Source: Sphingobium quisquiliarum P25 (GTDB lineage Bacteria > Pseudomonadota > Alphaproteobacteria > Sphingomonadales > Sphingomonadaceae). From it: 64,000 nt of DNA. Location: the NCBI RefSeq assembly GCF_000445065.1, contig NZ_ATHO01000023.1, positions 1-64,000 of the forward strand, in the 5' to 3' direction. This document shows, piece after piece, positions 1 through 64,000 of the stretch. A program made the position numbers and the translations under genes. The notes below the pieces were generated by a model. That model had not been told where the DNA came from. It did not search any database and saw only the letters and a list, made by a program, of their open reading frames with translations. Position 1 is the stretch's first letter, and each line of letters opens with the position of its first letter.

Positions 1-99
1 GCGCGGAGCGGCTGCGCGCTTGTGGCGCGGGGCGGCCTTGCGGGCCTTGGGCAAGTTCTCGGTCTCGTCTTTTTCAGGCTTGGGTGCGGGGTTCGTCAT
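1..99 (-). CDS. N-terminus of a Tn7-like TnsC-type ATPase (partial, inferred from position)
   Basis: The first 33 codons of a minus-strand gene run off the left edge of the window. The ATG at 99 is preceded by an AAGGAGA ribosome binding site about six bases upstream. The visible peptide (MTNPAPKPEKDETENLPKAR...) is charged, low-complexity and basic, so no domain can be seen. It lies 48 bases downstream of tnsB in the same direction. In Tn7-like modules the gene after tnsB is normally tnsC, the AAA+ regulator that links target selection to TnsA/TnsB. The assignment therefore rests on gene order alone; another transposon gene is possible. Confidence 0.55.
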   Translation of the reverse strand, partial: MTNPAPKPEKDETENLPKARKAAPRHKRAAAPR

Positions 100-147
100 G
101 GGCAGTCTCCTTCGGTGGTAAAACTGAGTGGTGGTGGCGGACTGGGA

Positions 148-2493
148 TCAGGAGCCGTAGCTGCCGTCGTCCCAGGAGGGGTCGCTCCGGCGGGCGCCGT
201 AGGTGGCGTCCCTGCGATTCTGCTCGGCGACGGTCAGCTCCGGCGCCGGCGTGCTGTGCGGCGCGTCGCGGCGATCGCGGGAGTTGGCGCTGCCCCTGCC
301 GCCCTTGCCGCCACGCCTGGCGCGGCTGCCCTTTGCTCCGCCGGCCGCGCTACGCGGCATGCGGCGCTTGGCGTCGCGGCGCGTTGAGGTACGGACATCG
401 TGCTCGACGACGGACTCCATTCCGGTGGGCGACGACTTGATGCGCAGGAGTTCCGCGGTGTCGCCCAGATAGGTCTGAGCCTCCTCGGTATCCTTGAGGC
501 GCGCGGCCGCCCGGCGGTCGGCGAAGTCGGCCTCGGGCACGTGGCGGGCGACCATCTTCGAATACTCCTCGCGGACGTGGAGCATCTCGTTGTCCTCCTC
601 GAAGGCGAGACCCTGCGCCTTGGCGTAGGCCTTGACCCGTTCGTGGAGCCAGAGCGGCAGGTTCTCGGAATAGCGGCGCGTCGTGCACGGAACCGCGACG
701 TACTCCTCGGTGTGCTCGTCGAAGACCCACGCCTGGCTGAGGTCATTGGGGTCGTACTTGACCTTCACCTCGTCGAACGTGCGCTTCTTGGTCTGCGCGA
801 CGGTGCCGCGCGCGAGGGCGAAGTGGTAGAGGAAGGTCTCGTTCGACTGTGGGAAGCGATCGTCGGTCCCATTGGTGCCGTAGCGCAAACCCTCTTTGAT
901 CCGGAAGCCATCACCGCGGAACTGGACCTCGTCGTAGCGGCCGACGGCGCGCTGGAAGTGGTCGGGATCGCGGACCCAGTCCCGGCCGTGCTCAGTCACC
1001 TGCTCGATCCAAACCTCGAGCGGGGGACGGTCGGTGAGCCCGGAGTGGCCGTGGGTGTGGTAGTACGCCACCACCTCGGCGAAGACTTCGCGGAACTTCG
1101 CGATGGTGACGACCGCGACCTCGGCAGGATTGTAATCGAACTCGCGCATGAGCGGGATGGCCCAGGTACAGCCGGGCAGCTTCTCGCGAATCATTTTCTG
1201 GAGGGCCCCGAGCGTGGCTTCGACAACGCCCTTGTGCGTCGGCTGCTTCGCGCCGGCCCAGCGTACGCCGGTGCCGATGTCGCCGCCGGCGTCCTGCGCG
1301 GCGCGGGCCGCCTGGTGCTTGGCGTTGTCGACCATGTACATGCCGGCTTTGCCGCACAGGAGCGCGAGCTCGCTGATGCCGGAGAAGCTGGAGGGGATGG
1401 CCTTGGGGAGCGCGGAATGCAGCAGCGTCCGCATGAAAGTGGCGTGGCAGGGCGGATCGAACGAGATGTCCCATCCGACGATGACGCGGGTGTAGACGCA
1501 CACCGCGATGGTGACGGTGGGGGTGCCGACGACGAGCCGCCGTATCGGATCATACACCAGCATCAGCGGGAACGGCGTGTCGTCGATCTGGACGTATTCG
1601 AGGTAGCGGGTGGGCTCCTGGGCAGGACCGCCGCCGCCGAAGCGCTGGTTGCGGGCGGCGTTTCCGAAGGCGACCTGCATGGCCTGCGCACCCTTGGCGC
1701 GCTGGACCTCCATCTGGAAGATGCGGCGGCAGCACATCTTTACGTCGTCGATGTTATCCGGACGCTGGAGCTCGCGGTCCTCGAAATTGTGGAGTTCGAG
1801 CGCCTGGCCCTTCTTGTAACGCTCGATGTCGTCCTTCGCCTTGCGGAAGTAGGAGTTCCCGTACTGGTCCGGGCGCTTCTGGCACTCGTTGGCCCAATGC
1901 TGGATGATGGCGAGCGCCATGACGTGGATGCGGCGCTTGCGGGGGACGACGCCGCTTTCGGACGCGTTGTCGGCCGGACGCTGGTCGCGCCCGCGGTAGC
2001 GCGTCTTGATCCAGCGGACGAAGGTCGTCGCGCCCGGCACGCGGCCATATTCCTTCTTTATGACTTCGAGGCCGATCCTGTCGTCAAGCCACCCGTTGAT
2101 GGCCTTGGCGTGCAGTTTGCAGCGGCCATCTATGTCCCGCCACTCTTCACAGACGCGCTCGCGCAGGGTGAACCGGTGGTCCCGCTTGCGCTTGCTGCCG
2201 TCCTTGACGGTAGCGTCGATAAGCTGCTGGCGTGTCCGTTCCAGGCGGCGTGCGCGCTGGCGGATGGGATCGTCGAGCGGCTTGGCGCGCACGATGAGAT
2301 CCATTGACGCCAGAAGCACAAGAACCTGGGCCTCGGTCGGCCAGACCGGCATGCCGGTGTCGGTATCGGGCACCTCGAGGGTCCAACCGTCTCCGGACCT
2401 GAACAGGCAGCGGTCGTCCGTCATTCCGAGGTAGACGCATAGGCGACCCCGGTAGGCGAATTCGGCAAACTTGAGTTGTGACAGCTGGCTCAA
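148..2493 (-). CDS. tnsB: Tn7-like transposase TnsB (DDE/rve superfamily)
   Basis: This 781-residue protein should bind the transposon ends and catalyse 3'-end joining. Residues 80-200 form a basic N-terminal region with helix-turn-helix character. The catalytic core shows the first Asp in VQIDDTPFPL (304/305), the second in MYMVDNAKHQ (389) and the Glu in HKGVVEATLGALQKMI (425), the DDE set of retroviral-type integrases. A beta-barrel region follows to about residue 640. The last 80 residues are rich in Arg, Lys, Gly and Ser, as in the flexible TnsB tail that contacts TnsC. Length is slightly above Tn7 TnsB (about 700). The start is a TTG with AGGA upstream, 10 bases after the tnsA stop, so the two are co-transcribed. 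Family identity is clear from motifs and neighbours; mobility of the element is not shown. Confidence 0.88.
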   Translation of the reverse strand: MSQLSQLKFAEFAYRGRLCVYLGMTDDRCLFRSGDGWTLEVPDTDTGMPVWPTEAQVLVLLASMDLIVRAKPLDDPIRQRARRLERTRQQLIDATVKDGSKRKRDHRFTLRERVCEEWRDIDGRCKLHAKAINGWLDDRIGLEVIKKEYGRVPGATTFVRWIKTRYRGRDQRPADNASESGVVPRKRRIHVMALAIIQHWANECQKRPDQYGNSYFRKAKDDIERYKKGQALELHNFEDRELQRPDNIDDVKMCCRRIFQMEVQRAKGAQAMQVAFGNAARNQRFGGGGPAQEPTRYLEYVQIDDTPFPLMLVYDPIRRLVVGTPTVTIAVCVYTRVIVGWDISFDPPCHATFMRTLLHSALPKAIPSSFSGISELALLCGKAGMYMVDNAKHQAARAAQDAGGDIGTGVRWAGAKQPTHKGVVEATLGALQKMIREKLPGCTWAIPLMREFDYNPAEVAVVTIAKFREVFAEVVAYYHTHGHSGLTDRPPLEVWIEQVTEHGRDWVRDPDHFQRAVGRYDEVQFRGDGFRIKEGLRYGTNGTDDRFPQSNETFLYHFALARGTVAQTKKRTFDEVKVKYDPNDLSQAWVFDEHTEEYVAVPCTTRRYSENLPLWLHERVKAYAKAQGLAFEEDNEMLHVREEYSKMVARHVPEADFADRRAAARLKDTEEAQTYLGDTAELLRIKSSPTGMESVVEHDVRTSTRRDAKRRMPRSAAGGAKGSRARRGGKGGRGSANSRDRRDAPHSTPAPELTVAEQNRRDATYGARRSDPSWDDGSYGS

Positions 2494-2503
2494 CGCGGGT
2501 CCT

Positions 2504-3316
2504 TCAGAAGTCGATCAGGGAGGTGAACTCGGGTTCCGGCAGCAGCCGGACGGGCGACCCGCCGAACAGGTAGTGGTCGAGATCGATCGAGACGCGGCCG
2601 AGGCAGATGAGGGCGTGGGCCATGGACTCGCCCTTCACGCGGGAGGGGTGGAGCGCCTCGGCTAGGGCGCCGAAGGCCAGGTCGGGCGTGTCGAGCACCA
2701 GCCGCTCGAAGCGGTCCATCGCGTCGTGGGGCACATGGACGGTGCGGTGAGTGTAGATTTGGCCGAAGTTGAGCTGCCGCTCGCCGCCGCCCTTTACCCC
2801 GTCCTCGTAGACAACGCGGAACTTCTGCCCGAGGCCCGCGAGGATGCGGGCGAGCGTGTTGAAGCGGGACCGCTCGGCAACGTCGCCTAGATAAGACATG
2901 TTAGGCTTGCACTCGATGGCCTCAACGACGTCGACGCCGTTCACCCGAATGTGGCGCAGGTGGTCGCAGATCCACTGCTCACGGTGGCCCATGTGGATGT
3001 AGCTGATGCGATAAGCCTGCGTCCTGTACTTGAGAACATCCGCGCGCAGCTCGCTCTCCTGGATGAGGGCGTATTCGGTCGCGCCCTCGTAGGGATTGGA
3101 GAAGCCGGTCTTCTGAGAAGGCTCTTCGCCTACGAAGTGGCGGTGGTTGTCGCCGACGATGGTGCGCAGCGGCCCACCGTCGGAAGCGACGTGGATGATA
3201 GCTGCGGGACGCGACAGGGCGGCCGCGTCGCCGCCGGCCTCGACCACCCGAAGCCGCTGCTTCGGATGGACCAGGCCATGGGCGGCGAGTTCCACCGCCG
3301 AGGTGCGGGTTGCCAA
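2504..3316 (-). CDS. tnsA: Tn7-like TnsA endonuclease
   Basis: This 270-residue protein should cleave the 5' ends of the transposon so that the element moves by cut-and-paste together with TnsB. The restriction-endonuclease-like core runs from about residue 78 to 165. A conserved acidic stretch (ALIQESELRADVL, Glu 87/89) is followed by an Asp at 118 (WICDHLRHI) and the E-x-K strand VEAIECKP (Glu135, Lys137), matching the E...D...ExK layout of TnsA. The Gln-x-Lys of Escherichia coli TnsA is here Glu-Cys-Lys. The gene starts with TTG only three bases after the stop of the small upstream gene and is followed 10 bases later by tnsB, so the order is small ORF, tnsA, tnsB, putative tnsC. Overall sequence is divergent; the call rests on motif order plus context. 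Confidence 0.78.
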   Translation of the reverse strand: MATRTSAVELAAHGLVHPKQRLRVVEAGGDAAALSRPAAIIHVASDGGPLRTIVGDNHRHFVGEEPSQKTGFSNPYEGATEYALIQESELRADVLKYRTQAYRISYIHMGHREQWICDHLRHIRVNGVDVVEAIECKPNMSYLGDVAERSRFNTLARILAGLGQKFRVVYEDGVKGGGERQLNFGQIYTHRTVHVPHDAMDRFERLVLDTPDLAFGALAEALHPSRVKGESMAHALICLGRVSIDLDHYLFGGSPVRLLPEPEFTSLIDF

Positions 3317-3319
3317 GGC

Positions 3320-3658
3320 TCAGCCCTCCTTCCGAGACCGCTTGGCCGCGAGTTCGATCGCGCGCATCACGCGCCAGCGGATGACGGTGCGTGCCGACGG
3401 ACGCGGCCCCCACAGCTCCGCCATGGAGCGCTTCCAGAAGCGGTCGAGCGCAGCTTCGATCTTCGAAGCGTCGTTTGGAACGAGAAGACGGTCCATGAGG
3501 ATGCAGATGTATGCGCGCGCCTCGGTACGGCGCTTATGCATCATGGCTGCTGTGGCTGTGCTGCGGTGACGGCGCGCAGCAGGTCGACCGTTTCCACGAC
3601 GCCAGGTGGCGGCGCGGCGGATCTCTTCGGGGCTCATCAAAACGGGGGGCAGGCTCAT
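3320..3658 (-). CDS. Small basic protein at the head of the tns operon (unknown)
   Basis: This 112-residue protein begins with MSLPPVLMSPEEIRR at an ATG preceded by AAGGA seven bases upstream. It is very basic. The C-terminal half (SARTVIRWRVMRAIELAAKR) could form a helical DNA-contacting segment, but no named domain is recognised. It ends three bases before the tnsA start, so translation is likely coupled and its job probably concerns transposition or its control. An upstream in-frame start at 3685 exists but lacks a good ribosome binding site. Tn7 itself has no gene here. Real coding is supported by position, ribosome binding site and tight packing rather than by similarity. Confidence 0.6.
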   Translation of the reverse strand: MSLPPVLMSPEEIRRAATWRRGNGRPAARRHRSTATAAMMHKRRTEARAYICILMDRLLVPNDASKIEAALDRFWKRSMAELWGPRPSARTVIRWRVMRAIELAAKRSRKEG

Positions 3659-3739
3659 GGGCAATCCTTCACAGAGAAAATACATCTATGTTCGAGATGC
3701 CCACTTAGGAATGGGATCCGATTCGCACAAGGAAAAAGT

Positions 3740-3770
3740 ACGATACATTGAAGTATTCTTGCTGTATCGT
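3740..3770. promoter_or_regulatory. Inverted repeat upstream of the tns operon
   Basis: ACGATACA at 3740-3747 and TGTATCGT at 3763-3770 are perfect inverted copies separated by 15 bases. The pair lies about 80 bases upstream of the first gene of the tns operon, in the AT-richer part of the 490-base divergent region (3659-4150). It could be an operator for a tns repressor or part of the transposon regulatory region. The rest of the gap, apart from an AT-rich patch at 4060-4150 that may hold the promoter of the rightward gene, shows nothing I recognise. Confidence 0.45.
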
Positions 3771-4150
3771 TCTAAAGAAAAGGAAATGGCGCCTTTTTAA
3801 GCACCGTTTGGTGCCGTTCCTGTTCGAAGGGCTGGTCGAAGCAGAAGGCGAGGGTAGGCGTGGAACGGGTGTTCGGTTCGACGAGATAGCCCGCTCAGCG
3901 GCCGTCACCGTCACCACGCGGCCGCGCTTGTTCGCTTGAGGCTGAGCGTGCCAAGCGCTTCCCGCCGCTTGCACTTCCAGAACGGCGTCGCGGCGCAGCC
4001 CTGCTCCGCGCCGTCCTGTTGCTGATCGTCTTACGTATTCAGGGCGGATGGCCGCGAATGCCCGGATCGACATATAGGAGTATTTTATATGCAAACGCGG
4101 TCGTTTTGATAAACGTTGTAGTAAGTATGGAACTTCGGTAGATTTGATCC

Positions 4151-5281
4151 GTGAGCGATAAAGGCGAGATTGGGAGCAGCGGTGCGCTGTTCGGTGAGGA
4201 GACCCGGCTTGACCCGGGCGGGCAGCTGCGGGAGGCGCTAGGGCGCCCCCCCCGCGAGGACGAACTCCGGGTGTGGGCGAGAATGCCTACGGACCGGCGG
4301 ATGAAGACGCTGGACCGCATTTTGGTGCTCCGTCGGTGGACCGAGGAGCCCGGCGAGCTGACGCCGGCGGAGGCCGCCCAGAAGGCCGGCGCGGCGGTCA
4401 GCCGATTCTATGAGATCGTCAACGCCTGGAAGGCCGATCCCTCGATCGGGTCGGTCGGCACCTTTGGGAAGAAGCCAGGACGTACGGGCGAACGGCTGGA
4501 CGGCGAGGTCGTTAATGCTATTCAGTCCGTCCTGCCCAGACTGGTATCCAGGTACAAGGACGGCAAGGTCGCCTTCATCGTTGAACTCCTGTCCCGTGAG
4601 CCTGCCCTGCAGGGGGTCAGTCTTCCGCACCTCAACACACTGCGGAAGATGGTGGAGCGCGAGAAGCGGCGGCTGCGGGCGGAGGAGCAGGTCGGCAGCC
4701 GGCCCGGCTTCGACGCGGTGGGCTGCGACCTGCTGCGCGAGGATGGCACGCACCACGTCGTCTTCGGCGTGGTCGATCGGACGTCTCGCCTCATCCTAGG
4801 GTTCAGCGTCGGCCGCATCGAGGACAGCCTGGCGGCGTACCGCCGAGCGGCGCGCGATGCACTCGACCGGATCGGCCGCCGGGACGCGCAGGCACTGCCG
4901 TGGTCCGACGGCACCACGCGCGTCGACGTCATCGTGGGCGAGGATGCGCAGGCATGGGCGGCGGTCCATGCGGCCTATGTGGCCGATCCCATCGGCCCGG
5001 TCTTCGAGCTGGTTGAAGCCCCGCGCCGCTTTGGGCGCTACTTCAAGATCGTCGCTGGCACGAAGCTGGGTGGCATGAAGATCTGGCCCGGTAGGACCGG
5101 CGTGAAGGACGACGCCGCCGTCAGCGAGGGCGACGCATACACTAACGAGGCAGCCACCACCGCGATCGAGATAGAGATCGCACGACACAACGCGCAGGTC
5201 ATGGCGGAGAGCACGGCTACCGGTTCGCCCAGGCCGGCGCCGGAAACGGTCCGCATTCTGGAGTTCTTCGCGCGCGCGTAG
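4151..5281 (+). CDS. Degenerate TnsB/Mu-type transposase-like protein
   Basis: This 376-residue protein has the build of a Mu/TnsB N-terminus followed by a shortened integrase-like fold. Residues 50-100 form a helix-turn-helix-like unit (AAQKAGAAVSRFYEIVNAWK), 115-175 a second helical unit, and 188-240 resembles the first strands of an rve domain with an Asp at 193 (VGCDLLRED) and VVDRTSRLILG. The second Asp is not in a normal context (VIVGEDAQAW) and no clear catalytic Glu follows, so DDE chemistry is unlikely. The C-terminal GTKLGG (303-308) and HNAQV (346-350) recur in the protein at 6419-7342, making the two paralogs. The start is GTG with a weak ribosome binding site. It is divergent from the tns operon and 72 bases upstream of a SIR2-like gene. 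A role as a DNA- or target-binding accessory is inferred. Confidence 0.6.
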   Translation: MSDKGEIGSSGALFGEETRLDPGGQLREALGRPPREDELRVWARMPTDRRMKTLDRILVLRRWTEEPGELTPAEAAQKAGAAVSRFYEIVNAWKADPSIGSVGTFGKKPGRTGERLDGEVVNAIQSVLPRLVSRYKDGKVAFIVELLSREPALQGVSLPHLNTLRKMVEREKRRLRAEEQVGSRPGFDAVGCDLLREDGTHHVVFGVVDRTSRLILGFSVGRIEDSLAAYRRAARDALDRIGRRDAQALPWSDGTTRVDVIVGEDAQAWAAVHAAYVADPIGPVFELVEAPRRFGRYFKIVAGTKLGGMKIWPGRTGVKDDAAVSEGDAYTNEAATTAIEIEIARHNAQVMAESTATGSPRPAPETVRILEFFARA

Positions 5282-5353
5282 GCGCGCGGATGCTCACGCG
5301 CGGGCGTGCCGTGCGTGCGGGCGCGTCACGCGTATATAAGAAGTGTGGGGGAA

Positions 5354-6418
5354 ATGGCGGTGATGACGTTCGACGAGGCGATCGAGGACTCCAAGCAGTT
5401 CAGTAAGCGGCACCTGCTGCTCGGCAACGGCTTCAGCATCGCGTGCCGGGCTGACATCTTCCACTACGGGTCGCTCTACGATCAGGCCGACTTCTCGGCG
5501 GCACACGAGCTCGAACAGGTCTTCGCGGCCCTTGGCACCAACGACTTCGAGGCGGTGATCCGCACGCTCGAGAGTTCGGCGACCATCCTGCCCGCCTATG
5601 TGGCGGACGGCGGAGCGGCGCCGCAGAAGATGCTTGAACATGCCGCGATGCTGAAGGAGATCCTGGTCCAGACCATAGCGGGCAACCACCCTCACATCCC
5701 GACCGATATACCCGACGACAAGTTCGACGCCTGCCGCCGGTTCCTTTCCCACTTTCTGTCGGGCGAGACGGCCGGTTGCGTCTTCACCCTCAACTACGAC
5801 CTGCTTCTGTACTGGACGCTGATGCATGAGGATCCCTTCTTCGGCGCGGCCGTCGATCTCGCCAAGAACGACGGCTTCGGGAACGACGAGGACGAGCCGG
5901 ATGCGGAATATGTCGTGTGGCAGGGGGAGACGAACGCGCACAGCGCCAGCGTCATGTTCCTACACGGGGCGCTGCACCTTTTCGACTCCGGAAAGGACCT
6001 TCTGAAGTACACCTGGGTGCGCAAGGGGGTGCCCCTGATCAACCAGGCCCGCGCCGCACTTGCCGGAAACAAGTTTCCGCTGTTCGTGGCGGAGGGCACC
6101 AGCGCGCAGAAGAAGGCCAAGATCAGGCACAACGCTTATCTCTATCAGGGGCTGAAGCAGTTCACCGCCAACGTGACGCAGGGCAGGCACTGCTGGTTCA
6201 TCTTCGGTCATTCGCTGGCGGCGAACGACGATCACATCCTCACCCGCATCGGACGCGGCAGATTTAAGAAGCTGTACGTCGGCCTCTACGGCGATCAGAT
6301 GGAGGCATGGAACCTGGAGATCACGGCGCGCGCGAACTGGCTAAAGAGCCTGCGCAACGACCGGTGGCCGCTGGAGGTCGAGTTCTACGACGCCGAGACC
6401 GCGCACGTGTGGGGCTGA
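5354..6418 (+). CDS. SIR2-like protein, DUF4917 type (putative NAD-consuming defence effector)
   Basis: This 354-residue cytoplasmic protein shows the SIR2/Rossmann landmarks. There is an N-terminal nucleotide loop HLLLGNGFSIACRADI, a central VFTLNYDLLLYW carrying the conserved Asn-Tyr-Asp, and FLHGALHLF carrying the His-Gly pair. This order matches DUF4917/SIR2_2 proteins, which occur as toxic NAD-hydrolysing effectors in several anti-phage systems. I prefer the ATG at 5354 (MAVMTFDEAIED), which has a purine-rich GGGGGAA in front; 5306 and 5363 are alternatives. The gene lies between two TnsB-like paralogs inside the Tn7-like region, so it is either cargo or forms a unit with them. No partner sensor domain is fused to it. 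SIR2-like fold is confident; NADase activity and defence role are inference. Confidence 0.72.
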   Translation: MAVMTFDEAIEDSKQFSKRHLLLGNGFSIACRADIFHYGSLYDQADFSAAHELEQVFAALGTNDFEAVIRTLESSATILPAYVADGGAAPQKMLEHAAMLKEILVQTIAGNHPHIPTDIPDDKFDACRRFLSHFLSGETAGCVFTLNYDLLLYWTLMHEDPFFGAAVDLAKNDGFGNDEDEPDAEYVVWQGETNAHSASVMFLHGALHLFDSGKDLLKYTWVRKGVPLINQARAALAGNKFPLFVAEGTSAQKKAKIRHNAYLYQGLKQFTANVTQGRHCWFIFGHSLAANDDHILTRIGRGRFKKLYVGLYGDQMEAWNLEITARANWLKSLRNDRWPLEVEFYDAETAHVWG

Positions 6419-7342
6419 TCAGGCCTCGGCGTCGGCGCGGCCGGCGACCTTGTCGTTGTGGGCCGCGACGGCGCGCCTGATCGCATCGATCGAGTCGACG
6501 GGGCCGATGCCGCGACTATGCCGCGCGCTCAGCAGGCTGTCGGATGCGCGCACCTTGCTCAGCTGATACACGACGCCGATGTCACCGACCTTGGTGCCGA
6601 GCACCCGGTTGAGGGTCGGGGCGCCGGTGCGCGGGCCCGTCTCGGCACCGATCGCCATGCCGATGGCCGGTTCTAGGTGGGGTGCCCGCATCGGCAGCTC
6701 CCGAGCGGCGGCGTCCATGCCAGTCGTGAGTCTTTCCGCCAGGATTTCGGCGGACGGGGCCACGTCAGGGTCGAAGCTGACCTCCACGTCGAGGATCTCG
6801 CGCTCTGGCAGCCGCACTGCCATGAGCACGCGGGGCATGATCACGCTCTCGCCGCTCACCACCGGCAGCTTGAGCGAGCACTCGTCGATTAGGATCTCCG
6901 GCTCGAAGTCGGCTGGGCCAGTCATGTCGGCACGCGCCTCGGACAGGAGTTTCGTGACCATCGTGTTCGAGGGTCGGTCGATGCCCATCGCTTCGGCACG
7001 GCGTCCGACCTCGGCGATCACGGCGACGCGGCGGGCCATGGGTCCGAGGTCGCGGATCGTGCCCTGCACCATCTCGACGGTGCGCGCGGGGAGCCTGCGC
7101 CGCTTGGCCACGCCCACCTTCGAGCGGGCGCCGGGGATCGCCGCGGCGGATCGGCCGCCCCGCCAGATCTTCACGACCTGCATGAAGTGGGAGAGCGACA
7201 TTCCCATGCGGTCAGCATATTCCTGACGAAGCCCGACCGGGCGGCCGGTCAGGCCGACGAATTCGTCGAGGAGCGCCGCACGCCGGCGGATTTCCGGCCA
7301 GCGCGCGGGATCGACGCCCGACAAATCAATGTCCTTTTCCAT
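6419..7342 (-). CDS. Second degenerate TnsB-like paralog
   Basis: This 307-residue protein (from the ATG at 7342, which has GAAGGAG eight bases upstream; an ATG at 7372 is possible) resembles the product of 4151-5281. It has an N-terminal helix-turn-helix-like part (EYADRMGMSLSHFMQVVKIW) and a second helical block. An rve-like stretch contains ILIDECSLKLP and then PRVLMAVRLPEREILDVEV. The C-terminal GTKVGD and, 46 residues later, HNDKV match GTKLGG and HNAQV of the paralog. One Asp is kept but the remaining catalytic triad is not visible. Its stop codon follows the SIR2-like gene stop directly, so the two genes are convergent with no intergenic space. Function unknown; transposase-derived DNA binding is inferred. 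Confidence 0.55.
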   Translation of the reverse strand: MEKDIDLSGVDPARWPEIRRRAALLDEFVGLTGRPVGLRQEYADRMGMSLSHFMQVVKIWRGGRSAAAIPGARSKVGVAKRRRLPARTVEMVQGTIRDLGPMARRVAVIAEVGRRAEAMGIDRPSNTMVTKLLSEARADMTGPADFEPEILIDECSLKLPVVSGESVIMPRVLMAVRLPEREILDVEVSFDPDVAPSAEILAERLTTGMDAAARELPMRAPHLEPAIGMAIGAETGPRTGAPTLNRVLGTKVGDIGVVYQLSKVRASDSLLSARHSRGIGPVDSIDAIRRAVAAHNDKVAGRADAEA

Positions 7343-7566
7343 CTCAATGTCTCCTTCGGAAATCTCCGTCATTTCAAGGAAGCGTGTGCCGGATCGGCGA
7401 GGGACGCCGTCACTGGTCGTCCAGCGCGCGGTGTGCTCAGGTCGAGCGCGCGGATGTGCTGCGGATCGGGTAGGGATGAGACGCGTCCGGACGCAGCGAC
7501 GGCGCGCAGACCATCATGCCGGTGCACGGCATGTCGTCGGGGCAACGCCCTGTTAAGGTCGGTGCG

Positions 7567-7774
7567 CTAGAGCATAATCCGACCTAACTGAATCTGGACG
7601 ATTCCTTTTCGTTGGAAAATCTGATTCAAGATGTCAGCTGGACAAGGAGGCCAGCCTGGCATGACGAAGTCCATCTCAGAGGATTTACGTTCGCGGGTGA
7701 TTGCGGCGGTTGACGGGGGCCTATCACGGCGCGCGGCAGCTGAGCGTTTTACGGCCGCTTTGCCCACCGGTTGA
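7567..7774 (+). mobile_element. Truncated IS630-type insertion sequence (5' end only)
   Basis: An ATG at 7661 with ACAAGGAGG upstream opens a peptide starting MTKSISEDLRSRVIAAVDGG and continuing LSRRAAAERF. This is the familiar N-terminal helix-turn-helix of IS630-family transposases. After 30 residues the family match stops and a premature TGA ends the frame at 7774. The AT-rich leader from about 7567 (GCATAATCCGACC...) is probably the element's left end. Only the 5' part of the element remains, so it cannot move. It marks the junction between the Tn7-like segment and the sulfide/thiol island. The gap 7343-7566 holds the upstream region of the TnsB-like paralog and nothing else I recognise. 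Confidence 0.75.
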
Positions 7775-7873
7775 CCGTCTAGCTGCGGGCCGGGGCGAGG
7801 CTGCTCCACAGTCTGACTGGCGAACCAAGCGATCGGCCGTGCCGACACGACCTGCAATCAGGGGAAGTTAGCG

Positions 7874-8371
7874 ATGAAAGCAAAAGTGTCGTTGCACCGC
7901 CAGATGGTAGACAGCAATGCCAGCGCCTGGACGATCCTGATCCGCCTCGCAGTGGGGCTGGTCGTGTTTTTTCCCGAAGGCATCCAGAAGCTTATCTTTC
8001 CCGCAATTCTGGGCGCGGGCCGTTTTGCCAGGATCGGCATCCCCGCCCCCGAGGTCATGGGTCCATTTGTGGGCGTGGTGGAACTGGCCTGCGGGGCGCT
8101 TGTCATCCTCGGGCTGTTCACAAGATGGGCAACTATTCCGCTGATCGTCACAATGCTCGTGGCGCTGGTCGCGACCAAGCTTCCGATCCTTCTGGGGCAC
8201 GGGTTCGGCCCGTTCAGCCTGCCCGACTTCAAGCGCTATGGTTTCTGGAGCGCGCAGCATGAGGCGCGCGCCGACCTGACGATGCTCCTGGGCTGTCTGT
8301 ATCTGTTGATTGTCGGGGCAGGCCCATGGTCATTGGATCGACGTTGGTTTGGCACGGGCCGTCAGCCTTGA
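7874..8371 (+). CDS. DoxX-family integral membrane protein
   Basis: This 165-residue protein has four predicted membrane segments (about 20-38, 60-82, 88-108 and 138-155). It carries the DoxX signature pattern, with a first helix RLAVGLVVFFPEGIQKL and a PEVMGPFVGVVELACGALV stretch, where Glu and Gly are usually kept. DoxX proteins take part in redox and thiosulfate/quinone chemistry or in oxidative-stress complexes, but their precise reaction is often unknown. The start has GGGGAAG upstream. It stands alone just inside the thiol/sulfide island, right after the IS630 remnant. Family confident, substrate unknown. Confidence 0.8.
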   Translation: MKAKVSLHRQMVDSNASAWTILIRLAVGLVVFFPEGIQKLIFPAILGAGRFARIGIPAPEVMGPFVGVVELACGALVILGLFTRWATIPLIVTMLVALVATKLPILLGHGFGPFSLPDFKRYGFWSAQHEARADLTMLLGCLYLLIVGAGPWSLDRRWFGTGRQP

Positions 8372-8564
8372 GCCGCGCTTTCCCTCCTGGGTTGGCTTTC
8401 ACCACGGAAGCTCGTCGCCCGATGGGTTCGGCAACGTGACGGACATCAAGCGCGCAAAGGCATCGTCGCGCCGACCGCCTCACCACGTGCACTCGTTCTG
8501 GCTACTGACCAGAGCGACGGGTCATCGAGAGCAGTTTCTTCGCACCTATCGCACAATTGAGCTG

Positions 8565-8819
8565 CTATTTGACTAAATCACATCCCGCCGGTTCGTGCAG
8601 GCTGGCGATGACCTGCTCGGTTCCGGCAAGATCATGTCCGGATAACAGAAAAGCGAGCTCAAGAGACTCAGATCCATAGTGAATGAATTCTGTTCCGATC
8701 TGGGCGAGGTGGAGACACTGATCCTGAAGCTCAAGCCCTTCCTCGACCGAGCGGAAGAGATGTTCCAGTGTACGGCAAGGATGGCTGCCTGAGGTGACCA
8801 CAGCAGCCATCGACCCCAT
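8565..8819 (-). CDS. Possible small helical protein (unknown)
   Basis: An 84-residue reading frame (MGSMAAVVTSGSHPCR...) has a protein-like helical body (RTLEHLFRSVEEGLELQD and ELAFLLSGHDLAGTEQVI) but no recognised domain and no convincing ribosome binding site. It lies in a 760-base stretch (8372-9131) between the DoxX gene and the histidine kinase. The base composition of that stretch is less GC-biased than its neighbours. The rest of the stretch shows only broken frames. It may be a remnant rather than an active gene. Confidence 0.3.
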   Translation of the reverse strand: MGSMAAVVTSGSHPCRTLEHLFRSVEEGLELQDQCLHLAQIGTEFIHYGSESLELAFLLSGHDLAGTEQVIASLHEPAGCDLVK

Positions 8820-9131
8820 GCATGACGCAGCTCTTCTGCGGCGCCAGACTGTTCAAGGGGTCCATCCATCTGTTCGATGGCGTTCTCGCAAGGAACCGAC
8901 GACGCTGTCGCCGATGACATTGGCGAACCCGGGAACAAACCGGGCTTCCAGTTTCGTTCATCGGAGCGGGATTCCAGGTTTGGATGAACGGCAGGATTTG
9001 GCATGGGCCGCCATTCATCCGGTTCTCTGTGAACGGCCTATCTTGGTCGCCTGCCGCCGAAAGGTCATTAGTAAATCCGTGAAGACTCGGTGCTTTGCAC
9101 AGCGACAAGACCGACCGATTGTACTATGGCG

Positions 9132-10472
9132 TTAACTATCTTGATTGGTCGATGACCGTACACGCTGCGATGGAAACCGCAGCACTGCGGCAAAGCCAGC
9201 ATCATGCGAACAGAATTCCAGCATGCCTTCGGCAGGAGCGATCGCTGCCTCGACGATCGAAAGGCCCAGCCCGGTGCCGCCCGACATGGCGCGAGGGCCA
9301 CGTTCGAACCTGTGACGCACACGTTCAACCTCTTCCGCCGCGATACCTGCGCCACCATCGATGACACGCAGTTCCAATCCATTGCTGGCGGCGCACTCGA
9401 TCCGCACCGGGCCGGTGCTTCCATGGTGCAGAGCGTTCTCCACCAGATTGCCCAGCGCCAGGCGAAGCGCTTCGGCATCAATGGCAAGTTCGACATCGCG
9501 CAGCGTACAGGCGGTGACGATTGGCCGATCACTCGTCGCGGCGAGATGCGCATAGTCGCTGGTTACACCGTTCACCACGTCACGCACGCGGGAGAAGCGA
9601 TTGGCTGGTTCAGCCTCTCGCCCCTCCTGACGGGCCAGTTCCAGCAGCTGACGTACCAATCGGCTGGTGCGATCCACGGAGATAGCGATCCGCTCCAGCG
9701 CATGATCGCGCATGGCCGGGTCCGTGGCGCGACGGGCCACTTCCGCCTGGGTTTTCAGACCAGCGAGCGGCGTCTGAAGCTCGTGCGCGGCGTTGGCCAC
9801 GAAGTCGCGCTCTGCTCGTCTGGCCCCTTCAAGTCTGGCGAGCAGATCGTCCATTGCCTGCACCAAGGGCCGCAGCTCTTCGGGTACAGGGTCCACGGCG
9901 AGCGGTTCAAGGCTGTGGGGCGAACGCTGCTCGATGGCGCGCGCGATGCGCCCCAGCGGGGAAAGACCGCTCCTGACGCCAAACCAGAGCAGCAGCGCGA
10001 GCGCAATGAGCCCGACTGCTGCGGGCAACAGCAAGCCCAGCATCAGATCACTGACCAGATGCTGGCGGACCGCCAGGCTGTCGCCGACCATCACCCTGAT
10101 CCCACGCGCTGTGTCGACATGCGTATAGACGCGCCACTGTTCATTCCCGATCTGCCGACTGGAAAAGCCGGGCGCGCGCCCAGCCAACGGTGCATCGGGC
10201 GCTCCGGCTGACTGGCCGACCAGGGCGCCGTTCAGCGACCAGATCTGGCAGGACAATTGTCGGGAATAAGGTGCCGGTGTTAGTCGCCGCGCCGGACCGC
10301 TGGCGGGAATGTCGAGCGCAGCGACCATCCGTGCCGCCTCCACCAACCGGCGATCCAGCACCCGCTCTATTTCAGCCCTCGTGGAAAAACTCGTCCAGCC
10401 CGCCGCCCCCGCCCAGACCATCACGGTCACGCCGAGGACGAGGACGAATAGGCGGATTCGCAAGGCGGTCAT
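9132..10472 (-). CDS. Two-component sensor histidine kinase (QseC/PmrB-like)
   Basis: A 446-residue inner-membrane kinase. Transmembrane helix 1 (about 8-26) is followed by a roughly 115-residue periplasmic sensor region, then helix 2 (about 143-165), a HAMP-like linker, and the HisKA domain with H-box FVANAAHELQTPLAG (His230). The HATPase domain has N-box NLVENALHHG, G1 DGGAGI and G2 GGTGLGLSI, so all catalytic elements are present. The start overlaps the stop of the response regulator by four bases, so the two are one operon. Layout resembles QseC, PmrB and CopS-type sensors. Boxes near the scs, RND and flavoprotein genes suggest it senses envelope redox or metal stress; the signal itself cannot be read. 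Confidence 0.9.
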   Translation of the reverse strand: MTALRIRLFVLVLGVTVMVWAGAAGWTSFSTRAEIERVLDRRLVEAARMVAALDIPASGPARRLTPAPYSRQLSCQIWSLNGALVGQSAGAPDAPLAGRAPGFSSRQIGNEQWRVYTHVDTARGIRVMVGDSLAVRQHLVSDLMLGLLLPAAVGLIALALLLWFGVRSGLSPLGRIARAIEQRSPHSLEPLAVDPVPEELRPLVQAMDDLLARLEGARRAERDFVANAAHELQTPLAGLKTQAEVARRATDPAMRDHALERIAISVDRTSRLVRQLLELARQEGREAEPANRFSRVRDVVNGVTSDYAHLAATSDRPIVTACTLRDVELAIDAEALRLALGNLVENALHHGSTGPVRIECAASNGLELRVIDGGAGIAAEEVERVRHRFERGPRAMSGGTGLGLSIVEAAIAPAEGMLEFCSHDAGFAAVLRFPSQRVRSSTNQDS

Positions 10473-11122
10473 GATCGTGTAATCCGGTAACCCTCACCAC
10501 GCACCGTTTCGATGCGACTCCGGCCGAGTTTGGCGCGGAGCTTGTGGATGTGGACTTCCACCGCGTTGCTTTCGATTTCTTCCTGCCAGCCGTAGATTCG
10601 ATCTTCCAATTGGCTGCGCGACAGGACGTGCCCCGGGCGCTCGGCCAAAGCATGCAGGATCGCAAACTCCCGGCGAGAGACGCTAATTTCCTCGCCGTCC
10701 AAGGCCACCGATCTACAGGCTTCGCTGATTGTCAACGCACCCAGTTCCAGATGGCCGCTTGCCCGCCCGCTGGCCCGCCGCATGATCGCGCGCAGGCGGG
10801 CCGACAGTTCGGTAAGGTCGAAGGGCTTGCCCAGATAATCATCCGCACCGCGATCGAGTCCGTCGACACGATCCGTGACCATGTTGCGCGCCGTCAGTAG
10901 CAGCACCGGTGTTTCCATACCGGCCCGTCGCCATTCAGCCAGCAGGTCGAGGCCGGAACCATCAGGCAGGCCGATGTCGAGCACGACGCCAGCATGATCG
11001 CCGATCGCGGCGCGTGCGTCGGCAAGACAGGCGACTGCATCGACCTCGAACCCGTCAAGGCCTAGCCCGGCCACGATACCGTCGCGCAGCACGTCATCAT
11101 CTTCGACAAGCAGTATCCGCAT
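10469..11122 (-). CDS. OmpR-family response regulator (QseB/PmrA-like)
   Basis: A 217-residue response regulator. The receiver domain (1-115) has the acidic pocket VEDDD at the N-terminus, phospho-acceptor Asp49 in VVLDIGLPDGSG, and a conserved Lys in DYLGKPFDL. The C-terminal winged helix (about 125-217) includes SRREFAILHALAERPGHVLS and KLRAKLGRSRIETVRGEGYR. It is cotranscribed with the histidine kinase and divergent from the scs-like operon. The intervening promoter contains TAAG-N5-CTTAAG boxes like those bound by PmrA/QseB regulators, so it probably controls itself and that operon. Confidence 0.9.
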   Translation of the reverse strand: MRILLVEDDDVLRDGIVAGLGLDGFEVDAVACLADARAAIGDHAGVVLDIGLPDGSGLDLLAEWRRAGMETPVLLLTARNMVTDRVDGLDRGADDYLGKPFDLTELSARLRAIMRRASGRASGHLELGALTISEACRSVALDGEEISVSRREFAILHALAERPGHVLSRSQLEDRIYGWQEEIESNAVEVHIHKLRAKLGRSRIETVRGEGYRITRS

Positions 11123-11144
11123 GTCTGCTCCTTTCCCTGCCCAC

Positions 11145-11184
11145 CTTATCGCTGCCTTAAGCCGGATGCTAAGCCTGCCTTAAG
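11145..11184 (+). promoter_or_regulatory. Two tandem CTTA/TAAG-N5-CTTAAG boxes, likely response-regulator sites
   Basis: CTTATC-N5-CTTAAG occupies 11145-11161 and GCTAAG-N5-CTTAAG 11168-11184; the two CTTAAG cores are 23 bases apart, about two helical turns. They sit between the response regulator (start 11122) and the scs-like operon (start 11208). The arrangement equals the CTTAAG-N5-CTTAAG box of PmrA-type OmpR regulators. Matching boxes occur at 23244-23260 and 23314-23330. Confidence 0.75.
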
Positions 11185-11207
11185 AAAAGGCGGCAAGGAG
11201 GACCCCC

Positions 11208-12005
11208 ATGGATGGCGTCATACAGATCGGCCCACTTGCCATGGCTACAGACCGTTTGATCGCTATTGCCGTGATCTGGGCGTTTCTGGCAATTGCGGGC
11301 GTTATAGCGGCTCGGCTGGATAGTGCGGCAATGCGAGCGGGATGGATGGCTTTGCTGGCCGGACTGCTAGCAGCGCGCATCGGCTTTATCCTTGGCAATC
11401 TCGATGCCTTCACTGCCGAGCCCTGGACCATGTTTGCAATCTGGCAGGGCGGTTTTTCAGTCTGGGTAGGCGCCGCCGCGGCGGTCGTCGTCATTGGGGG
11501 CATGCTGAGGCGTAAACCTGCAGGCCTCGCAATGATCGCTACGGTCGCCGGTCTCTTTGCGTTTCATCTCGCCGCAGCCACGCTGATTGCACCGGACGTA
11601 CGGCCGATGCCACGCCTGACAGTGACTGACCTCAAAGGCCGATCGTTGGAACTGGGCATGCCGGGCCGCCCGATGGTCATCAACCTGTGGGCCACCTGGT
11701 GTCCGCCGTGCCGCCGCGAAATGCCGATGCTGATCGACGTGGCGCAGAGTTCCAAGGTTCCTGTCCTGCTCGTCAATCAGGGTGAGGACGCCACGGCGAT
11801 CCGTGCGTTTCTGGCCAAGCAAGGACTGGCCGATGGAGCAATCCTGACCGATCCCGGGGGCGGGTTGGGCCAGGCAGTCGCATCCGCTGCGCTTCCAACC
11901 ACCCTATTCGTCAACGAGGCGGGCGAAATTGCCGGCCTCCATGTCGGCGAGATATCCCGGGCGGCGCTGACCGCCGGGATGCGTGATCTGCAAAGGACCC
12001 AATAA
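11208..12005 (+). CDS. Membrane-anchored TlpA/ScsD-like thioredoxin
   Basis: A 265-residue protein. The N-terminal 128 residues hold three to four membrane segments, giving an Lgt/DsbD-like hydrophobic anchor. The thioredoxin-fold domain (about 133-262) follows, with active site WATWCPPCRREMPM (Cys165, Cys168) and a cis-proline in ALPTTLFV. It should face the periplasm and reduce or isomerise disulfides. AAGGAGG lies seven bases before the ATG. It is the first gene of an operon whose next two members are DsbA-like and DsbD-like, the same set as ScsD, ScsC and ScsB of copper- and thiol-stress systems. The multi-span anchor is longer than in ordinary ScsD/TlpA. Confidence 0.82.
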   Translation: MDGVIQIGPLAMATDRLIAIAVIWAFLAIAGVIAARLDSAAMRAGWMALLAGLLAARIGFILGNLDAFTAEPWTMFAIWQGGFSVWVGAAAAVVVIGGMLRRKPAGLAMIATVAGLFAFHLAAATLIAPDVRPMPRLTVTDLKGRSLELGMPGRPMVINLWATWCPPCRREMPMLIDVAQSSKVPVLLVNQGEDATAIRAFLAKQGLADGAILTDPGGGLGQAVASAALPTTLFVNEAGEIAGLHVGEISRAALTAGMRDLQRTQ

Positions 12006-12006
12006 G

Positions 12007-12687
12007 ATGAAGAAACTCCCGATCGTGGCTGGCATCGGCATGGCCGCGCTTCTCGCTGGCGGCGTAGCGCTTTGGAGCGGTGAGGCCGACCCGGCGCAAG
12101 CGCGCCAGTCGTCGAGCGACACGCCCAGCGCCGACGCGCTGCGTATTCGCTCGCAGATTCAGAACGATCCTGTTGCCCCGGCCATCGTGCCGCAGGGGTA
12201 TGATGTCACTGTCGTGGTTTTCTCCGACTATCAATGTCCCTTTTGTCGCAAGCTTCACCCGTCTCTCGAAGCGCTGGTGAACCAAGATCCCAAGGTGAAA
12301 CTGGTCTTTCGCGACTGGCCGGTCTTCGGCGCCGCGTCCACCGAGGCCGCGCGGGCGGCCATCGCCTCCAAATGGCAGGGCAAGCATGCCGCGTTCAACG
12401 ATGCCCTGATGAAGACGACCGGCAAGCTTAGTTCGGCGAGTATCCGCTCCGCAGCAGCCAAGGCAGGCGTGGATTGGACGAAACTGCAGGCCGACCTCAC
12501 AGCGCACAAAGCGGAGATCGACGGTGTGCTGGATCGTAATGGCCGCTACGCCGCGATGCTGGGTCTTCAGGGAACCCCCGCTATGCTGATCGGCCCCTAT
12601 CTCATCCCCGGCGGCACTGATCTGGGCGGCTTGCGTGAGGCAGTGGCGCTTGCGCGGCGCGACCCGAACGGAACTGCGTCACAATGA
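12007..12687 (+). CDS. Periplasmic DsbA-like thiol:disulfide protein (ScsC-like)
   Basis: A 226-residue protein starting MKKLPIVAGIGMAALLAGG, a signal peptide or N-terminal anchor. The DsbA fold carries VFSDYQCPFCRKLHP (Cys77, Cys80) with the helical insertion and the cis-Pro loop LQGTPAMLIG. It resembles ScsC/BdbD oxidoreductases that are kept reduced by a ScsB/DsbD partner, here encoded by the next gene with a four-base overlap. The start is one base after the preceding stop. Likely role: protecting or reshuffling periplasmic cysteines under copper or persulfide stress, inferred from operon context. Confidence 0.85.
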   Translation: MKKLPIVAGIGMAALLAGGVALWSGEADPAQARQSSSDTPSADALRIRSQIQNDPVAPAIVPQGYDVTVVVFSDYQCPFCRKLHPSLEALVNQDPKVKLVFRDWPVFGAASTEAARAAIASKWQGKHAAFNDALMKTTGKLSSASIRSAAAKAGVDWTKLQADLTAHKAEIDGVLDRNGRYAAMLGLQGTPAMLIGPYLIPGGTDLGGLREAVALARRDPNGTASQ

Positions 12688-14873
12688 CAACGTCGGTCGG
12701 CACGATGATCGATCGACCACCGCGTCTTGCGGTAAGGCTTTTCGCGCTGTTCGTGGCCGCCTTTCTTGGTATCATCGCCGGACCGGTTGCCGCTCAGGGC
12801 ACGGCAAATATCGATGCGTCGGTGCTGGTCGAATCCAGTTCCCCAAAGCCCGGCACGACAACGCGCATCGCTATCCGCATGGTGCCACGCACTGGCTGGC
12901 ATGGCTATTGGGTAAATCCGGGCGACAGCGGGCTCTCGGTAGAGGCGAACTGGACCGCGCCGGACGGCGTGACCATCGGTGACCTACGCCATCCCGCACC
13001 AACCCTGCTCAAGCTCGCGGGGCTGGCAAGCTATGTTCACAAAGATGCTTTCACGCTCCTTGCGAATATGAACCTGAACGACGATGTTGCTGCGGGCACT
13101 GCCATCCCGCTGCGCGTCAACCTCTCATGGCTTGCCTGTTCGGACACGCTGTGTGTCCCCGAACTCGCCACGTTCGATCTGCAGCTGACGGCGGGTGATG
13201 GAACAACCAATGCAGCTGCGGCGCCTGTTTTCCGGGCCGCCAAGGCGGCACTGCCGGTGGAAGGCAGGCTTAAACTGATGGTCGGGCGTCAGGGTGGAGA
13301 CTGGCGCTTCGACATTGATGGCGAAGCCAGGCTGGATGCATCGTCGGTGCGCCTGTTTCCCGCTCAGGATGGCTGGTTCGCGGCATCGGCGCCGCAGACC
13401 GTCGTGCGACGGGAAGGTGGATGGCGCGTGACTGTCGCCGCATCGGACAATGCTGCGCCCAGGCCTTCAGATTTTCGCGGCGTGTTTGCGGATAGTAAGC
13501 GCAGTTTCGCGTTGATGGCTTCGGGTGCCCGTGAAACTCCGAGTGCCGAGGCGCCTGTAACACAGTCGGCGCCAGCCTCCACAGCGGCCGCTCTCCCCGA
13601 CGCTGCCGAGAAGCCCACTCCGGCGCAGGGCTCTAAGCGTGCCGCGCCAGCCGACACGCGCGCGTTCAGAATTGCACTTACCGGTGCGATCCTTGGCGGG
13701 CTGCTGCTCAACCTGATGCCTTGCGTGTTCCCGATCCTGTCGCTCAAGGCGCTGAGCCTCGCTCGGTCGGGCGCTGACCGGCACACCGCGAAAGTGGAAG
13801 GGCTTGCCTATTTTGCCGGGAGCGTAGCGACGACCACGGCGCTGGGCGCGATATTGGTCGGCGCCCGCGCGATGGGCCATGACATTGGCTGGTCTTTCCA
13901 GCTTCAGGATCCCAGGATGATCCTGCTCCTGATGCTCTTGTCGCTGGCGATCGCGCTCAATCTGGCTGGTCTGTTCGAAGTGAGTGGCCCCTCTTTGTCC
14001 GGCAATTGGATGACGAAGAAAGGCGGTCTCGGCGCGTTTGGCACCGGTGCGCTTGCTGCGCTGATCGCGACCCCCTGTAGCGGCCCCTTCATGGGCGTCG
14101 CGCTGGGCGCGGCACTGGTTCTGCCTGTGCCAGCTGCGCTGGCGGTCTTTGCAGGCCTGGGCCTTGGTATGGCGCTCCCATTCCTGTTGATCGCCTTCGT
14201 GCCGTGGCTTCAACACTGGCTGCCGAAACCCGGCGCGTGGATGGCAACCTTCCGCCGCATTCTTGCCATTCCGATGCTGCTGACCGCGATCGGGCTTGCC
14301 TGGGTCCTGGGGCGGCAAAGTGGCGTGGACGGGCTTGCGATGGGCCTGCTGATCGCCGCGCTGGCCGCGCTGGGATTATGGTGGGTGGGTTTACGGCAAA
14401 GCGGGGGGCGCTCCGCCATGGTCGGGCTGGCACCGGTGATGGCGGCGCTGCTGGTCGCGGTCGCGATAGAGCTGCCGCGCCCGGCCGCCGCGACGGCTCC
14501 GGCGGATACCGGCCCACAAGTGTTCAGTGAAGCGCGCTTTGCTGAGTTGCGTGCGCAGGGCGTACCGGTCTTTGTCGATTTCACAGCAGACTGGTGTCTC
14601 GTCTGCCAAGTCAACAAGCGAGCGGCGATCGACCGGGCGGACACGCAAGCGGCATTCGCAAAGGCGGGTGTGACGATGCTCGTTGCCGACTGGACGCGGG
14701 GCGATCCAGAGATCACGCGCTTCCTGGCCAGCCGCGGCCGCAATTCGATCCCTTACTATCTCTTCGCGCCGCCAAAACGCCCGGTTCGGGAGCTGCCGCA
14801 GATGCTAGGCAGCGAGATGCTGATCGGGCTAGCCAATGAGTCGGAAGGAAACACAGATGATGAGCATTTATAA
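12684..14873 (+). CDS. DsbD/ScsB-family cytoplasmic-membrane thiol reductase
   Basis: A 729-residue protein. It opens with a signal-like hydrophobic segment (about 18-37) and an N-terminal periplasmic DsbD-alpha-like domain with Cys in WLACSDTLCVPEL. The central DsbD-beta membrane domain of eight helices (about 330-600) has the paired cysteines in NLMPCVFPILSLKALS and IATPCSGPFMG. The C-terminal thioredoxin domain has ADWCLVCQVNKR (Cys638, Cys641). Together these pass electrons from cytoplasmic thioredoxin to periplasmic partners, here the DsbA-like and TlpA-like proteins of the same operon. The start overlaps the previous stop (ATGA). The long N-terminal domain fits ScsB better than DsbD. 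Confidence 0.88.
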   Translation: MTTSVGTMIDRPPRLAVRLFALFVAAFLGIIAGPVAAQGTANIDASVLVESSSPKPGTTTRIAIRMVPRTGWHGYWVNPGDSGLSVEANWTAPDGVTIGDLRHPAPTLLKLAGLASYVHKDAFTLLANMNLNDDVAAGTAIPLRVNLSWLACSDTLCVPELATFDLQLTAGDGTTNAAAAPVFRAAKAALPVEGRLKLMVGRQGGDWRFDIDGEARLDASSVRLFPAQDGWFAASAPQTVVRREGGWRVTVAASDNAAPRPSDFRGVFADSKRSFALMASGARETPSAEAPVTQSAPASTAAALPDAAEKPTPAQGSKRAAPADTRAFRIALTGAILGGLLLNLMPCVFPILSLKALSLARSGADRHTAKVEGLAYFAGSVATTTALGAILVGARAMGHDIGWSFQLQDPRMILLLMLLSLAIALNLAGLFEVSGPSLSGNWMTKKGGLGAFGTGALAALIATPCSGPFMGVALGAALVLPVPAALAVFAGLGLGMALPFLLIAFVPWLQHWLPKPGAWMATFRRILAIPMLLTAIGLAWVLGRQSGVDGLAMGLLIAALAALGLWWVGLRQSGGRSAMVGLAPVMAALLVAVAIELPRPAAATAPADTGPQVFSEARFAELRAQGVPVFVDFTADWCLVCQVNKRAAIDRADTQAAFAKAGVTMLVADWTRGDPEITRFLASRGRNSIPYYLFAPPKRPVRELPQMLGSEMLIGLANESEGNTDDEHL

Positions 14874-15408
14874 CAAATTACTCTTTCTGGGGGGCGCCGC
14901 CGTATTGGTGGTTTGTATACCTGCATCCGCTCAGGTTGCGAGGCACCCGGCGGTCGCGGACTATGGCGCGATTGCGCCCATGGCGGAGGTCGCCAACCGT
15001 CCCGCCGCGACGGATGATATGCGTGCTCTGTTCGAAATCACCGGCGAGGCGCGCGGGCCAAAAGGGGTCAACCGCAGTCTTGACAGGGTCGCGCGCTATC
15101 TCAATCTGCTCGCATCAAGCGGCGTGTCCACCAAACCGGGCGATATCAAGGTCATCATCCACGGGCCAGCTACACCGCTTATTCTGCGTGACCAAGCTTA
15201 TCAAAAGCGGTTCAAGTTCGCCAACCCAAACACGCCGCTTATTGCCGCACTCAAGCGGGCTGGCGTTGAAATCCATGTCTGTGGCCAGGCCACCGCTGGA
15301 CAGGGCATTGCGCGGGAGGACATCGATCCGGCGGTCACTCTCGATCTGTCCGCGATGACGACGCTGGCCCTCCTGCAACGCCAGGGATGGCCGCTAGTTT
15401 CAGACTGA
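14857..15408 (+). CDS. Exported DsrE/DsrF-like sulfur-relay protein
   Basis: A 183-residue protein with a signal peptide (MMSIYNKLLFLGGAAVLVV, cleavage near ASAQ) and a DsrE-like domain (about 75-180). The domain has VKVIIHGPATPLI-type strands and a single conserved-looking Cys in VEIHVCGQATAG. DsrE proteins carry or handle sulfur on a cysteine; an exported form would act on periplasmic persulfides. I chose the ATG at 14857 because AAGGAA sits seven bases upstream; 14836 is an alternative. It overlaps the end of the DsbD-like gene, so it belongs to the same operon. Confidence 0.75.
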   Translation: MMSIYNKLLFLGGAAVLVVCIPASAQVARHPAVADYGAIAPMAEVANRPAATDDMRALFEITGEARGPKGVNRSLDRVARYLNLLASSGVSTKPGDIKVIIHGPATPLILRDQAYQKRFKFANPNTPLIAALKRAGVEIHVCGQATAGQGIAREDIDPAVTLDLSAMTTLALLQRQGWPLVSD

Positions 15409-15455
15409 CAATAGCAGTCGTCGCGGCGCGAAACCCATATCAGAAGGAGAGAACT

Positions 15456-16805
15456 ATGCTGCTCGAAAAGATCAAGACGCCGGGCCTTTCCCACCTGTCC
15501 TATCTGGTGGGCTCGGGCGGGCAGGCAGCAGTGATCGACCCACGCCGCGACTGCGCCATCTACCTGGAAAAGGCGCGTGAAGCAGGGCTTGAGATCACGC
15601 ATATCTTCGAGACTCATCGTAACGAAGATCTTGTATCTGGCGCGCCGGTGCTCGCCGGCATGACGGGTGCAAAGGTGCTGCATGGGCCGAACCCGGAACG
15701 GCCCATAGTCTATGCGACGACGGCGCGCGACGGTGATTGTTATGCCATCGGCCAACTGGAAATCCGGGCCATGGAAACACCCGGTCATACTGATGACCAT
15801 CTGGCCTATGCGCTGTTTGATACCGCCTATCCGGACAAGGCGGTGGGCGTGTTCACTGGCGACGCCATGTTCGTTGGCGATGTCGGCCGCACCGATTTTT
15901 ATCCCGACCGGCGCGAGGAAGTGGCCGGGCTGCTGTTCGATTCCCTCCGCAAGCTGCTGGCGCTCGGCGATCAGGCCATCATCTATCCGGCGCACGGTGC
16001 CGGCTCGGTCTGCGGATCAGGCATGGCCGAGCGCGAATTCTCCACTATCGGGCATGAGCGGCTGAATAACCCGCGCCTCCAGATTGTGGATCGCGACGAA
16101 TTCATTCGGTTGAAAGTGAACGAGAACCACTATCAACCGCCCTATTTCCGGCTGATGGAACGGCTGAATGCGGAAGGGGGCAGTGCGCCGCCGCCGGTGA
16201 TGCGCCCCCGCCGCCTTTCGCTCGCGCAGTTAAGGGACTGCAAAGCGGAACATCTGGTCGATATCCGCGAACCCATGGCCTATGCCTCGGGCCATCTGCC
16301 CGGTGCGATGAGCCTGCCGGTGGATATGATTTCTGCCTTTGCTGGCTGGTTCATCCGCGAAGGGGAAAGCGTCGCGCTGATCGCTTCAGATGAAGATCAA
16401 CTGGCCGCTGCACTGGAACATCTGGTGCGGATCGCCCTGGACAATGTGGTGGGTGGCTATGTCGGCATGGTGCCTGCTGCCGCGAAAGGCGTAGCTGTGC
16501 AGCAAACACCCTTGATCGACACAGACGAGGTTGAAAACCGCTTAGGTGGTGCTGAAGGGTGGACGTTGCTGGATGTGCGCGATGCAGACGAACGGGCCAA
16601 ATCCGCCATCGACGGATCGCACCATATCTATGTTGGCCAGCTCAATGATCGTTGGCAGGAACTGGACAGGAATCGCCATTACACCCTGATGTGCGCCAGC
16701 GGGATGCGCGCCACCGTGGCAGCGGGCTTGTTGGCCAGTCGGGGTTTTGAGAAACTCGACATTTATCTTGGTTCGATGGGCGCATGGAAGGCAGCGCATG
16801 ACTGA
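15456..16805 (+). CDS. Metallo-beta-lactamase-fold hydrolase fused to tandem rhodanese domains
   Basis: A 449-residue protein. The N-terminal MBL domain (1-240) has HRNED at 54-58 in place of HxHxDH, a known variant in MBL-rhodanese fusions, plus TPGHTDDHLAYAL and FTGDAMFVGDVGRTDF. Two rhodanese domains follow. The first (about 255-345) lacks an active-site Cys, while the second (355-449) has LMCASGMRAT with Cys413. Such proteins oxidise or transfer glutathione- or protein-bound persulfide sulfur. GAAGGAGA precedes the ATG. It closes the scs-DsrE operon and overlaps the downstream methyltransferase start. Confidence 0.83.
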   Translation: MLLEKIKTPGLSHLSYLVGSGGQAAVIDPRRDCAIYLEKAREAGLEITHIFETHRNEDLVSGAPVLAGMTGAKVLHGPNPERPIVYATTARDGDCYAIGQLEIRAMETPGHTDDHLAYALFDTAYPDKAVGVFTGDAMFVGDVGRTDFYPDRREEVAGLLFDSLRKLLALGDQAIIYPAHGAGSVCGSGMAEREFSTIGHERLNNPRLQIVDRDEFIRLKVNENHYQPPYFRLMERLNAEGGSAPPPVMRPRRLSLAQLRDCKAEHLVDIREPMAYASGHLPGAMSLPVDMISAFAGWFIREGESVALIASDEDQLAAALEHLVRIALDNVVGGYVGMVPAAAKGVAVQQTPLIDTDEVENRLGGAEGWTLLDVRDADERAKSAIDGSHHIYVGQLNDRWQELDRNRHYTLMCASGMRATVAAGLLASRGFEKLDIYLGSMGAWKAAHD

Positions 16806-17421
16806 GCGCATGGATTCAGCCGCATTCTGGGACAGCCGCTTTGCTTCGGAAGATTATGTCTTCGGGACGGAGCCGAATGCCTTCCTTCGGCGCGAAGCGG
16901 GGCGTTTGCCGCGAGGCGGGCGGGTGCTGGCCGTGGCCGATGGGGAAGGGCGCAATGGGGTCTATCTGGCCCAACAGGGGCTGGACGTTACCGCAACCGA
17001 CATATCCGCCGCCGGGATCGCGAAGGCGCGCAGGTTGGCGCAACAGCGCGGCGTTTCCTTGACGCTGGAGCAGGTCGATCTGGCCGCCTACGACTGGCCA
17101 GAGGCTGCATTTGATGCGGTCGTGGCGATCTTCGTGCAATTTGCCGATCCCATATTGCGGACCAACATGTTCGCCGGCTTTGCCAGAACTTTGCGGCCCG
17201 GCGGCATTCTTCTGCTGGAGGGCTATCGCCCGGAACAGCTGGAATATGGCACCGGCGGGCCGAAAGTGGAGGACAACCTCTATACCGAAGACATGCTGCG
17301 CGAAGCCTTTGCCGGGTGGGATATTGTTTCCCTGCAAAGCTACGATGCCGATATTCGCGAAGGCAGCGGCCACGGCGGCATGTCCGCCCTGATCGATCTG
17401 GTGGCGCGGCGGCGCGGGTAA
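16798..17421 (+). CDS. SAM-dependent class I methyltransferase (TehB/thiopurine-like)
   Basis: A 207-residue cytosolic methyltransferase. Motif I appears as GRVLAVADGEGRNGVYLAQ, motif II acidic end in DVTATDISAAGIAKAR, and the catalytic core continues with FDAVVAIFVQFADPILR and LRPGGILLLEGYRPEQL. The family methylates small substrates such as tellurite, thiols or chalcogen compounds; in this setting a thiol or metalloid substrate is a fair guess. It overlaps the MBL-rhodanese gene by eight bases, so it is the last gene of that operon. It faces the efflux operon tail to tail, six bases apart. Confidence 0.8.
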   Translation: MTERMDSAAFWDSRFASEDYVFGTEPNAFLRREAGRLPRGGRVLAVADGEGRNGVYLAQQGLDVTATDISAAGIAKARRLAQQRGVSLTLEQVDLAAYDWPEAAFDAVVAIFVQFADPILRTNMFAGFARTLRPGGILLLEGYRPEQLEYGTGGPKVEDNLYTEDMLREAFAGWDIVSLQSYDADIREGSGHGGMSALIDLVARRRG

Positions 17422-17426
17422 TCGCA

Positions 17427-18854
17427 TCAGCGGAGTGCTGGGGCGGCCCCGTCCTGCGCTCCGCCCCCCAGCGCTCGAACGAGCGTGATCGCCGCCCGCC
17501 TTCGCGCCGTCTGCACAGTGATGAAGGCCTGTTGCGCCGCCAGCGCGGCAGTTTGTGCAGTGACGACTTCCAGATAGTCCGCCGCGCCATCGCGATAACG
17601 GTCCAGCGCCAGTTCTTCCCCGCGCGCGGCGGCCTGTGCCGCCCGCTGCCGGTCGGCTTCCTCGGCCGCCAGCGCCGCGTTGCTGGCCAGCGAATCCTCT
17701 ACCTCCTGGAAGGCATTCAGCACTGTTTCGCGGTAATTGGCGGCGAGGATGTTATATTCCGCCTCGCTGACGGCAACCCGAGCCCGCTGCCGCCCGCCAT
17801 CAAAGAGGTTGAGCACCGCCGACAATGGTCCCAGCGCCCAATATCCGGTTGGGGCGCTGATAAGGGGCGCGCCACTGGCCTGAAAACCACCGGCCAGAGC
17901 CAGATCGATGCGGGGGAACCGGGCCGCCTTCGCCACGCCGATGCGGGCATTGGCAGCGATCAGTCGCCGCTGCGCCCCGGCAATGTCAGGTCGCCGTTCT
18001 AGCAGGGTGGATGGCAGGCCCGGCGCAATGGCGGGCAAAGCCGCAATGCTATCGGCTGGGGTAATGGCAAATTGCCCAGGCATCATGCCAGTCAATGTCG
18101 CGATGCGGTTCTCCAGCGTCGCCCGGCGCGCGGCGATCTGCCGGAACAGCGCCTGAGCATTGGCCAGCTGCGTTTGCGATCGGCTGCGATCCACGCCCGA
18201 TGCGATGCTGCCTTCATGGCGAATGCGGATCAGTGCGTCTGACGCTTCGTAAGCGTCCACGGTGCGGCGCAGCAGGGCGCCTTCCCGGTCAAGTCCACGC
18301 AACTGGAAATAGGCATCCGCCAGCGCGCCATGAAGGCTGAGGCGGACGGAGGCGAGACTGGCCGCTTCGACTGCCGCGTCCGCTTCGCTAGCCCTGACGC
18401 TGTGGCGGACCCGGCCCCACAGGTCGATTTCATAGTTCAGCGCACCGCCCAGAATATATTGGTCCGCCGTTACCGGAACGCCGGGACCGATGGGCCGTCC
18501 AGCGGACAGCCGTTCGCGCGAAAGGGCCATCTGACCATCCAGTGTGGGGGCGAGGTCCGCACCGGCAAGGCGCGTCTCCGCCTGCGCGCGGTCAAGCCGG
18601 GCTACTGCTGCGGCAAGGCTGGGGCTGTCCACGTCCGCCCGCGCGATCAGGTCGTCCAGTACAGGGTCGTCGAAATCACGCCACCATTGCCCTCGCGGCT
18701 GCCGGTCCGCCGGCGCGGCATTACGCCACAGCGCGCCATATTTATAATCTTCGGCCATCGGCGTGGCCGGAATGTGCAGAGGCGGCGCCATGGAACAGCC
18801 CGCCATCAACAGCAGGGCGGGCGCGGCGAAGTTAATCCTGCGCATCGGCGGCAC
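17427..18854 (-). CDS. RND efflux outer-membrane lipoprotein (NodT/OprM family)
   Basis: A 475-residue outer-membrane factor. The lipobox LLLMAGCSMAPP puts the acylated Cys at 20. Two OEP domains follow, each with long helices such as DVDSPSLAAAVARLDRAQAE and the conserved RRPDIAGAQRRLIAANARIG. It forms the exit duct for the adaptor and pump encoded just upstream. Its start overlaps the end of the adaptor gene by 23 bases, so all three are one operon read leftward from the promoter near 23.2 kb. Confidence 0.9.
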   Translation of the reverse strand: MPPMRRINFAAPALLLMAGCSMAPPLHIPATPMAEDYKYGALWRNAAPADRQPRGQWWRDFDDPVLDDLIARADVDSPSLAAAVARLDRAQAETRLAGADLAPTLDGQMALSRERLSAGRPIGPGVPVTADQYILGGALNYEIDLWGRVRHSVRASEADAAVEAASLASVRLSLHGALADAYFQLRGLDREGALLRRTVDAYEASDALIRIRHEGSIASGVDRSRSQTQLANAQALFRQIAARRATLENRIATLTGMMPGQFAITPADSIAALPAIAPGLPSTLLERRPDIAGAQRRLIAANARIGVAKAARFPRIDLALAGGFQASGAPLISAPTGYWALGPLSAVLNLFDGGRQRARVAVSEAEYNILAANYRETVLNAFQEVEDSLASNAALAAEEADRQRAAQAAARGEELALDRYRDGAADYLEVVTAQTAALAAQQAFITVQTARRRAAITLVRALGGGAQDGAAPALR

Positions 18855-20004
18855 CTTTCCCCCGGTTGCGGACGATCCGAACCTGATCCCCTTGTGCCAA
18901 AGCCTCCGGCGGGGTGGCGATCACGCGGGCCTGCGGGGTCAGGCCGGAAGCGATCTGCACGCTGGCGCCATCGTCCCGTCCGATCACAACCGGGCGCATC
19001 GTCACGCGCCCTTCGCTATCGACCAGCCCCACCATCGTTCCCTTCGGTGTGACAATCAGCGCACTGGCAGGCAGCGTTACGGCGGTGCCTGCCGCCATCG
19101 GGATGGCCACTTCAGCGTAGCCGCCCGGCTTCAGCCGCTGGCCAGTATTGTTCACCTCGAACTCGGCCAGCACCGTGCCCGATGCCCGGTCCACCGCACC
19201 TGCCGTCCGCACCAGTGCGGCGTCGAAACTCTCGCCCGGATATTCCGGTACGGTCAGACTGGCCACCACACCCCGCGTCAGCTGTCCTGACAAGGCCTGG
19301 GGCACACGGACGCGCAGGCGCAGTCGGCGGTCATCTGCAATGGTGAACAGGGGGCTGGCCACGCCGTTTCCCGCATTCACCAGGGCGCCTATTTCCGCGT
19401 TGCGGCTGGTCACCCGGCCTGCAAAAGGTGCCACAACACGGGTGAAGCCGAGCGTGGCGCGCAATCGTTCGACATTGGCACGGGCGGAACTGGCAAGGGC
19501 CGTTGCCGCCGCTAGCCGCCCGCTTTTTTCATCGGTTTCCTGTTGCGATACCGCGTCCTTCGCCCGCAGCGCGTCCCAACGTACGGCCGTAGTTTGCGCC
19601 AGTCCCCGGTTGGCTTCTGCCGTGCGCAGGTCCGCTTGCGCCTGTGCCAGTTGTTGTTCAACCTCCGGCGCGTCCAGCACGGCCAGAACCTGCCCCGCAC
19701 GCACATGATCGCCAATATCGACCAGTCGCCGCGCAACATAGCCGCTGGCGCGGGCATGGATGGCGGCCTCGTTATCCGGTTCCAACATGCCGGGCAGACG
19801 AATGGCGCCTGCTTCCGCCGGTTTTGGGTGCATCACATTGACGGTCGGCAATGCATTGGCGCGGGCGAATTCCGCCTGTTCGGTATGGTCCGCATTGCGG
19901 GCAACGATGCCGCCACCCACCAGCAGCGCTACGCCAATAGCTGCCGCCGCACCATAAAGGCGGCCCTTTCGCGATGAAGTCCGTGATGGGGTGGGATCAG
20001 ACAT
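18832..20004 (-). CDS. RND efflux periplasmic adaptor (membrane fusion protein)
   Basis: A 390-residue adaptor with an N-terminal membrane anchor (about 15-35) and a lipoyl half-motif (AAIHARASGYVARRLVDIGD). An alpha-hairpin covers roughly 100-165 (EQQLAQAQADLRTAEANRG), and beta-barrel and membrane-proximal domains follow. It links the inner-membrane pump to the outer-membrane duct. The gene overlaps both neighbours by a few bases. Substrate cannot be read from sequence. The position between the scs operon and a sulfide-oxidising flavoprotein, with a shared promoter motif, suggests stress-induced export. Confidence 0.9.
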   Translation of the reverse strand: MSDPTPSRTSSRKGRLYGAAAAIGVALLVGGGIVARNADHTEQAEFARANALPTVNVMHPKPAEAGAIRLPGMLEPDNEAAIHARASGYVARRLVDIGDHVRAGQVLAVLDAPEVEQQLAQAQADLRTAEANRGLAQTTAVRWDALRAKDAVSQQETDEKSGRLAAATALASSARANVERLRATLGFTRVVAPFAGRVTSRNAEIGALVNAGNGVASPLFTIADDRRLRLRVRVPQALSGQLTRGVVASLTVPEYPGESFDAALVRTAGAVDRASGTVLAEFEVNNTGQRLKPGGYAEVAIPMAAGTAVTLPASALIVTPKGTMVGLVDSEGRVTMRPVVIGRDDGASVQIASGLTPQARVIATPPEALAQGDQVRIVRNRGKGAADAQD

Positions 20005-23000
20005 GGCTCGGTTCCAGTTCGATAGTGCGGGTTTTCGGGGCGCCCTTGCGGTGGGCCAGCGCGAACAGCGCAGGCACCAGCACCAGCGTGGCGATTGTGG
20101 CGAACGCCAAACCGCCGATCACCGCACGGCCCAGCGGCGCGTTCTGTTCCGCCCCTTCGCCCAGGGCCAGCGCCATGGGCGACATGCCGATAATCATGAC
20201 CAGCGCGGTCATCAGCACCGGGCGCAGGCGCACCATGCCCGCTTCCAGTGCGGCGGTTGCAGCATTGCCCGTTTCCGCCAGCCTTTCGCGCGCGAAACTG
20301 ACGACGAGGATGGCATTGGCGGTCGATACGCCCATTGCCATGATCGCGCCGATCAATGCCGGCACGGACAAGGTGGTGCCGGTCAGGAAAAGCATCCATG
20401 CAATGCCTGCCAATGCGGCGGGCAACGCGCCGATGATGACAAGCGGATCGATCCAGTTCTGGAAGTTCACCACGATCACCAGATAGATCAGCAAGATCGC
20501 CGCGATCAGGCCGAATGCAAGGCCGGTGAAGGCTATGTTCATCGTTTCATATTGGCCGCGCAGTGTGACGGTGGATGCTTTCGGCAATTCCTTTTTCAGC
20601 GCGGCGATGGCGGCGTTCACATCGCTCGCAACGGCACCCAGGTCACGCCCTTGCGTAGTGGCATAGATGTTGATGACCGGCTGAATGTCATATTTGCTGA
20701 CGACGGACAGTGTGTTGCTGCGTGTGATCTGCGCGACACCGCCAAGCGTTTGCGATGCGGCATCGACGCCACCTGCGACTGGCAGCGCAGCCAGATCGAC
20801 GACGGAGCCTATGTCCCGTTCCGGCAATTGCGCCACGACAGGATAGGACACGCCATTTTCGGGGTTGAGGTAGAATATGGGCGAGCTTTGCGCCGTACCG
20901 GCAAGCGCAGTGCCGAGGCTGGCCGTAACATCCCGCTGGCTTAGACCATATTGCGCGATGCGTGCGCGGTCGACATCGACATTCAGTTGGGGATAGCGGG
21001 TCGATTGCTGAATGCGCGCGTCGGCCAGCCCCGGAATCTGCCGCACGCTTTTCAACAGTTTTTGCGCATATCGCTGATTTTCCGCGATGTTGCGCCCGCG
21101 TATTTGGATATCGAGAGGGGCTGGCGATCCGAAATTGAGGATCTGGCTCGTCATGTCTGCTGGCAGAAAAGCAAAATCGACGCCTGGGAATTTGAGCGGT
21201 AACTGTTGGCGCAATGCACGCACATAGTCATTCGTGTCCCCGCGATCCTTTGACAAAGTGATCAGGATATCGCCTTCATTGGTCCCGACCGTGCCGGAAT
21301 TGGCATAGATATTGTTTAGCGCCGCCAGAGAGATGCCGATATTATCGACCATCGTTTCGATTTCCGCATCGGGGATCACGCTGCGGATATGTTGTTGCAC
21401 CTGCGCGAAAGTGGCGGAACTCTGTTCGATCCGCGTCCCCGCAGGCGTCCGCACATGCAGGGCGATCTGGCCGGAATCCACCGCCGGGAAGAAGTCCCGA
21501 CCGAGCAGCGGCACCAGCGACAGCGACAGAAGCATGACGCCTAGAAAGACCATGGCAAAGCCGCGGCGAACATCCAGCACGCGGCGCAGCAACTGGCCAT
21601 AACGGGCGCGCATCCGTTCGAACCGCTGATCGAAGCCGCGCTGAAAGTGAACGAAAATATTGCGCGTCGGGCGGGTCTTTGCTCCTTCATCATGCGGGCG
21701 CAGCAGGAACATCGCCATGGTCGGCACCAGCGTGCGGGCGAGCACGAAGGACGTGAGCAAGGCGAATATCACCGCCAGCGCCAGCGGCACGAACAGGAAC
21801 CCTGCAATGCCCGGCAGAAAGAACATCGGCACGAACACGATGCAGATGCTCAGCAGCGCGACCAGCGCAGGTTTCACGATTTGCGCCGCACCATCCATGA
21901 TGGCGGCGATCACGCCCTTGCCCTGTTCCAGATGCCAGTTCATGTTTTCGATAGTCACGGTGGCGTCGTCCACCAGAATGCCGATGGCCAGCACCAACCC
22001 GCTCAGCGTCATCAGGTTCAGCGTGTGGCCCACCGCGCCCAGACCGGCAATGGAACCCAGGATCGCCAGCGGAATGGCCGTGACGATGATGATGGTCGAT
22101 CGCCACGATCCAAGGAACAGCAGGATCATGAGCGACGTCAGCAGTGCAGCGAGAGCGCCTTCGGTCACCACCGACGAAACCGCCGCCTTCACCAGTTCTG
22201 ACTGGTCACCTATTGCCGTCACCTTCAGCGTATCGGGCAGGCCGGCCAGCGCTTGCGGCAGGCGCCGCTTGATCCCGTCGACAATGGCGAGTGTGGATGC
22301 GCCACCGCTTTTAAGCACGGTCATCAGAGCGGATCGCTGCCCATCCACATGGACCACGTTGATCTGCGGGGCGGAGCCGTCGCGCACCTGTGCGATATCG
22401 CGCATCAGGATGGTGGCGCCGTCCACCACCTTCACCGGCAGATTGTTCAGTTGCTCGACCGATGCCGGGGCGTTGTTCAGGCGGATATTATATTGCAGGT
22501 CGCCGATCTTGGCGAAGCCGACCGGGCTGATTTGCGTCTGCGCGGTCAGCGCGTTCGCTACGTCTTGCGCAGAAAGGCCACGCGCTTGCAACGCGGCCGG
22601 ATCAACATCAATCTGCATCTGGCGCTGCTTCCCGCCAGAAGGGAATGGCATGGCTACGCCGGGCACCGTGACCAGTAGCGGACGGACCTGGTTCAATCCC
22701 AGATCGAATAGCTGCTGTTCGCTCAAGCCCTTTCCCGACAAGGCCAGTTGCAGGATGGGCACGGTGGAGGCGTCGTAATTGACGATCATGGGCGGGGTGA
22801 TGCCCGGCGGCAGCTGACGCAGGATGGTTTGCGAAATGGAGGTGACCTGTGCCGTAGCCGTGCGGATGTCGACGCCCGGCTGGAAATGGATTTTCACCAC
22901 TGCGACCCCGTTCAGGGACTGGCTTTCGATCCTCTCGATATCGTTGACCGCATTTGTCAGCACGCGTTCGTAAGGCGTGACGATGCGCCCGGCCATGTCC

Positions 23001-23173
23001 TGCGGCGACAGGCCGGTATAGGTCCATGCCGTCGCAATCACCGGCACGCCGATGCGCGGGAAGATGTCCACCGGCATTCGCAGGATAGACAATGTCCCGA
23101 TGCCGAAGATCATCACGGCCATCACGATAAAAGTCAGCGGTTTGGTCAGCGCGGTGCGCACTAGCGCGATCAT
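19997..23173 (-). CDS. RND efflux transporter permease (AcrB/HAE-type)
   Basis: A 1058-residue, twelve-helix proton-driven pump. It has the N-terminal helix followed by the DIFPRIGVPVIAT porter entrance, and a TM4 proton-relay motif GILVDDATVTIEN (Asp402, Asp403). The second half repeats the layout, with DFFPAVDSGQIALHVRTPAG. The double Asp places it with hydrophobic/amphiphilic exporters (HAE type) rather than heavy-metal CusA pumps, whose key residues and Met clusters are absent. Start ATG at 23173; a CTTAAG-N5-CTTATG box lies 71 bases upstream, so the two-component system probably drives the operon. Confidence 0.93.
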   Translation of the reverse strand: MIALVRTALTKPLTFIVMAVMIFGIGTLSILRMPVDIFPRIGVPVIATAWTYTGLSPQDMAGRIVTPYERVLTNAVNDIERIESQSLNGVAVVKIHFQPGVDIRTATAQVTSISQTILRQLPPGITPPMIVNYDASTVPILQLALSGKGLSEQQLFDLGLNQVRPLLVTVPGVAMPFPSGGKQRQMQIDVDPAALQARGLSAQDVANALTAQTQISPVGFAKIGDLQYNIRLNNAPASVEQLNNLPVKVVDGATILMRDIAQVRDGSAPQINVVHVDGQRSALMTVLKSGGASTLAIVDGIKRRLPQALAGLPDTLKVTAIGDQSELVKAAVSSVVTEGALAALLTSLMILLFLGSWRSTIIIVTAIPLAILGSIAGLGAVGHTLNLMTLSGLVLAIGILVDDATVTIENMNWHLEQGKGVIAAIMDGAAQIVKPALVALLSICIVFVPMFFLPGIAGFLFVPLALAVIFALLTSFVLARTLVPTMAMFLLRPHDEGAKTRPTRNIFVHFQRGFDQRFERMRARYGQLLRRVLDVRRGFAMVFLGVMLLSLSLVPLLGRDFFPAVDSGQIALHVRTPAGTRIEQSSATFAQVQQHIRSVIPDAEIETMVDNIGISLAALNNIYANSGTVGTNEGDILITLSKDRGDTNDYVRALRQQLPLKFPGVDFAFLPADMTSQILNFGSPAPLDIQIRGRNIAENQRYAQKLLKSVRQIPGLADARIQQSTRYPQLNVDVDRARIAQYGLSQRDVTASLGTALAGTAQSSPIFYLNPENGVSYPVVAQLPERDIGSVVDLAALPVAGGVDAASQTLGGVAQITRSNTLSVVSKYDIQPVINIYATTQGRDLGAVASDVNAAIAALKKELPKASTVTLRGQYETMNIAFTGLAFGLIAAILLIYLVIVVNFQNWIDPLVIIGALPAALAGIAWMLFLTGTTLSVPALIGAIMAMGVSTANAILVVSFARERLAETGNAATAALEAGMVRLRPVLMTALVMIIGMSPMALALGEGAEQNAPLGRAVIGGLAFATIATLVLVPALFALAHRKGAPKTRTIELEPSHV

Positions 23174-23243
23174 CGTTCGCCGCGCCCTGATGAATTGGTC
23201 ATGGTTTCGAGCCTCCCGTCGGGGAGGTCAAAAGCGGCACTAC

Positions 23244-23260
23244 CTTAAGGCAGGCTTATG
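23244..23260 (+). promoter_or_regulatory. CTTAAG-N5-CTTATG box upstream of the RND operon
   Basis: CTTAAG (23244-23249) and CTTATG (23255-23260) are separated by five bases, 71 bases upstream of the pump start. The pattern matches the boxes at 11145-11184 next to the response-regulator gene and is best explained as a binding site of that regulator. Confidence 0.65.
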
Positions 23261-23313
23261 CCAGGACGATAATTTTGCTGCCGCGCAGCGCGGATCTCGC
23301 CGCATCGGCGAGT

Positions 23314-23330
23314 GGTAAGGATGCCTTAAG
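23314..23330 (+). promoter_or_regulatory. GGTAAG-N5-CTTAAG box upstream of the flavoprotein gene
   Basis: GGTAAG (23314-23319), five bases, CTTAAG (23325-23330). It is nearly identical to the second scs box (GCTAAG-N5-CTTAAG) and sits 87 bases before the flavoprotein start. Together with 23244-23260 it lies in the divergent region between the RND operon and the flavoprotein operon, so the same regulator may act on both sides. Confidence 0.65.
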
Positions 23331-23417
23331 CTGCACGGCTATCATGCAGGGCTGCAACGCGCGCGCGATATTCGTTGTACTAACGTATCGCCACCCGCGA
23401 CGGCCAAGGAGATTGCT

Positions 23418-24710
23418 ATGCCACACTATGATGGTCGCCCCCATGTCCTCATTCTTGGCGGCAATTTCGCCGGGTTGGCCTGCGCACAGAAGGTGCGGCA
23501 ATATGTGGGGGACAGGGCGCGCATCACCGTGATCGATCGCAAAAGCTATCTGCTTTTCATTCCCAACATTCCCGCTGACGTGTTCGAAGATCGCAACCCA
23601 GCACTGCACCAGCGGATGGATCTGGTGCCCATCCTGGCAAAGGATGATATCGATTTTATCCATGGAGAAGTCACTGCTGTCGACATTGCAGCGCGCAATG
23701 TAACCTTCAGGCCCGCAGAACGAGGTGGCGCCGAAGATCATGTCGAACATTATGATTATGTCATCTTCGCACTGGGTGCCCGGCTTGCCTATGATCGGAT
23801 CGAGGGCTTCGCCGAGCACGGCCACACTGTCAGCGACCTGTATCACGGGGAAAAGCTGCGCCGCTATCTCAACACCCGCTACGCAGGCGGCCCGATCGCG
23901 ATCGGATCGGCAAGGTTCCACCAAGGGGACGGAGCTGACGGTCTGGAACCCTATCCCGGCGGATCGATCCCGCGGGCGCTTGCCGCCTGTGAAGGGCCTC
24001 CTGTCGAGGTCATGATGTCGATGGCGACCTGGCTCAAGGATCGGAAACTTGGCGGCCCCGAAAACGTCACTGTCTTTACGCCAGCCCCCATGATCGCGGA
24101 AGATGCAGGCGAGGATGTCGTCAAACAACTCCTGACACTCGCGACCAAGATGGGCTTCAACTACTGGAACAACACGCAGGACGTCACGCGACTGACGGCC
24201 GACGCCATCGAGTTTGCCGATGGCCGCACCCTGCCGGCAGAGGTGAAGATCATTTTCCCCGACTGGGTAGCGCACGACTTTGTCAAAGGCCTGCCTGTCA
24301 GCGATTCCGAAGGGTTCATCAAAACCGACCTGCTGATGCGCAACCCTGACCACCCCGAAGTGTTCGCCTGTGGCGATTGCGCCGCTGTTACGGTGCCCAA
24401 ATTGGGCGCCATCGGACATCAGCAATCAGACATCATCGGGCTTCAACTTGGCAAGATTTTCGGCACCGTGGACGCGGAAAAGGCTGACGTTCCGCTGAAG
24501 CCCGAGGTGCTCTGCATCGGCGATATGGGCGATCGGAAGGCGTTCTGGCTACATTCCAACAGCTGGTTCGGCGGTGACCGCCAAATACTGAAGATGGGGC
24601 GCGTGCCCTATTTCCTGAAAATGCGATATCGCGACATGTTCTTCGCCGCCGATGGCAAAGTGCCCGCATGGGGACTGGATGCCGCAGAACTGATCGCGGA
24701 AGGGCTTTGA
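23418..24710 (+). CDS. FAD-dependent sulfide:quinone-oxidoreductase-like flavoprotein
   Basis: A 430-residue pyridine-nucleotide-disulfide-fold flavoprotein. The FAD-binding motif is HVLILGGNFAGLACAQKVR and the second dinucleotide region includes YDYVIFALGARLAY. The C-terminal FAD contact is EVFACGDCAAVTVP followed by KLGAIGHQQSDIIG. The C-terminal amphipathic tail would touch the membrane. It groups with SQR, FCSD and type-II NADH dehydrogenase proteins. Only the CGDC pair is an obvious redox Cys candidate, so classical SQR activity is uncertain. AAGGAG lies six bases before the ATG. It is followed seven bases later by a 5'-nucleotidase-family gene in one transcript. Confidence 0.75.
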   Translation: MPHYDGRPHVLILGGNFAGLACAQKVRQYVGDRARITVIDRKSYLLFIPNIPADVFEDRNPALHQRMDLVPILAKDDIDFIHGEVTAVDIAARNVTFRPAERGGAEDHVEHYDYVIFALGARLAYDRIEGFAEHGHTVSDLYHGEKLRRYLNTRYAGGPIAIGSARFHQGDGADGLEPYPGGSIPRALAACEGPPVEVMMSMATWLKDRKLGGPENVTVFTPAPMIAEDAGEDVVKQLLTLATKMGFNYWNNTQDVTRLTADAIEFADGRTLPAEVKIIFPDWVAHDFVKGLPVSDSEGFIKTDLLMRNPDHPEVFACGDCAAVTVPKLGAIGHQQSDIIGLQLGKIFGTVDAEKADVPLKPEVLCIGDMGDRKAFWLHSNSWFGGDRQILKMGRVPYFLKMRYRDMFFAADGKVPAWGLDAAELIAEGL

Positions 24711-24716
24711 GCCGCC

Positions 24717-26156
24717 ATGACAAACCTGACCATACTGCAACTCAATGATCTACACGGCTATGTGGAGGCCCACCCCGAACTACAGCGGGATGCGCGCGGC
24801 GATTTTCAGTTCGCGCAAATGGGCGGGCTGGCGCGGATCAAGACTCTGTTCGATCAGGCGCGGCAGGAAAATCCCGGCGGAGTAATTGCGCTGGATAATG
24901 GCGACACGTTCCACGGCACCCATTTCGCCGTGCAGGACCAGGCGCGGGCGATGGTGCCCCTGATCAACGCGCTGGGCTTTGATGCGATGACCCTGCACTG
25001 GGAATTCGCCTACGGCCCGGAACGTGTGGCTGAAATGTCGAGGGAACTGGCCCATCCCATACTCGCCGCGAATATTTTTCGCGAAGACAGTGGCGAACTG
25101 TTCATGCCCCCCTCGACCATCGTCGAACGCAATGGGGTGCGGGTCGGCATTGTCGGCCTCGCTTGCCCGATTGTGGACAAGACGATGCCGCCCTCCTTCA
25201 GCAAGGGGCTTCGCTTCGTCATCGGCAATGCCGAACTGCCCGGCCATATTGCGCGGCTTCGGCAGGATGCCGATCTGATTGTGGTCCTGTCCCACCTCGG
25301 TTTTCCGCAGGATGTGCAACTGGCCAAGGACGTGACCGGAATCGACGTCATCGTCAGCGGGCACACCCACAACCGCATGGAAAACGCCGTCGTCGTCAAT
25401 GGCGCAATCATCTTCCAGTCGGGCTGTCATGGCTCCTATGTCGGGCGGCTTGATCTGGATGTTTCGGACGATGGCCTTCAGGGCTGGCGCCATCGCCTGA
25501 TACCTGTCGATGACAGCGTCGCGAGCGATCCGGGCCTGGCGGATGGTGTCGCCACGGCTCTCGCAAGCGAAAGGCAGGCGATGAGCGAGGTCGTCGGGCA
25601 CACGGACGTCGCACTGCATCGGTATGCGATGCTCAACAGCCCGATGGACGACCTGCTGCTCGAAGCCATCGCCGAGGCAGTGGGAACGCCGATCGCCTTT
25701 TCCAATGGCTGGCGTTACGGCGCACCGATCGCGCCCGGGCCGATAACGATGAACGACCTTTGGAACATGGTGCCGGTGGACCCGCCTGTTTCGGTTGTTG
25801 ACGTTACCGGCTCGGAAATCCGCGAGATGCTGGAGGAAAATCTCGAGCGGACCTTTGCGTCGGATCCGTATGATCAGATGGGTGGCTACATCAAAAGGAT
25901 GCGTGGCGTCCGGCTCGTCTTCAAGGCGGAGAACGATAAAGGCCGCCGTATTGACCGACTATATGTCGACGGCGCTCCGATTGAGGAATCCGCTCGGTAC
26001 ACCGCCGCTTTCATTACTGCCCAAGGTGTTCCAGCGAAATTCGGGACTAACCGGCGTAAACTGCCTATCTCGGCGATTGAAGCTCTGCGTCGAAGGCTTG
26101 CGAGACCATGGCTTGGGGCGGATGGCGCAGAAAGCTCGAGCACTGAACTCGTATAA
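24717..26156 (+). CDS. Bifunctional metallophosphatase/5'-nucleotidase family protein without signal peptide
   Basis: A 479-residue protein. The metallophosphatase domain (1-280) has the metal ligands in LQLNDLHGY, ALDNGDTFHGT, VVLSHLGFPQDV and VSGHTHNRM. The 5'-nucleotidase C-terminal domain (about 300-460) has SNGWRYGAPIAPGPITMNDL. Family members are normally exported, and SoxB thiosulfohydrolases share the fold, but this one begins directly at the first strand (MTNLTILQLND) and has no signal. It is co-transcribed with the flavoprotein. A nucleotide or sulfur-ester substrate in the cytoplasm is possible; the sequence does not decide. Confidence 0.78.
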   Translation: MTNLTILQLNDLHGYVEAHPELQRDARGDFQFAQMGGLARIKTLFDQARQENPGGVIALDNGDTFHGTHFAVQDQARAMVPLINALGFDAMTLHWEFAYGPERVAEMSRELAHPILAANIFREDSGELFMPPSTIVERNGVRVGIVGLACPIVDKTMPPSFSKGLRFVIGNAELPGHIARLRQDADLIVVLSHLGFPQDVQLAKDVTGIDVIVSGHTHNRMENAVVVNGAIIFQSGCHGSYVGRLDLDVSDDGLQGWRHRLIPVDDSVASDPGLADGVATALASERQAMSEVVGHTDVALHRYAMLNSPMDDLLLEAIAEAVGTPIAFSNGWRYGAPIAPGPITMNDLWNMVPVDPPVSVVDVTGSEIREMLEENLERTFASDPYDQMGGYIKRMRGVRLVFKAENDKGRRIDRLYVDGAPIEESARYTAAFITAQGVPAKFGTNRRKLPISAIEALRRRLARPWLGADGAESSSTELV

Positions 26157-26260
26157 TTGCGCGCAATCATATACACGATGACAGAAAGTGAAATATTGTG
26201 TTGGGTGCTTCCGGTTTCCTGCGGTAGGGGTCTGTTATCGCAATCCTGAAAGGACCCGAC

Positions 26261-26890
26261 ATGACCCTGCACATTGGCGACACCGCACCCGATTTCACCG
26301 TCGACACCCAGAACGGCCCCATCAGCCTGCATGAATGGGCTGGCGACTCCTGGGTCTTCTTCTTCAGCCACCCGGCCGATTTCACTCCGGTTTGCACGAC
26401 CGAGATGGGCCGCACAGCCCAGCTTGCCGATCAGTTCGACGCGCGCAACGTCAAACCGCTCGGCCTGTCGACCGACACTGCCGACGAACACCGCAAATGG
26501 ATCGAGGATGTTAATGACACCCAGAACACCAACCTGACCTTTCCCATCGTCGCCGACGCGGATCTGTCGATTGCCAAGATGTATGACATGATTCACCCCG
26601 ATCAGAGCGCGACCGCAGCGGTGCGATCGGTCTTCATCATCGATCCAAAAAAGAAGATCCGGCTGACAATGACCTACCCGATGAGCGTGGGACGCAACTT
26701 CGACGAGATATTGCGCGTGATCGATGCGCTTCAACTCGGTGACGCCAAGCGAATCGCGACCCCGGCAGACTGGCAGAAGGGCAAGGAAGTGATCATTCCT
26801 CCATCGATCAAGGATGACGAGGCACGCGGCCTCTTCCCGCAGGGCTGGACCGAGCACCGCCCTTATCTGCGCACCGTATTGGTGGACTGA
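26261..26890 (+). CDS. 1-Cys peroxiredoxin (Prx6 subfamily)
   Basis: A 209-residue peroxidase with the peroxidatic site FFSHPADFTPVCTTEMG (Cys45). No second cysteine exists anywhere in the protein, so it is strictly 1-Cys. The Prx6-type C-terminal extension (DWQKGKEVIIPPSIKDDEAR) is complete. It reduces hydrogen peroxide or alkyl/sulfur peroxides using an external thiol. It stands alone between the flavoprotein pair and a strong hairpin. A 12-base palindrome, ATTGCGCGCAAT, lies 94 bases upstream at 26156-26167. Confidence 0.92.
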   Translation: MTLHIGDTAPDFTVDTQNGPISLHEWAGDSWVFFFSHPADFTPVCTTEMGRTAQLADQFDARNVKPLGLSTDTADEHRKWIEDVNDTQNTNLTFPIVADADLSIAKMYDMIHPDQSATAAVRSVFIIDPKKKIRLTMTYPMSVGRNFDEILRVIDALQLGDAKRIATPADWQKGKEVIIPPSIKDDEARGLFPQGWTEHRPYLRTVLVD

Positions 26891-26897
26891 GAGTCTG

Positions 26898-26927
26898 ATG
26901 CTGCGAGGCTCTACAGCCTCGCAGCAT
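26898..26927. terminator. Strong hairpin between convergent peroxiredoxin and ArsR genes
   Basis: A perfect 13-base inverted repeat (ATGCTGCGAGGCT and its complement) with a CTAC loop fills the 36-base gap between two convergent genes. It lacks a long T run but is well placed as a two-way terminator. Its right arm overlaps the last codon of the ArsR gene by one base. Confidence 0.75.
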
Positions 26928-27307
26928 CATTTGCGTGGCGCGATCCGAGCGAACATGGCCGCGCCGCCGCCGGCCTGCAGTCGGGCCGCGACCGCGTCGG
27001 CACGGGATATGGCCACCGTCCCCGCATAGGCATCAAGCAAGGCGCTGACTTCAGCGATACGGGCCTGGTTGATGCGATAGAAAACCAGCTTTGCCTCGCG
27101 GCGCGTATGGACAAGGTCGGCCTTCCGCAGGACGCCGAGCTGCTGGCTAAGGCCGGGCTGCACGACATTGGCTAATTGTTCGATCTCACCGACTGAGCGC
27201 TCACCATCTATGAGGGTGCGCAGCAGGGAGAGGCGCACCGGATGCGCAAGCGCGCGGAGCAATTCCGCTGCGGCATCGAGATCAAGCGTCGCGATGTCCG
27301 CCATCAT
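26927..27307 (-). CDS. ArsR-family regulator, BigR/SqrR-like but without cysteine
   Basis: A 126-residue winged-helix repressor with the BigR/SqrR/YgaV-style core: LLRALAHPVRLSLLRTLIDG, then the recognition region NVVQPGLSQQLGVLRKADLV and the wing HTRREAKLVFYRI. BigR and SqrR sense persulfides by joining two cysteines, yet no cysteine is present in this protein. It is cotranscribed with the upstream peroxiredoxin (four-base overlap). It probably binds the inverted repeat at 28011-28037, which controls that pair and the divergent sulfide operon. What it senses is unclear; peroxiredoxin partnership or ligand binding without Cys are possibilities. Confidence 0.85.
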   Translation of the reverse strand: MMADIATLDLDAAAELLRALAHPVRLSLLRTLIDGERSVGEIEQLANVVQPGLSQQLGVLRKADLVHTRREAKLVFYRINQARIAEVSALLDAYAGTVAISRADAVAARLQAGGGAAMFARIAPRK

Positions 27308-27981
27308 GCCTGATCCTTGATCGGCGTATAGAACCAGTCGGTGCCGGCGAGCGCGGCCAGCACGTCGGCGACATCATGACTCGGGACCGCGAGCAGGTCG
27401 CCGCCCGGCATCCAGCCTTCCGGCGCCAGAGCCGATCCATCATGGACACGCTGAAGCGCGGCGACGAGCCGTAGCATCTCCTCCACCGAACGTCCGACGC
27501 TGGCCGGATAGCAGGTCGAGGCGCGCAAAATCCCGTCCGGATCGAGGAAATAGGTCGTCCGCACCGCGCTTGCGTCCATCGCGTTCGGGCCAACCATGCC
27601 ATAGGCGCGCGCGATCTCCAGCGTCGGGTCTTCGATGATCGGGAAGTCCACGACGACATCGAACCGATCGCGGATCGCGCGGATCCAGGCGAGGTGGGAA
27701 AACAGGCTGTCGACCGACAGTGCCATCAGTTCGCAGCCCAGCGCGGCGAATCGATCATGTGCGCGCGCGATCGACACGAACTCGCTGGTGCAGACCGGCG
27801 TGAAGTCCGCGGGGTGCGAAAAGAGCGCAAGCCATCGTCCGCGGAAATCCGAAAGTGAAACCACGCCACGTGTGGAGCGGGCGGTGAAGTCGGGGGCTTC
27901 CTCGCCAAGGCGCAAAGCGGAGCAGGAGGGGAGCTCAGAAGCCAAATCGAACCTTTCATTCATAGTGATCGCCATTGTCAT
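27304..27981 (-). CDS. AhpC/TSA peroxiredoxin (Prx6-like), partner of the ArsR regulator
   Basis: A peroxiredoxin of about 225 residues with active site FSHPADFTPVCTSEF and the C-terminal Prx6-type extension. Unlike the protein at 26261-26890 it has further cysteines (near ELPSCSALRL, AALGCELMAL and RASTCYPAS), so intramolecular disulfides are possible. Start choice is uncertain: ATGs at 27990, 27981, 27975 and 27963 are in frame; the family core begins near RLGEEAPDF. It overlaps the ArsR start by four bases and is divergent from the persulfide dioxygenase operon. Confidence 0.85.
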   Translation of the reverse strand: MTMAITMNERFDLASELPSCSALRLGEEAPDFTARSTRGVVSLSDFRGRWLALFSHPADFTPVCTSEFVSIARAHDRFAALGCELMALSVDSLFSHLAWIRAIRDRFDVVVDFPIIEDPTLEIARAYGMVGPNAMDASAVRTTYFLDPDGILRASTCYPASVGRSVEEMLRLVAALQRVHDGSALAPEGWMPGGDLLAVPSHDVADVLAALAGTDWFYTPIKDQA

Positions 27982-28010
27982 CCATCTCATTAGTTGACGC
28001 AATAACAATA

Positions 28011-28037
28011 CTCGATTATTTGAAACGTGTAATCGAG
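28011..28037. promoter_or_regulatory. Inverted repeat operator in the divergent sulfide promoter
   Basis: CTCGATTA (28011-28018) and TAATCGAG (28030-28037) are perfect inverted copies around an 11-base spacer. A candidate -35 TTGACG (27994-27999) with a TATTTG -10 17 bases later would serve the rightward operon and overlaps the left arm. A leftward TTACAC-N16-TATTGT also overlaps the repeat. One repressor here could close both promoters; the ArsR protein next door is the obvious candidate. Confidence 0.75.
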
Positions 28038-28055
28038 AAAGTTTGGAGAGTCGAG

Positions 28056-28988
28056 ATGGACCACCCTGATGAGCCGCTCATGCTCGCAACGCAGATTGTC
28101 GCTGATACCCACGCCGGGAAGATAACCGCGCCGGTTGTGCGCTCGTTCTTTGACGAGCCGACATTCACGGCAAGCTATGTGGTGCACGACCCGGCAACCC
28201 GGTCAGCCGCCATCATCGACAGCGTGCTCGACTTCGATCCCGCATCCGGCCGCACGGACCACGGCTCTGCGCAGGCGATCATCGATTATGTCGAGGCTGA
28301 AGGGCTGAAGGTCGAGTGGCTGCTGGAAACCCATGCCCATGCCGATCATCTGTCTGCCGCGCCTTTCCTTCAGGAAAAGCTGGGGGGCAAGCTCGCCATC
28401 GGCCGCGTGATCACGACAGTCCAGAACGTGTTCGGCAAGATCTTCAACGAAGGCACGCAGTTCGAGCGTGACGGGTCGCAGTTCGACCATCTGTTCGATG
28501 ACGGAGACAGATTCTCGATCGGTTCGATCCCTGCGGTCGCGCTGCATGTGCCGGGGCATACGCCCGCTGACCTGGCCTATGTGATCGGCGACGCGGTGTT
28601 CACCGGCGACACGCTGTTCATGCCGGACTATGGCACCGCCCGCGCGGATTTCCCCGGCGGCAATGCGCGAATGCTTTATCGCTCTATCCGCCGCCTGATG
28701 GATTTGCCGCGCGAGACGCGCACTTTCCTGTGCCATGATTACAAGGCACCGGGCCGCGACGACTTTGTGTGGGAAACCACCATCGGACAGGAACGCGACT
28801 CCAATGTCCATGTCCATGAAGGCGTGGGCGAGGACGAGTTCGTTGAAATGCGCACCCGGCGTGACGCGACGCTGGGGATGCCACGGCTTATACTCCCCTC
28901 GATACAGGTGAATATGCGCGGCGGGCATCTGCCTGAGCCGGAAGAGAATGGCACGCGCTACCTCAAGCTTCCGCTGGATGTGCTGTGA
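28056..28988 (+). CDS. Persulfide dioxygenase-type MBL-fold protein (ETHE1/Blh-like)
   Basis: A 310-residue metallo-beta-lactamase-fold iron protein. The metal motif LETHAHADHLSA (His93, His95, Asp97, His98) is complete, with downstream ligands in HVPGHTPADLAYV, FTGDTLFMPDYGTA and FLCHDYKAPGRD. ETHE1/Blh enzymes oxidise glutathione persulfide to sulfite. GGAGAG precedes the ATG at 28056; a longer upstream reading has no ribosome binding site. It heads a continuous operon running through two YeeE/YedE proteins, a phosphatase-SQR fusion and TauE, so sulfide made into persulfide and sulfite would be handled in sequence. Confidence 0.88.
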   Translation: MDHPDEPLMLATQIVADTHAGKITAPVVRSFFDEPTFTASYVVHDPATRSAAIIDSVLDFDPASGRTDHGSAQAIIDYVEAEGLKVEWLLETHAHADHLSAAPFLQEKLGGKLAIGRVITTVQNVFGKIFNEGTQFERDGSQFDHLFDDGDRFSIGSIPAVALHVPGHTPADLAYVIGDAVFTGDTLFMPDYGTARADFPGGNARMLYRSIRRLMDLPRETRTFLCHDYKAPGRDDFVWETTIGQERDSNVHVHEGVGEDEFVEMRTRRDATLGMPRLILPSIQVNMRGGHLPEPEENGTRYLKLPLDVL

Positions 28989-29419
28989 TGCCTGACTATG
29001 CCATGCCGGTGCAGGGACTGATCGGTGGTCTGATGATCGGCACGGCGGCTGCCATCATGCTGCTGGGCGCGGGCCGCATCGCTGGCGTCAGCGGCATGGC
29101 GGCGCGGGCGATCGGGCTGGGCGGCGGCGCACCGCGCACGCTCGCGCTGGCCTTCATCATCGGCCTGCCTCTCGGCGCGGCACTTGTCGCATGGCTGGCG
29201 GGACCGATACTGTCACGCTTCCCCATGAGCATGGCAATGCTCGCTGTCGCCGGGCTGATCGTCGGCATCGGCACGCGGCTGGGGTCGGGGTGCACCTCCG
29301 GCCACGGCGTATGCGGCATGTCGCGGCTGTCGAAGCGATCCATCGTTGCGACATGCACCTTCATGGCGACCGGCTTTGCGACCGTGGCCATCGTCAATGC
29401 AGTCGGAGGTGGCTGGTGA
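28988..29419 (+). CDS. YeeE/YedE-family sulfur transporter half (first)
   Basis: A 143-residue inner-membrane protein of about four helices with the hallmark RLGSGCTSGHGVCGMSRLS, whose cysteines line the thiosulfate/sulfur path in YeeE proteins. It overlaps the dioxygenase stop by one base and the next gene by one base. Such short proteins come in pairs (PmpA/PmpB type) that together equal one full YeeE. Here they probably move sulfur compounds across the inner membrane for the persulfide pathway. Confidence 0.87.
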   Translation: MPDYAMPVQGLIGGLMIGTAAAIMLLGAGRIAGVSGMAARAIGLGGGAPRTLALAFIIGLPLGAALVAWLAGPILSRFPMSMAMLAVAGLIVGIGTRLGSGCTSGHGVCGMSRLSKRSIVATCTFMATGFATVAIVNAVGGGW

Positions 29420-29841
29420 TGCGCACCGTGATCGGCCTTGCCTCCGGCCTGCTGTTCGGTGCGGGTCTTGCCGTTTCGGGAATGCTGGACCCTGTGCGGG
29501 TCCGCGGGTTCCTGGACCTGTTCGGCGTCTGGGATCCCACCCTTGCCTTTGTCATGGGCGGGGCGATGATCCCCATGGCCATCGCCTGGCTGGTCCAGCG
29601 GCGGATGGCGGCGCCCGTCGCCGATGCCGATTTTCATCTCCCCGATACCAACCCGATCACGCCGCGCCTGCTCGGCGGGTCTGCCTTGTTCGGCATTGGA
29701 TGGGGGCTTGGCGGCCTTTGCCCCGGTCCTGCGCTGGCCGCCTTTGCCATCAATCCTGCGGCAGCCGCCGTTTTCACTGCTGCGATGGCGGTCGGCTTCG
29801 CGATCGTCTGGGCGCTTGATCGCCCGCCGGTCCACGCCTGA
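29419..29841 (+). CDS. YeeE/YedE-family sulfur transporter half (second, DUF6691-type)
   Basis: A 140-residue membrane protein with four helices and the conserved GMLDPVRVRGFLDLFG and GIGWGLGGLCPGPALA. The Cys in GLCPGPA is the typical substrate-contacting residue. It pairs with the preceding gene, which it overlaps by one base (TGATG). The two-gene form of YeeE frequently accompanies BigR-regulated sulfide detoxification genes. Confidence 0.87.
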   Translation: MRTVIGLASGLLFGAGLAVSGMLDPVRVRGFLDLFGVWDPTLAFVMGGAMIPMAIAWLVQRRMAAPVADADFHLPDTNPITPRLLGGSALFGIGWGLGGLCPGPALAAFAINPAAAAVFTAAMAVGFAIVWALDRPPVHA

Positions 29842-29862
29842 ACTTAAAAAAGGAGAGGTTCG

Positions 29863-31548
<1,686 letters not shown>

Positions 31549-31553
31549 TCGCC

Positions 31554-32333
31554 ATGCTCGAACCGCTGCAATATGTCCTGGGCCTGCTGTCTGGCTCGCT
31601 GGTCGGCTTTTCGCTGGGGCTGGTTGGCGGCGGTGGATCGATCCTGGCCGTGCCGCTGATGGTCTATCTGGTCGGCGTCTCCAGCCCGCATGTCGCCATC
31701 GGCACGTCGGCGCTGGCGGTCGCGGTCAACGCCGCAACGGGGCTGGCCAGCCATGCGCGGGAGCATACGGTCAAATGGCGCTGCGGCGGCATGTATGCGG
31801 CGGCGGGCGTCCTTGGCGCGCTGGGCGGGTCGACAATCGGCAAGGCGTTCGATGGACAAAAGCTGCTGTTCCTGTTCGCTCTCGTGATGATCGTCGTTGG
31901 CATATTGATGCTGCGCGGGCGCAAGGCGCTCGGCATAGCGGGCGCCCAATGCAATCGTGAGAATGCGCCCAAGGTGCTGGGCTATGGGCTGGGCACTGGC
32001 ATCTTCTCCGGCTTTTTCGGTATCGGCGGCGGTTTCCTGATCGTCCCCGGCCTCGTCGCATCGACCAGTATGCCGATCATCAACGCGGTCGGAACCAGTC
32101 TCGTGGCGGTGACGGCATTCGGCCTGACGACAGCCGCCAACTACGCATTTTCCGGGCTGATCGACTGGGCGCTGGCTGGCGTATTCATCACTGGCGGCAT
32201 CGCTGGCGGGTTCATCGGCACGATCGTGGCCAAGCGGCTGTCTGGCACCGGCACGTTGACCACGGTGTTCGCCGTCCTGATCTTTGTCGTGGCAGCCTAT
32301 ATGCTGGTTAAAAGCGTTGGCGCGATAGTGTAG
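31554..32333 (+). CDS. TauE/SafE-family sulfite exporter
   Basis: A 259-residue protein with about eight membrane helices in two repeats. The repeats open with GSLVGFSLGLVGGGGSILAVP and GIFSGFFGIGGGFLIVPGLV, the glycine-rich motif that marks TauE/SafE. It would remove sulfite produced by the dioxygenase. The ATG at 31554 follows the previous stop by five bases; a GTG at 31545 is an alternative that overlaps it. Confidence 0.9.
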   Translation: MLEPLQYVLGLLSGSLVGFSLGLVGGGGSILAVPLMVYLVGVSSPHVAIGTSALAVAVNAATGLASHAREHTVKWRCGGMYAAAGVLGALGGSTIGKAFDGQKLLFLFALVMIVVGILMLRGRKALGIAGAQCNRENAPKVLGYGLGTGIFSGFFGIGGGFLIVPGLVASTSMPIINAVGTSLVAVTAFGLTTAANYAFSGLIDWALAGVFITGGIAGGFIGTIVAKRLSGTGTLTTVFAVLIFVVAAYMLVKSVGAIV

Positions 32334-32392
32334 CATATTGTCCAATTGGAAGATGCCGGTCCGTCTGCAATTGCGGCCTGGGAGTAATTGCC

Positions 32393-33796
32393 ATGTTCGA
32401 CGCTTTCGATGCCTTGCTGCTCGCCCGAATCCAGTTCGGGTTCACGGTCAGCTTCCACTTCATCTTTCCGGCCTTTTCGATTGGCCTGGCCAGCTATCTG
32501 ATGGTCCTGGAGGGACTGTGGCTGAAAACCGGGCGGGACATCTATCTCGACCTGTTCCGCTACTGGGTGAAAATCTTTGCAATTGCCTTTGCGATGGGCG
32601 TGGTTTCCGGCATCGTCATGTCCTATCAGTTCGGCACCAACTGGTCGGTTTTCTCGACAAAGGCAGGGCCGGTGATCGGGCCGCTGATGGCCTATGAAGT
32701 GCTCACCGCTTTCTTCCTGGAGGCAGGCTTCCTTGGCGTCATGCTGTTCGGCATGTCCAAGGTGGGCAAGGGGCTGCATTTTGCCGCTACCTGCATGGTG
32801 GCGCTCGGCACGTTCATTTCGGCTTTCTGGATATTGTCGGTGAACAGCTGGATGCAGACGCCCACGGGCTTTGAGATCTCACCCGATGGCCGTTTCCTGC
32901 CGGGCCCTTCCTGGCTGGCGATCATCTTCAACCCCAGCTTTCCCTATCGGCTCGTCCATACGGTGATTGCTGCCTATCTGACGACGGCTTTTGTGGTTGG
33001 CGCGGTCGGGGCCTGGCATCTGCTGCGCGACTGCAGAAACCTGCACGCGCGAAAGATGTTCAGCATGGCGATGTGGATGGCCGCGATCGTCGCGCCGGTC
33101 CAGATTTTCGCCGGTGACATGCATGGCCTCAACACGCTGGAGCATCAGCCCGCCAAGGTCATGGCGATGGAGGGGCATTATGACAGCCATCCGGACGGCG
33201 CGCCGCTAATCCTGTTCGGCATTCCCAACAGCGCGGAGAAGCGCATCGATTATGCCGTCGAAATTCCCAAGGCGTCTTCGCTGATCCTGAAGCACGATCT
33301 GGACGCACCGCTCGCCGGCCTCGATACGATTCCCGATGACCGCGAGCCTCCCGTGCCGGTCATCTTCTGGTCGTTCCGCGTAATGGTTGGCATTGGCTTT
33401 GCCATGCTCGGTCTTGGGTTGTGGAGCCTGTTCGCGCGGATGCGTAAACGCCTTTACGACTGGCCGGGGCTGCATCGCGCTGCCGTGCTGATGGGGCCGT
33501 CGGGCTTCGTTGCGGTTATCGCGGGGTGGATCACAACCGAAGTCGGCAGGCAGCCATATACCGTCTATGGAGAATTGCTGACAGCCCAAAGCAGTTCTCC
33601 CCTTGCAGCGCCCGCTGTCGGTGCATCCCTGATCGCGTTCGTCATCGTCTATTTCGCGGTCTTTGGTGCGGGCACATGGTATATTCTGCACCTGATGCAC
33701 AGGCCGGCCGTGCCGCATGAGCCCGAACATGAACCTGTGCCCGTGCGCGCCGCGGGCATAACCCCTGCGCCTGCCATCGTCACCGGGGCGGAGTAA
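32393..33796 (+). CDS. cydA: Cytochrome bd-type ubiquinol oxidase subunit I (CIO type)
   Basis: A 467-residue heme-binding subunit with nine helices. Axial His22 lies in QFGFTVSFHFIFPAF, and the menaquinol/ubiquinol-side motif is EVGRQPYTVYG. The Q-loop is short, which is the mark of cyanide-insensitive oxidases (CioA) rather than E. coli CydA. Such oxidases resist sulfide, so their presence directly after a sulfide-oxidation operon makes sense: electrons from the SQR proteins could reach oxygen when heme-copper oxidases are blocked. The gap to TauE is 59 bases, so it is probably in the same transcript. Confidence 0.92.
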   Translation: MFDAFDALLLARIQFGFTVSFHFIFPAFSIGLASYLMVLEGLWLKTGRDIYLDLFRYWVKIFAIAFAMGVVSGIVMSYQFGTNWSVFSTKAGPVIGPLMAYEVLTAFFLEAGFLGVMLFGMSKVGKGLHFAATCMVALGTFISAFWILSVNSWMQTPTGFEISPDGRFLPGPSWLAIIFNPSFPYRLVHTVIAAYLTTAFVVGAVGAWHLLRDCRNLHARKMFSMAMWMAAIVAPVQIFAGDMHGLNTLEHQPAKVMAMEGHYDSHPDGAPLILFGIPNSAEKRIDYAVEIPKASSLILKHDLDAPLAGLDTIPDDREPPVPVIFWSFRVMVGIGFAMLGLGLWSLFARMRKRLYDWPGLHRAAVLMGPSGFVAVIAGWITTEVGRQPYTVYGELLTAQSSSPLAAPAVGASLIAFVIVYFAVFGAGTWYILHLMHRPAVPHEPEHEPVPVRAAGITPAPAIVTGAE

Positions 33797-33801
33797 ACGC
33801 G

Positions 33802-34809
33802 ATGGGCATCAATGTCGATCTGACGGTCATCTGGGCTTTCATCATCGCCTTTGCCGTATTCATGTACGTCGTCATGGACGGGTTCGACCTGGGCATCGGC
33901 ATCCTGTTCCCCAGCTTCAAGGTGGGGGAAGAACGCGATCAGGCGATGAATTCGATCGCGCCGGTGTGGGACGGTAATGAAACCTGGCTGGTGCTGGGCG
34001 GAGGCGGGCTTTTTGCCGCTTTCCCGCTGGCCTATGGTGTGATCCTGACCGCGACCTACCCCCTCATCATCGCGATGCTTCTGGGGCTGGTGTTCCGCGG
34101 CGTGGCGTTCGAATTTCGCTGGCGCGATCCACGCCACCGCGCGCTGTGGGATATGGCATTCAGCGTCGGTTCCTTCATCGCCGCCTTTGCACAGGGCGTG
34201 ACGCTGGGTGCGATCCTCCAGGGCGTTCAGGTCGAAAACCAGGCCTATGCCGGTGGCTGGCTCGACTGGCTGACCCCGTTCAGCCTGTTGACCGGCGCCG
34301 GGGTGGTGATCGGCTACGCGCTGCTAGGCGCCACCTGGCTGATCTGGAAGGTGGAGGGGACCGCTGAGGCGCACGCGCGCAGGCTCGCCCTTTGGGCGGC
34401 GATCGGCACCTTGTTCGCAATGGCCGCAGTCAGCGCCGCGACCCCATTTTTGCAGTTCGAATATTGGAAGCGCTGGTTCGATATGCCCGGCGTGCTGGCG
34501 ACCGCACAGGTGCCGTTGCTTACCGCGATTGTCGCATTCCTGTTGTTCCGGAAGCTGCGCGGCGGGGCGACGGCAGCACCGTTCCTGCTCGCGCTGGCCC
34601 TGTTCGCTTTGGGATTTGCAGGTCTTGGCATCAGCCTGTTCCCCTATATCGTGCCCGACAGCATAACGATTTGGGACGCTGCCGCGCCAGAGCGGAGCCA
34701 AGTCTTTATGTTGATCGGCACCGCGATCATCATGCCAATTATCCTTGCCTACACAGGATGGGCCTATTGGGTCTTTCGTGGCAAAGTTGGCACGCACGGC
34801 TATCACTGA
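33802..34809 (+). CDS. cydB: Cytochrome bd-type oxidase subunit II (CIO type)
   Basis: A 335-residue partner subunit with about eight helices, starting five bases after cydA. It has the conserved VMDGFDLGIGILFPSF and PVWDGNETWLVLGGGGLFAAF. It stabilises the heme core of subunit I. Its stop overlaps the start of the small third subunit by one base. Confidence 0.92.
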   Translation: MGINVDLTVIWAFIIAFAVFMYVVMDGFDLGIGILFPSFKVGEERDQAMNSIAPVWDGNETWLVLGGGGLFAAFPLAYGVILTATYPLIIAMLLGLVFRGVAFEFRWRDPRHRALWDMAFSVGSFIAAFAQGVTLGAILQGVQVENQAYAGGWLDWLTPFSLLTGAGVVIGYALLGATWLIWKVEGTAEAHARRLALWAAIGTLFAMAAVSAATPFLQFEYWKRWFDMPGVLATAQVPLLTAIVAFLLFRKLRGGATAAPFLLALALFALGFAGLGISLFPYIVPDSITIWDAAAPERSQVFMLIGTAIIMPIILAYTGWAYWVFRGKVGTHGYH

Positions 34810-34928
34810 TGAACGGTGCTCCGGACCCTTTGTGGAGGCGGCTCATCTGGCTTATCGCTATATGGATGATGAGTGTCGGCTCACTGGTGCTGGTGGCAGG
34901 GGTTCTCCGATATTGGCTGAAGACTTAG
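34809..34928 (+). CDS. DUF2474-type small subunit of the cytochrome bd oxidase (CydX-like)
   Basis: A 39-residue, single-helix protein (MNGAPDPLWRRLIWLIAIWM and on to GVLRYWLKT). The Trp-Arg-Arg opening and one long membrane span fit the DUF2474 peptides that follow cioAB/cydAB and help assemble the oxidase. Start overlaps the cydB stop (TGATG). Confidence 0.85.
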   Translation: MNGAPDPLWRRLIWLIAIWMMSVGSLVLVAGVLRYWLKT

Positions 34929-34975
34929 CATCAGCATAAGACGTTTGAGTGCCAAGAGCGAACGTCGAGCACCAA

Positions 34976-34996
34976 CCGTTCGAAATATTCGAACGG
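34976..34996. promoter_or_regulatory. 21-base palindrome after the oxidase operon
   Basis: CCGTTCGAA-ATA-TTCGAACGG is symmetrical over its full length apart from the central base. It lies 48 bases after the small oxidase subunit and about 60 before an IS remnant. Without a T run it is a weak terminator; it could equally be a protein-binding site. The rest of 34929-35035 holds nothing I recognise. Confidence 0.5.
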
Positions 34997-35035
34997 CTGT
35001 TTCCGTCACAAGCTGCCGCCTGCATCCACTTTCCT

Positions 35036-35273
35036 AGGCTCAGGACCCATTAAATCGTTTGCGCTGGACGCAAGTGTTTGATTCAACATCAGCACCAAGG
35101 AGGTGCTGCCGATGTCCGAATTGTGGTTGTTGAGCGAGGCGCAGATGCGCCGGATTGAGCCCTATTTCCCACTGTCGCACGGCATCCCGCGGGTCGATGA
35201 TCGGCGGATCGTGAGTGGGATCATTTTCGTGATCAGGAACGGGCTGCGCTGGCGTGACGCACCGGTCGGTTAG
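35036..35273 (+). mobile_element. Truncated IS5-type insertion sequence (5' end)
   Basis: From about 35036 an AT-richer leader with GGCTCAGGACCC looks like a terminal repeat. An ATG at 35112, preceded by AAGGAGGT, opens a peptide MSELWLLSEAQMRRIEPYFP followed by DDRRIVSGIIFVIRNGLRWR, the N-terminus of IS5-family transposases. After 53 residues the frame ends in TAG at 35273 and the rest of the transposase is gone. The break joins directly onto a SIR2-like gene, whose 3' end is missing. It is a dead IS fragment and marks the right border of the sulfide island. Confidence 0.82.
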
Positions 35274-36051
35274 CCTGCCGTGATGAGAACGCTTTGCTCC
35301 CGCACGATCCGCGACTGAAATTGCCGGAAGAGATCCGCGTAGGGCGAACCGAGCGAAGAGTTCTGCTTCGCTGGCGTCGGATAGATCATCATCTGGTTCG
35401 CGGACGCTGGCGGCCAGACTTCCCTGATTGGGAAGAGGCCATGATCGTCCTCGGTCCAAGTGACCGAACCATGCAATTTGCAGAGATAGACGAAGGCGTC
35501 GACCGCTGTCCATTTGCGGCTGGCGACGTCGAGCTGCTCGGCTAAGGCGTAGCGAAAACTGGCCGGATTGAAGCGGCGTTCCACCACGCCGGAAAAGCCA
35601 TTGGCATATGGAATGCCGAGGCGGTCCATCGCCAGTTCGCTGAAATGATCGTAGTTGGTCGTGAACACCCACGGCCGGGGCAAGGACCGATCCCGCAAGA
35701 CCAGCTTCTTGTAAAACCGCTCGTAGAGGTCGCGCACGGTGGTGTCGCCATCCGTGGCAAATCTCCCCTTGGTGACACGGGTCCAGAGGAAATCCTGGAC
35801 CTTTTTGATGATGCCATCGAGCACCGCCCGATTGGGGTGAAGAGCAGCGTTCTCGCTATGGCGCAGCACGAACCGCTGCGCGAACAACACCTCCATCAAG
35901 CGTTCAAGGTTACGACTGTAATCCTTCGCTAGGTTTCCCCGCAAAACTCCTCCGCCAAAGGCGCCATCGTAGAAATGCCAAGCTCTTTGTCGTCCTTCAT
36001 CAAAGACGAGCATCCAGCGCCGAGCAGGAATGCGATGTTCTTGGCGCTCAT
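35270..36051 (-). pseudogene. Broken SIR2-like gene (frameshift and 3' truncation)
   Basis: From the ATG at 36051 the frame reads MSAKNIAFLLGAGCSSLMKD, the SIR2 nucleotide-binding start, but runs into a stop near 35935. The following SIR2 parts continue in another frame: SRNLERLMEVLFAQRF, VFTTNYDHFSELAMD (the Asn-Tyr-Asp motif) and CKLHGSVTW (the His-Gly motif). The gene then stops at REQSVLITAG, just where intact relatives continue into the last Rossmann strand. The stop codon comes from the abutting IS5 fragment. So the gene has suffered a frameshift near 35940 and lost its 3' end. A sequencing error could explain the frameshift but not the truncation. Confidence 0.8.
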
Positions 36052-36276
36052 CGCCTCCGAAATGGCCTGACGAGCGCTCTCGGCCCCCCTGTTCCAATCA
36101 AGATCTGAAGGTTCAGCGTCGCCTTTCCGCAGAAACTGGAATTTTCGCCCTTCGCACCCTCACCCATATACCCCCATCCCCAATCTTATCTGGCCACGCG
36201 ATTGGCTCGCGCGGCTATATCTGCACATCGCGCCATGAGCGCCTCGAACGGCTCTGCGTCATCGAAGAGCAGGTGA

Positions 36277-36435
36277 CTAGCGGTCAGCCTTAATCTGGTA
36301 GGCGAGACGCTCTCGGCTTTCCATCAAGGCTGCCAGAGCCTTGTTGTACCAGCGTAGCGAAATGAAATGTCCGCGGAGATGTTGGTTGTGTGGCTCCCAA
36401 TCCCAAACGACTGTGACGTTCAGCTTGATAGAGAC
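36277..36435 (-). pseudogene. C-terminal fragment of an unrecognised protein
   Basis: A 52-codon open stretch without a start codon reads protein-like (VTVVWDWEPHNQHLRGHF, RWYNKALAALMESRERLAYQ) and ends at a TAG. A second short stretch, ending at 36186 with FDDAEPFEALMARCADIAAR, follows in another frame. They look like tails of decayed genes upstream of the broken SIR2 gene. In the 36052-36467 region I see nothing else. Confidence 0.3.
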
Positions 36436-36467
36436 TCACCTGTGCGACAATATCGATTTCGACAATT

Positions 36468-36487
36468 AGTTCAAATATCATTGAACT
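36468..36487. promoter_or_regulatory. Palindrome AGTTCAA-N6-TTGAACT (GTTC-N10-GAAC operator)
   Basis: A perfect 7-base inverted repeat with a six-base centre, in an AT-rich promoter-like stretch 53 bases before the gene at 36540. The GTTC-N10-GAAC frame equals that at 37356-37373 on the other side of the ArsR-family gene, which points to that regulator. Confidence 0.65.
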
Positions 36488-36539
36488 GTGAATCGAAATC
36501 CCTATCTGGGTTGCCTTCCCAACGACCGGAGGCCAAACC

Positions 36540-36962
36540 ATGCAGTTGATTCCGTTCGTGCTAGACGGCGCCGCGCCATCCGTCTGCATCTCCATGCTCG
36601 ACACGCCCTACGGGGTCGACGCGCTGTCGTCGCCCGTCGCGACATTTGGTGGCAGCGGCGCCAGCCAGCTATACACTGCCACCATGCAGCTGACCTTCGA
36701 AGGCTACGGCATCAGCATGTTCCACGCCTGCTGGGCGTCTTCGCGCGACGAAGCGACTAAACGGGTCAGCGTGCGCATCGCGTCACATCTTCTGGCCGAA
36801 GTGGAAGTTCATAGCGGCATTGTGCTCGACCATCCCGTCGTCCGACGTCTAGTGCCGAGCGGGGTGGCCCGCCGGCTTGCGGAAGAGGGTGACTGCTGTC
36901 CGCGCTGGCGGCCGCTCCAACAGGGCGGCGACCTCCACATTCAAGAGCGGGCCGGCGCGTGA
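36540..36962 (+). CDS. Unknown 140-residue protein
   Basis: Starts at an ATG with a full GGAGG ribosome binding site seven bases upstream. The protein (MQLIPFVLDGAAPSVCISML...) has a beta-rich N-terminal half and a helical middle (RVSVRIASHLLAEVEVHSGI). No motif is recognised. It is convergent with the ArsR-family gene, ten bases apart, and has a palindromic operator in its promoter shared with the downstream operon. It therefore probably belongs to the same regulated unit. Confidence 0.6.
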   Translation: MQLIPFVLDGAAPSVCISMLDTPYGVDALSSPVATFGGSGASQLYTATMQLTFEGYGISMFHACWASSRDEATKRVSVRIASHLLAEVEVHSGIVLDHPVVRRLVPSGVARRLAEEGDCCPRWRPLQQGGDLHIQERAGA

Positions 36963-36972
36963 GCCGGATCGA

Positions 36973-37254
36973 TCAGCTCTTATCGATCGCCTTGAGCAGC
37001 GTGGCCGCAGTCTCCCGCGCGACCGCAGGCGTGACCCGGTAGGTCACTTCGCGGCCGTTCTTTTCGGACGCGACGAGTCCGGCCTCCCTCAGCACCTTCA
37101 GGTGCGTCGACATGAGGTTCTTGTCCACATTAAGCGACTTGGCAATCTCGCCCTGAAGCATGCCATGCTCGCCCTTGCCGAGCAGGAGCTCGAACGTCCG
37201 CCAGCGCGTGGGCTGGCCTAGGGCAGCAAAGATGGGAAGTTTATTCAATTCCAT
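36973..37254 (-). CDS. ArsR-family winged-helix regulator of the defence-like island
   Basis: A 93-residue DNA-binding protein: FAALGQPTRWRTFELLLGKG, then the recognition helix SLNVDKNLMSTHLKVLREAG and wing KNGREVTYRV. It is nearly only the winged helix, has no cysteine and no metal site, and so resembles the non-metal ArsR/HTH_20 type. It lies between two targets that carry GTTC-N10-GAAC palindromes. Its own upstream region has ATTCAAT...ATTGAAT, a looser version. Most likely it represses the polyubiquitin-like operon and itself. Confidence 0.82.
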   Translation of the reverse strand: MELNKLPIFAALGQPTRWRTFELLLGKGEHGMLQGEIAKSLNVDKNLMSTHLKVLREAGLVASEKNGREVTYRVTPAVARETAATLLKAIDKS

Positions 37255-37355
37255 GATTCATAGATAATCAATCATTGAATTCTTCGCTAGTCCCATCTTC
37301 CTTCGTTTCGGACAAAACAAGAAAAATCAGAAAAGTGACGCGCGGTCGTACGATA

Positions 37356-37388
37356 GTTCTTGAAATATTGAACAATGTACCATATATG
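37356..37388 (+). promoter_or_regulatory. Promoter with overlapping GTTC-N10-GAAC operator for the ubiquitin-like operon
   Basis: A -35 TTGAAA (37360-37365) and a -10 TATATG (37383-37388) are separated by 17 bases. The palindrome GTTC (37356-37359)-N10-GAAC (37370-37373) covers the -35 element, so a bound repressor would block polymerase. The next open frame starts at 37465 (or 37444). Confidence 0.7.
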
Positions 37389-37464
37389 TGACGCTTGCGC
37401 GGTGGGAATGAGAGACCGCGATGAGAGGAGCAAACAACAGACGATGGTGACGGAGACGAAACCC

Positions 37465-38031
37465 ATGGACGATTCCTTCAATCACGCCGACCCTATTTAC
37501 ACCTCGTGGGAGGTGGAAGACCCGCTGGGTCGCGATCGCGACACCGACCTGGTCGTCGTCACCACGCGGCGGGCTCTCTGCCGCATGGCATTTGTGGCGG
37601 CGGAGACCGCCACCCGCTTCGAACGCGATGGGATCGACCATGATCCGGTCGCCTGGATGATGACGCCGCGGCGGCTCTTCGACGGTGAGAGCGCGCTTGA
37701 TGCCTGCCTCGACCGGACAGGGTTCAAGCGGGCCGTCATCCTGCACAGCCTGTGCTTCGGCATGGATGCCATGCCGCAGCAGATCGACGACCTTATGGAC
37801 GACGATGACGATTTCGAGGAGGATGAAATTGAAAAGGCGTTTGCGCAGTCGCAGGCACCGGGGCACAACGGGCGCATGCGGATGATCGGAAAAGGACAGG
37901 TGACCCTTGCGGTGCCACACTGCCGTACATCCGTTCCCTACGCGCCGCCGCGTGAAAGCTCGCGTCGCGCGCACCGACCGAAGCTCAAGCGCCGCGCCGA
38001 AGCGTTGGGCGCCATGAAGGCGCATCCCTGA
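37465..38031 (+). CDS. Unknown acidic-tract protein, first gene of the ubiquitin-like operon
   Basis: A 188-residue protein from the ATG at 37465, which has GGAG nine bases upstream (ATGs at 37444, 37408 and 37375 are in frame but less well placed). The middle part (TPRRLFDGESALDACLDR) faintly recalls MbcA/Xre-type toxin-binding segments, but not enough for a call. Next comes a run of acidic residues (DDDDDFEEDEIEKAF), and the tail is strongly basic (RRAHRPKLKRRAE). Its stop overlaps the exonuclease start (TGATG), so the two are translated together. Function unknown. Confidence 0.6.
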   Translation: MDDSFNHADPIYTSWEVEDPLGRDRDTDLVVVTTRRALCRMAFVAAETATRFERDGIDHDPVAWMMTPRRLFDGESALDACLDRTGFKRAVILHSLCFGMDAMPQQIDDLMDDDDDFEEDEIEKAFAQSQAPGHNGRMRMIGKGQVTLAVPHCRTSVPYAPPRESSRRAHRPKLKRRAEALGAMKAHP

Positions 38032-38909
38032 TGGGCGTGGCCGCCGCTTCGGCGGCGGTCCGACCCCGCTTCGCCGGAAGCGGTAGCCGACAGCTGTATC
38101 AGCTCGAACTCACCGAGGGGCCGACCGGCCTCGGCGATCCCGACGCACCGAACATCGCGGTGGTCGTCGACGTCGAGACCACAGGCCTCGACCGGAAGCG
38201 CGACGTCATAATCGAGCTGGCCATGCGCCAGTTCCGATATGACGACGCGGGCCGAGTCACCAACATCGGCCGATCCTTCACATGGCTGCAGGATCCCAGC
38301 CGTCCGCTGACGGAGGAGATCATGAAGCTCACCGGTCTGGATGATGACATGCTCAAAGGGCAGTCGATCGACAAGGAGGTTGCGGCGCGCATCCTGCGCA
38401 GGGCCGATCTGGTGGTGGCTCACAACGCCAGCTTCGACCGGCCGCGCGTCGAGGACGAGATCCCCGAAGCCGCCGGTAGAGCCTGGGGCTGCAGCTGCGT
38501 CGAGATCGGCTGGCGCGACTTCGGCTTCGACGGTCGGAGTCTCGGCTATCTGCTGTCGCAGGCCGGGTACTTCAACGGTGCCCACCGCGCCGCGGCGGAC
38601 GTGGACAGCACGATTGCGCTCCTCGCGCACGAGGTGGCGCCGGGGCGTTCCGCAATGGCGGAGCTGGTGACCCGGTCGGCGCAGGACAGCTGGATGGTGC
38701 GTGCCGTCGGCACCGCGTACGAGCGCAAGGACGACCTGAAGGCGCGCGGCTATCGCTGGGACCCGGATGATCGGATCTGGTGCCGCGAGATAGCCGACCG
38801 TGAGGAGGAGGAGGCGTGGCTCATGCTTAACGTCTACTCCCCATGGGCGAGCCCGACGTCGGCAGCGCCCGAATGGCGCCGGATTTCGGCCCGCGAGCGC
38901 TGGGCCTGA
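38031..38909 (+). CDS. DEDDh 3'-5' exonuclease (DnaQ-like)
   Basis: A 292-residue protein. The exonuclease domain (about 40-205) has all catalytic residues: Asp47 and Glu49 in VVVDVETTGLD, Asp136 in VAHNASFDRP, and His185 with Asp190 in GAHRAAADVDS. A C-terminal module (about 228-275) with DLKARGYRWDPDDRIW is found on other stand-alone DnaQ-like proteins. It should trim single-stranded DNA or RNA ends. As second gene of the ubiquitin-like operon it may be the nucleic-acid-degrading part of a defence system. It is followed by a 143-base gap with a small CATCCC-TTCC-GGGATG hairpin (about 38957-38972). Confidence 0.88.
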   Translation: MGVAAASAAVRPRFAGSGSRQLYQLELTEGPTGLGDPDAPNIAVVVDVETTGLDRKRDVIIELAMRQFRYDDAGRVTNIGRSFTWLQDPSRPLTEEIMKLTGLDDDMLKGQSIDKEVAARILRRADLVVAHNASFDRPRVEDEIPEAAGRAWGCSCVEIGWRDFGFDGRSLGYLLSQAGYFNGAHRAAADVDSTIALLAHEVAPGRSAMAELVTRSAQDSWMVRAVGTAYERKDDLKARGYRWDPDDRIWCREIADREEEEAWLMLNVYSPWASPTSAAPEWRRISARERWA

Positions 38910-39052
38910 CTCACCTGAATGGCTGACCCACCGATCGGGCGGCACCGGTCGCGACCATCCCTTCCGGGATGCCTCGCAGAACGGGAACACTGACCCTTTT
39001 CCTGTCCGTCGGGCGCGTCCTCCGCTGCCCTTCATACGCATGGAGATTCCAC

Positions 39053-39709
39053 ATGGCTGAACACCTAGCTGACGGTCTGTTCGTCGGACCGGACAACTAT
39101 GTTCCCCGGCTCGGTACGGGCGACGACGCTTGCACGGTCGAAATCCTCCGGCGTCGGTCGGACGGCCAGATCGTGCCGGTCTGGTCCGTCGTCCTTGACG
39201 GCCCGAAAGCGGCGAGGACGCTCTACGACTGGATGATGACAAATCCCCCGAGCTGGAGCATGTGGGGTCGGCTGTCGCTGCGCGTCGGGCCGGAAGCGGC
39301 GGGTCGTCTAATCATAAGGGCGGCCGACGAGCACGAGCGCGTCCGGATCGAACAGGAGCGGCTGCGGCGCGAAAATCAGAAGGAGCAGGCGCGCCTCTCC
39401 CGGCAGATCACGCTCTATTACTACGATCCGAAGAAGAAGGCGCCGTCGCTCGGACTGGAGCGCGGCAGCGAGAATTCGCCCTTCTTCCGCATGACCTTCA
39501 CCGAGAAGTGGGAGCGCGACCGGGTTCTGGACTGGCTCACGAATCAGCGCGCGCACTTCGCCGACATGGAGGAACTGTGGGCCGAGCACGGGGCGCTGGC
39601 GCTCGAGCGGCACATCCTTGCCGGCATGCGCGAGACCGAACGCGTGGTGAAAGCGCGCGGCGACAGCGCGGGCGGCCGCCGCCCCCTGCGCTTCTGGAGG
39701 GGCGAATGA
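39053..39709 (+). CDS. Unknown protein of the ubiquitin-like operon
   Basis: A 218-residue protein from the ATG at 39053 (GGAG upstream). The N-terminal 100 residues look beta-rich (DGQIVPVWSVVLDGPKAART). Residues 85-115 form a charged coiled-coil-like helix (DEHERVRIEQERLRRENQKE), followed by a mixed domain with ITLYYYDPKKKAPS. No domain is recognised. Its stop overlaps the AAA+-like gene start. Because the next gene's product has lost its nucleotide-binding residues, this protein might be its structural partner; that is speculation. Confidence 0.65.
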   Translation: MAEHLADGLFVGPDNYVPRLGTGDDACTVEILRRRSDGQIVPVWSVVLDGPKAARTLYDWMMTNPPSWSMWGRLSLRVGPEAAGRLIIRAADEHERVRIEQERLRRENQKEQARLSRQITLYYYDPKKKAPSLGLERGSENSPFFRMTFTEKWERDRVLDWLTNQRAHFADMEELWAEHGALALERHILAGMRETERVVKARGDSAGGRRPLRFWRGE

Positions 39710-40662
39710 TGGCTGGCGGCCTTATTCCCGTGGGCGGCGGATCGAAGCTGCCTGTCGGACCGGCAACGTCCGATCCGGGCCGTGTCGGCAGGCCTTCCAT
39801 GATGCTCGCCAGGAGCTTGTCCGGCCGCCCGCTGCAGTTCGGCGCCGATATCAAGCTTCCGCTGCGGGGCGGCGATCGCCTCGGTCCGTCGGGGATCGTC
39901 TCCGATCTCGAACTCGACTGGGAGCCGGAACTCATGCGTTTCGTGGAGGACGCGTGCCTCGATCAGCGGATCCGGGGTCGCGATTGGTTCGCCTTGCCGC
40001 CGGTCCTGCTCGGCGGAGAGGCAGGGGTTGGCCGCACCCATGTCGCGCGCCGTCTGGCGAGGGCTGCTGGCGTGCCGCACATCATGTTCGACGCCACGAC
40101 GTGGATGTTCACCTGGCGCTGCGCCGGACCCGACGTTCATCTTCCGCTTCCCATCGCTGCGGCTATGGCCGCCAGCGGTTGCGCTAACCCGGTGGTCAGC
40201 GTGACAGGTGTGCCGCGCGCCACTCCCGCAATGGTCGACCTGCTGATCAGGCTGGTCGACCGCTCGATCAACGAGAGTTTTGTTGACCAAGCGGCAGGCG
40301 TGGTCGTCGACTACAGCGCAGTCACCTGGATCGTCCATGCGCCTCCGCGGCGCCCAGCGTCCGGACCGCAGGCCTACCGTCACTATCAGCAATCGGTCGA
40401 CCCCGAGCCGCACGTCCCGGCGGCGCTCGCGAGGCACCTGCATCGCATCGATCTGCAGGACGTCGCCCCAGAGCAGTACCAGCTGCTGGTCGTAGACCTG
40501 TTGGCCGAGGTCCTGGACGATCTCGGCGTCCCGCTGCCGCCTCTGATGGATCTCCAGGCGCTGTTCGACCTCGCCGGCCAGTGGCGCGATCTCAGCGTGG
40601 GCGAGATCTACGACCGGCTCCAGATCGAGGTTCGCCTCCACGTGGATGACCACCCCCTCTGA
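39706..40662 (+). CDS. AAA+-like (Lon-type) protein with degenerate Walker motifs
   Basis: A 318-residue protein with the fold order of short Lon-like AAA+ ATPases. The P-loop region is VLLGGEAGVGRTHVARRLA, where the invariant Lys is Arg110. Next comes a strand where relatives have the Walker-B Asp-Glu but this protein has CANPVVSVTGVPRAT (161-172). A segment VVVDYSAVTWIVHAPP follows, in the place of the sensor-1 Asn. A helical lid follows to the end. With Lys, the Asp-Glu pair and sensor-1 Asn all changed, ATP hydrolysis is unlikely. The start ATGATG overlaps the previous stop and has GGAGG in front. It is not a decayed gene, since the frame is intact in a tight operon, so the changes look selected. 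Confidence 0.7.
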   Translation: MMAGGLIPVGGGSKLPVGPATSDPGRVGRPSMMLARSLSGRPLQFGADIKLPLRGGDRLGPSGIVSDLELDWEPELMRFVEDACLDQRIRGRDWFALPPVLLGGEAGVGRTHVARRLARAAGVPHIMFDATTWMFTWRCAGPDVHLPLPIAAAMAASGCANPVVSVTGVPRATPAMVDLLIRLVDRSINESFVDQAAGVVVDYSAVTWIVHAPPRRPASGPQAYRHYQQSVDPEPHVPAALARHLHRIDLQDVAPEQYQLLVVDLLAEVLDDLGVPLPPLMDLQALFDLAGQWRDLSVGEIYDRLQIEVRLHVDDHPL

Positions 40663-40687
40663 CCACCACCCAACGAAGGAGAAGAAG

Positions 40688-41353
40688 ATGGAAGACGAAA
40701 ATCCGAAGTTGCGCATCCTGGTCGATGGCCGGGAGATCGAGCTCCCCTCGACTGAGCCGAGCGGGCGCGACGTGCTTGCCGCCTTGGGGGCCGACCCAGA
40801 CAGCCGCGACGTGCTCATTCGCGTCGATGGCGGCTGGGCCCGCCTGATGGCGCCGAGCAATCCGGTGGTCGGCCTTGACGGCGAGGCACACTTCCGCCTC
40901 CACCGCAACGCTACGCTGAGGTACCTGCGCGTCGATGACGCAGTGTGGGAGTGGGGCGCCCCCGGCATCCAGGAGCATGACATCCGCGAGATCGCCGGCA
41001 TTCCCGACGGGCGGCGCCTGTTCCAGGCCGGCGACGTCCTGCGGACGGGCGAGGTCGTCGATCTCACCGTCGACTGGGTCCCGAAGGTCGAGTCGCGTCC
41101 CGAGATGGCGGGCGCCCTGACCGTGCCCGTGGTCGTGAACGGCCGCCGCCAGAGTCTCGCCGTCCCGGAAGTGTCGTTCGAGGATCTGGTGGGCATCGCC
41201 TATCCCGACGTTCCGGCGATCTCAAACAGCATGTTCACCGTCACCTACCGTCGCGGTCCTCTCGACCGGCCGGAAGGCAGCCTCGCCCCTACGCAGCGCC
41301 TGCGGGCCGTCCATGGAGTGGTGTTCAATGTCACGGCAACTAATAAGTCTTAG
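40688..41353 (+). CDS. Multi-ubiquitin-like protein with three beta-grasp domains
   Basis: A 221-residue protein made of three consecutive beta-grasp units. Unit 1 is about 6-75 (LRILVDGREIELPSTEPSG), unit 2 about 76-140 (RYLRVDDAVWEWGAPGIQEH) and unit 3 about 145-221 (VVVNGRRQSLAVPEVSFEDL). Unit 3 has the multiubiquitin signature MFTVTYRRGP, followed by a VVFNVTATNKS end. Bacterial multiubiquitin proteins are partners of E1/E2-like enzymes in conjugation-type defence operons. The tail ends in Asn-Lys-Ser rather than Gly-Gly, so a conjugation-competent end would need trimming, or it acts without conjugation. AAGGAGAAGAAG lies upstream. It overlaps the E1-like gene by 26 bases. Confidence 0.82.
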   Translation: MEDENPKLRILVDGREIELPSTEPSGRDVLAALGADPDSRDVLIRVDGGWARLMAPSNPVVGLDGEAHFRLHRNATLRYLRVDDAVWEWGAPGIQEHDIREIAGIPDGRRLFQAGDVLRTGEVVDLTVDWVPKVESRPEMAGALTVPVVVNGRRQSLAVPEVSFEDLVGIAYPDVPAISNSMFTVTYRRGPLDRPEGSLAPTQRLRAVHGVVFNVTATNKS

Positions 41354-42521
41354 TCCGGACCTGCAGCGACTGGTCGACGAAGGCTACGACGTGTCGATCG
41401 AGGGAGGATATCTCATCCTGCGGGATGTCCCCTATCTCGATGCGCGTCGGCGCGTGTGTCGCGGTGCGCTTGTCAGCGGGCTCGACCTCGCCGGCGACCG
41501 CACTGTGCCGCCGCGCGACCACACGGCCTATCTTGCCGGTTCCATGCCGCACACCGCCGACGGTCGCCCGCTCAGCCGGATGGCCCATGCTCGGTTTCGC
41601 CGTGACCTCGGCCACGGCATCGTTGTCGAACACATGCTCTGCAGCAGGCCCTTCGACGGCGAATTCCCGGACTTCCACGCCAAGATGGTGACCTTCGTCG
41701 AGCAGCTCTCCGCCCATGCGAAGATGTTGGAGCCAAACGTCACCGCTCGCACCGGACAGGTCATGCTGCCGGAACGGGAGCGTTCTTGTTTCGCATATCT
41801 CGACACCGGTAGCGCCCGCCACGGGATTGGGGCCTTCACGTCCCGGCTGGAGGGGCTGAGCGTCGCCATCGTCGGCCTGGGCGGCACCGGCTCCTATATC
41901 CTCGACCAGATCGCCAAGTGCCCGGTCGCGCGCATCCATCTGTTCGACGACGACCGCTTCGACCAGCACAACGCGTTCCGTTCGCCCGGCGCGCCGTCCC
42001 TCGACGACCTGCGCGCGCGTCTCACCAAGGTCGGCCACCTGGCCAGCATCTACTCGCGAATGCACACTGGCATCATCGGGCATGAGGCGAAGCTGGGTCC
42101 GAACAACGCCCATCTGCTCGATCATGCCGACTTCGTGTTCGTCGCGATCGACGTCGGCGTCTCCCGCCGGATCATCGTCGAGCAGATCGAACGCCGCGGA
42201 CTGCCCTTCATCGACACGGGCGTCGGTCTGGAGGCCACGGACAAAGGCCTGACCGGCGCGGTCCGCGTGACCACCAGCACGGAGCACATGCGCGAGCACG
42301 TTCGCGATTCAGCCCGCATCCCGATGGCGGCGGCCGGTGAGCACATCTACGGTTCCACCGCGCAGGTGAGCGACATGAACATGCTGGCGGCCGCGCTCGC
42401 CGTGATCCGCTTCAAGAAGCATTTCGGCTTCTATCTTGATCTGGAGCGGGAGCACCATTCGGTCTTCCAGATGGACGGCGCACAGCTGATAAACGACGAT
42501 CGTCCGGGGGGAGGGCTATGA
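41328..42521 (+). CDS. E1-like ThiF-family adenylyltransferase with N-terminal DUF6791-type domain
   Basis: A 397-residue protein. Residues 1-170 form an N-terminal domain of the kind fused to E1 enzymes in multiubiquitin operons (GYLILRDVPYLDARRRVCRG; cysteines at 44, 105, 154). The E1/ThiF Rossmann domain covers 175-365. Its ATP-binding loop is VAIVGLGGTGSYILDQIAK (GLGGTGS, 183-189), followed by HLFDDDRFDQHNAFRS, the acidic/Arg pair that binds ATP and magnesium. The last Cys is 198; no Cys lies in the later loop where E1 enzymes form the thioester, so it may only adenylate. The start at 41328 lies inside the end of the ubiquitin-like gene, so expression is coupled. No JAB-type deubiquitinase gene follows. 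Confidence 0.82.
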   Translation: MSRQLISLSPDLQRLVDEGYDVSIEGGYLILRDVPYLDARRRVCRGALVSGLDLAGDRTVPPRDHTAYLAGSMPHTADGRPLSRMAHARFRRDLGHGIVVEHMLCSRPFDGEFPDFHAKMVTFVEQLSAHAKMLEPNVTARTGQVMLPERERSCFAYLDTGSARHGIGAFTSRLEGLSVAIVGLGGTGSYILDQIAKCPVARIHLFDDDRFDQHNAFRSPGAPSLDDLRARLTKVGHLASIYSRMHTGIIGHEAKLGPNNAHLLDHADFVFVAIDVGVSRRIIVEQIERRGLPFIDTGVGLEATDKGLTGAVRVTTSTEHMREHVRDSARIPMAAAGEHIYGSTAQVSDMNMLAAALAVIRFKKHFGFYLDLEREHHSVFQMDGAQLINDDRPGGGL

Positions 42522-43156
42522 AGGAAAGGGCTGCGCCGCGCACCGCTATCGGCGAATCGACCCGGTTGGAACTGGCGACTCTGGCACTGGAGGTGCGTGC
42601 GCGTCGGGTTCAGATCTACCGCAACCATCTGGCCCGCTCGATCCGGCTGGCGTCGCCGCTGCTGATCGACGCCTGCACGTCGCAGGAGCTGGACGAGGCG
42701 ACATGGCGGGTGAAGCCCAGTCGCCACTGGCCGCAGGGACCGGACGGCCGGATCGCAGTGCGCGGCTGGTCCGCCGTGAGCCGTCGCGACGATCGCACGC
42801 GCGTGAGCGCAGTCAACCGCATGACCGGCGAACGGTTCGAGGTGCTCGAGAAGCTCGTCCTGCGGATGGGCAGCAACACGGCCCACATGATTCTTAGCGT
42901 CGGCTCGCTCTCGATAGTGACGAGGCTGCGGGGCGGCATCCTCTCGCTGCCCCGGGTGCTCGCCGACGCCGAGCGGGCGGACCTCGTCGGGGCGACGCTC
43001 GATCGAGCCGTCGAGCATCCAATCCTCGTCGGGCGCCCCTATCCGATCGTGGAGGTGCCGCGGCCCCGCTCCGCCCGCATGACCCTGATCAGGTTCGAAG
43101 CGGCGCCAGTCGAGTGGCGGGTGCCGTGGGCGCGCCCGTGGGAGGTGCCGTATTGA
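42518..43156 (+). CDS. Unknown protein downstream of the E1-like gene
   Basis: A 212-residue, Arg-rich protein overlapping the E1-like stop by four bases (ATGA). It has an N-terminal helical segment (ELATLALEVRARRVQIYRNH) and a beta-rich body (ERFEVLEKLVLRMGSNTAHM). A single Cys (DACTSQE) is present. The position is where other multiubiquitin operons carry a JAB protease or DUF6527 protein, but no JAMM motif (HxHPxxxxxxxxxD) or zinc-cysteine cluster is visible. It ends 12 bases before the end of the convergent SIR2 gene. Confidence 0.6.
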   Translation: MKERAAPRTAIGESTRLELATLALEVRARRVQIYRNHLARSIRLASPLLIDACTSQELDEATWRVKPSRHWPQGPDGRIAVRGWSAVSRRDDRTRVSAVNRMTGERFEVLEKLVLRMGSNTAHMILSVGSLSIVTRLRGGILSLPRVLADAERADLVGATLDRAVEHPILVGRPYPIVEVPRPRSARMTLIRFEAAPVEWRVPWARPWEVPY

Positions 43157-43168
43157 CCGCGGTCATCG

Positions 43169-44920
43169 TCACCACCACCCCATGCGCCGGCTCAACTGGT
43201 TGAACGCGTTCAAGCATCCGGCCCAGTGCTCGGTCGATCCGCGGCAGAAGCCGGCACTGAGGATCAGCGGCTGGATGTCCGGTGCTTGGAGCCTCTCCAC
43301 GATGGCGGCGCGGGCGTCGACGTTCCAACCTGTCTGGCCACACGGCATCCAGATGGGGCCGTCCAAATTGGAGAGATAGTCTGCTTCAGATCCGGTCAGA
43401 TTGGCGAAGCCGCCGAGAACCTCAAGCGTATGGAAGTTGTCGACTGCCTCGCCGCCGATCAGCCCGAAGTCGCGCGACCAGGGAACAATCGCATCGATCA
43501 TGTGGTCCGCCCACGCCGTCTTGCGCCGGTCCAGACCAGGCCATCGCTTCCACCAGTCCGTCTCGACCCCATCCCAGAAGGAAAGGAAGATCGAACTCAC
43601 GGCCTGCGAAGTCTGTCGGTGTCGACGGGTCAATGGCATCGTGAACCACCGGAACAGGTCCTTCCAGCGCTCAGCCCTGGTCATGCCGAGGGCATAGGTG
43701 TGATAGAGCAGATAGGCTGGATAGTTCGCAATGCCGATGAGACCCTGATTGCCGTTGTCGGGCTGGCTCCCGACGATCGCCTTCAACGCGCTGCGCACGT
43801 GCTCGAACTCGCTCCCATCACCCCATCGCCCCGCAATGCCGCCCATCCGGGCAAGGGGTTCGCTAACGCCCTCAAGCGCCTGCCATCTTTCGATGAGCAC
43901 CTCGTTCGTGACGCTGGAGTGCTGGACGGGAAACTCCTCGCCCCCGATCCGCCTGATCACCCGCTCCGCCTCGTTCGCGAACGCATCGGCGAGTTCGATC
44001 CTCCGCTCGGGGGAGGCGAGGTTCCGCTTCGTGGCGGCGATCAGCATCTCGATTGTCTCGGGCGCTGGCCGCCGGGCCTTCTCCAGAACCTCCACCCCAT
44101 CGGCCAACTGGACGAAGAAGCTGTCGGCGTCGGAGATCGGAATGACCGTCGCGGCGCGGGCGGATATCAGATCACCGGCGGCGGCGGACGGTCCGCCCCG
44201 TGATGCCCACCATGTCGGATAGCGTCGGTTCGGCGCACGCGTCAGCGCTGACCGCAGCGCCGGATCCCAATCACCGGACCACCCCGATACGATCAATCCA
44301 TATTCGTCGAGGATGCGATCTAGCAGAGCGTCGTACTCACTGGGGTAGGTGGCCAGTTCGTCCTCGGTATTGAGGATGCGGTTGTCCAGATAGTCGCCGT
44401 GGATCTTGAGCAGATAGCAGCGGCTGTGGGGAAGCGGGCTTGCGCCAGCGAGATCGTCCACCGACTTGATGACACTCGGCTCGACGCCCACCATGCTCAG
44501 CGCTGTCTCCAGCAATCTGTCGAAATTTGTCGTGATCACGACCTTGATGAAACCCGCCTGCACCATGCGGGCAATCGCATGGTGCGCCGGCGTCGGGATG
44601 CGTCGCCCGGCCTCCAGATCGTCGGGCGACGGCTCGATGTAATGGTGTAGGATCGACCGGCGCTCCGTCGGCGTGGCCGACAGCGCGTCGAGCAGCGAAG
44701 AATAGCCGGGCTCGCCGCCGAACCTCGCCACGTGCCATGCTGCCCAGTCGGACTCATCCGTCACACCCTCTGCGGCTGCAACCCGCCGGACGAGATCGAG
44801 GGTGATGTCCCACCCCGTCGGTATCTCTGCCGCGCGGGATATGCCTGATCCGAGGAGGAGCGCGTAGACGCCAGGATTTTCGACGACGGAAAATGCGAGG
44901 CGGGTATTCGGGTCGATCAA
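43169..44920 (-). CDS. SIR2-domain protein, probable NAD-depleting defence effector
   Basis: A 583-residue protein. The SIR2 domain (about 10-270) has ALLLGSGISRAAEIPTGWD, VITTNFDRLLETAL (Asn in the catalytic TNFD) and LLKIHGDYLD (His-Gly), as in Thoeris- and dSir2-type NADases. The remaining 300 residues are helical with many Trp/Phe and no recognised domain; they likely form the sensor or oligomerisation part. I start at TTG 44920 because GGAG lies eight bases upstream and relatives begin with this DPNTRLAFSV segment; the longer frame from 45010 adds a low-complexity Pro/Arg stretch. It converges on the ubiquitin-like operon, so the two could form one system or be neighbours on the same mobile element. 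Confidence 0.82.
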   Translation of the reverse strand: MIDPNTRLAFSVVENPGVYALLLGSGISRAAEIPTGWDITLDLVRRVAAAEGVTDESDWAAWHVARFGGEPGYSSLLDALSATPTERRSILHHYIEPSPDDLEAGRRIPTPAHHAIARMVQAGFIKVVITTNFDRLLETALSMVGVEPSVIKSVDDLAGASPLPHSRCYLLKIHGDYLDNRILNTEDELATYPSEYDALLDRILDEYGLIVSGWSGDWDPALRSALTRAPNRRYPTWWASRGGPSAAAGDLISARAATVIPISDADSFFVQLADGVEVLEKARRPAPETIEMLIAATKRNLASPERRIELADAFANEAERVIRRIGGEEFPVQHSSVTNEVLIERWQALEGVSEPLARMGGIAGRWGDGSEFEHVRSALKAIVGSQPDNGNQGLIGIANYPAYLLYHTYALGMTRAERWKDLFRWFTMPLTRRHRQTSQAVSSIFLSFWDGVETDWWKRWPGLDRRKTAWADHMIDAIVPWSRDFGLIGGEAVDNFHTLEVLGGFANLTGSEADYLSNLDGPIWMPCGQTGWNVDARAAIVERLQAPDIQPLILSAGFCRGSTEHWAGCLNAFNQLSRRMGWW

Positions 44921-45020
44921 CGGCTGTCTCCAGGGCGGGCGACGTCGTTGTAGCGGGCGCAGTCGGCTAGGCAATATGGGCGGGGCAGGACCCCAATATT
45001 GCTTTTTCAATGCACCAGCG

Positions 45021-45119
45021 TTAAGTAGCGGATCGCTGAGTTGTTATGGCGCATTAAGTAGCACAATTGCCGATCGGACCAGGATTTCCGGGGTGCTACA
45101 TAAACCGGCGCTAAGTAGC
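45021..45119 (+). repeat. TTAAGTAGC repeat cluster, candidate transposon end or operator array
   Basis: TTAAGTAGC at 45021-45029 and 45054-45062 and CTAAGTAGC at 45111-45119 are direct copies in similar contexts (GCG(T/C)TAAGTAGC). An inverted relative, GTGCTACATAAA, is at 45094-45105. Four spaced sites over 100 bases is the look of TnsB-binding sites at a Tn7-like end, and the next 70 bases hold an orphan terminator and then backbone genes. They may instead be operators of the SIR2 gene, which starts about 100 bases away on the other strand. Confidence 0.5.
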
Positions 45120-45163
45120 CTTGGCATGCCACTCGGCTCGTTTCGAGCCTGGGAGCATTCGGC

Positions 45164-45187
45164 AGGCGGCGCGAGGCCGCCTTTTTC
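45164..45187 (+). terminator. Rho-independent terminator without its gene
   Basis: AGGCGGC (45164-45170), loop GCGAG, GCCGCCT (45176-45182), then TTTTC. It points rightward, yet no rightward gene ends nearby; on the left lie the repeat cluster and the SIR2 promoter. It was probably the terminator of a gene separated from it by insertion of the mobile element. A second small hairpin, GGCTCG-TTT-CGAGCC (45135-45149), precedes it. Confidence 0.7.
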
Positions 45188-45191
45188 ATGT

Positions 45192-45857
45192 TCACCCCAG
45201 GCGCATCGTCAGTTCGACGTCATCGCCATAGGGCACGGACATATAGCCGCTTCCCGCCGCGCGCACGCGTTGCAGATAGTCCGGGCAGTGATCGGCATTG
45301 TCGGCGATGATGAGCGCGCCCGGCCGCAGCCGCGGTTCAACTCGGTCGAGGACGTCGGGATAGAGCGCCTTGGCGCCGTCGAGCAGAAGCATGTCCACTG
45401 TGTCCGGCAGGTTGGCGCCTAGCGTCTCCAGCGCGTCGCCCGCGCGAAACTCGACCAGATCGGCCAGACCGGCGGCTTCCAGATTGTCTCGCGCCCGCGC
45501 CAGTTTGGATGGCTCGAACTCGGTGGTGATCAGGCGGCCGCCGCCATTCTCACGAAGCGCCGCCGCCAGATGGATGGTCGATATGCCGAAGGATGTTCCG
45601 AACTCCACAATCTCGCGCGCGCCCATGCTGCGGGCGAGCATGTAGAGGAGCTTGCCCGTGTCCCGCGACACGGGAAGGGCATAGTCGCGCATTTCCCCGT
45701 AGAAATGGAGATATTCGGTGCGGCTCTGCATCAGGCGCATGATCTCTTCCTGCGGGATGCCGGTGAACGCCGGGTTCGCCCATGGAGCGTTAGCCTCCGC
45801 CTCGTCGAACAGACGGTCGAGCAGCGGCGCGATCGGGGATGTGGTGAGAATGGACAT
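45192..45857 (-). CDS. O-methyltransferase (family 3, CCoAOMT-like)
   Basis: A 221-residue SAM-dependent enzyme. Motif I is EIVEFGTSFGISTIHLAAAL, then LVEFRAGDALETLG and the metal-binding VDMLLLDGAKALYPDVLD, as in catechol/caffeoyl-CoA O-methyltransferases. The ATG at 45857 has CCGGAG seven bases upstream. It is divergent from a TetR-type regulator with a small palindrome in the gap, so the regulator likely controls it. Substrate unknown. Confidence 0.85.
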   Translation of the reverse strand: MSILTTSPIAPLLDRLFDEAEANAPWANPAFTGIPQEEIMRLMQSRTEYLHFYGEMRDYALPVSRDTGKLLYMLARSMGAREIVEFGTSFGISTIHLAAALRENGGGRLITTEFEPSKLARARDNLEAAGLADLVEFRAGDALETLGANLPDTVDMLLLDGAKALYPDVLDRVEPRLRPGALIIADNADHCPDYLQRVRAAGSGYMSVPYGDDVELTMRLG

Positions 45858-45905
45858 GAGCAACTCCGGTGGAACATGAGCTTTTCTTGTGCGGCCCGCA
45901 AAATA

Positions 45906-45919
45906 CGACTAATTCGTCG
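45906..45919. promoter_or_regulatory. CGAC-N6-GTCG palindrome between methyltransferase and TetR regulator
   Basis: CGACTAATTCGTCG lies in the 92-base divergent gap. Its size and place suit a TetR-family operator for the neighbouring regulator. Confidence 0.5.
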
Positions 45920-45949
45920 CATTCGCTAATCGCATTATGGAGGCGATGC

Positions 45950-46636
45950 TTGGCCGGTCCCCGGAACGTTCAGCTTTCCTTGCGGAAACAGCCCCGGCAG
46001 GCCCGCTCGGCCGGACTGGTCGAAGCGGTTCTGGAGGCCGCTGTTCAGGTTCTGGTGACGGAGGGCGCGGCGCGTTTCACCATGGCGCGAGTCGCAAAGC
46101 GGGCCGGGGTGAGCGTGGGATCGCTCTACCAATATTTCCCGAACAAGGCCGCGATCCTCTTTCGCCTTCAGAGCGACGAGTGGCGTGAAACCAGCCAGCT
46201 GCTCCAGGCGATCCTGGAGGACCGCGAAAAGCCGCCCATGGAACGGGTGCGCATCCTCACGCGCGCCTTCGTCCGGTCGGAATGCGAGGAAGCGGCGGTG
46301 CGCAGTGCCTTGAACGATGCCGCGCCGCTCTATCGGGATGCGCCGGAAGCGAAGGAGAAGAAGGGCGGCGTGGATGCCGCCTTGCAGCATTTCATGGCGG
46401 AAGCCCTGCCCGGCCTTCCGGCGAGCGGCCGGGATGTGGCCGCGAACCTCTTGAAGATGACCTTGGGCGAGGTGGGCAAGCATTTCTCCGAAACGCCGCG
46501 CACCGCTTCGGAGATCGAGGTGTTTGTCGATGCGCTGGCCGACATGCTCTGCGCCTATCTTCTTGCGCTTGGGAAGCGGGGCAATGGGGCGGCCAGCGCC
46601 GCTGCTGCGGCGGCGCTGCCGCGACAGGGGGCGTAG
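45950..46636 (+). CDS. TetR/AcrR-family transcriptional regulator
   Basis: A protein of about 228 residues. The N-terminal helix-turn-helix is VAKRAGVSVGSLYQYFPNKA, preceded by VLEAAVQVLVTEGAARFTMA; a helical ligand domain follows. The start is judged to be the TTG at 45950, preceded by TGGAGG seven bases upstream; an ATG at 45869 would add an odd 27-residue leader. It is divergent from the O-methyltransferase gene, which it probably represses. Confidence 0.83.
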   Translation: MAGPRNVQLSLRKQPRQARSAGLVEAVLEAAVQVLVTEGAARFTMARVAKRAGVSVGSLYQYFPNKAAILFRLQSDEWRETSQLLQAILEDREKPPMERVRILTRAFVRSECEEAAVRSALNDAAPLYRDAPEAKEKKGGVDAALQHFMAEALPGLPASGRDVAANLLKMTLGEVGKHFSETPRTASEIEVFVDALADMLCAYLLALGKRGNGAASAAAAAALPRQGA

Positions 46637-46697
46637 GAGCCGGGCAATTGAAGACCGGCATCATATCCGTGCCGGACCCTTTTGGCCGTTATAGGCC

Positions 46698-47456
46698 TCA
46701 GACCGGAAGGATGAACTCGATCGGGACGGTGAATTCGATGCGTTCGCCCGGCAGTTCGTTCGGCGCGCGGGGATAGGGGGAGGCGCGCCGCATCATCGCT
46801 TCGGCTTCTTCATCCAGCGCGGCGACGCCCGATCCCCGGATCACCGCGCCTTCCAGGAGCATGCCCGCGCGGTCGATCACGAAGCGGACCTGAACCCGTC
46901 CTTCTTCCCGCCGCATCCGGGCGCGGCGGGGATAGATTTTATGGGCGTAGAGCCAGGAGCGGACCTTGGCGGCATAGCTGCGGCTCGTGCCGGAGGGCGC
47001 CTTGGCGTCCAGCCCGTCAGCCGCGCCCCGCCGCGCCGCCGGGGTAGCGGGAGGAGAGGGGGAAGCCGCCGCCGCTGATACTGGCTGCGCTGGCGCGGTC
47101 GCTGCGCTGACGGCCGCTCCGGCGAGGGCAGCGGGCATGGGCAGGGCCAGTCTGGACGGGATCATCACGGCCGCTGGGGCGATGGCGGCAGCGGCAGGGG
47201 GCTGCGCGGGCAGCGGCTCGGCAGGAGGGACAGGCGGAGTTGCCGCAACGCTGGGCGCGTCCGCTTTCGCCTCTTCCTTCCCCTGCTCCGCGCCCTTGGG
47301 CAGGGCGAGGGACAGGACCGTCAGCGCCGGAGACTCCGCGCGCCGGCCGGCATGCCCGATCCCCAGGTTGAGCAGGGCCGCGACCAGCAGTCCGTTGACC
47401 AGCAGCGATGCCGCCGCTGGCCCGCTCACCCGGAAAGGATGCCCCGCACCCGCCAT
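46698..47456 (-). CDS. TonB-family energy transducer
   Basis: A 252-residue protein: one N-terminal membrane helix (about 12-33), a long Pro/Ala-rich spacer across the periplasm (about 60-160), and the C-terminal TonB domain (about 165-252). The domain has SWLYAHKIYPRRARMRREEG and VQVRFVIDRAGMLLEGAV. It follows the receptor gene by four bases and is thus a dedicated TonB for that receptor. Confidence 0.85.
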   Translation of the reverse strand: MAGAGHPFRVSGPAAASLLVNGLLVAALLNLGIGHAGRRAESPALTVLSLALPKGAEQGKEEAKADAPSVAATPPVPPAEPLPAQPPAAAAIAPAAVMIPSRLALPMPAALAGAAVSAATAPAQPVSAAAASPSPPATPAARRGAADGLDAKAPSGTSRSYAAKVRSWLYAHKIYPRRARMRREEGRVQVRFVIDRAGMLLEGAVIRGSGVAALDEEAEAMMRRASPYPRAPNELPGERIEFTVPIEFILPV

Positions 47457-47460
47457 GGCG

Positions 47461-49539
47461 TCAGAAGGTGCTGGCCACGGTGAATTTGAAGCTCTGCCCC
47501 TCCGCCGCCAGGGAGGAAAGGTGGCGGCGATATTGTTTGTCGAAGATATTGTCCGCCGCGATGCGGAATTCAAATCCCCTGGCCGGGCCGCTTTGCGGCT
47601 TGAAGGCGAAGAAGAGATTATGGACGCTGTATCCCGGCGTCGGCAGTCCCGATCCGGCGGAGGAGAAAGGCCCGGTGGCGACCTTGTCCTGCCGTTCCGC
47701 GAACTCGCCGGTCCATCCGCCTGACAGGCCGCTCGCCGCGTCGGCATAGCCCAGCGTCAGCCGGTAATCATTGGCGGGAATGGTGTTGAGATAAGCTCCG
47801 GTCCGCCGGTCCTTGCCGTCGATGAAGGACGCATTGCCGCGCGCGAAGAAGCCGCCAATGCCATATTCGGCCTCGATCTCCAGCCCCTTGAAGCGGGAAC
47901 GGTTGATGTTCTGGAAATAGGGCGTGCCAGCGGGCGCCGAAACATTGACGATCAGGTCCTTGACGTCATTCTGGAACAGCGTCGTCTTGGCGCGGAACCT
48001 GTCGCCCTTGCCCAGCGCATCATCGAACGACAGGGTGAAACCGGCTTCGATATTGTCCGACTTCTCCGGGCGCAGATCGGGATTGTTGGGCCGGGTCGCG
48101 GAGCGGGTGAAGATTTCGTCGATATTGGGCATGCGCACGGTGCGCGCGACCGATCCGAACAGGCCGAACCATGGAGTGATGTTATAAAGCGCGGCCAGCT
48201 TGGGCGACACGCCGCTGCCCCGCGCTTTTTTGGTCAGGACGGTGCCGCCGACCACCGTGTCGCCGGGCTTCAGGTCGTTCCAGTCGACCCGCACGCCCGG
48301 CATGATGGTCAGCTTGTCGGACCAGATGATCTCCAACTGGCCGAACAGGCCATAGCGGGTCATGTCGCCTTCGGGATGAGTGCCCGCGCCCGGCGTCACC
48401 GTGCCGCTGGTGGAAACGCGCGGATTGCGCCGCTTCTGCTCGCTCCACTGGCCGCCGACAATCAGGAACGTCGTCCAGTCGCCGCCCAGGTCGAACTCGC
48501 TGGTGTTCTGGACCTTCGCCTGCCAGCTTTCATAGGAGAAATCCGAATAGGCGAGCGGGCCGAGGAAGCTGGTTTCGGTCTGGTGCACCTTCGACAGCGA
48601 ATAGGCGATCTGCGCGTCGATGTTCAGCAGCTTGCTGCCGTTGAAGTCGTTCACATAGCCCAGCACGGCGGTCTTGTCGTGAACGCGGCGGCGCATCAGG
48701 CTGTTGCCGGTGGCGGCGGAAACCTGATCATAGACCTGCGGTGCGTCGCTGATCCAATCCTGATAGCTGGCCCAGATGGCATGCTTCCTGTTGCCGCCGA
48801 TCGATACGCGGCCCTTGACCAGCCAGCTATCGGATTCCGTGGCGGATGCCGCGACGGTCTGCCCATTGCCACTCTTGTAATCGTCGCTGCGGCGGTAATT
48901 ATAGCTGCCCAGAAGTTCGACGCCCTCGACCGGCTGCGCCGCGACTATGCCCGACAATGTATGGGCGGCGGCATTGGTTTCCGTCGCCGCCTTCACCCTC
49001 ACCGCCAGCGGATCGCCGCCGCTCAGGAAGTCCGACGCATCCTTGGTCGTGAAATTGATGACGCCCGCCAGCGCCCCCGCGCCATAGAGGGTCGATGAGG
49101 CGGGGCCGCGCAGCACCTCCACCCGCTTGTACAGTTCCGGCTCGCTGAAAAAGGCGCCCATGCGATATTGTTCGTAGAATTTGGTGACGCCATCGACGGT
49201 CATCAGGATGCGATTGTCCGAATCGCCGATCGCCGTGCCCATGCCGCGAATGTTGAAGCCCTGGCCAAGCTGGCCGACGCCGCCCTGCACATTGACCCCC
49301 GGCATGCCTTCCAGCAGATCGCCGATGGTGGTCGCCTGCACCTGGTCGATATCGTCCTGATCCAGCGTGCTGACCGCTTGCGGCGTGTCGATCGCGACCT
49401 TCTCCGTGCCAGCGGAAATGACCATGCGGTCCAGCGTCATGCGCGTCGTTTCCGGCGCATCCTCCTCCTGCGCCCAGGCGGTTACCGGCGCGGCGATCAG
49501 CGCGCTTCCCAACAGCAGCATCGATTTCATCTTCATCAT
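47461..49539 (-). CDS. TonB-dependent outer-membrane receptor
   Basis: A 692-residue receptor. Signal peptide MMKMKSMLLLGSALIAAPV with cleavage near AWAQ; a plug domain with TIGDLLEGMPGVNVQGG, FNIRGMGTAIGDSDNRILMT and VEVLRGPASSTLYGAGALAG; and a 22-strand barrel ending in a terminal Phe (FKFTVASTF). The layout is that of heme/haemoglobin-type receptors (HmuR/HutA), but the substrate is not proven. The start at 49539 (rather than 49596) gives a clean signal peptide. A candidate Fur box lies 77 bases upstream. Operon with a private TonB. Confidence 0.9.
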   Translation of the reverse strand: MMKMKSMLLLGSALIAAPVTAWAQEEDAPETTRMTLDRMVISAGTEKVAIDTPQAVSTLDQDDIDQVQATTIGDLLEGMPGVNVQGGVGQLGQGFNIRGMGTAIGDSDNRILMTVDGVTKFYEQYRMGAFFSEPELYKRVEVLRGPASSTLYGAGALAGVINFTTKDASDFLSGGDPLAVRVKAATETNAAAHTLSGIVAAQPVEGVELLGSYNYRRSDDYKSGNGQTVAASATESDSWLVKGRVSIGGNRKHAIWASYQDWISDAPQVYDQVSAATGNSLMRRRVHDKTAVLGYVNDFNGSKLLNIDAQIAYSLSKVHQTETSFLGPLAYSDFSYESWQAKVQNTSEFDLGGDWTTFLIVGGQWSEQKRRNPRVSTSGTVTPGAGTHPEGDMTRYGLFGQLEIIWSDKLTIMPGVRVDWNDLKPGDTVVGGTVLTKKARGSGVSPKLAALYNITPWFGLFGSVARTVRMPNIDEIFTRSATRPNNPDLRPEKSDNIEAGFTLSFDDALGKGDRFRAKTTLFQNDVKDLIVNVSAPAGTPYFQNINRSRFKGLEIEAEYGIGGFFARGNASFIDGKDRRTGAYLNTIPANDYRLTLGYADAASGLSGGWTGEFAERQDKVATGPFSSAGSGLPTPGYSVHNLFFAFKPQSGPARGFEFRIAADNIFDKQYRRHLSSLAAEGQSFKFTVASTF

Positions 49540-49615
49540 ATTTGCGGCCCCCTTTGCAGCAATGGACAGGACATGAATGCGCCCGAGGCCAGCCACCTAG
49601 CAGATAGAATTGATA

Positions 49616-49633
49616 TTGCAAGTGAGTCGCATT
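49616..49633. promoter_or_regulatory. Candidate Fur-type box
   Basis: TTGCAAGTGAGTCGCATT lies between the divergent receptor and DUF4198 genes. It resembles the TGCAA(A/G)TGA(G/T)TCGCA sites common upstream of TonB receptors in Proteobacteria. Iron control of both directions would fit. Confidence 0.55.
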
Positions 49634-49665
49634 AGAGTTAGCAGCGCCGCAGAAAGGGGGTACTC

Positions 49666-50454
49666 ATGCCATCATTATCACTTCGTTCCGCCGGGCTTCT
49701 GCTCGTCCTGACCGGCGCTTCCGCCGCGCAGGCGCACATGCCCTATGTGCTGCCCACCCAGTTCGATCTGGGGAAAGGCGATCATGTCACCGTCCAGTCC
49801 GCCTTCGCGGAGGACGCCTTCCTGCCCGAAGTCGCGATGCGCGGCGCGCCCTTCCATCTGGTGGGGCCGGATGGAAAGGATCTGCCCGCCGGGCCGGTCA
49901 CGCATCTGCGCGACCTGTCCGTCTTCGAAGCGGCGATCCCGGCCGATGGCACCTATCGCGTGACCAGCGGCCAGCGCGCCGGGCGCAAGGGCAAGATGTT
50001 CAGGCTGGACGGCAAATGGCAGATGCGCGGGGAGGGCGGCGAACCGCCCGCCAATGCCGAACAGGTCGATGTGCAGAGCATGACGCTGGCCGAAGCCTAT
50101 GTGACGCGCGGCCAGCCCAGCGCCGCCGCACTGAAACCCACCGGACGGGGCCTGGAAATACAGCCGGTCACGCATCCCAACGGCATCACGGCGGGATCGG
50201 ACGCGGCTTTCCTGCTGCTGTTCGACGGCAAGCCGCTGGCGCAGGCCGGCATCACCCTGTTCCGCAGCGCTGGCCTGTATGACGGCCGCAAGGTGGCGGC
50301 GCAGGTCAGGAGCGGCGCGGACGGCCGGTTCAGCCTGAAGCCGGAGGACGCCGGGACCTACCTCATCCTCGTCCGCCATCGCGCCGCCGCGCCCGCCGGG
50401 GCGGAAACGCCCTATCGCAGCTACACCTACACCCTTGCCTTCGATGCGGCCTGA
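49666..50454 (+). CDS. DUF4198-domain periplasmic protein
   Basis: A 262-residue protein with a signal peptide (SAGLLLVLTGASAAQA), followed by AHMPYVLPTQFDLGKGDHVT. The DUF4198 fold is an immunoglobulin-like beta sandwich ending in FSLKPEDAGTYLILVRHRA. Members bind or help take up metals next to TonB receptors. The start has AAAGGGGG upstream. It is divergent from a receptor across a Fur-like site and co-transcribed with the EF-hand gene. Confidence 0.85.
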   Translation: MPSLSLRSAGLLLVLTGASAAQAHMPYVLPTQFDLGKGDHVTVQSAFAEDAFLPEVAMRGAPFHLVGPDGKDLPAGPVTHLRDLSVFEAAIPADGTYRVTSGQRAGRKGKMFRLDGKWQMRGEGGEPPANAEQVDVQSMTLAEAYVTRGQPSAAALKPTGRGLEIQPVTHPNGITAGSDAAFLLLFDGKPLAQAGITLFRSAGLYDGRKVAAQVRSGADGRFSLKPEDAGTYLILVRHRAAAPAGAETPYRSYTYTLAFDAA

Positions 50455-50486
50455 GCGCTGCGCCTTTTCCATCTGACGGAGACCTT

Positions 50487-50984
50487 ATGAAAATCCTGCT
50501 TCCCTTGACCGCCGCCCTGCTGGCCCTTCCCGCATCGGCGATCGCCGCGCCGCATGAAGGGTCCGCCTTCATCCATGACTATGACGCCGACCATGACGGA
50601 CAAGTCACCCGCGCCGAATTCGACGCCGCCCGCGCCGCCCGTTTCCAGGCGACGGACGTCAACAAGGATGGCTGGGTTTCCGAAGAGGAATATGTCGGCG
50701 AATATCGTGCCCGCCTCGAACAGCAACTCGCCGCCTCCGGCCAAAGCGAAGAGAAGAAGGAAGAGGAGCGGCAGCGCCAGATCCGCCAGGCCCATGTCCG
50801 CTTCGGCGTTCTCGACAAGGACAAGGACAGCAAGATGACAGAAGCGGAATATGACGCGTCGGGCGCCCGCGCCTTTGCCGAGCAGGATGACGACAGGAAC
50901 GGCATCGTCACCGCCACGGATGCCGCCGCCACGGCCGCCCGTCAACTCGCCGCGCGGCAGGCGAAGGACAAGGCCGGCCGTTGA
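50487..50984 (+). CDS. Periplasmic EF-hand calcium-binding protein
   Basis: A 165-residue protein with a signal peptide (MKILLPLTAALLALPASAIA) and four EF-hand loops: DYDADHDGQVTRAE, DVNKDGWVSEEE, DKDKDSKMTEAE and EQDDDRNGIVTATD. The Asp-rich loop positions are kept. It lies 32 bases after the DUF4198 gene. A hairpin with a bulge at 50998-51025 (GGGCGGGGCCG...CGGCCTCCGCCC) follows and may end the transcript. Confidence 0.9.
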   Translation: MKILLPLTAALLALPASAIAAPHEGSAFIHDYDADHDGQVTRAEFDAARAARFQATDVNKDGWVSEEEYVGEYRARLEQQLAASGQSEEKKEEERQRQIRQAHVRFGVLDKDKDSKMTEAEYDASGARAFAEQDDDRNGIVTATDAAATAARQLAARQAKDKAGR

Positions 50985-50997
50985 CCGCAGGGGAAGA

Positions 50998-51025
50998 GGG
51001 CGGGGCCGCTGAACGGCCTCCGCCC
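50998..51025 (+). terminator. GC-rich hairpin after the EF-hand gene
   Basis: GGGCGG-GGCCG pairs with CGGCCTCCGCCC across a CTGAA loop with one bulged base. No T run follows, so termination strength is uncertain. The region to 51230 holds no other recognised feature. Confidence 0.4.
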
Positions 51026-51230
51026 CTCGACCAAAGCCGCCGCCAAAAAGTGAGCTATCGCCTTTCCAGAACAGCCGGTCGAACGGTGCCGGTTCGCTCG
51101 ATGTCAGGCGCTCAACCATGCTGTTCACGTAAAGCAGGGCAGCGGCGCGCATTAACCCTCTTTCCGTTGAACTTATCGGCGCCTCACGACTTTCCTGCGC
51201 TTCAAAGCAGACGGGAAGTTTCTGTAAACC

Positions 51231-51413
51231 ATGAACATAAATGAGCAGGCGCGCTTCGAGCAACTGGCCAAACATAATCAGGACCTGGCATCAAATGCGG
51301 GCAGTCCGAATATCCGCGCGGTGCATGAGGCCTGGGCAAGCTTCTACAAGCGGCTGATCGCAATATCGCCGTTCGACACTCCGAAATGCGCCTGCTGCGA
51401 GCCGCGGCCATGA
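51231..51413 (+). CDS. Possible small unknown protein
   Basis: A 60-residue frame (MNINEQARFEQLAKHNQDLA..., ending CACCEPRP) looks helical with a terminal Cys-x-Cys-Cys. The ribosome binding site is weak (GGGAAG about 16 bases upstream) and no family is recognised, so it may not be translated. Confidence 0.4.
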   Translation: MNINEQARFEQLAKHNQDLASNAGSPNIRAVHEAWASFYKRLIAISPFDTPKCACCEPRP

Positions 51414-51942
51414 CATTCATCGCAGTTCACCTTTCACTGGAATAGCGCGCGTCATCCAGACCGGCACGGAGCGAGCCTGCAAGGCGGCGGCTTCGATCTG
51501 GGAGCTTTCGCACATCGGATCGGCGCGGGCGCGCAGGGCAAAATCCTGCTCCGGCGAACGATTTGGAATAGATAGCCGCTCCATCTCCCAGGCTGACATC
51601 CGTCGGGCCCTGACAGGGATGAAGGCAGCAGGCGTTTCACGGGCCACATTTCTGCCGGACCTCAACGCGCACAATCCAGATTGCTATGGGTTAAGGGCGG
51701 CCGAGGGAATGGAGTAGATGCGGCTGTTGCGGAACATTGGAGGCGAAATTTGAGCGCGCCGAAGCCCGCGCCATCGCCCTTCTGACGCCTGTTCCATGTG
51801 TTTCCCTGTCGCATCGGGCCAATGGAAAGGCGGGGGAGCCAGGAAAGCCGCCGGGGTGCTGCGCAACTGGAAGCGACGCGAAAACAGCGCCGCTCCGGCA
51901 GGGACTGACCCGCATAAGCGATTAATAACGCGATGGAAGTTC
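51414..51942. other. Intergenic stretch before tRNA-Gln
   Basis: Five hundred bases without a convincing gene. A rightward frame ending at 51718 (ADIRRALTGMKAAGVSRATF) resembles part of a small helical protein but lacks a start, so it may be a remnant. Nothing else supportable is seen. Confidence 0.4.
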
Positions 51943-52016
51943 TGGATGCCCGACGAGGATTCGAACCTCGATTGACGGAGTCAGAGTCCGTAGTCTTACC
52001 TTTAGACGATCGGGCA
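51943..52016 (-). tRNA. tRNA-Gln (anticodon CTG)
   Basis: A 74-base tRNA on the minus strand. The acceptor pair is TGCCCGA/TCGGGCA, with a D-arm containing TAAAGGTAAG. The anticodon stem ACGGA/TCCGT holds loop CTCTGAC, which reads CTG (codon CAG). The T-arm is GAGG-TTCGAAT-CCTC, and CCA is encoded at the 3' end. Confidence 0.95.
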
Positions 52017-52137
52017 CCGGGCGAGGGTCGCTCGCACGGGAAGCGCGCAAATAGGCCTGCTCGGCAGATAGGTCAAGGGGCTTGGGTACAGCTTTTCAGG
52101 AAAATCACGACGAGCCAGCTACCGAAAAGCCCGCCGG

Positions 52138-52168
52138 ACGACCAGCGTCCGGCGGGCTCTTTCATCTT
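52138..52168 (-). terminator. Terminator of the rpoBC operon
   Basis: A perfect 13-base stem (AGCCCGCCGGACG) with a five-base loop, followed on the minus strand by TTTTC, lies 70 bases after the rpoC stop. Confidence 0.9.
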
Positions 52169-52238
52169 CCTTTGCAGGATCGATGGGCTTGGGAGCCGCT
52201 ATCCAAGATAGGAAGCGGCTCCGCTATTTCAAAGCGGC

Positions 52239-56525
<4,287 letters not shown>

Positions 56526-56566
56526 TTTTTAGCTCCTAAGCCAAAGGCTTCAGGTTCAAATTCCGT

Positions 56567-56668
56567 CCGTTCGCCCTGAGTAGGGGCTGAGCTTCTCGAA
56601 GTCCCGTATCGAAGGGGGCCTTCGATACGCCATTTCGACTTCGCTCAATGGCTACTCAGGACGAACGG
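56567..56668. repeat. Imperfect palindromic repeat (sphingomonad REP-like), copy 1
   Basis: Begins CCGTTCGCCCTGAGTAGG and ends CTACTCAGGACGAACGG, with inner arms CTTCTCGAAGTCCCGTATCG and CGATACGCC. It can fold into a long stem with side arms and occupies the rpoB-rpoC spacer. Copy 2 is at 62210-62323. Confidence 0.85.
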
Positions 56669-56685
56669 TAATGGCACAGGCCGGT

Positions 56686-60849
<4,164 letters not shown>

Positions 60850-61182
60850 TGCGTATCCTGCCTGTTGCCTAAGCGTGTAATTCGTCGCATTTTTTCGCAT
60901 CGCAACGAAAATTCAGCCGGAGCGTTGGCGGCTAAAGGGTGATTCGCCCCTCTGCCGCCACGCAAAAAAGTGCGGGCCGGGGCTGTCCGATCCGCACTGT
61001 CAGCGTCTTGTGACCCGCCGCTTTCGCCCAATCCCGCCGGTTTCGCGCGCTAATCGAAGCCGGTCCCCGGGCGATCCGGGGGACGGCCGCCGCACCGCCC
61101 AAGGGCGGCATGACAGCCGGATTTCGAAACTGCATATAGAATGCCGTTCGCCCTTTGTGAAGGGGGGTGGGCTGCCTTCTGT
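60850..61182. other. rpoB upstream region
   Basis: A 333-base gap between the phosphate transporter and rpoB, both on the minus strand. It must carry the rpoBC promoter. A strong hairpin, GTCCCCGG (61063-61070) with CCGGGGGAC (61076-61084), may end transporter transcription. No small gene is seen, and the usual rplJ-rplL pair is absent here. Confidence 0.5.
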
Positions 61183-62184
61183 TCAGAACAATCGCGTAAG
61201 TTCGTAGAAGCCAGCGCCGATCAGCCCGGCGGCGGGCAGGGTGACGACCCAGGCGACGACGATGCTGGACGCCACGTTCCAGCGCACGGCCGACAGGCGG
61301 CGGGATGCGCCCACGCCCACGATCGCGCCGGTGATCGTGTGGGTGGTGGACACCGGCACGCCCAGATGCGTCGCCATGAACAGGGTGATGGCGCCGCCCG
61401 TTTCCGCGCAGAAGCCCTGCGCCGGGCTCAGCCGGGTGATCTTCGACCCCATCGTATGGACGATCTTCCATCCGCCCAGCAGCGTGCCGATGCCCATCGC
61501 CGCCTGGCAGGAGATCACCACCCAGAAGGGAACGTGGAAGCCGCCCTCCAGCATGCCCTGCGAATACAGCAGGACGGCGATGATCCCCATCGTCTTCTGC
61601 GCGTCGTTGCCGCCATGGCCCAGCGAGTAGAGCGAGGCCGACACGAGCTGGAGCTTGCGGAACACCCGGTCCGCCCCCTGCGGCGTGAAGCGGCGGAATA
61701 TCCAGCTGATGATCAGCACCAGGAACAGCGCCAGTATCAGGCCGATCGCGGGCGACATCACGATCGCGGCGCTGGTCTTGAACACGCCGCTCCACACCAC
61801 CGCGCCAAGGCCCGCCTTCGCCGTGCCCGCGCCCAGCAGGCCGCCGATCAGCGCATGGCTGCTGGAGGAGGGTATGCCCAGCGCCCAGGTGATCAGGTTC
61901 CACGCGATCGCGCCCATCAGCGCGCCGAAGATCACCTGCGGATCGATGATGCTCGCCTCGACAATGCCCTTGCCCACCGTCTCCGCCACATGAAGGCCGA
62001 AGAAGAGGAAGGCGATGAAGTTGAAGAAGGCCGCCCACGCGACCGCATATTGCGGCTTCAACACGCGCGTCGACACGATCGTCGCGATGGAATTGGCCGC
62101 ATCGTGCAGCCCGTTCAGAAAGTCGAAGGCAAGGGCGATGCCGATCAGCGCGATCAGCAGCGGGAAGGCGAGTTGGGCTTCCAT
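61183..62184 (-). CDS. PiT-family inorganic phosphate transporter
   Basis: A 333-residue membrane carrier with ten helices and the two PiT signatures: FDFLNGLHDAANSIATIVST near the N-terminus and GVPVSTTHTITGAIVGVG near the C-terminus. It takes up metal-phosphate by proton symport. It lies downstream of a Nudix-DUF47 gene; DUF47 proteins regularly pair with PiT transporters and regulate them. Confidence 0.92.
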   Translation of the reverse strand: MEAQLAFPLLIALIGIALAFDFLNGLHDAANSIATIVSTRVLKPQYAVAWAAFFNFIAFLFFGLHVAETVGKGIVEASIIDPQVIFGALMGAIAWNLITWALGIPSSSSHALIGGLLGAGTAKAGLGAVVWSGVFKTSAAIVMSPAIGLILALFLVLIISWIFRRFTPQGADRVFRKLQLVSASLYSLGHGGNDAQKTMGIIAVLLYSQGMLEGGFHVPFWVVISCQAAMGIGTLLGGWKIVHTMGSKITRLSPAQGFCAETGGAITLFMATHLGVPVSTTHTITGAIVGVGASRRLSAVRWNVASSIVVAWVVTLPAAGLIGAGFYELTRLF

Positions 62185-62209
62185 GAAACGAACGTCTACC
62201 CTTCAGATC

Positions 62210-62323
62210 CCGTTCGCACTGAGTAGCCGCTGAGCTTGCCGAAGCGGCGTATCGAAGCGCCGGGCCTGCGCGGCCCTTCGATACGGGCCTTCGACAGGCT
62301 CAGGCCCCACTCAGGACGAACGG
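62210..62323. repeat. Imperfect palindromic repeat (sphingomonad REP-like), copy 2
   Basis: Begins CCGTTCGCACTGAGTAGCCG and ends CCACTCAGGACGAACGG, with inner arms TTCGATACG and TGCCGAAGCGGCGTATCGAAG. Same family as copy 1 (56567-56668), here between the phosphate transporter and the DUF47 gene. Confidence 0.85.
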
Positions 62324-62339
62324 TGGTGGAGGCTTGTCA

Positions 62340-63455
62340 TCAAGCGTGGTCTATGACCAGACCGGAAATCTCGTTGGCGACGTCCTCGAACCTGTCGGTC
62401 ACCTTTTCCAGATGGGCGTAGATTTCGTTGCCGACGACGAAGTCCATCGGATTGCCCTGCCGCGCTTGGTTGTAGAGCGCTTTCAGGCCCGCCTCGTGCA
62501 ATATGTCGGCATGGCCTTCCAGCTTCACGAGCCGTTCGGTGAGGTCGTGCAGCCGGACAGAGTTGAGGTTGAGCGACCGCAGCAGCGGCATCGCTTCCGC
62601 CGTGATGCGCGCGCATTCCACGATCAGCGCGCTCATATCCTGCATCTGCGGCGCGAAATCCTTGACCTCGAACAGGGCGATGGCCTTCGCGGTCTGGTTC
62701 ATCTGGTCGATGGCATCGTCCATCACGCCGATCAGGCCCGTGATCGCGCTGCGGTCGAACGGCGTCACGAAGATGCGGCGCACATCCTGCAACACTTCGC
62801 GGATGATATCGTCCGCCTCATGCTCGCGCGCGGAGATTTCCGCGATGTGCGCATCCATGTCCGGCCCGCCTTTCAGCAGCCGGGCGAGCGCGTCCGCCCC
62901 CGCGACCAGCATCGCGGCATGATCCTCAAACTGTTCGAAAAAGCGGCCCTGCTTGGGCATCAGCGCGTGAAACCAGCGCAGCATTCCAGTCCTTTCGCCT
63001 TGCCATTCCCTGATCCGCAGCAAAATCCGAAAGAACCAGCCGGGATTACGCGGCGGCTCGCGAAAGGCCGCGATGATGGATTGGAGATCGGGTTCGTCTA
63101 CCGCCTTCGCGGCCTCGGCGACCGGAAACCAGCGCAGTTCCCTCTGCCCCTGTTCGGGCCATTGCGGCAACTGGCCCGTCACCGCAAGGGGGAAAACGTC
63201 GACCGTCGCCTCGCGCGTGCCGCCCTTGCGCCGCCGCTTGTCATAGCGGTAGCGGCCCAGCGGCGCGGGGCAGGCGATGCCGTGAATGCCCGCTTCCTCA
63301 TAGGCTTCCAGCTCCGCGGCGCGGTGCCCGGCCATGCCCTTGATCCGGTTGCCCTTGGGAATGACCCATCGCCGCGTGTCGCGCGACGTGATCAGCAGGA
63401 TTCGCATCGATCCCTGGGCGTCGGTGGCGTAGGGAAGGGCGGCGATCTGGCGCAT
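62340..63455 (-). CDS. Fusion of a Nudix domain and a DUF47 (PhoU-like) domain
   Basis: A 371-residue two-domain protein. Residues 1-140 form a Nudix hydrolase of the type acting on inositol or nucleoside polyphosphates (RDTRRWVIPKGNRIKGMAGH). Its Nudix box keeps Glu, Glu-Glu and Gly (ELEAYEEAGI) but has Met and Leu where the first Glu and the Arg are usual. Residues 160-371 are a DUF47 helical domain (SAREHEADDIIREVLQDVRR, MDDAIDQMNQTAKA). DUF47 alone is usual next to PiT; the fusion suggests pyrophosphate-type signals are read together with phosphate uptake. ATG at 63455 with GGAGG upstream. Confidence 0.85.
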   Translation of the reverse strand: MRQIAALPYATDAQGSMRILLITSRDTRRWVIPKGNRIKGMAGHRAAELEAYEEAGIHGIACPAPLGRYRYDKRRRKGGTREATVDVFPLAVTGQLPQWPEQGQRELRWFPVAEAAKAVDEPDLQSIIAAFREPPRNPGWFFRILLRIREWQGERTGMLRWFHALMPKQGRFFEQFEDHAAMLVAGADALARLLKGGPDMDAHIAEISAREHEADDIIREVLQDVRRIFVTPFDRSAITGLIGVMDDAIDQMNQTAKAIALFEVKDFAPQMQDMSALIVECARITAEAMPLLRSLNLNSVRLHDLTERLVKLEGHADILHEAGLKALYNQARQGNPMDFVVGNEIYAHLEKVTDRFEDVANEISGLVIDHA

Positions 63456-63568
63456 CACCAGACCTCCGGCGCGGTCTGGCCCTTGCCGCCAATCGCTGAT
63501 CGCCCCTCATCCATGATTGCGCTATGTAACGAAACCGTCACACAGCGCAATCAACTAGGTTTATCGAT

Positions 63569-64000
63569 TCAGATGGACAGGCGCGCCGTGACGCGGATGT
63601 CACGCCCGGCCAGCGGGGCGAAATCCTTGAGCACGCTGGCATGGCGTCGCGCTTCCACGTCGAAGATATTGTTCGCCGACAGGCTGATGGCCGTGCGGCT
63701 ATTGTCCTTGAACGGCTTGAACGACACCGAAGCGTTGACCAGTGTGAACCCGTCCGTGGGCGTTTCCGTTTCGGCGATCCGCCGCTGGGCAAAGCTATGT
63801 TCCACCTCCGCGCGCCAGCTTAGCCGGTCGTCCTGCAACTCGACGCCGCCCAGCAGCCGCAGCGGCGGGATCCTGACCGCAGGCCCGGAACCGGTGATGG
63901 TCGCCCGGACATAATCCGCCATGCCGTCCAGATTGACCGCATAGCCGCCGATCCGGCCCAGCTTCACCGACGCTTCGGCCTCGAACCCCAGATAGCGGGC
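63569..64000 (-). CDS. TonB-dependent receptor, C-terminal part (runs off the window)
   Basis: The last 143 residues of an outer-membrane beta-barrel. Typical end elements are visible: LNLDGMADYVRATI-like strands, LSANNIFDVEARRHAS and the closing DIRVTARLSI. The gene continues beyond the right edge. Transported substrate cannot be told. Confidence 0.85.
   Translation of the reverse strand, partial: ARYLGFEAEASVKLGRIGGYAVNLDGMADYVRATITGSGPAVRIPPLRLLGGVELQDDRLSWRAEVEHSFAQRRIAETETPTDGFTLVNASVSFKPFKDNSRTAISLSANNIFDVEARRHASVLKDFAPLAGRDIRVTARLSI

Follow-up and report, generated by a model that had tools for sequence, protein, structure and literature searches.

Sulfur detoxification in many sphingomonads appears to be governed by a repressor now lacking the two cysteines through which related proteins detect sulfur. 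The case analyzed here lies in 64,000 nt of Sphingobium quisquiliarum P25 DNA (NZ_ATHO01000023.1, positions 1 to 64,000; hereafter the window), where a Cys-less BigR/SqrR-like regulator is paired with a peroxiredoxin (Prx). This type of Prx-paired repressor is no one-off, and is more general than an earlier sequence-only reading of the locus could know. We tentatively interpret the regulator as a functional BigR-type repressor from which sensing may have moved away, most likely to the co-translated peroxiredoxin, an interpretation that as a whole seems to us quite possible rather than probable. New here are the A-x-F-A tail of the regulator, a 23-bp operator-like palindrome common to Cys-less and Cys-bearing classes, and, ahead of a 1-Cys Prx gene, another site of this kind.

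The sequence-only reading had placed the regulator beside a persulfide dioxygenase, a sulfide:quinone reductase (SQR) and an exporter. Pfam and NCBIfam matches agree, with an ETHE1-like protein, an SQR fusion and a TauE protein in the operon divergent from the Prx-regulator pair, tying the regulator to sulfide-oxidation genes (Table 1). The ETHE1-like protein has a metallo-beta-lactamase fold, and its best NCBIfam match is Blh, below the cut-off of that model. The hairpin between the convergent regulator and 1-Cys Prx genes may terminate both transcripts. Upstream of the 1-Cys Prx gene and on the same strand, positions 23418-26156 encode two proteins that score below curated cut-offs, one an SQR-like flavoprotein and the other SoxB-like/5'-nucleotidase. 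After TauE, two genes at 32393-34809 read like subunits of a cytochrome bd-type oxidase; oxidases of this type are sulfide-tolerant.

Table 1. Features of the Prx-regulator locus in the window.
Feature	Positions	Strand	Basis
BigR/SqrR-like ArsR-family repressor, Cys-less, 126 aa	26927..27307, stop included	-	ORF, domain, sequence and fold searches
Regulator codons 115-122, GAAMFARI, conserved C-terminal tail motif	26942..26965	-	Column counts, linked/unlinked contrast, synonymous variation
Prx6-like peroxiredoxin, 4 Cys (Cys58 peroxidatic, Cys77 conserved)	27304..27963	-	ORF, Pfam/NCBIfam, alignment
Palindromic operator-like site in divergent promoter, CGATTATTTGAAACGTGTAATCG	28013..28035	.	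Best site of the window; conserved in L008-L012
ETHE1-type (persulfide dioxygenase-like) protein, first gene of divergent operon	28056..28988	+	Pfam/NCBIfam
Sulf_transp (YeeE/YedE-type) half transporter	28985..29419	+	Pfam/NCBIfam
DUF6691 membrane protein	29419..29841	+	Pfam/NCBIfam; start inferred by residue counting
Blh-phosphatase-like (sulfurtransferase) domain fused to sulfide:quinone reductase-like flavoprotein (SQR)	29863..31548	+	Pfam/NCBIfam
TauE/SafE family exporter	about 31548..32333	+	Pfam/NCBIfam
Operator-like site no. 2, upstream of 1-Cys Prx gene	26168..26190	.	Second-best site of the window; also second in L008-L012
1-Cys Prx6-type peroxiredoxin, convergent with regulator, probable further target	26261..26890	+	Pfam/NCBIfam
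14-bp perfect hairpin between convergent genes, possible bidirectional terminator	26897..26928	.	Read from sequence by eye

As the sequence-only reading had stated, translation of the regulator frame gives 126 residues with zero Cys. The absence is no sequencing error, for Cys is also missing from its closest relatives, which come from four further Sphingobium genomes and one Porphyrobacter MAG. Taken alone it is unremarkable and no evidence of anything: given how often Cys occurs in 13 window genes (0.0062), P for its absence from a protein of this length is about 0.46. The point is the loss of a defining Cys pair, that of helices alpha2 and alpha5, rather than the absence of Cys as such. By both sequence and fold, the protein is a winged-helix ArsR regulator nearest BigR/SqrR: the closest solved structure by sequence was BigR (3pqj, 5e-22), which also ranked first in a fold search with the AlphaFold model (pLDDT 84, with a long alpha5 and a tail at pLDDT 55-62). 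Rv0081 was the second-nearest solved structure, and the ArsR protein NolR was also among the nearest. At 89.2 bits, the regulator does not reach the NCBIfam BigR cut-off of 155, a curated threshold passed in none of 14 control genomes and by no regulator of S. quisquiliarum P25.

Passages of PMC5823870 describe BigR of Xylella/Agrobacterium as sensing through Cys42 and Cys108 and controlling an ETHE1-type dioxygenase operon. The window regulator is like BigR, encoded in an operon with the sulfurtransferase/dioxygenase Blh, in its structure and its association with an ETHE1-type operon, but both cysteines are gone and a Prx gene and a tail are added. For the wider ArsR persulfide-sensor cluster of SqrR, YgaV, HlyU and SoxR, parts of PMC10509353 give the Cys pair in helices 2 and 5 as the characterizing feature, parts of PMC10509353, PMC5823870 and PMC10451225 treat this pair as the mark of a persulfide sensor, and parts of PMC10509353 and PMC10451225 note sulfur-metabolism gene neighbours. 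The window regulator is like these proteins in fold, sequence and sulfur neighbours but does not have their Cys pair. Its fold, gene neighbours and probable targets resemble those of the BigR/SqrR sensors, whereas their defining Cys feature is missing.

For a comparison across relatives, we examined 181 loci, comprising the window, 80 loci from named genomes and 100 regions of 397 family genomes searched; these 100 regions, fetched with the weakest matches left out, included 99 linked loci and one unlinked. A locus was called linked if a Prx gene lay directly upstream of the regulator on the same strand, which held for 105 of the 181 loci, the window included (one contig stands twice among the 105, as L012 and L117). 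The linked regulators were Cys-less at 77 loci, had one Cys at 20, and at the remaining 8 carried a non-canonical pair at positions 31/87 (window numbering). As 100 distinct proteins, they divided into 73 without Cys, 19 with one, and 8 with two or more. The canonical BigR pair (30/96, window numbering) occurred in 0/105 linked vs 52/76 unlinked regulators; another 13 of the 76 unlinked relatives had no Cys at all, and these had neither Prx nor tail. An ETHE persulfide dioxygenase was divergent in 81/105 linked loci, and ETHE, SQR and TauE neighbours were missing from the stretch fetched in 20/105. At 8/105 loci (L131, L132, L134, L140, L144, L149, L165 and L196), the divergent gene encoded by Pfam a thioredoxin-2 type protein instead of the dioxygenase. 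Thioredoxin is a usual reductant partner of Prx, and its presence in this position fits a Prx-centred regulon.

Linked regulators end, after a variable linker, in the motif [AV]-A-x-F-A-[RK]. F119 and A120 were found in 105/105 linked regulators and A117 in 104/105, and the A-x-F-A motif distinguished 104/105 linked from 0/76 unlinked regulators. Codons of the tail vary synonymously across linked loci, indicating selection at the protein level. The family search query carried the tail and so favoured tailed relatives; for this reason, searches were repeated with a tail-less profile and from the Prx side. Both recovered the Prx pairing in other alphaproteobacterial families, where the pairs read (in the tail-blind class search, among 30 of its loci) mostly had F-containing tails and none of the unlinked regulators read did. 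In the pooled set, the F-tail was present in 134/140 linked vs 0/99 unlinked regulators; the six linked exceptions were one tail cut by a contig end, one reading SVFARA, and four diverged tails. Most sphingomonad members have the tail close to the end of the protein, and in other families the motif is followed by long extensions. In the paired regulators L314-L316, L318, L319, L321, L322 and L326, from other families of the order, a further conserved end motif, K/R-x-x-PDPYR or similar, stands behind the F-tail region.

Apart from the tail, the near-invariant columns in the alignment of linked regulators were mainly DNA-binding-domain positions. These columns bear on an alternative in which the Cys-less repressor senses a metabolite, cofactor or metal directly, the tail is structural or dimer-stabilizing, and the Prx is simply a co-regulated enzyme. 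Non-thiol sites are known from other ArsR proteins, and sections of the HlyU paper (PMC10509353) present clusters 2 and 3, with Rv0081, as lacking a known inducer, Rv0081 being the second-nearest structure noted above. Against such direct sensing, no ligand-type residue stands out among the near-invariant columns, and the co-occurrence of tail and Prx is left unexplained. We regard it as rather unlikely.

Upstream of linked Prx genes, an inverted TACA-N7-TGTA was present in 29 of 88 dereplicated regions, with 0.3 expected. A refined 23-bp palindrome, CAtTTACAtAAaTTaTGTAAaTG, scored above 8 bits in 83/88 regions vs 12/440 shuffled sequences. Refinement and counting of this model drew on one set of sequences, with mononucleotide shuffling as the control, so held-out sites are the better evidence: 10/10 held-out pairs of the window's type had an operator-like site. 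The site was found with all Cys classes, at 75/77 Cys-less loci, 17/20 with one Cys and 8/8 with two or more. Outside the window's type the model was weak, with 8/18 pairs and 2/8 solo Prx copies passing 8 bits. Across the 64-kb window, the site in the divergent promoter ranked best and that before the 1-Cys Prx gene second, and the same two sites were the top two in each of five relatives (L008-L012), from which the 1-Cys Prx gene is probably part of the regulon. The bare operator pattern showed no genome-wide enrichment in S. quisquiliarum P25 (174 sites per strand at two or fewer mismatches vs 445 for the reversed control).

A second Prx-ArsR pair was found in the same genome on contig C5 (G000:C5:26823-27170, L205), divergent from an ETHE-like gene and preceded by a near-consensus operator-like site with one mismatch. 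Its regulator carries Cys32 and Cys88 and is a natural Cys-bearing counterpart of the window regulator. It also suggests another account, in which a Cys-bearing paralogue or other regulator senses the signal: here the C5 regulator, acting on the same site or as a heterodimer, and elsewhere FisR, CstR or another protein. The C5 pair with its site speaks for this, as does the operator type common to Cys-less and Cys-bearing classes. However, among the 199 family genomes searched, 35 had just one BigR-like match and it was of the paired type (a count by eye), and in 22 of the 28 that were classified, this sole BigR-like regulator was Cys-less (BigR-like matches alone were counted). A Cys-bearing BigR paralogue is therefore not the general sensor, and we judge this account improbable.

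The preferred candidate for the sensor, the Prx, contains an AhpC-TSA domain (PF00578) with the peroxidatic Cys motif. No match to the 1-cysPrx_C domain (PF10417) was found in it, whereas the Prx at 26261 has one. The Prx gene lies upstream of the regulator and its stop codon overlaps the regulator start by 4 nt (ATGA), an overlap of exactly this length in 69/105 linked loci. The sequence-only reading had coupled the regulator to a multi-Cys peroxiredoxin; the coupling is borne out by the overlap and the window Prx does encode 4 Cys, but just 2 of these are conserved in nearly all relatives, peroxidatic Cys58 (105/105 linked loci) and Cys77 (102/105). We considered Cys77 together with a W-F/Y end as marks of a paired Prx, and rejected them after both were also found in solo Prx copies. 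Long open frames had likewise suggested a Prx-regulator fusion as Rosetta-stone evidence, but the stop and start positions showed an overlap and no fusion. AlphaFold gave a mediocre Prx model (pLDDT 70, 7 sequences). In Prx-regulator covariation, tail columns 118 and 122 ranked 6 and 8 of 90, towards one Prx helix (94, 91), yet in 7/71 cases two columns at this spacing of four have near partners in common, and 2/12 and 0/12 permutations reach these values.

Pairing with a Prx does not entail Cys loss, given the Cys-bearing pair in the same genome and the linked regulators of other alphaproteobacterial families that keep the canonical pair (L332, L333, L335 and L336). For the same reason, the Prx is no simple replacement sensor, and its linkage may be earlier than the loss of the cysteines. 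Both linkage and Cys state cluster on the phylogeny; a poorly resolved tree (70 columns, 239 rows) indicated at least 6 changes of linkage and 13 of Cys-pair state, with one supported independent pair, which gives a phylogenetically independent comparison of linkage with Cys-pair loss no power.

Under our preferred interpretation, a BigR-type repressor lacking the persulfide-sensing pair would still be functional, acting on the divergent Prx-regulator and persulfide-oxidation operons through the predicted TTACA-N7-TGTAA type palindrome and probably repressing the 1-Cys Prx gene through the same palindrome type. Sensing would have been handed from the repressor, most likely to the co-translated Prx6-like peroxiredoxin. 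Oxidation or persulfidation of the Prx would alter how it contacts the repressor non-covalently, plausibly at the conserved A-x-F-A-[R/K] tail, and DNA would be released. We thus infer that the operator sites would be bound, the tail would be a docking motif, and the Prx would sense a signal of sulfide or peroxide. The observations beneath this proposal are those of sequence: Cys loss, gene overlap, the tail, operator-like sites, and no Cys-bearing BigR paralogue in most of the genomes checked. Counting against it are, besides the Cys-bearing pairs and the phylogenetic clustering, the 13/76 unlinked relatives that are also Cys-less and the 20/105 linked loci without ETHE, SQR and TauE neighbours in the stretch fetched.

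That the Prx senses and passes the signal on had already been proposed by the sequence-only reading. The canonical pair in 0/105 linked regulators, the 77/105 that are Cys-less, the overlap in 69/105, the tail in 104/105 vs 0/76, and the 22/28 single-regulator genomes with a Cys-less protein all favour the idea; the Prx copies paired with Cys-bearing regulators, and the Cys77 and W-F/Y end in solo copies, weigh against it. A Prx role is a fair hypothesis, with new circumstantial support from tail, linkage, operator and scarce Cys-bearing paralogues. In its most specific form, an alphaproteobacterial module in which sensing has been handed to an enzyme, with the Prx as persulfide/peroxide sensor and as an anti-repressor that binds a Cys-free ArsR protein by its A-x-F-A-[R/K] tail, it is doubtful though possible. 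Of low probability is a reading in which repression is constitutive or no more than autogenous, the cysteines decayed because regulation had ceased to respond to sulfur, and the tail signals degradation or stability, with proteolysis setting the levels of the protein. The cheapness of Cys absence by chance (P about 0.46) and the near-terminal tail of most sphingomonad members agree with it, but conservation is strong in the DNA-binding residues, the operator and the tail, and the long extensions behind the motif in other families are unlike a terminal degron.

Known redox circuits offer partial likenesses to the proposed Prx-based sensing. Orp1-Yap1 is a redox relay from a peroxidase to a transcription factor. 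In the Prx2-STAT3 relay, as set out in portions of PMC7481202, a thiol peroxidase likewise serves as the sensor for a transcription factor. Target thiols are oxidized in both relays, whereas the window regulator has zero Cys and with it no redox-active target for a Prx thiol relay; this rules out a classical relay, and any transfer from Prx to repressor must be non-covalent. RexT, the Nostoc ArsR-family H2O2 sensor, is according to parts of PMC8960804 tied to a thioredoxin gene and senses by its own vicinal cysteines; it is like the present case as an ArsR protein tied to the gene of a thiol redox protein, and differs in that its own cysteines do the sensing. Our searches of open-access literature turned up no description of a Prx paired with a Cys-less ArsR protein.

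A large natural group of regulators thus has the BigR fold, neighbours and operator-like site without the Cys pair, and for these proteins a BigR annotation would mislead about sensing. The paired peroxiredoxin and conserved tail provide a specific sensing candidate. As Cys-less and Cys-bearing versions stand by the same operator type, even in one genome, the site of sensing is directly testable.

Follow-up and report, generated by a model that had tools for sequence, protein, structure and literature searches.

Bub operons are putative immune pathways, with protection against phage not yet demonstrated (PMC13373217). The canonical operons of this Bub/multiubiquitin (PF14452) type that were examined on plasmids read Multi_ubiq, ThiF and DUF6527 and contain no AAA gene. 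Among AAA+ proteins, LonC (MtaLonC, TTC1975) is a member of the Lon family whose AAA module has a degenerate Walker B motif, degenerate sensors and a degenerate Arg finger. It has no ATPase activity, and despite this degeneracy it still binds six nucleotides per hexamer (PMC3391209).

We analyzed a window of 64,000 nucleotides from Sphingobium quisquiliarum P25, the whole stretch of DNA under study. The window contains a multiubiquitin gene followed by a DUF6791-ThiF (PRK06153) gene, as do the Bub/multiubiquitin operons, but it differs from them in having two extra genes upstream, P0002 and a pseudo-AAA gene (P0001). Furthermore, the gene after the E1 encodes DUF6527 in the canonical operons, whereas here it is P0005, which does not belong to DUF6527. 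An initial annotation had described P0001 as a maintained, Lon-like AAA+ pseudoenzyme inside a ubiquitin-like operon. The features of the operon are as follows (window coordinates).

37375..38031, plus strand: P0007, conserved in the Novosphingobium rosa and Sphingomonas MAG operons; a variable component
38031..38909, plus strand: P0006, DEDDh 3'-5' exonuclease whose catalytic residues are intact in the window; a variable component
38969..39709, plus strand: P0002 (246 aa), an alpha/beta plus long helix protein, with a homologue directly upstream of the pseudo-AAA gene in 13/13 loci
39706..40662, plus strand: P0001, pseudo-AAA+ protein, a Lon-type AAA+ module that lacks both the N-domain and the protease domain of Lon
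40015..40041, plus strand: former Walker A motif of P0001, G104-H112 (GEAGVGRTH), with GRTH strictly conserved in 11/13 loci
40688..41353, plus strand: P0003, multiubiquitin with two PF14452 Ubl domains (2.4e-17); the start is possibly ATG 40646
41313..42521, plus strand: P0004, DUF6791 domain plus ThiF E1 (PRK06153), the E1 part co-linear with BubCD structures
42518..43156, plus strand: P0005 (212 aa), occupying the DUF6527 place of the canonical operons

Organization of the operon

The reading frame of P0001 was open as had been claimed, running from an ATG start to a TGA stop and encoding 318 aa. It had also been stated that the frame overlaps its neighbors, which held on the upstream side, where the P0001 start sits inside the P0002 stop (ATGA, 39706-39709). 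The downstream overlap with the Ubl gene is doubtful, because it exists only if P0003 starts at ATG 40646; with the alternative start, ATG 40688, the two genes are separated by a gap of about 25 nt. From the sequence, ATG 40688 looks the better start, since it is preceded by a GAAGGAG site and gives a better fit to the N. rosa homologue. Scanning for promoters and terminators gave nothing beyond chance level.

The Multi_ubiq (PF14452) and E1 genes adjoin P0001, and equivalent operons share this arrangement, so the placement of P0001 in a ubiquitin-like operon was upheld. P0002-like, pseudo-AAA, Multi_ubiq and E1 genes occurred in this order in 13/13 loci, and the overlap between the P0002 stop and the pseudo-AAA start was 1 or 4 nt at the 13 loci. 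The Ubl of P0003 aligned with the solved multi-ubiquitin protein 9cd2. Both ThiF and DUF6791 were detected in P0004; its E1 part was co-linear with Citrobacter BubCD, and its DUF6791 had no structural match. Neither P0002 nor P0005 had a match on plasmids, in Pfam, in PHROGs or among PDB sequences, and searches of P0001 and P0002 against PADLOC defence components gave no match up to E 1. In the structural search with P0002, the best matches (to a PH-like part, Z 6.6) were within noise, and no recognizable family or fold was found. P0005 was also considered as a hidden DUF6527 protein and rejected, with no Pfam match and an hhalign probability of 1.4%; the L039 control did match DUF6527.

The operons were divided into two subfamilies. 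Subfamily A (the window, N. rosa, Sphingobium naphthae and L097) additionally has the exonuclease, a two-domain Ubl, an E1 with DUF6791, and P0005. In subfamily B (L089, L098, L099 and L101-L104), the Ubl is single and the E1 lacks DUF6791, in contrast to the Bub/multiubiquitin operons; no DUF6791 match was found in the subfamily B flanks that were read. In two diverged loci, L124 and L125, the Ubl is likewise single and the N-terminal part of the E1 is DUF6791-like. The identity of the DUF6791 plus ThiF protein was 63-68% within subfamily A and 44-50% to the plasmid-borne canonical operons.

Several further observations were made on these loci. The DEDDh exonuclease is intact in the window and in L097, and its DxE, second and third motifs are lost in N. 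rosa and S. naphthae (L096:7060-7806 and L100:370-1110); judged by these motifs, the degenerate exonuclease is a second predicted pseudoenzyme in the same operon type. Near one subfamily B operon, the opposite strand carries two more P0005-like genes (L099:3929-5134 and L099:13226-13900, both minus strand). In one Sphingomonas MAG (JAFKLZ01), the subfamily B operon is present twice, in divergent versions (L098:8986-9867 and L103:8926-9807). In the window, the operon is flanked by SIR2-type defence-like genes, namely a seemingly truncated SIR2 gene upstream (35270-36097, minus strand) and a PDC-S65 candidate downstream (43169-45010, minus strand). The flank of the island on the cytochrome bd side showed an 86% match to relatives.

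Orthologues and selection

Single-sequence searches with P0001 against GTDB contigs, IMG/VR and plasmids detected no close relative. The orthologues emerged from a search for Multi_ubiq across the order Sphingomonadales, followed by reading of the flanks and an alignment-based search. In the flanks of the Multi_ubiq matches, two operons carried a P0001 homologue, L077 (N. rosa) and L089. Nine loci on GTDB contigs, all in Sphingomonadales, were then found with an alignment of these two homologues; one of the nine was the N. rosa locus again, and L124 and L125 were found in addition. The total was thus 13 loci including the window, or 12 beyond it, all in Sphingomonadales. No pseudo-AAA member was found on viral contigs. 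Members outside Sphingomonadales, or motif-intact members in such operons, may have been missed. Because L103 is a near-copy of L101, 12 members were used for counts.

The 12 pseudo-AAA members formed a single clade with 100/100 support, which was present in 100% of the bootstrap trees, and they are therefore of common descent. Orthologue pairs showed dN/dS values of about 0.11-0.35 inside each subfamily (with the near-copies L101/L103 set aside), indicating purifying selection; pairs with L098, the outlying member of subfamily B, gave 0.39-0.51, with dS near saturation. The view of P0001 as a maintained gene accords with these values, with the open frames in 13 loci and with the losses shared among them. 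A pseudogene in decay or an assembly artefact would be hardly credible: several catalytic motifs are gone at once, as decay or artefact would predict, but the frames are open, the losses are shared, dN/dS is low and the gene order is conserved. Decay and assembly error were ruled out by the orthologues on this basis.

Fold of P0001 and loss of the ATPase motifs

P0001 alone matched Pfam AAA families below threshold only. A profile made from ten members of the pseudo-AAA family (profile A3) matched LONP1 and bacterial Lon along about 150-195 positions, with E values from 6e-11 to 4e-8. The AlphaFold model of P0001 (mean pLDDT 76.9, pTM 0.75) matched the LONP1 AAA+ module with a Z of 19.0 and an rmsd of 4.1 over 253 residues, at an identity of about 17%. 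By sequence, the nearest proteins were stand-alone Lon-like AAA proteins, mostly of Alphaproteobacteria. Based on the profile, the model match and these relatives, P0001 is a Lon-type AAA+ module, as had been proposed. Its fold and alignment agree with those of LonA (human LONP1 and E. coli Lon) throughout both the alpha/beta and the alpha subdomain of the AAA+ module; unlike LonA, P0001 ends past the alpha subdomain and lacks the N-domain, the Ser-Lys protease domain and the catalytic ATPase residues.

The stand-alone Lon-like AAA ATPases of Alphaproteobacteria (for example WP_162630048.1, which is L038; L010; L126) were about 26-36% identical to P0001 over the AAA core. In contrast to P0001, these proteins keep the Walker A Lys and nearly always the Walker B Asp-Glu, the sensor-1 Asn, the Arg finger and the sensor-2 Arg, and most have a long N-terminal part. 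In the wide flanks that were read (L038 and L126-L129), none of the 13 Lys-keeping relatives was next to Multi_ubiq/E1.

The initial annotation had called all three ATP-handling motifs of P0001 altered. The strings GEAGVGRT with Arg110 (G104-T111), VVSVTGVP (163-170) and WIVHAPP (208-214) were present, and relatives that keep the motifs read G..GVGKT, V[VI]DEIDK and W[IL]LTAN at these places. In the alignment, Arg110 corresponds to the Walker A Lys, T167/G168 to the Walker B Asp/Glu, and P213 to the sensor-1 Asn, and the degenerate columns fell in the same register when the family profile was compared with Lon. Neither a replacement Lys nor a replacement Asp-Glu was detected in register. A fourth loss, beyond those annotated, was the sensor-2 Arg (SVR or GVR in relatives, SVG in P0001). 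Furthermore, P0001 carries an extra insert of 18-19 residues after sensor 1 (about 215-233).

Motifs were tabulated for the 12 pseudo-AAA members, 13 relatives and two Lon rows. The Lon rows L111 and L121 were left out of the tree and the final motif table. Where sensor-1 states lay outside the aligned columns, they were taken from the sequences by visual inspection. The Walker A Lys, Walker B Asp-Glu, sensor-1 Asn and sensor-2 Arg were absent in 12/12 pseudo-AAA members. Because these 12 non-identical loci have all four losses, the losses go beyond chance or assembly error. The Lys position is occupied by Arg in 11/12 members, and only 3/12 retain the Arg finger, which is an interface residue. 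The most diverged member, L125, has no P-loop (GATVDEARF, with the glycine pattern lost), and another diverged member reads GRGH in this place. Outside the clade, the Lys was retained in 13/13 relatives, and the canonical Walker B pair was kept by all 13 except L038 and L011 (D to E in L011). L038 (L038:5491-6777, on an Azospirillum ramasamyi plasmid) keeps the Walker A Lys and the Walker B Asp, but its Walker B Glu is replaced by Gly and its sensor-1 Asn by Arg; it is a half-degenerate stand-alone AAA outside any Ubl operon.

The best conserved stretches of the pseudo-AAA family were LRGGDRLGPSGI (53-64) and GVGRTHVARRLA (107-118), so that the former P-loop (GxGRTH) ranks second. The P-loop stretch 104-115 contained 7 of 36 invariant residues (p = 7e-5), and the Walker B stretch contained none. 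This pattern of conservation fits a binding site kept without hydrolysis. Since L125 has lost the P-loop glycine pattern, a conserved ligand pocket would not be universal in the family.

Discussion

The loss of four ATPase elements with retention of fold and selection supports the reading of P0001 as a pseudoenzyme, and the shared losses, the selection and the constant gene order bear out the earlier description of it as maintained inside a ubiquitin-like operon. We consider it about an even chance (roughly 0.5) that P0001 is a catalytically dead pseudo-AAA+ protein, recruited once, that serves together with P0002 as a non-hydrolyzing adaptor or sensor in a Bub/multiubiquitin conjugation operon. 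An ATP-using Lon-type AAA+ module without protease domain would have been recruited once, within Sphingomonadales, into a multiubiquitin/Bub-type operon, and would have lost the Walker A Lys, Walker B Asp-Glu, sensor-1 Asn and sensor-2 Arg inside that operon. P0001 would then be unable to hydrolyze ATP and would act by binding and not as a motor. P0001 and P0002 may together form an adaptor or recognition arm, which would either bring a target to the E1/E2 protein charged with Ubl or gate that protein. An anion or nucleotide may remain bound in the former P-loop as a static ligand. An adaptor or sensor is the most likely role because P0002 is constant and translationally coupled to P0001 and because the Ubl and E1 genes adjoin it. 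Judged from gene order and coupling, P0001 is probably a structural or ligand-sensing partner in the tagging system.

A non-hydrolyzing nucleotide or anion switch is conceivable but rather unlikely; here ATP, ADP or some other phosphate ligand would still occupy the Arg P-loop, and the liganded state would govern how P0001 assembles with P0002 or the E1. The invariance of GxGRTH in A3 and the enrichment of the P-loop for invariant residues are consistent with such a switch, as is the precedent of LonC, a degenerate Lon AAA without ATPase activity that still binds nucleotide (PMC3391209). However, LonC retains its protease domain and its Walker A Lys (GPPSLGKHE), where P0001 has Arg, and it is tied to no ubiquitin-like operon in PMC3391209. 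The pseudo-AAA proteins have lost Walker B and both sensors, and the two diverged members depart further still at the P-loop. Alternatively, P0001 might mimic a host AAA+ protein attacked by phages, so that its modification by a phage would trigger the conjugation system. Dead copies of targets act as decoys in other immune systems, and the two SIR2-type genes flanking the operon provide defence-like surroundings; but no phage factor is known, and P0001 is only remotely similar to Lon, whereas a decoy is expected to be close to its model, which makes a decoy or guard role improbable.

The initial annotation had suggested that P0001 acts as a scaffold or as a competitor of active Lon-like ATPases. 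A scaffold-type role is plausible, but the competitor part was not supported. In a genome that has Lon, a Lon-type AAA+ module could be imagined to join hexamers of Lon or Lon-like proteins as a poison subunit and so block them. A profile search of this genome at E <= 1e-8, however, returned only P0001 and the housekeeping Lon, with no other motif-intact close relative. The lack of the Lon N-domain and protease domain, the scarcity of the Arg finger in the clade and the low identity to LONP1 likewise argue against insertion, and competition gives no reason for the linkage to E1 and Ubl genes. We therefore regard a competitor as very improbable.

To our knowledge, the way in which ubiquitin-like pathways of bacteria select their targets is an open question. 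We suggest, tentatively and at less than even odds, that these operons represent an undescribed branch of Ubl conjugation in which a fixed Arg-P-loop pseudo-AAA+ protein and P0002 form the substrate-recognition or ligand-sensing arm. As far as could be checked, a recognition or sensing function has been assigned to no AAA+ protein in such operons. The clade-wide loss of ATPase residues tied to recruitment into the operon would point to a specific non-catalytic partner, for which P0002 is the candidate, and the pseudo-AAA clade would be a clear natural example of an AAA+ motor that has become a binding module.
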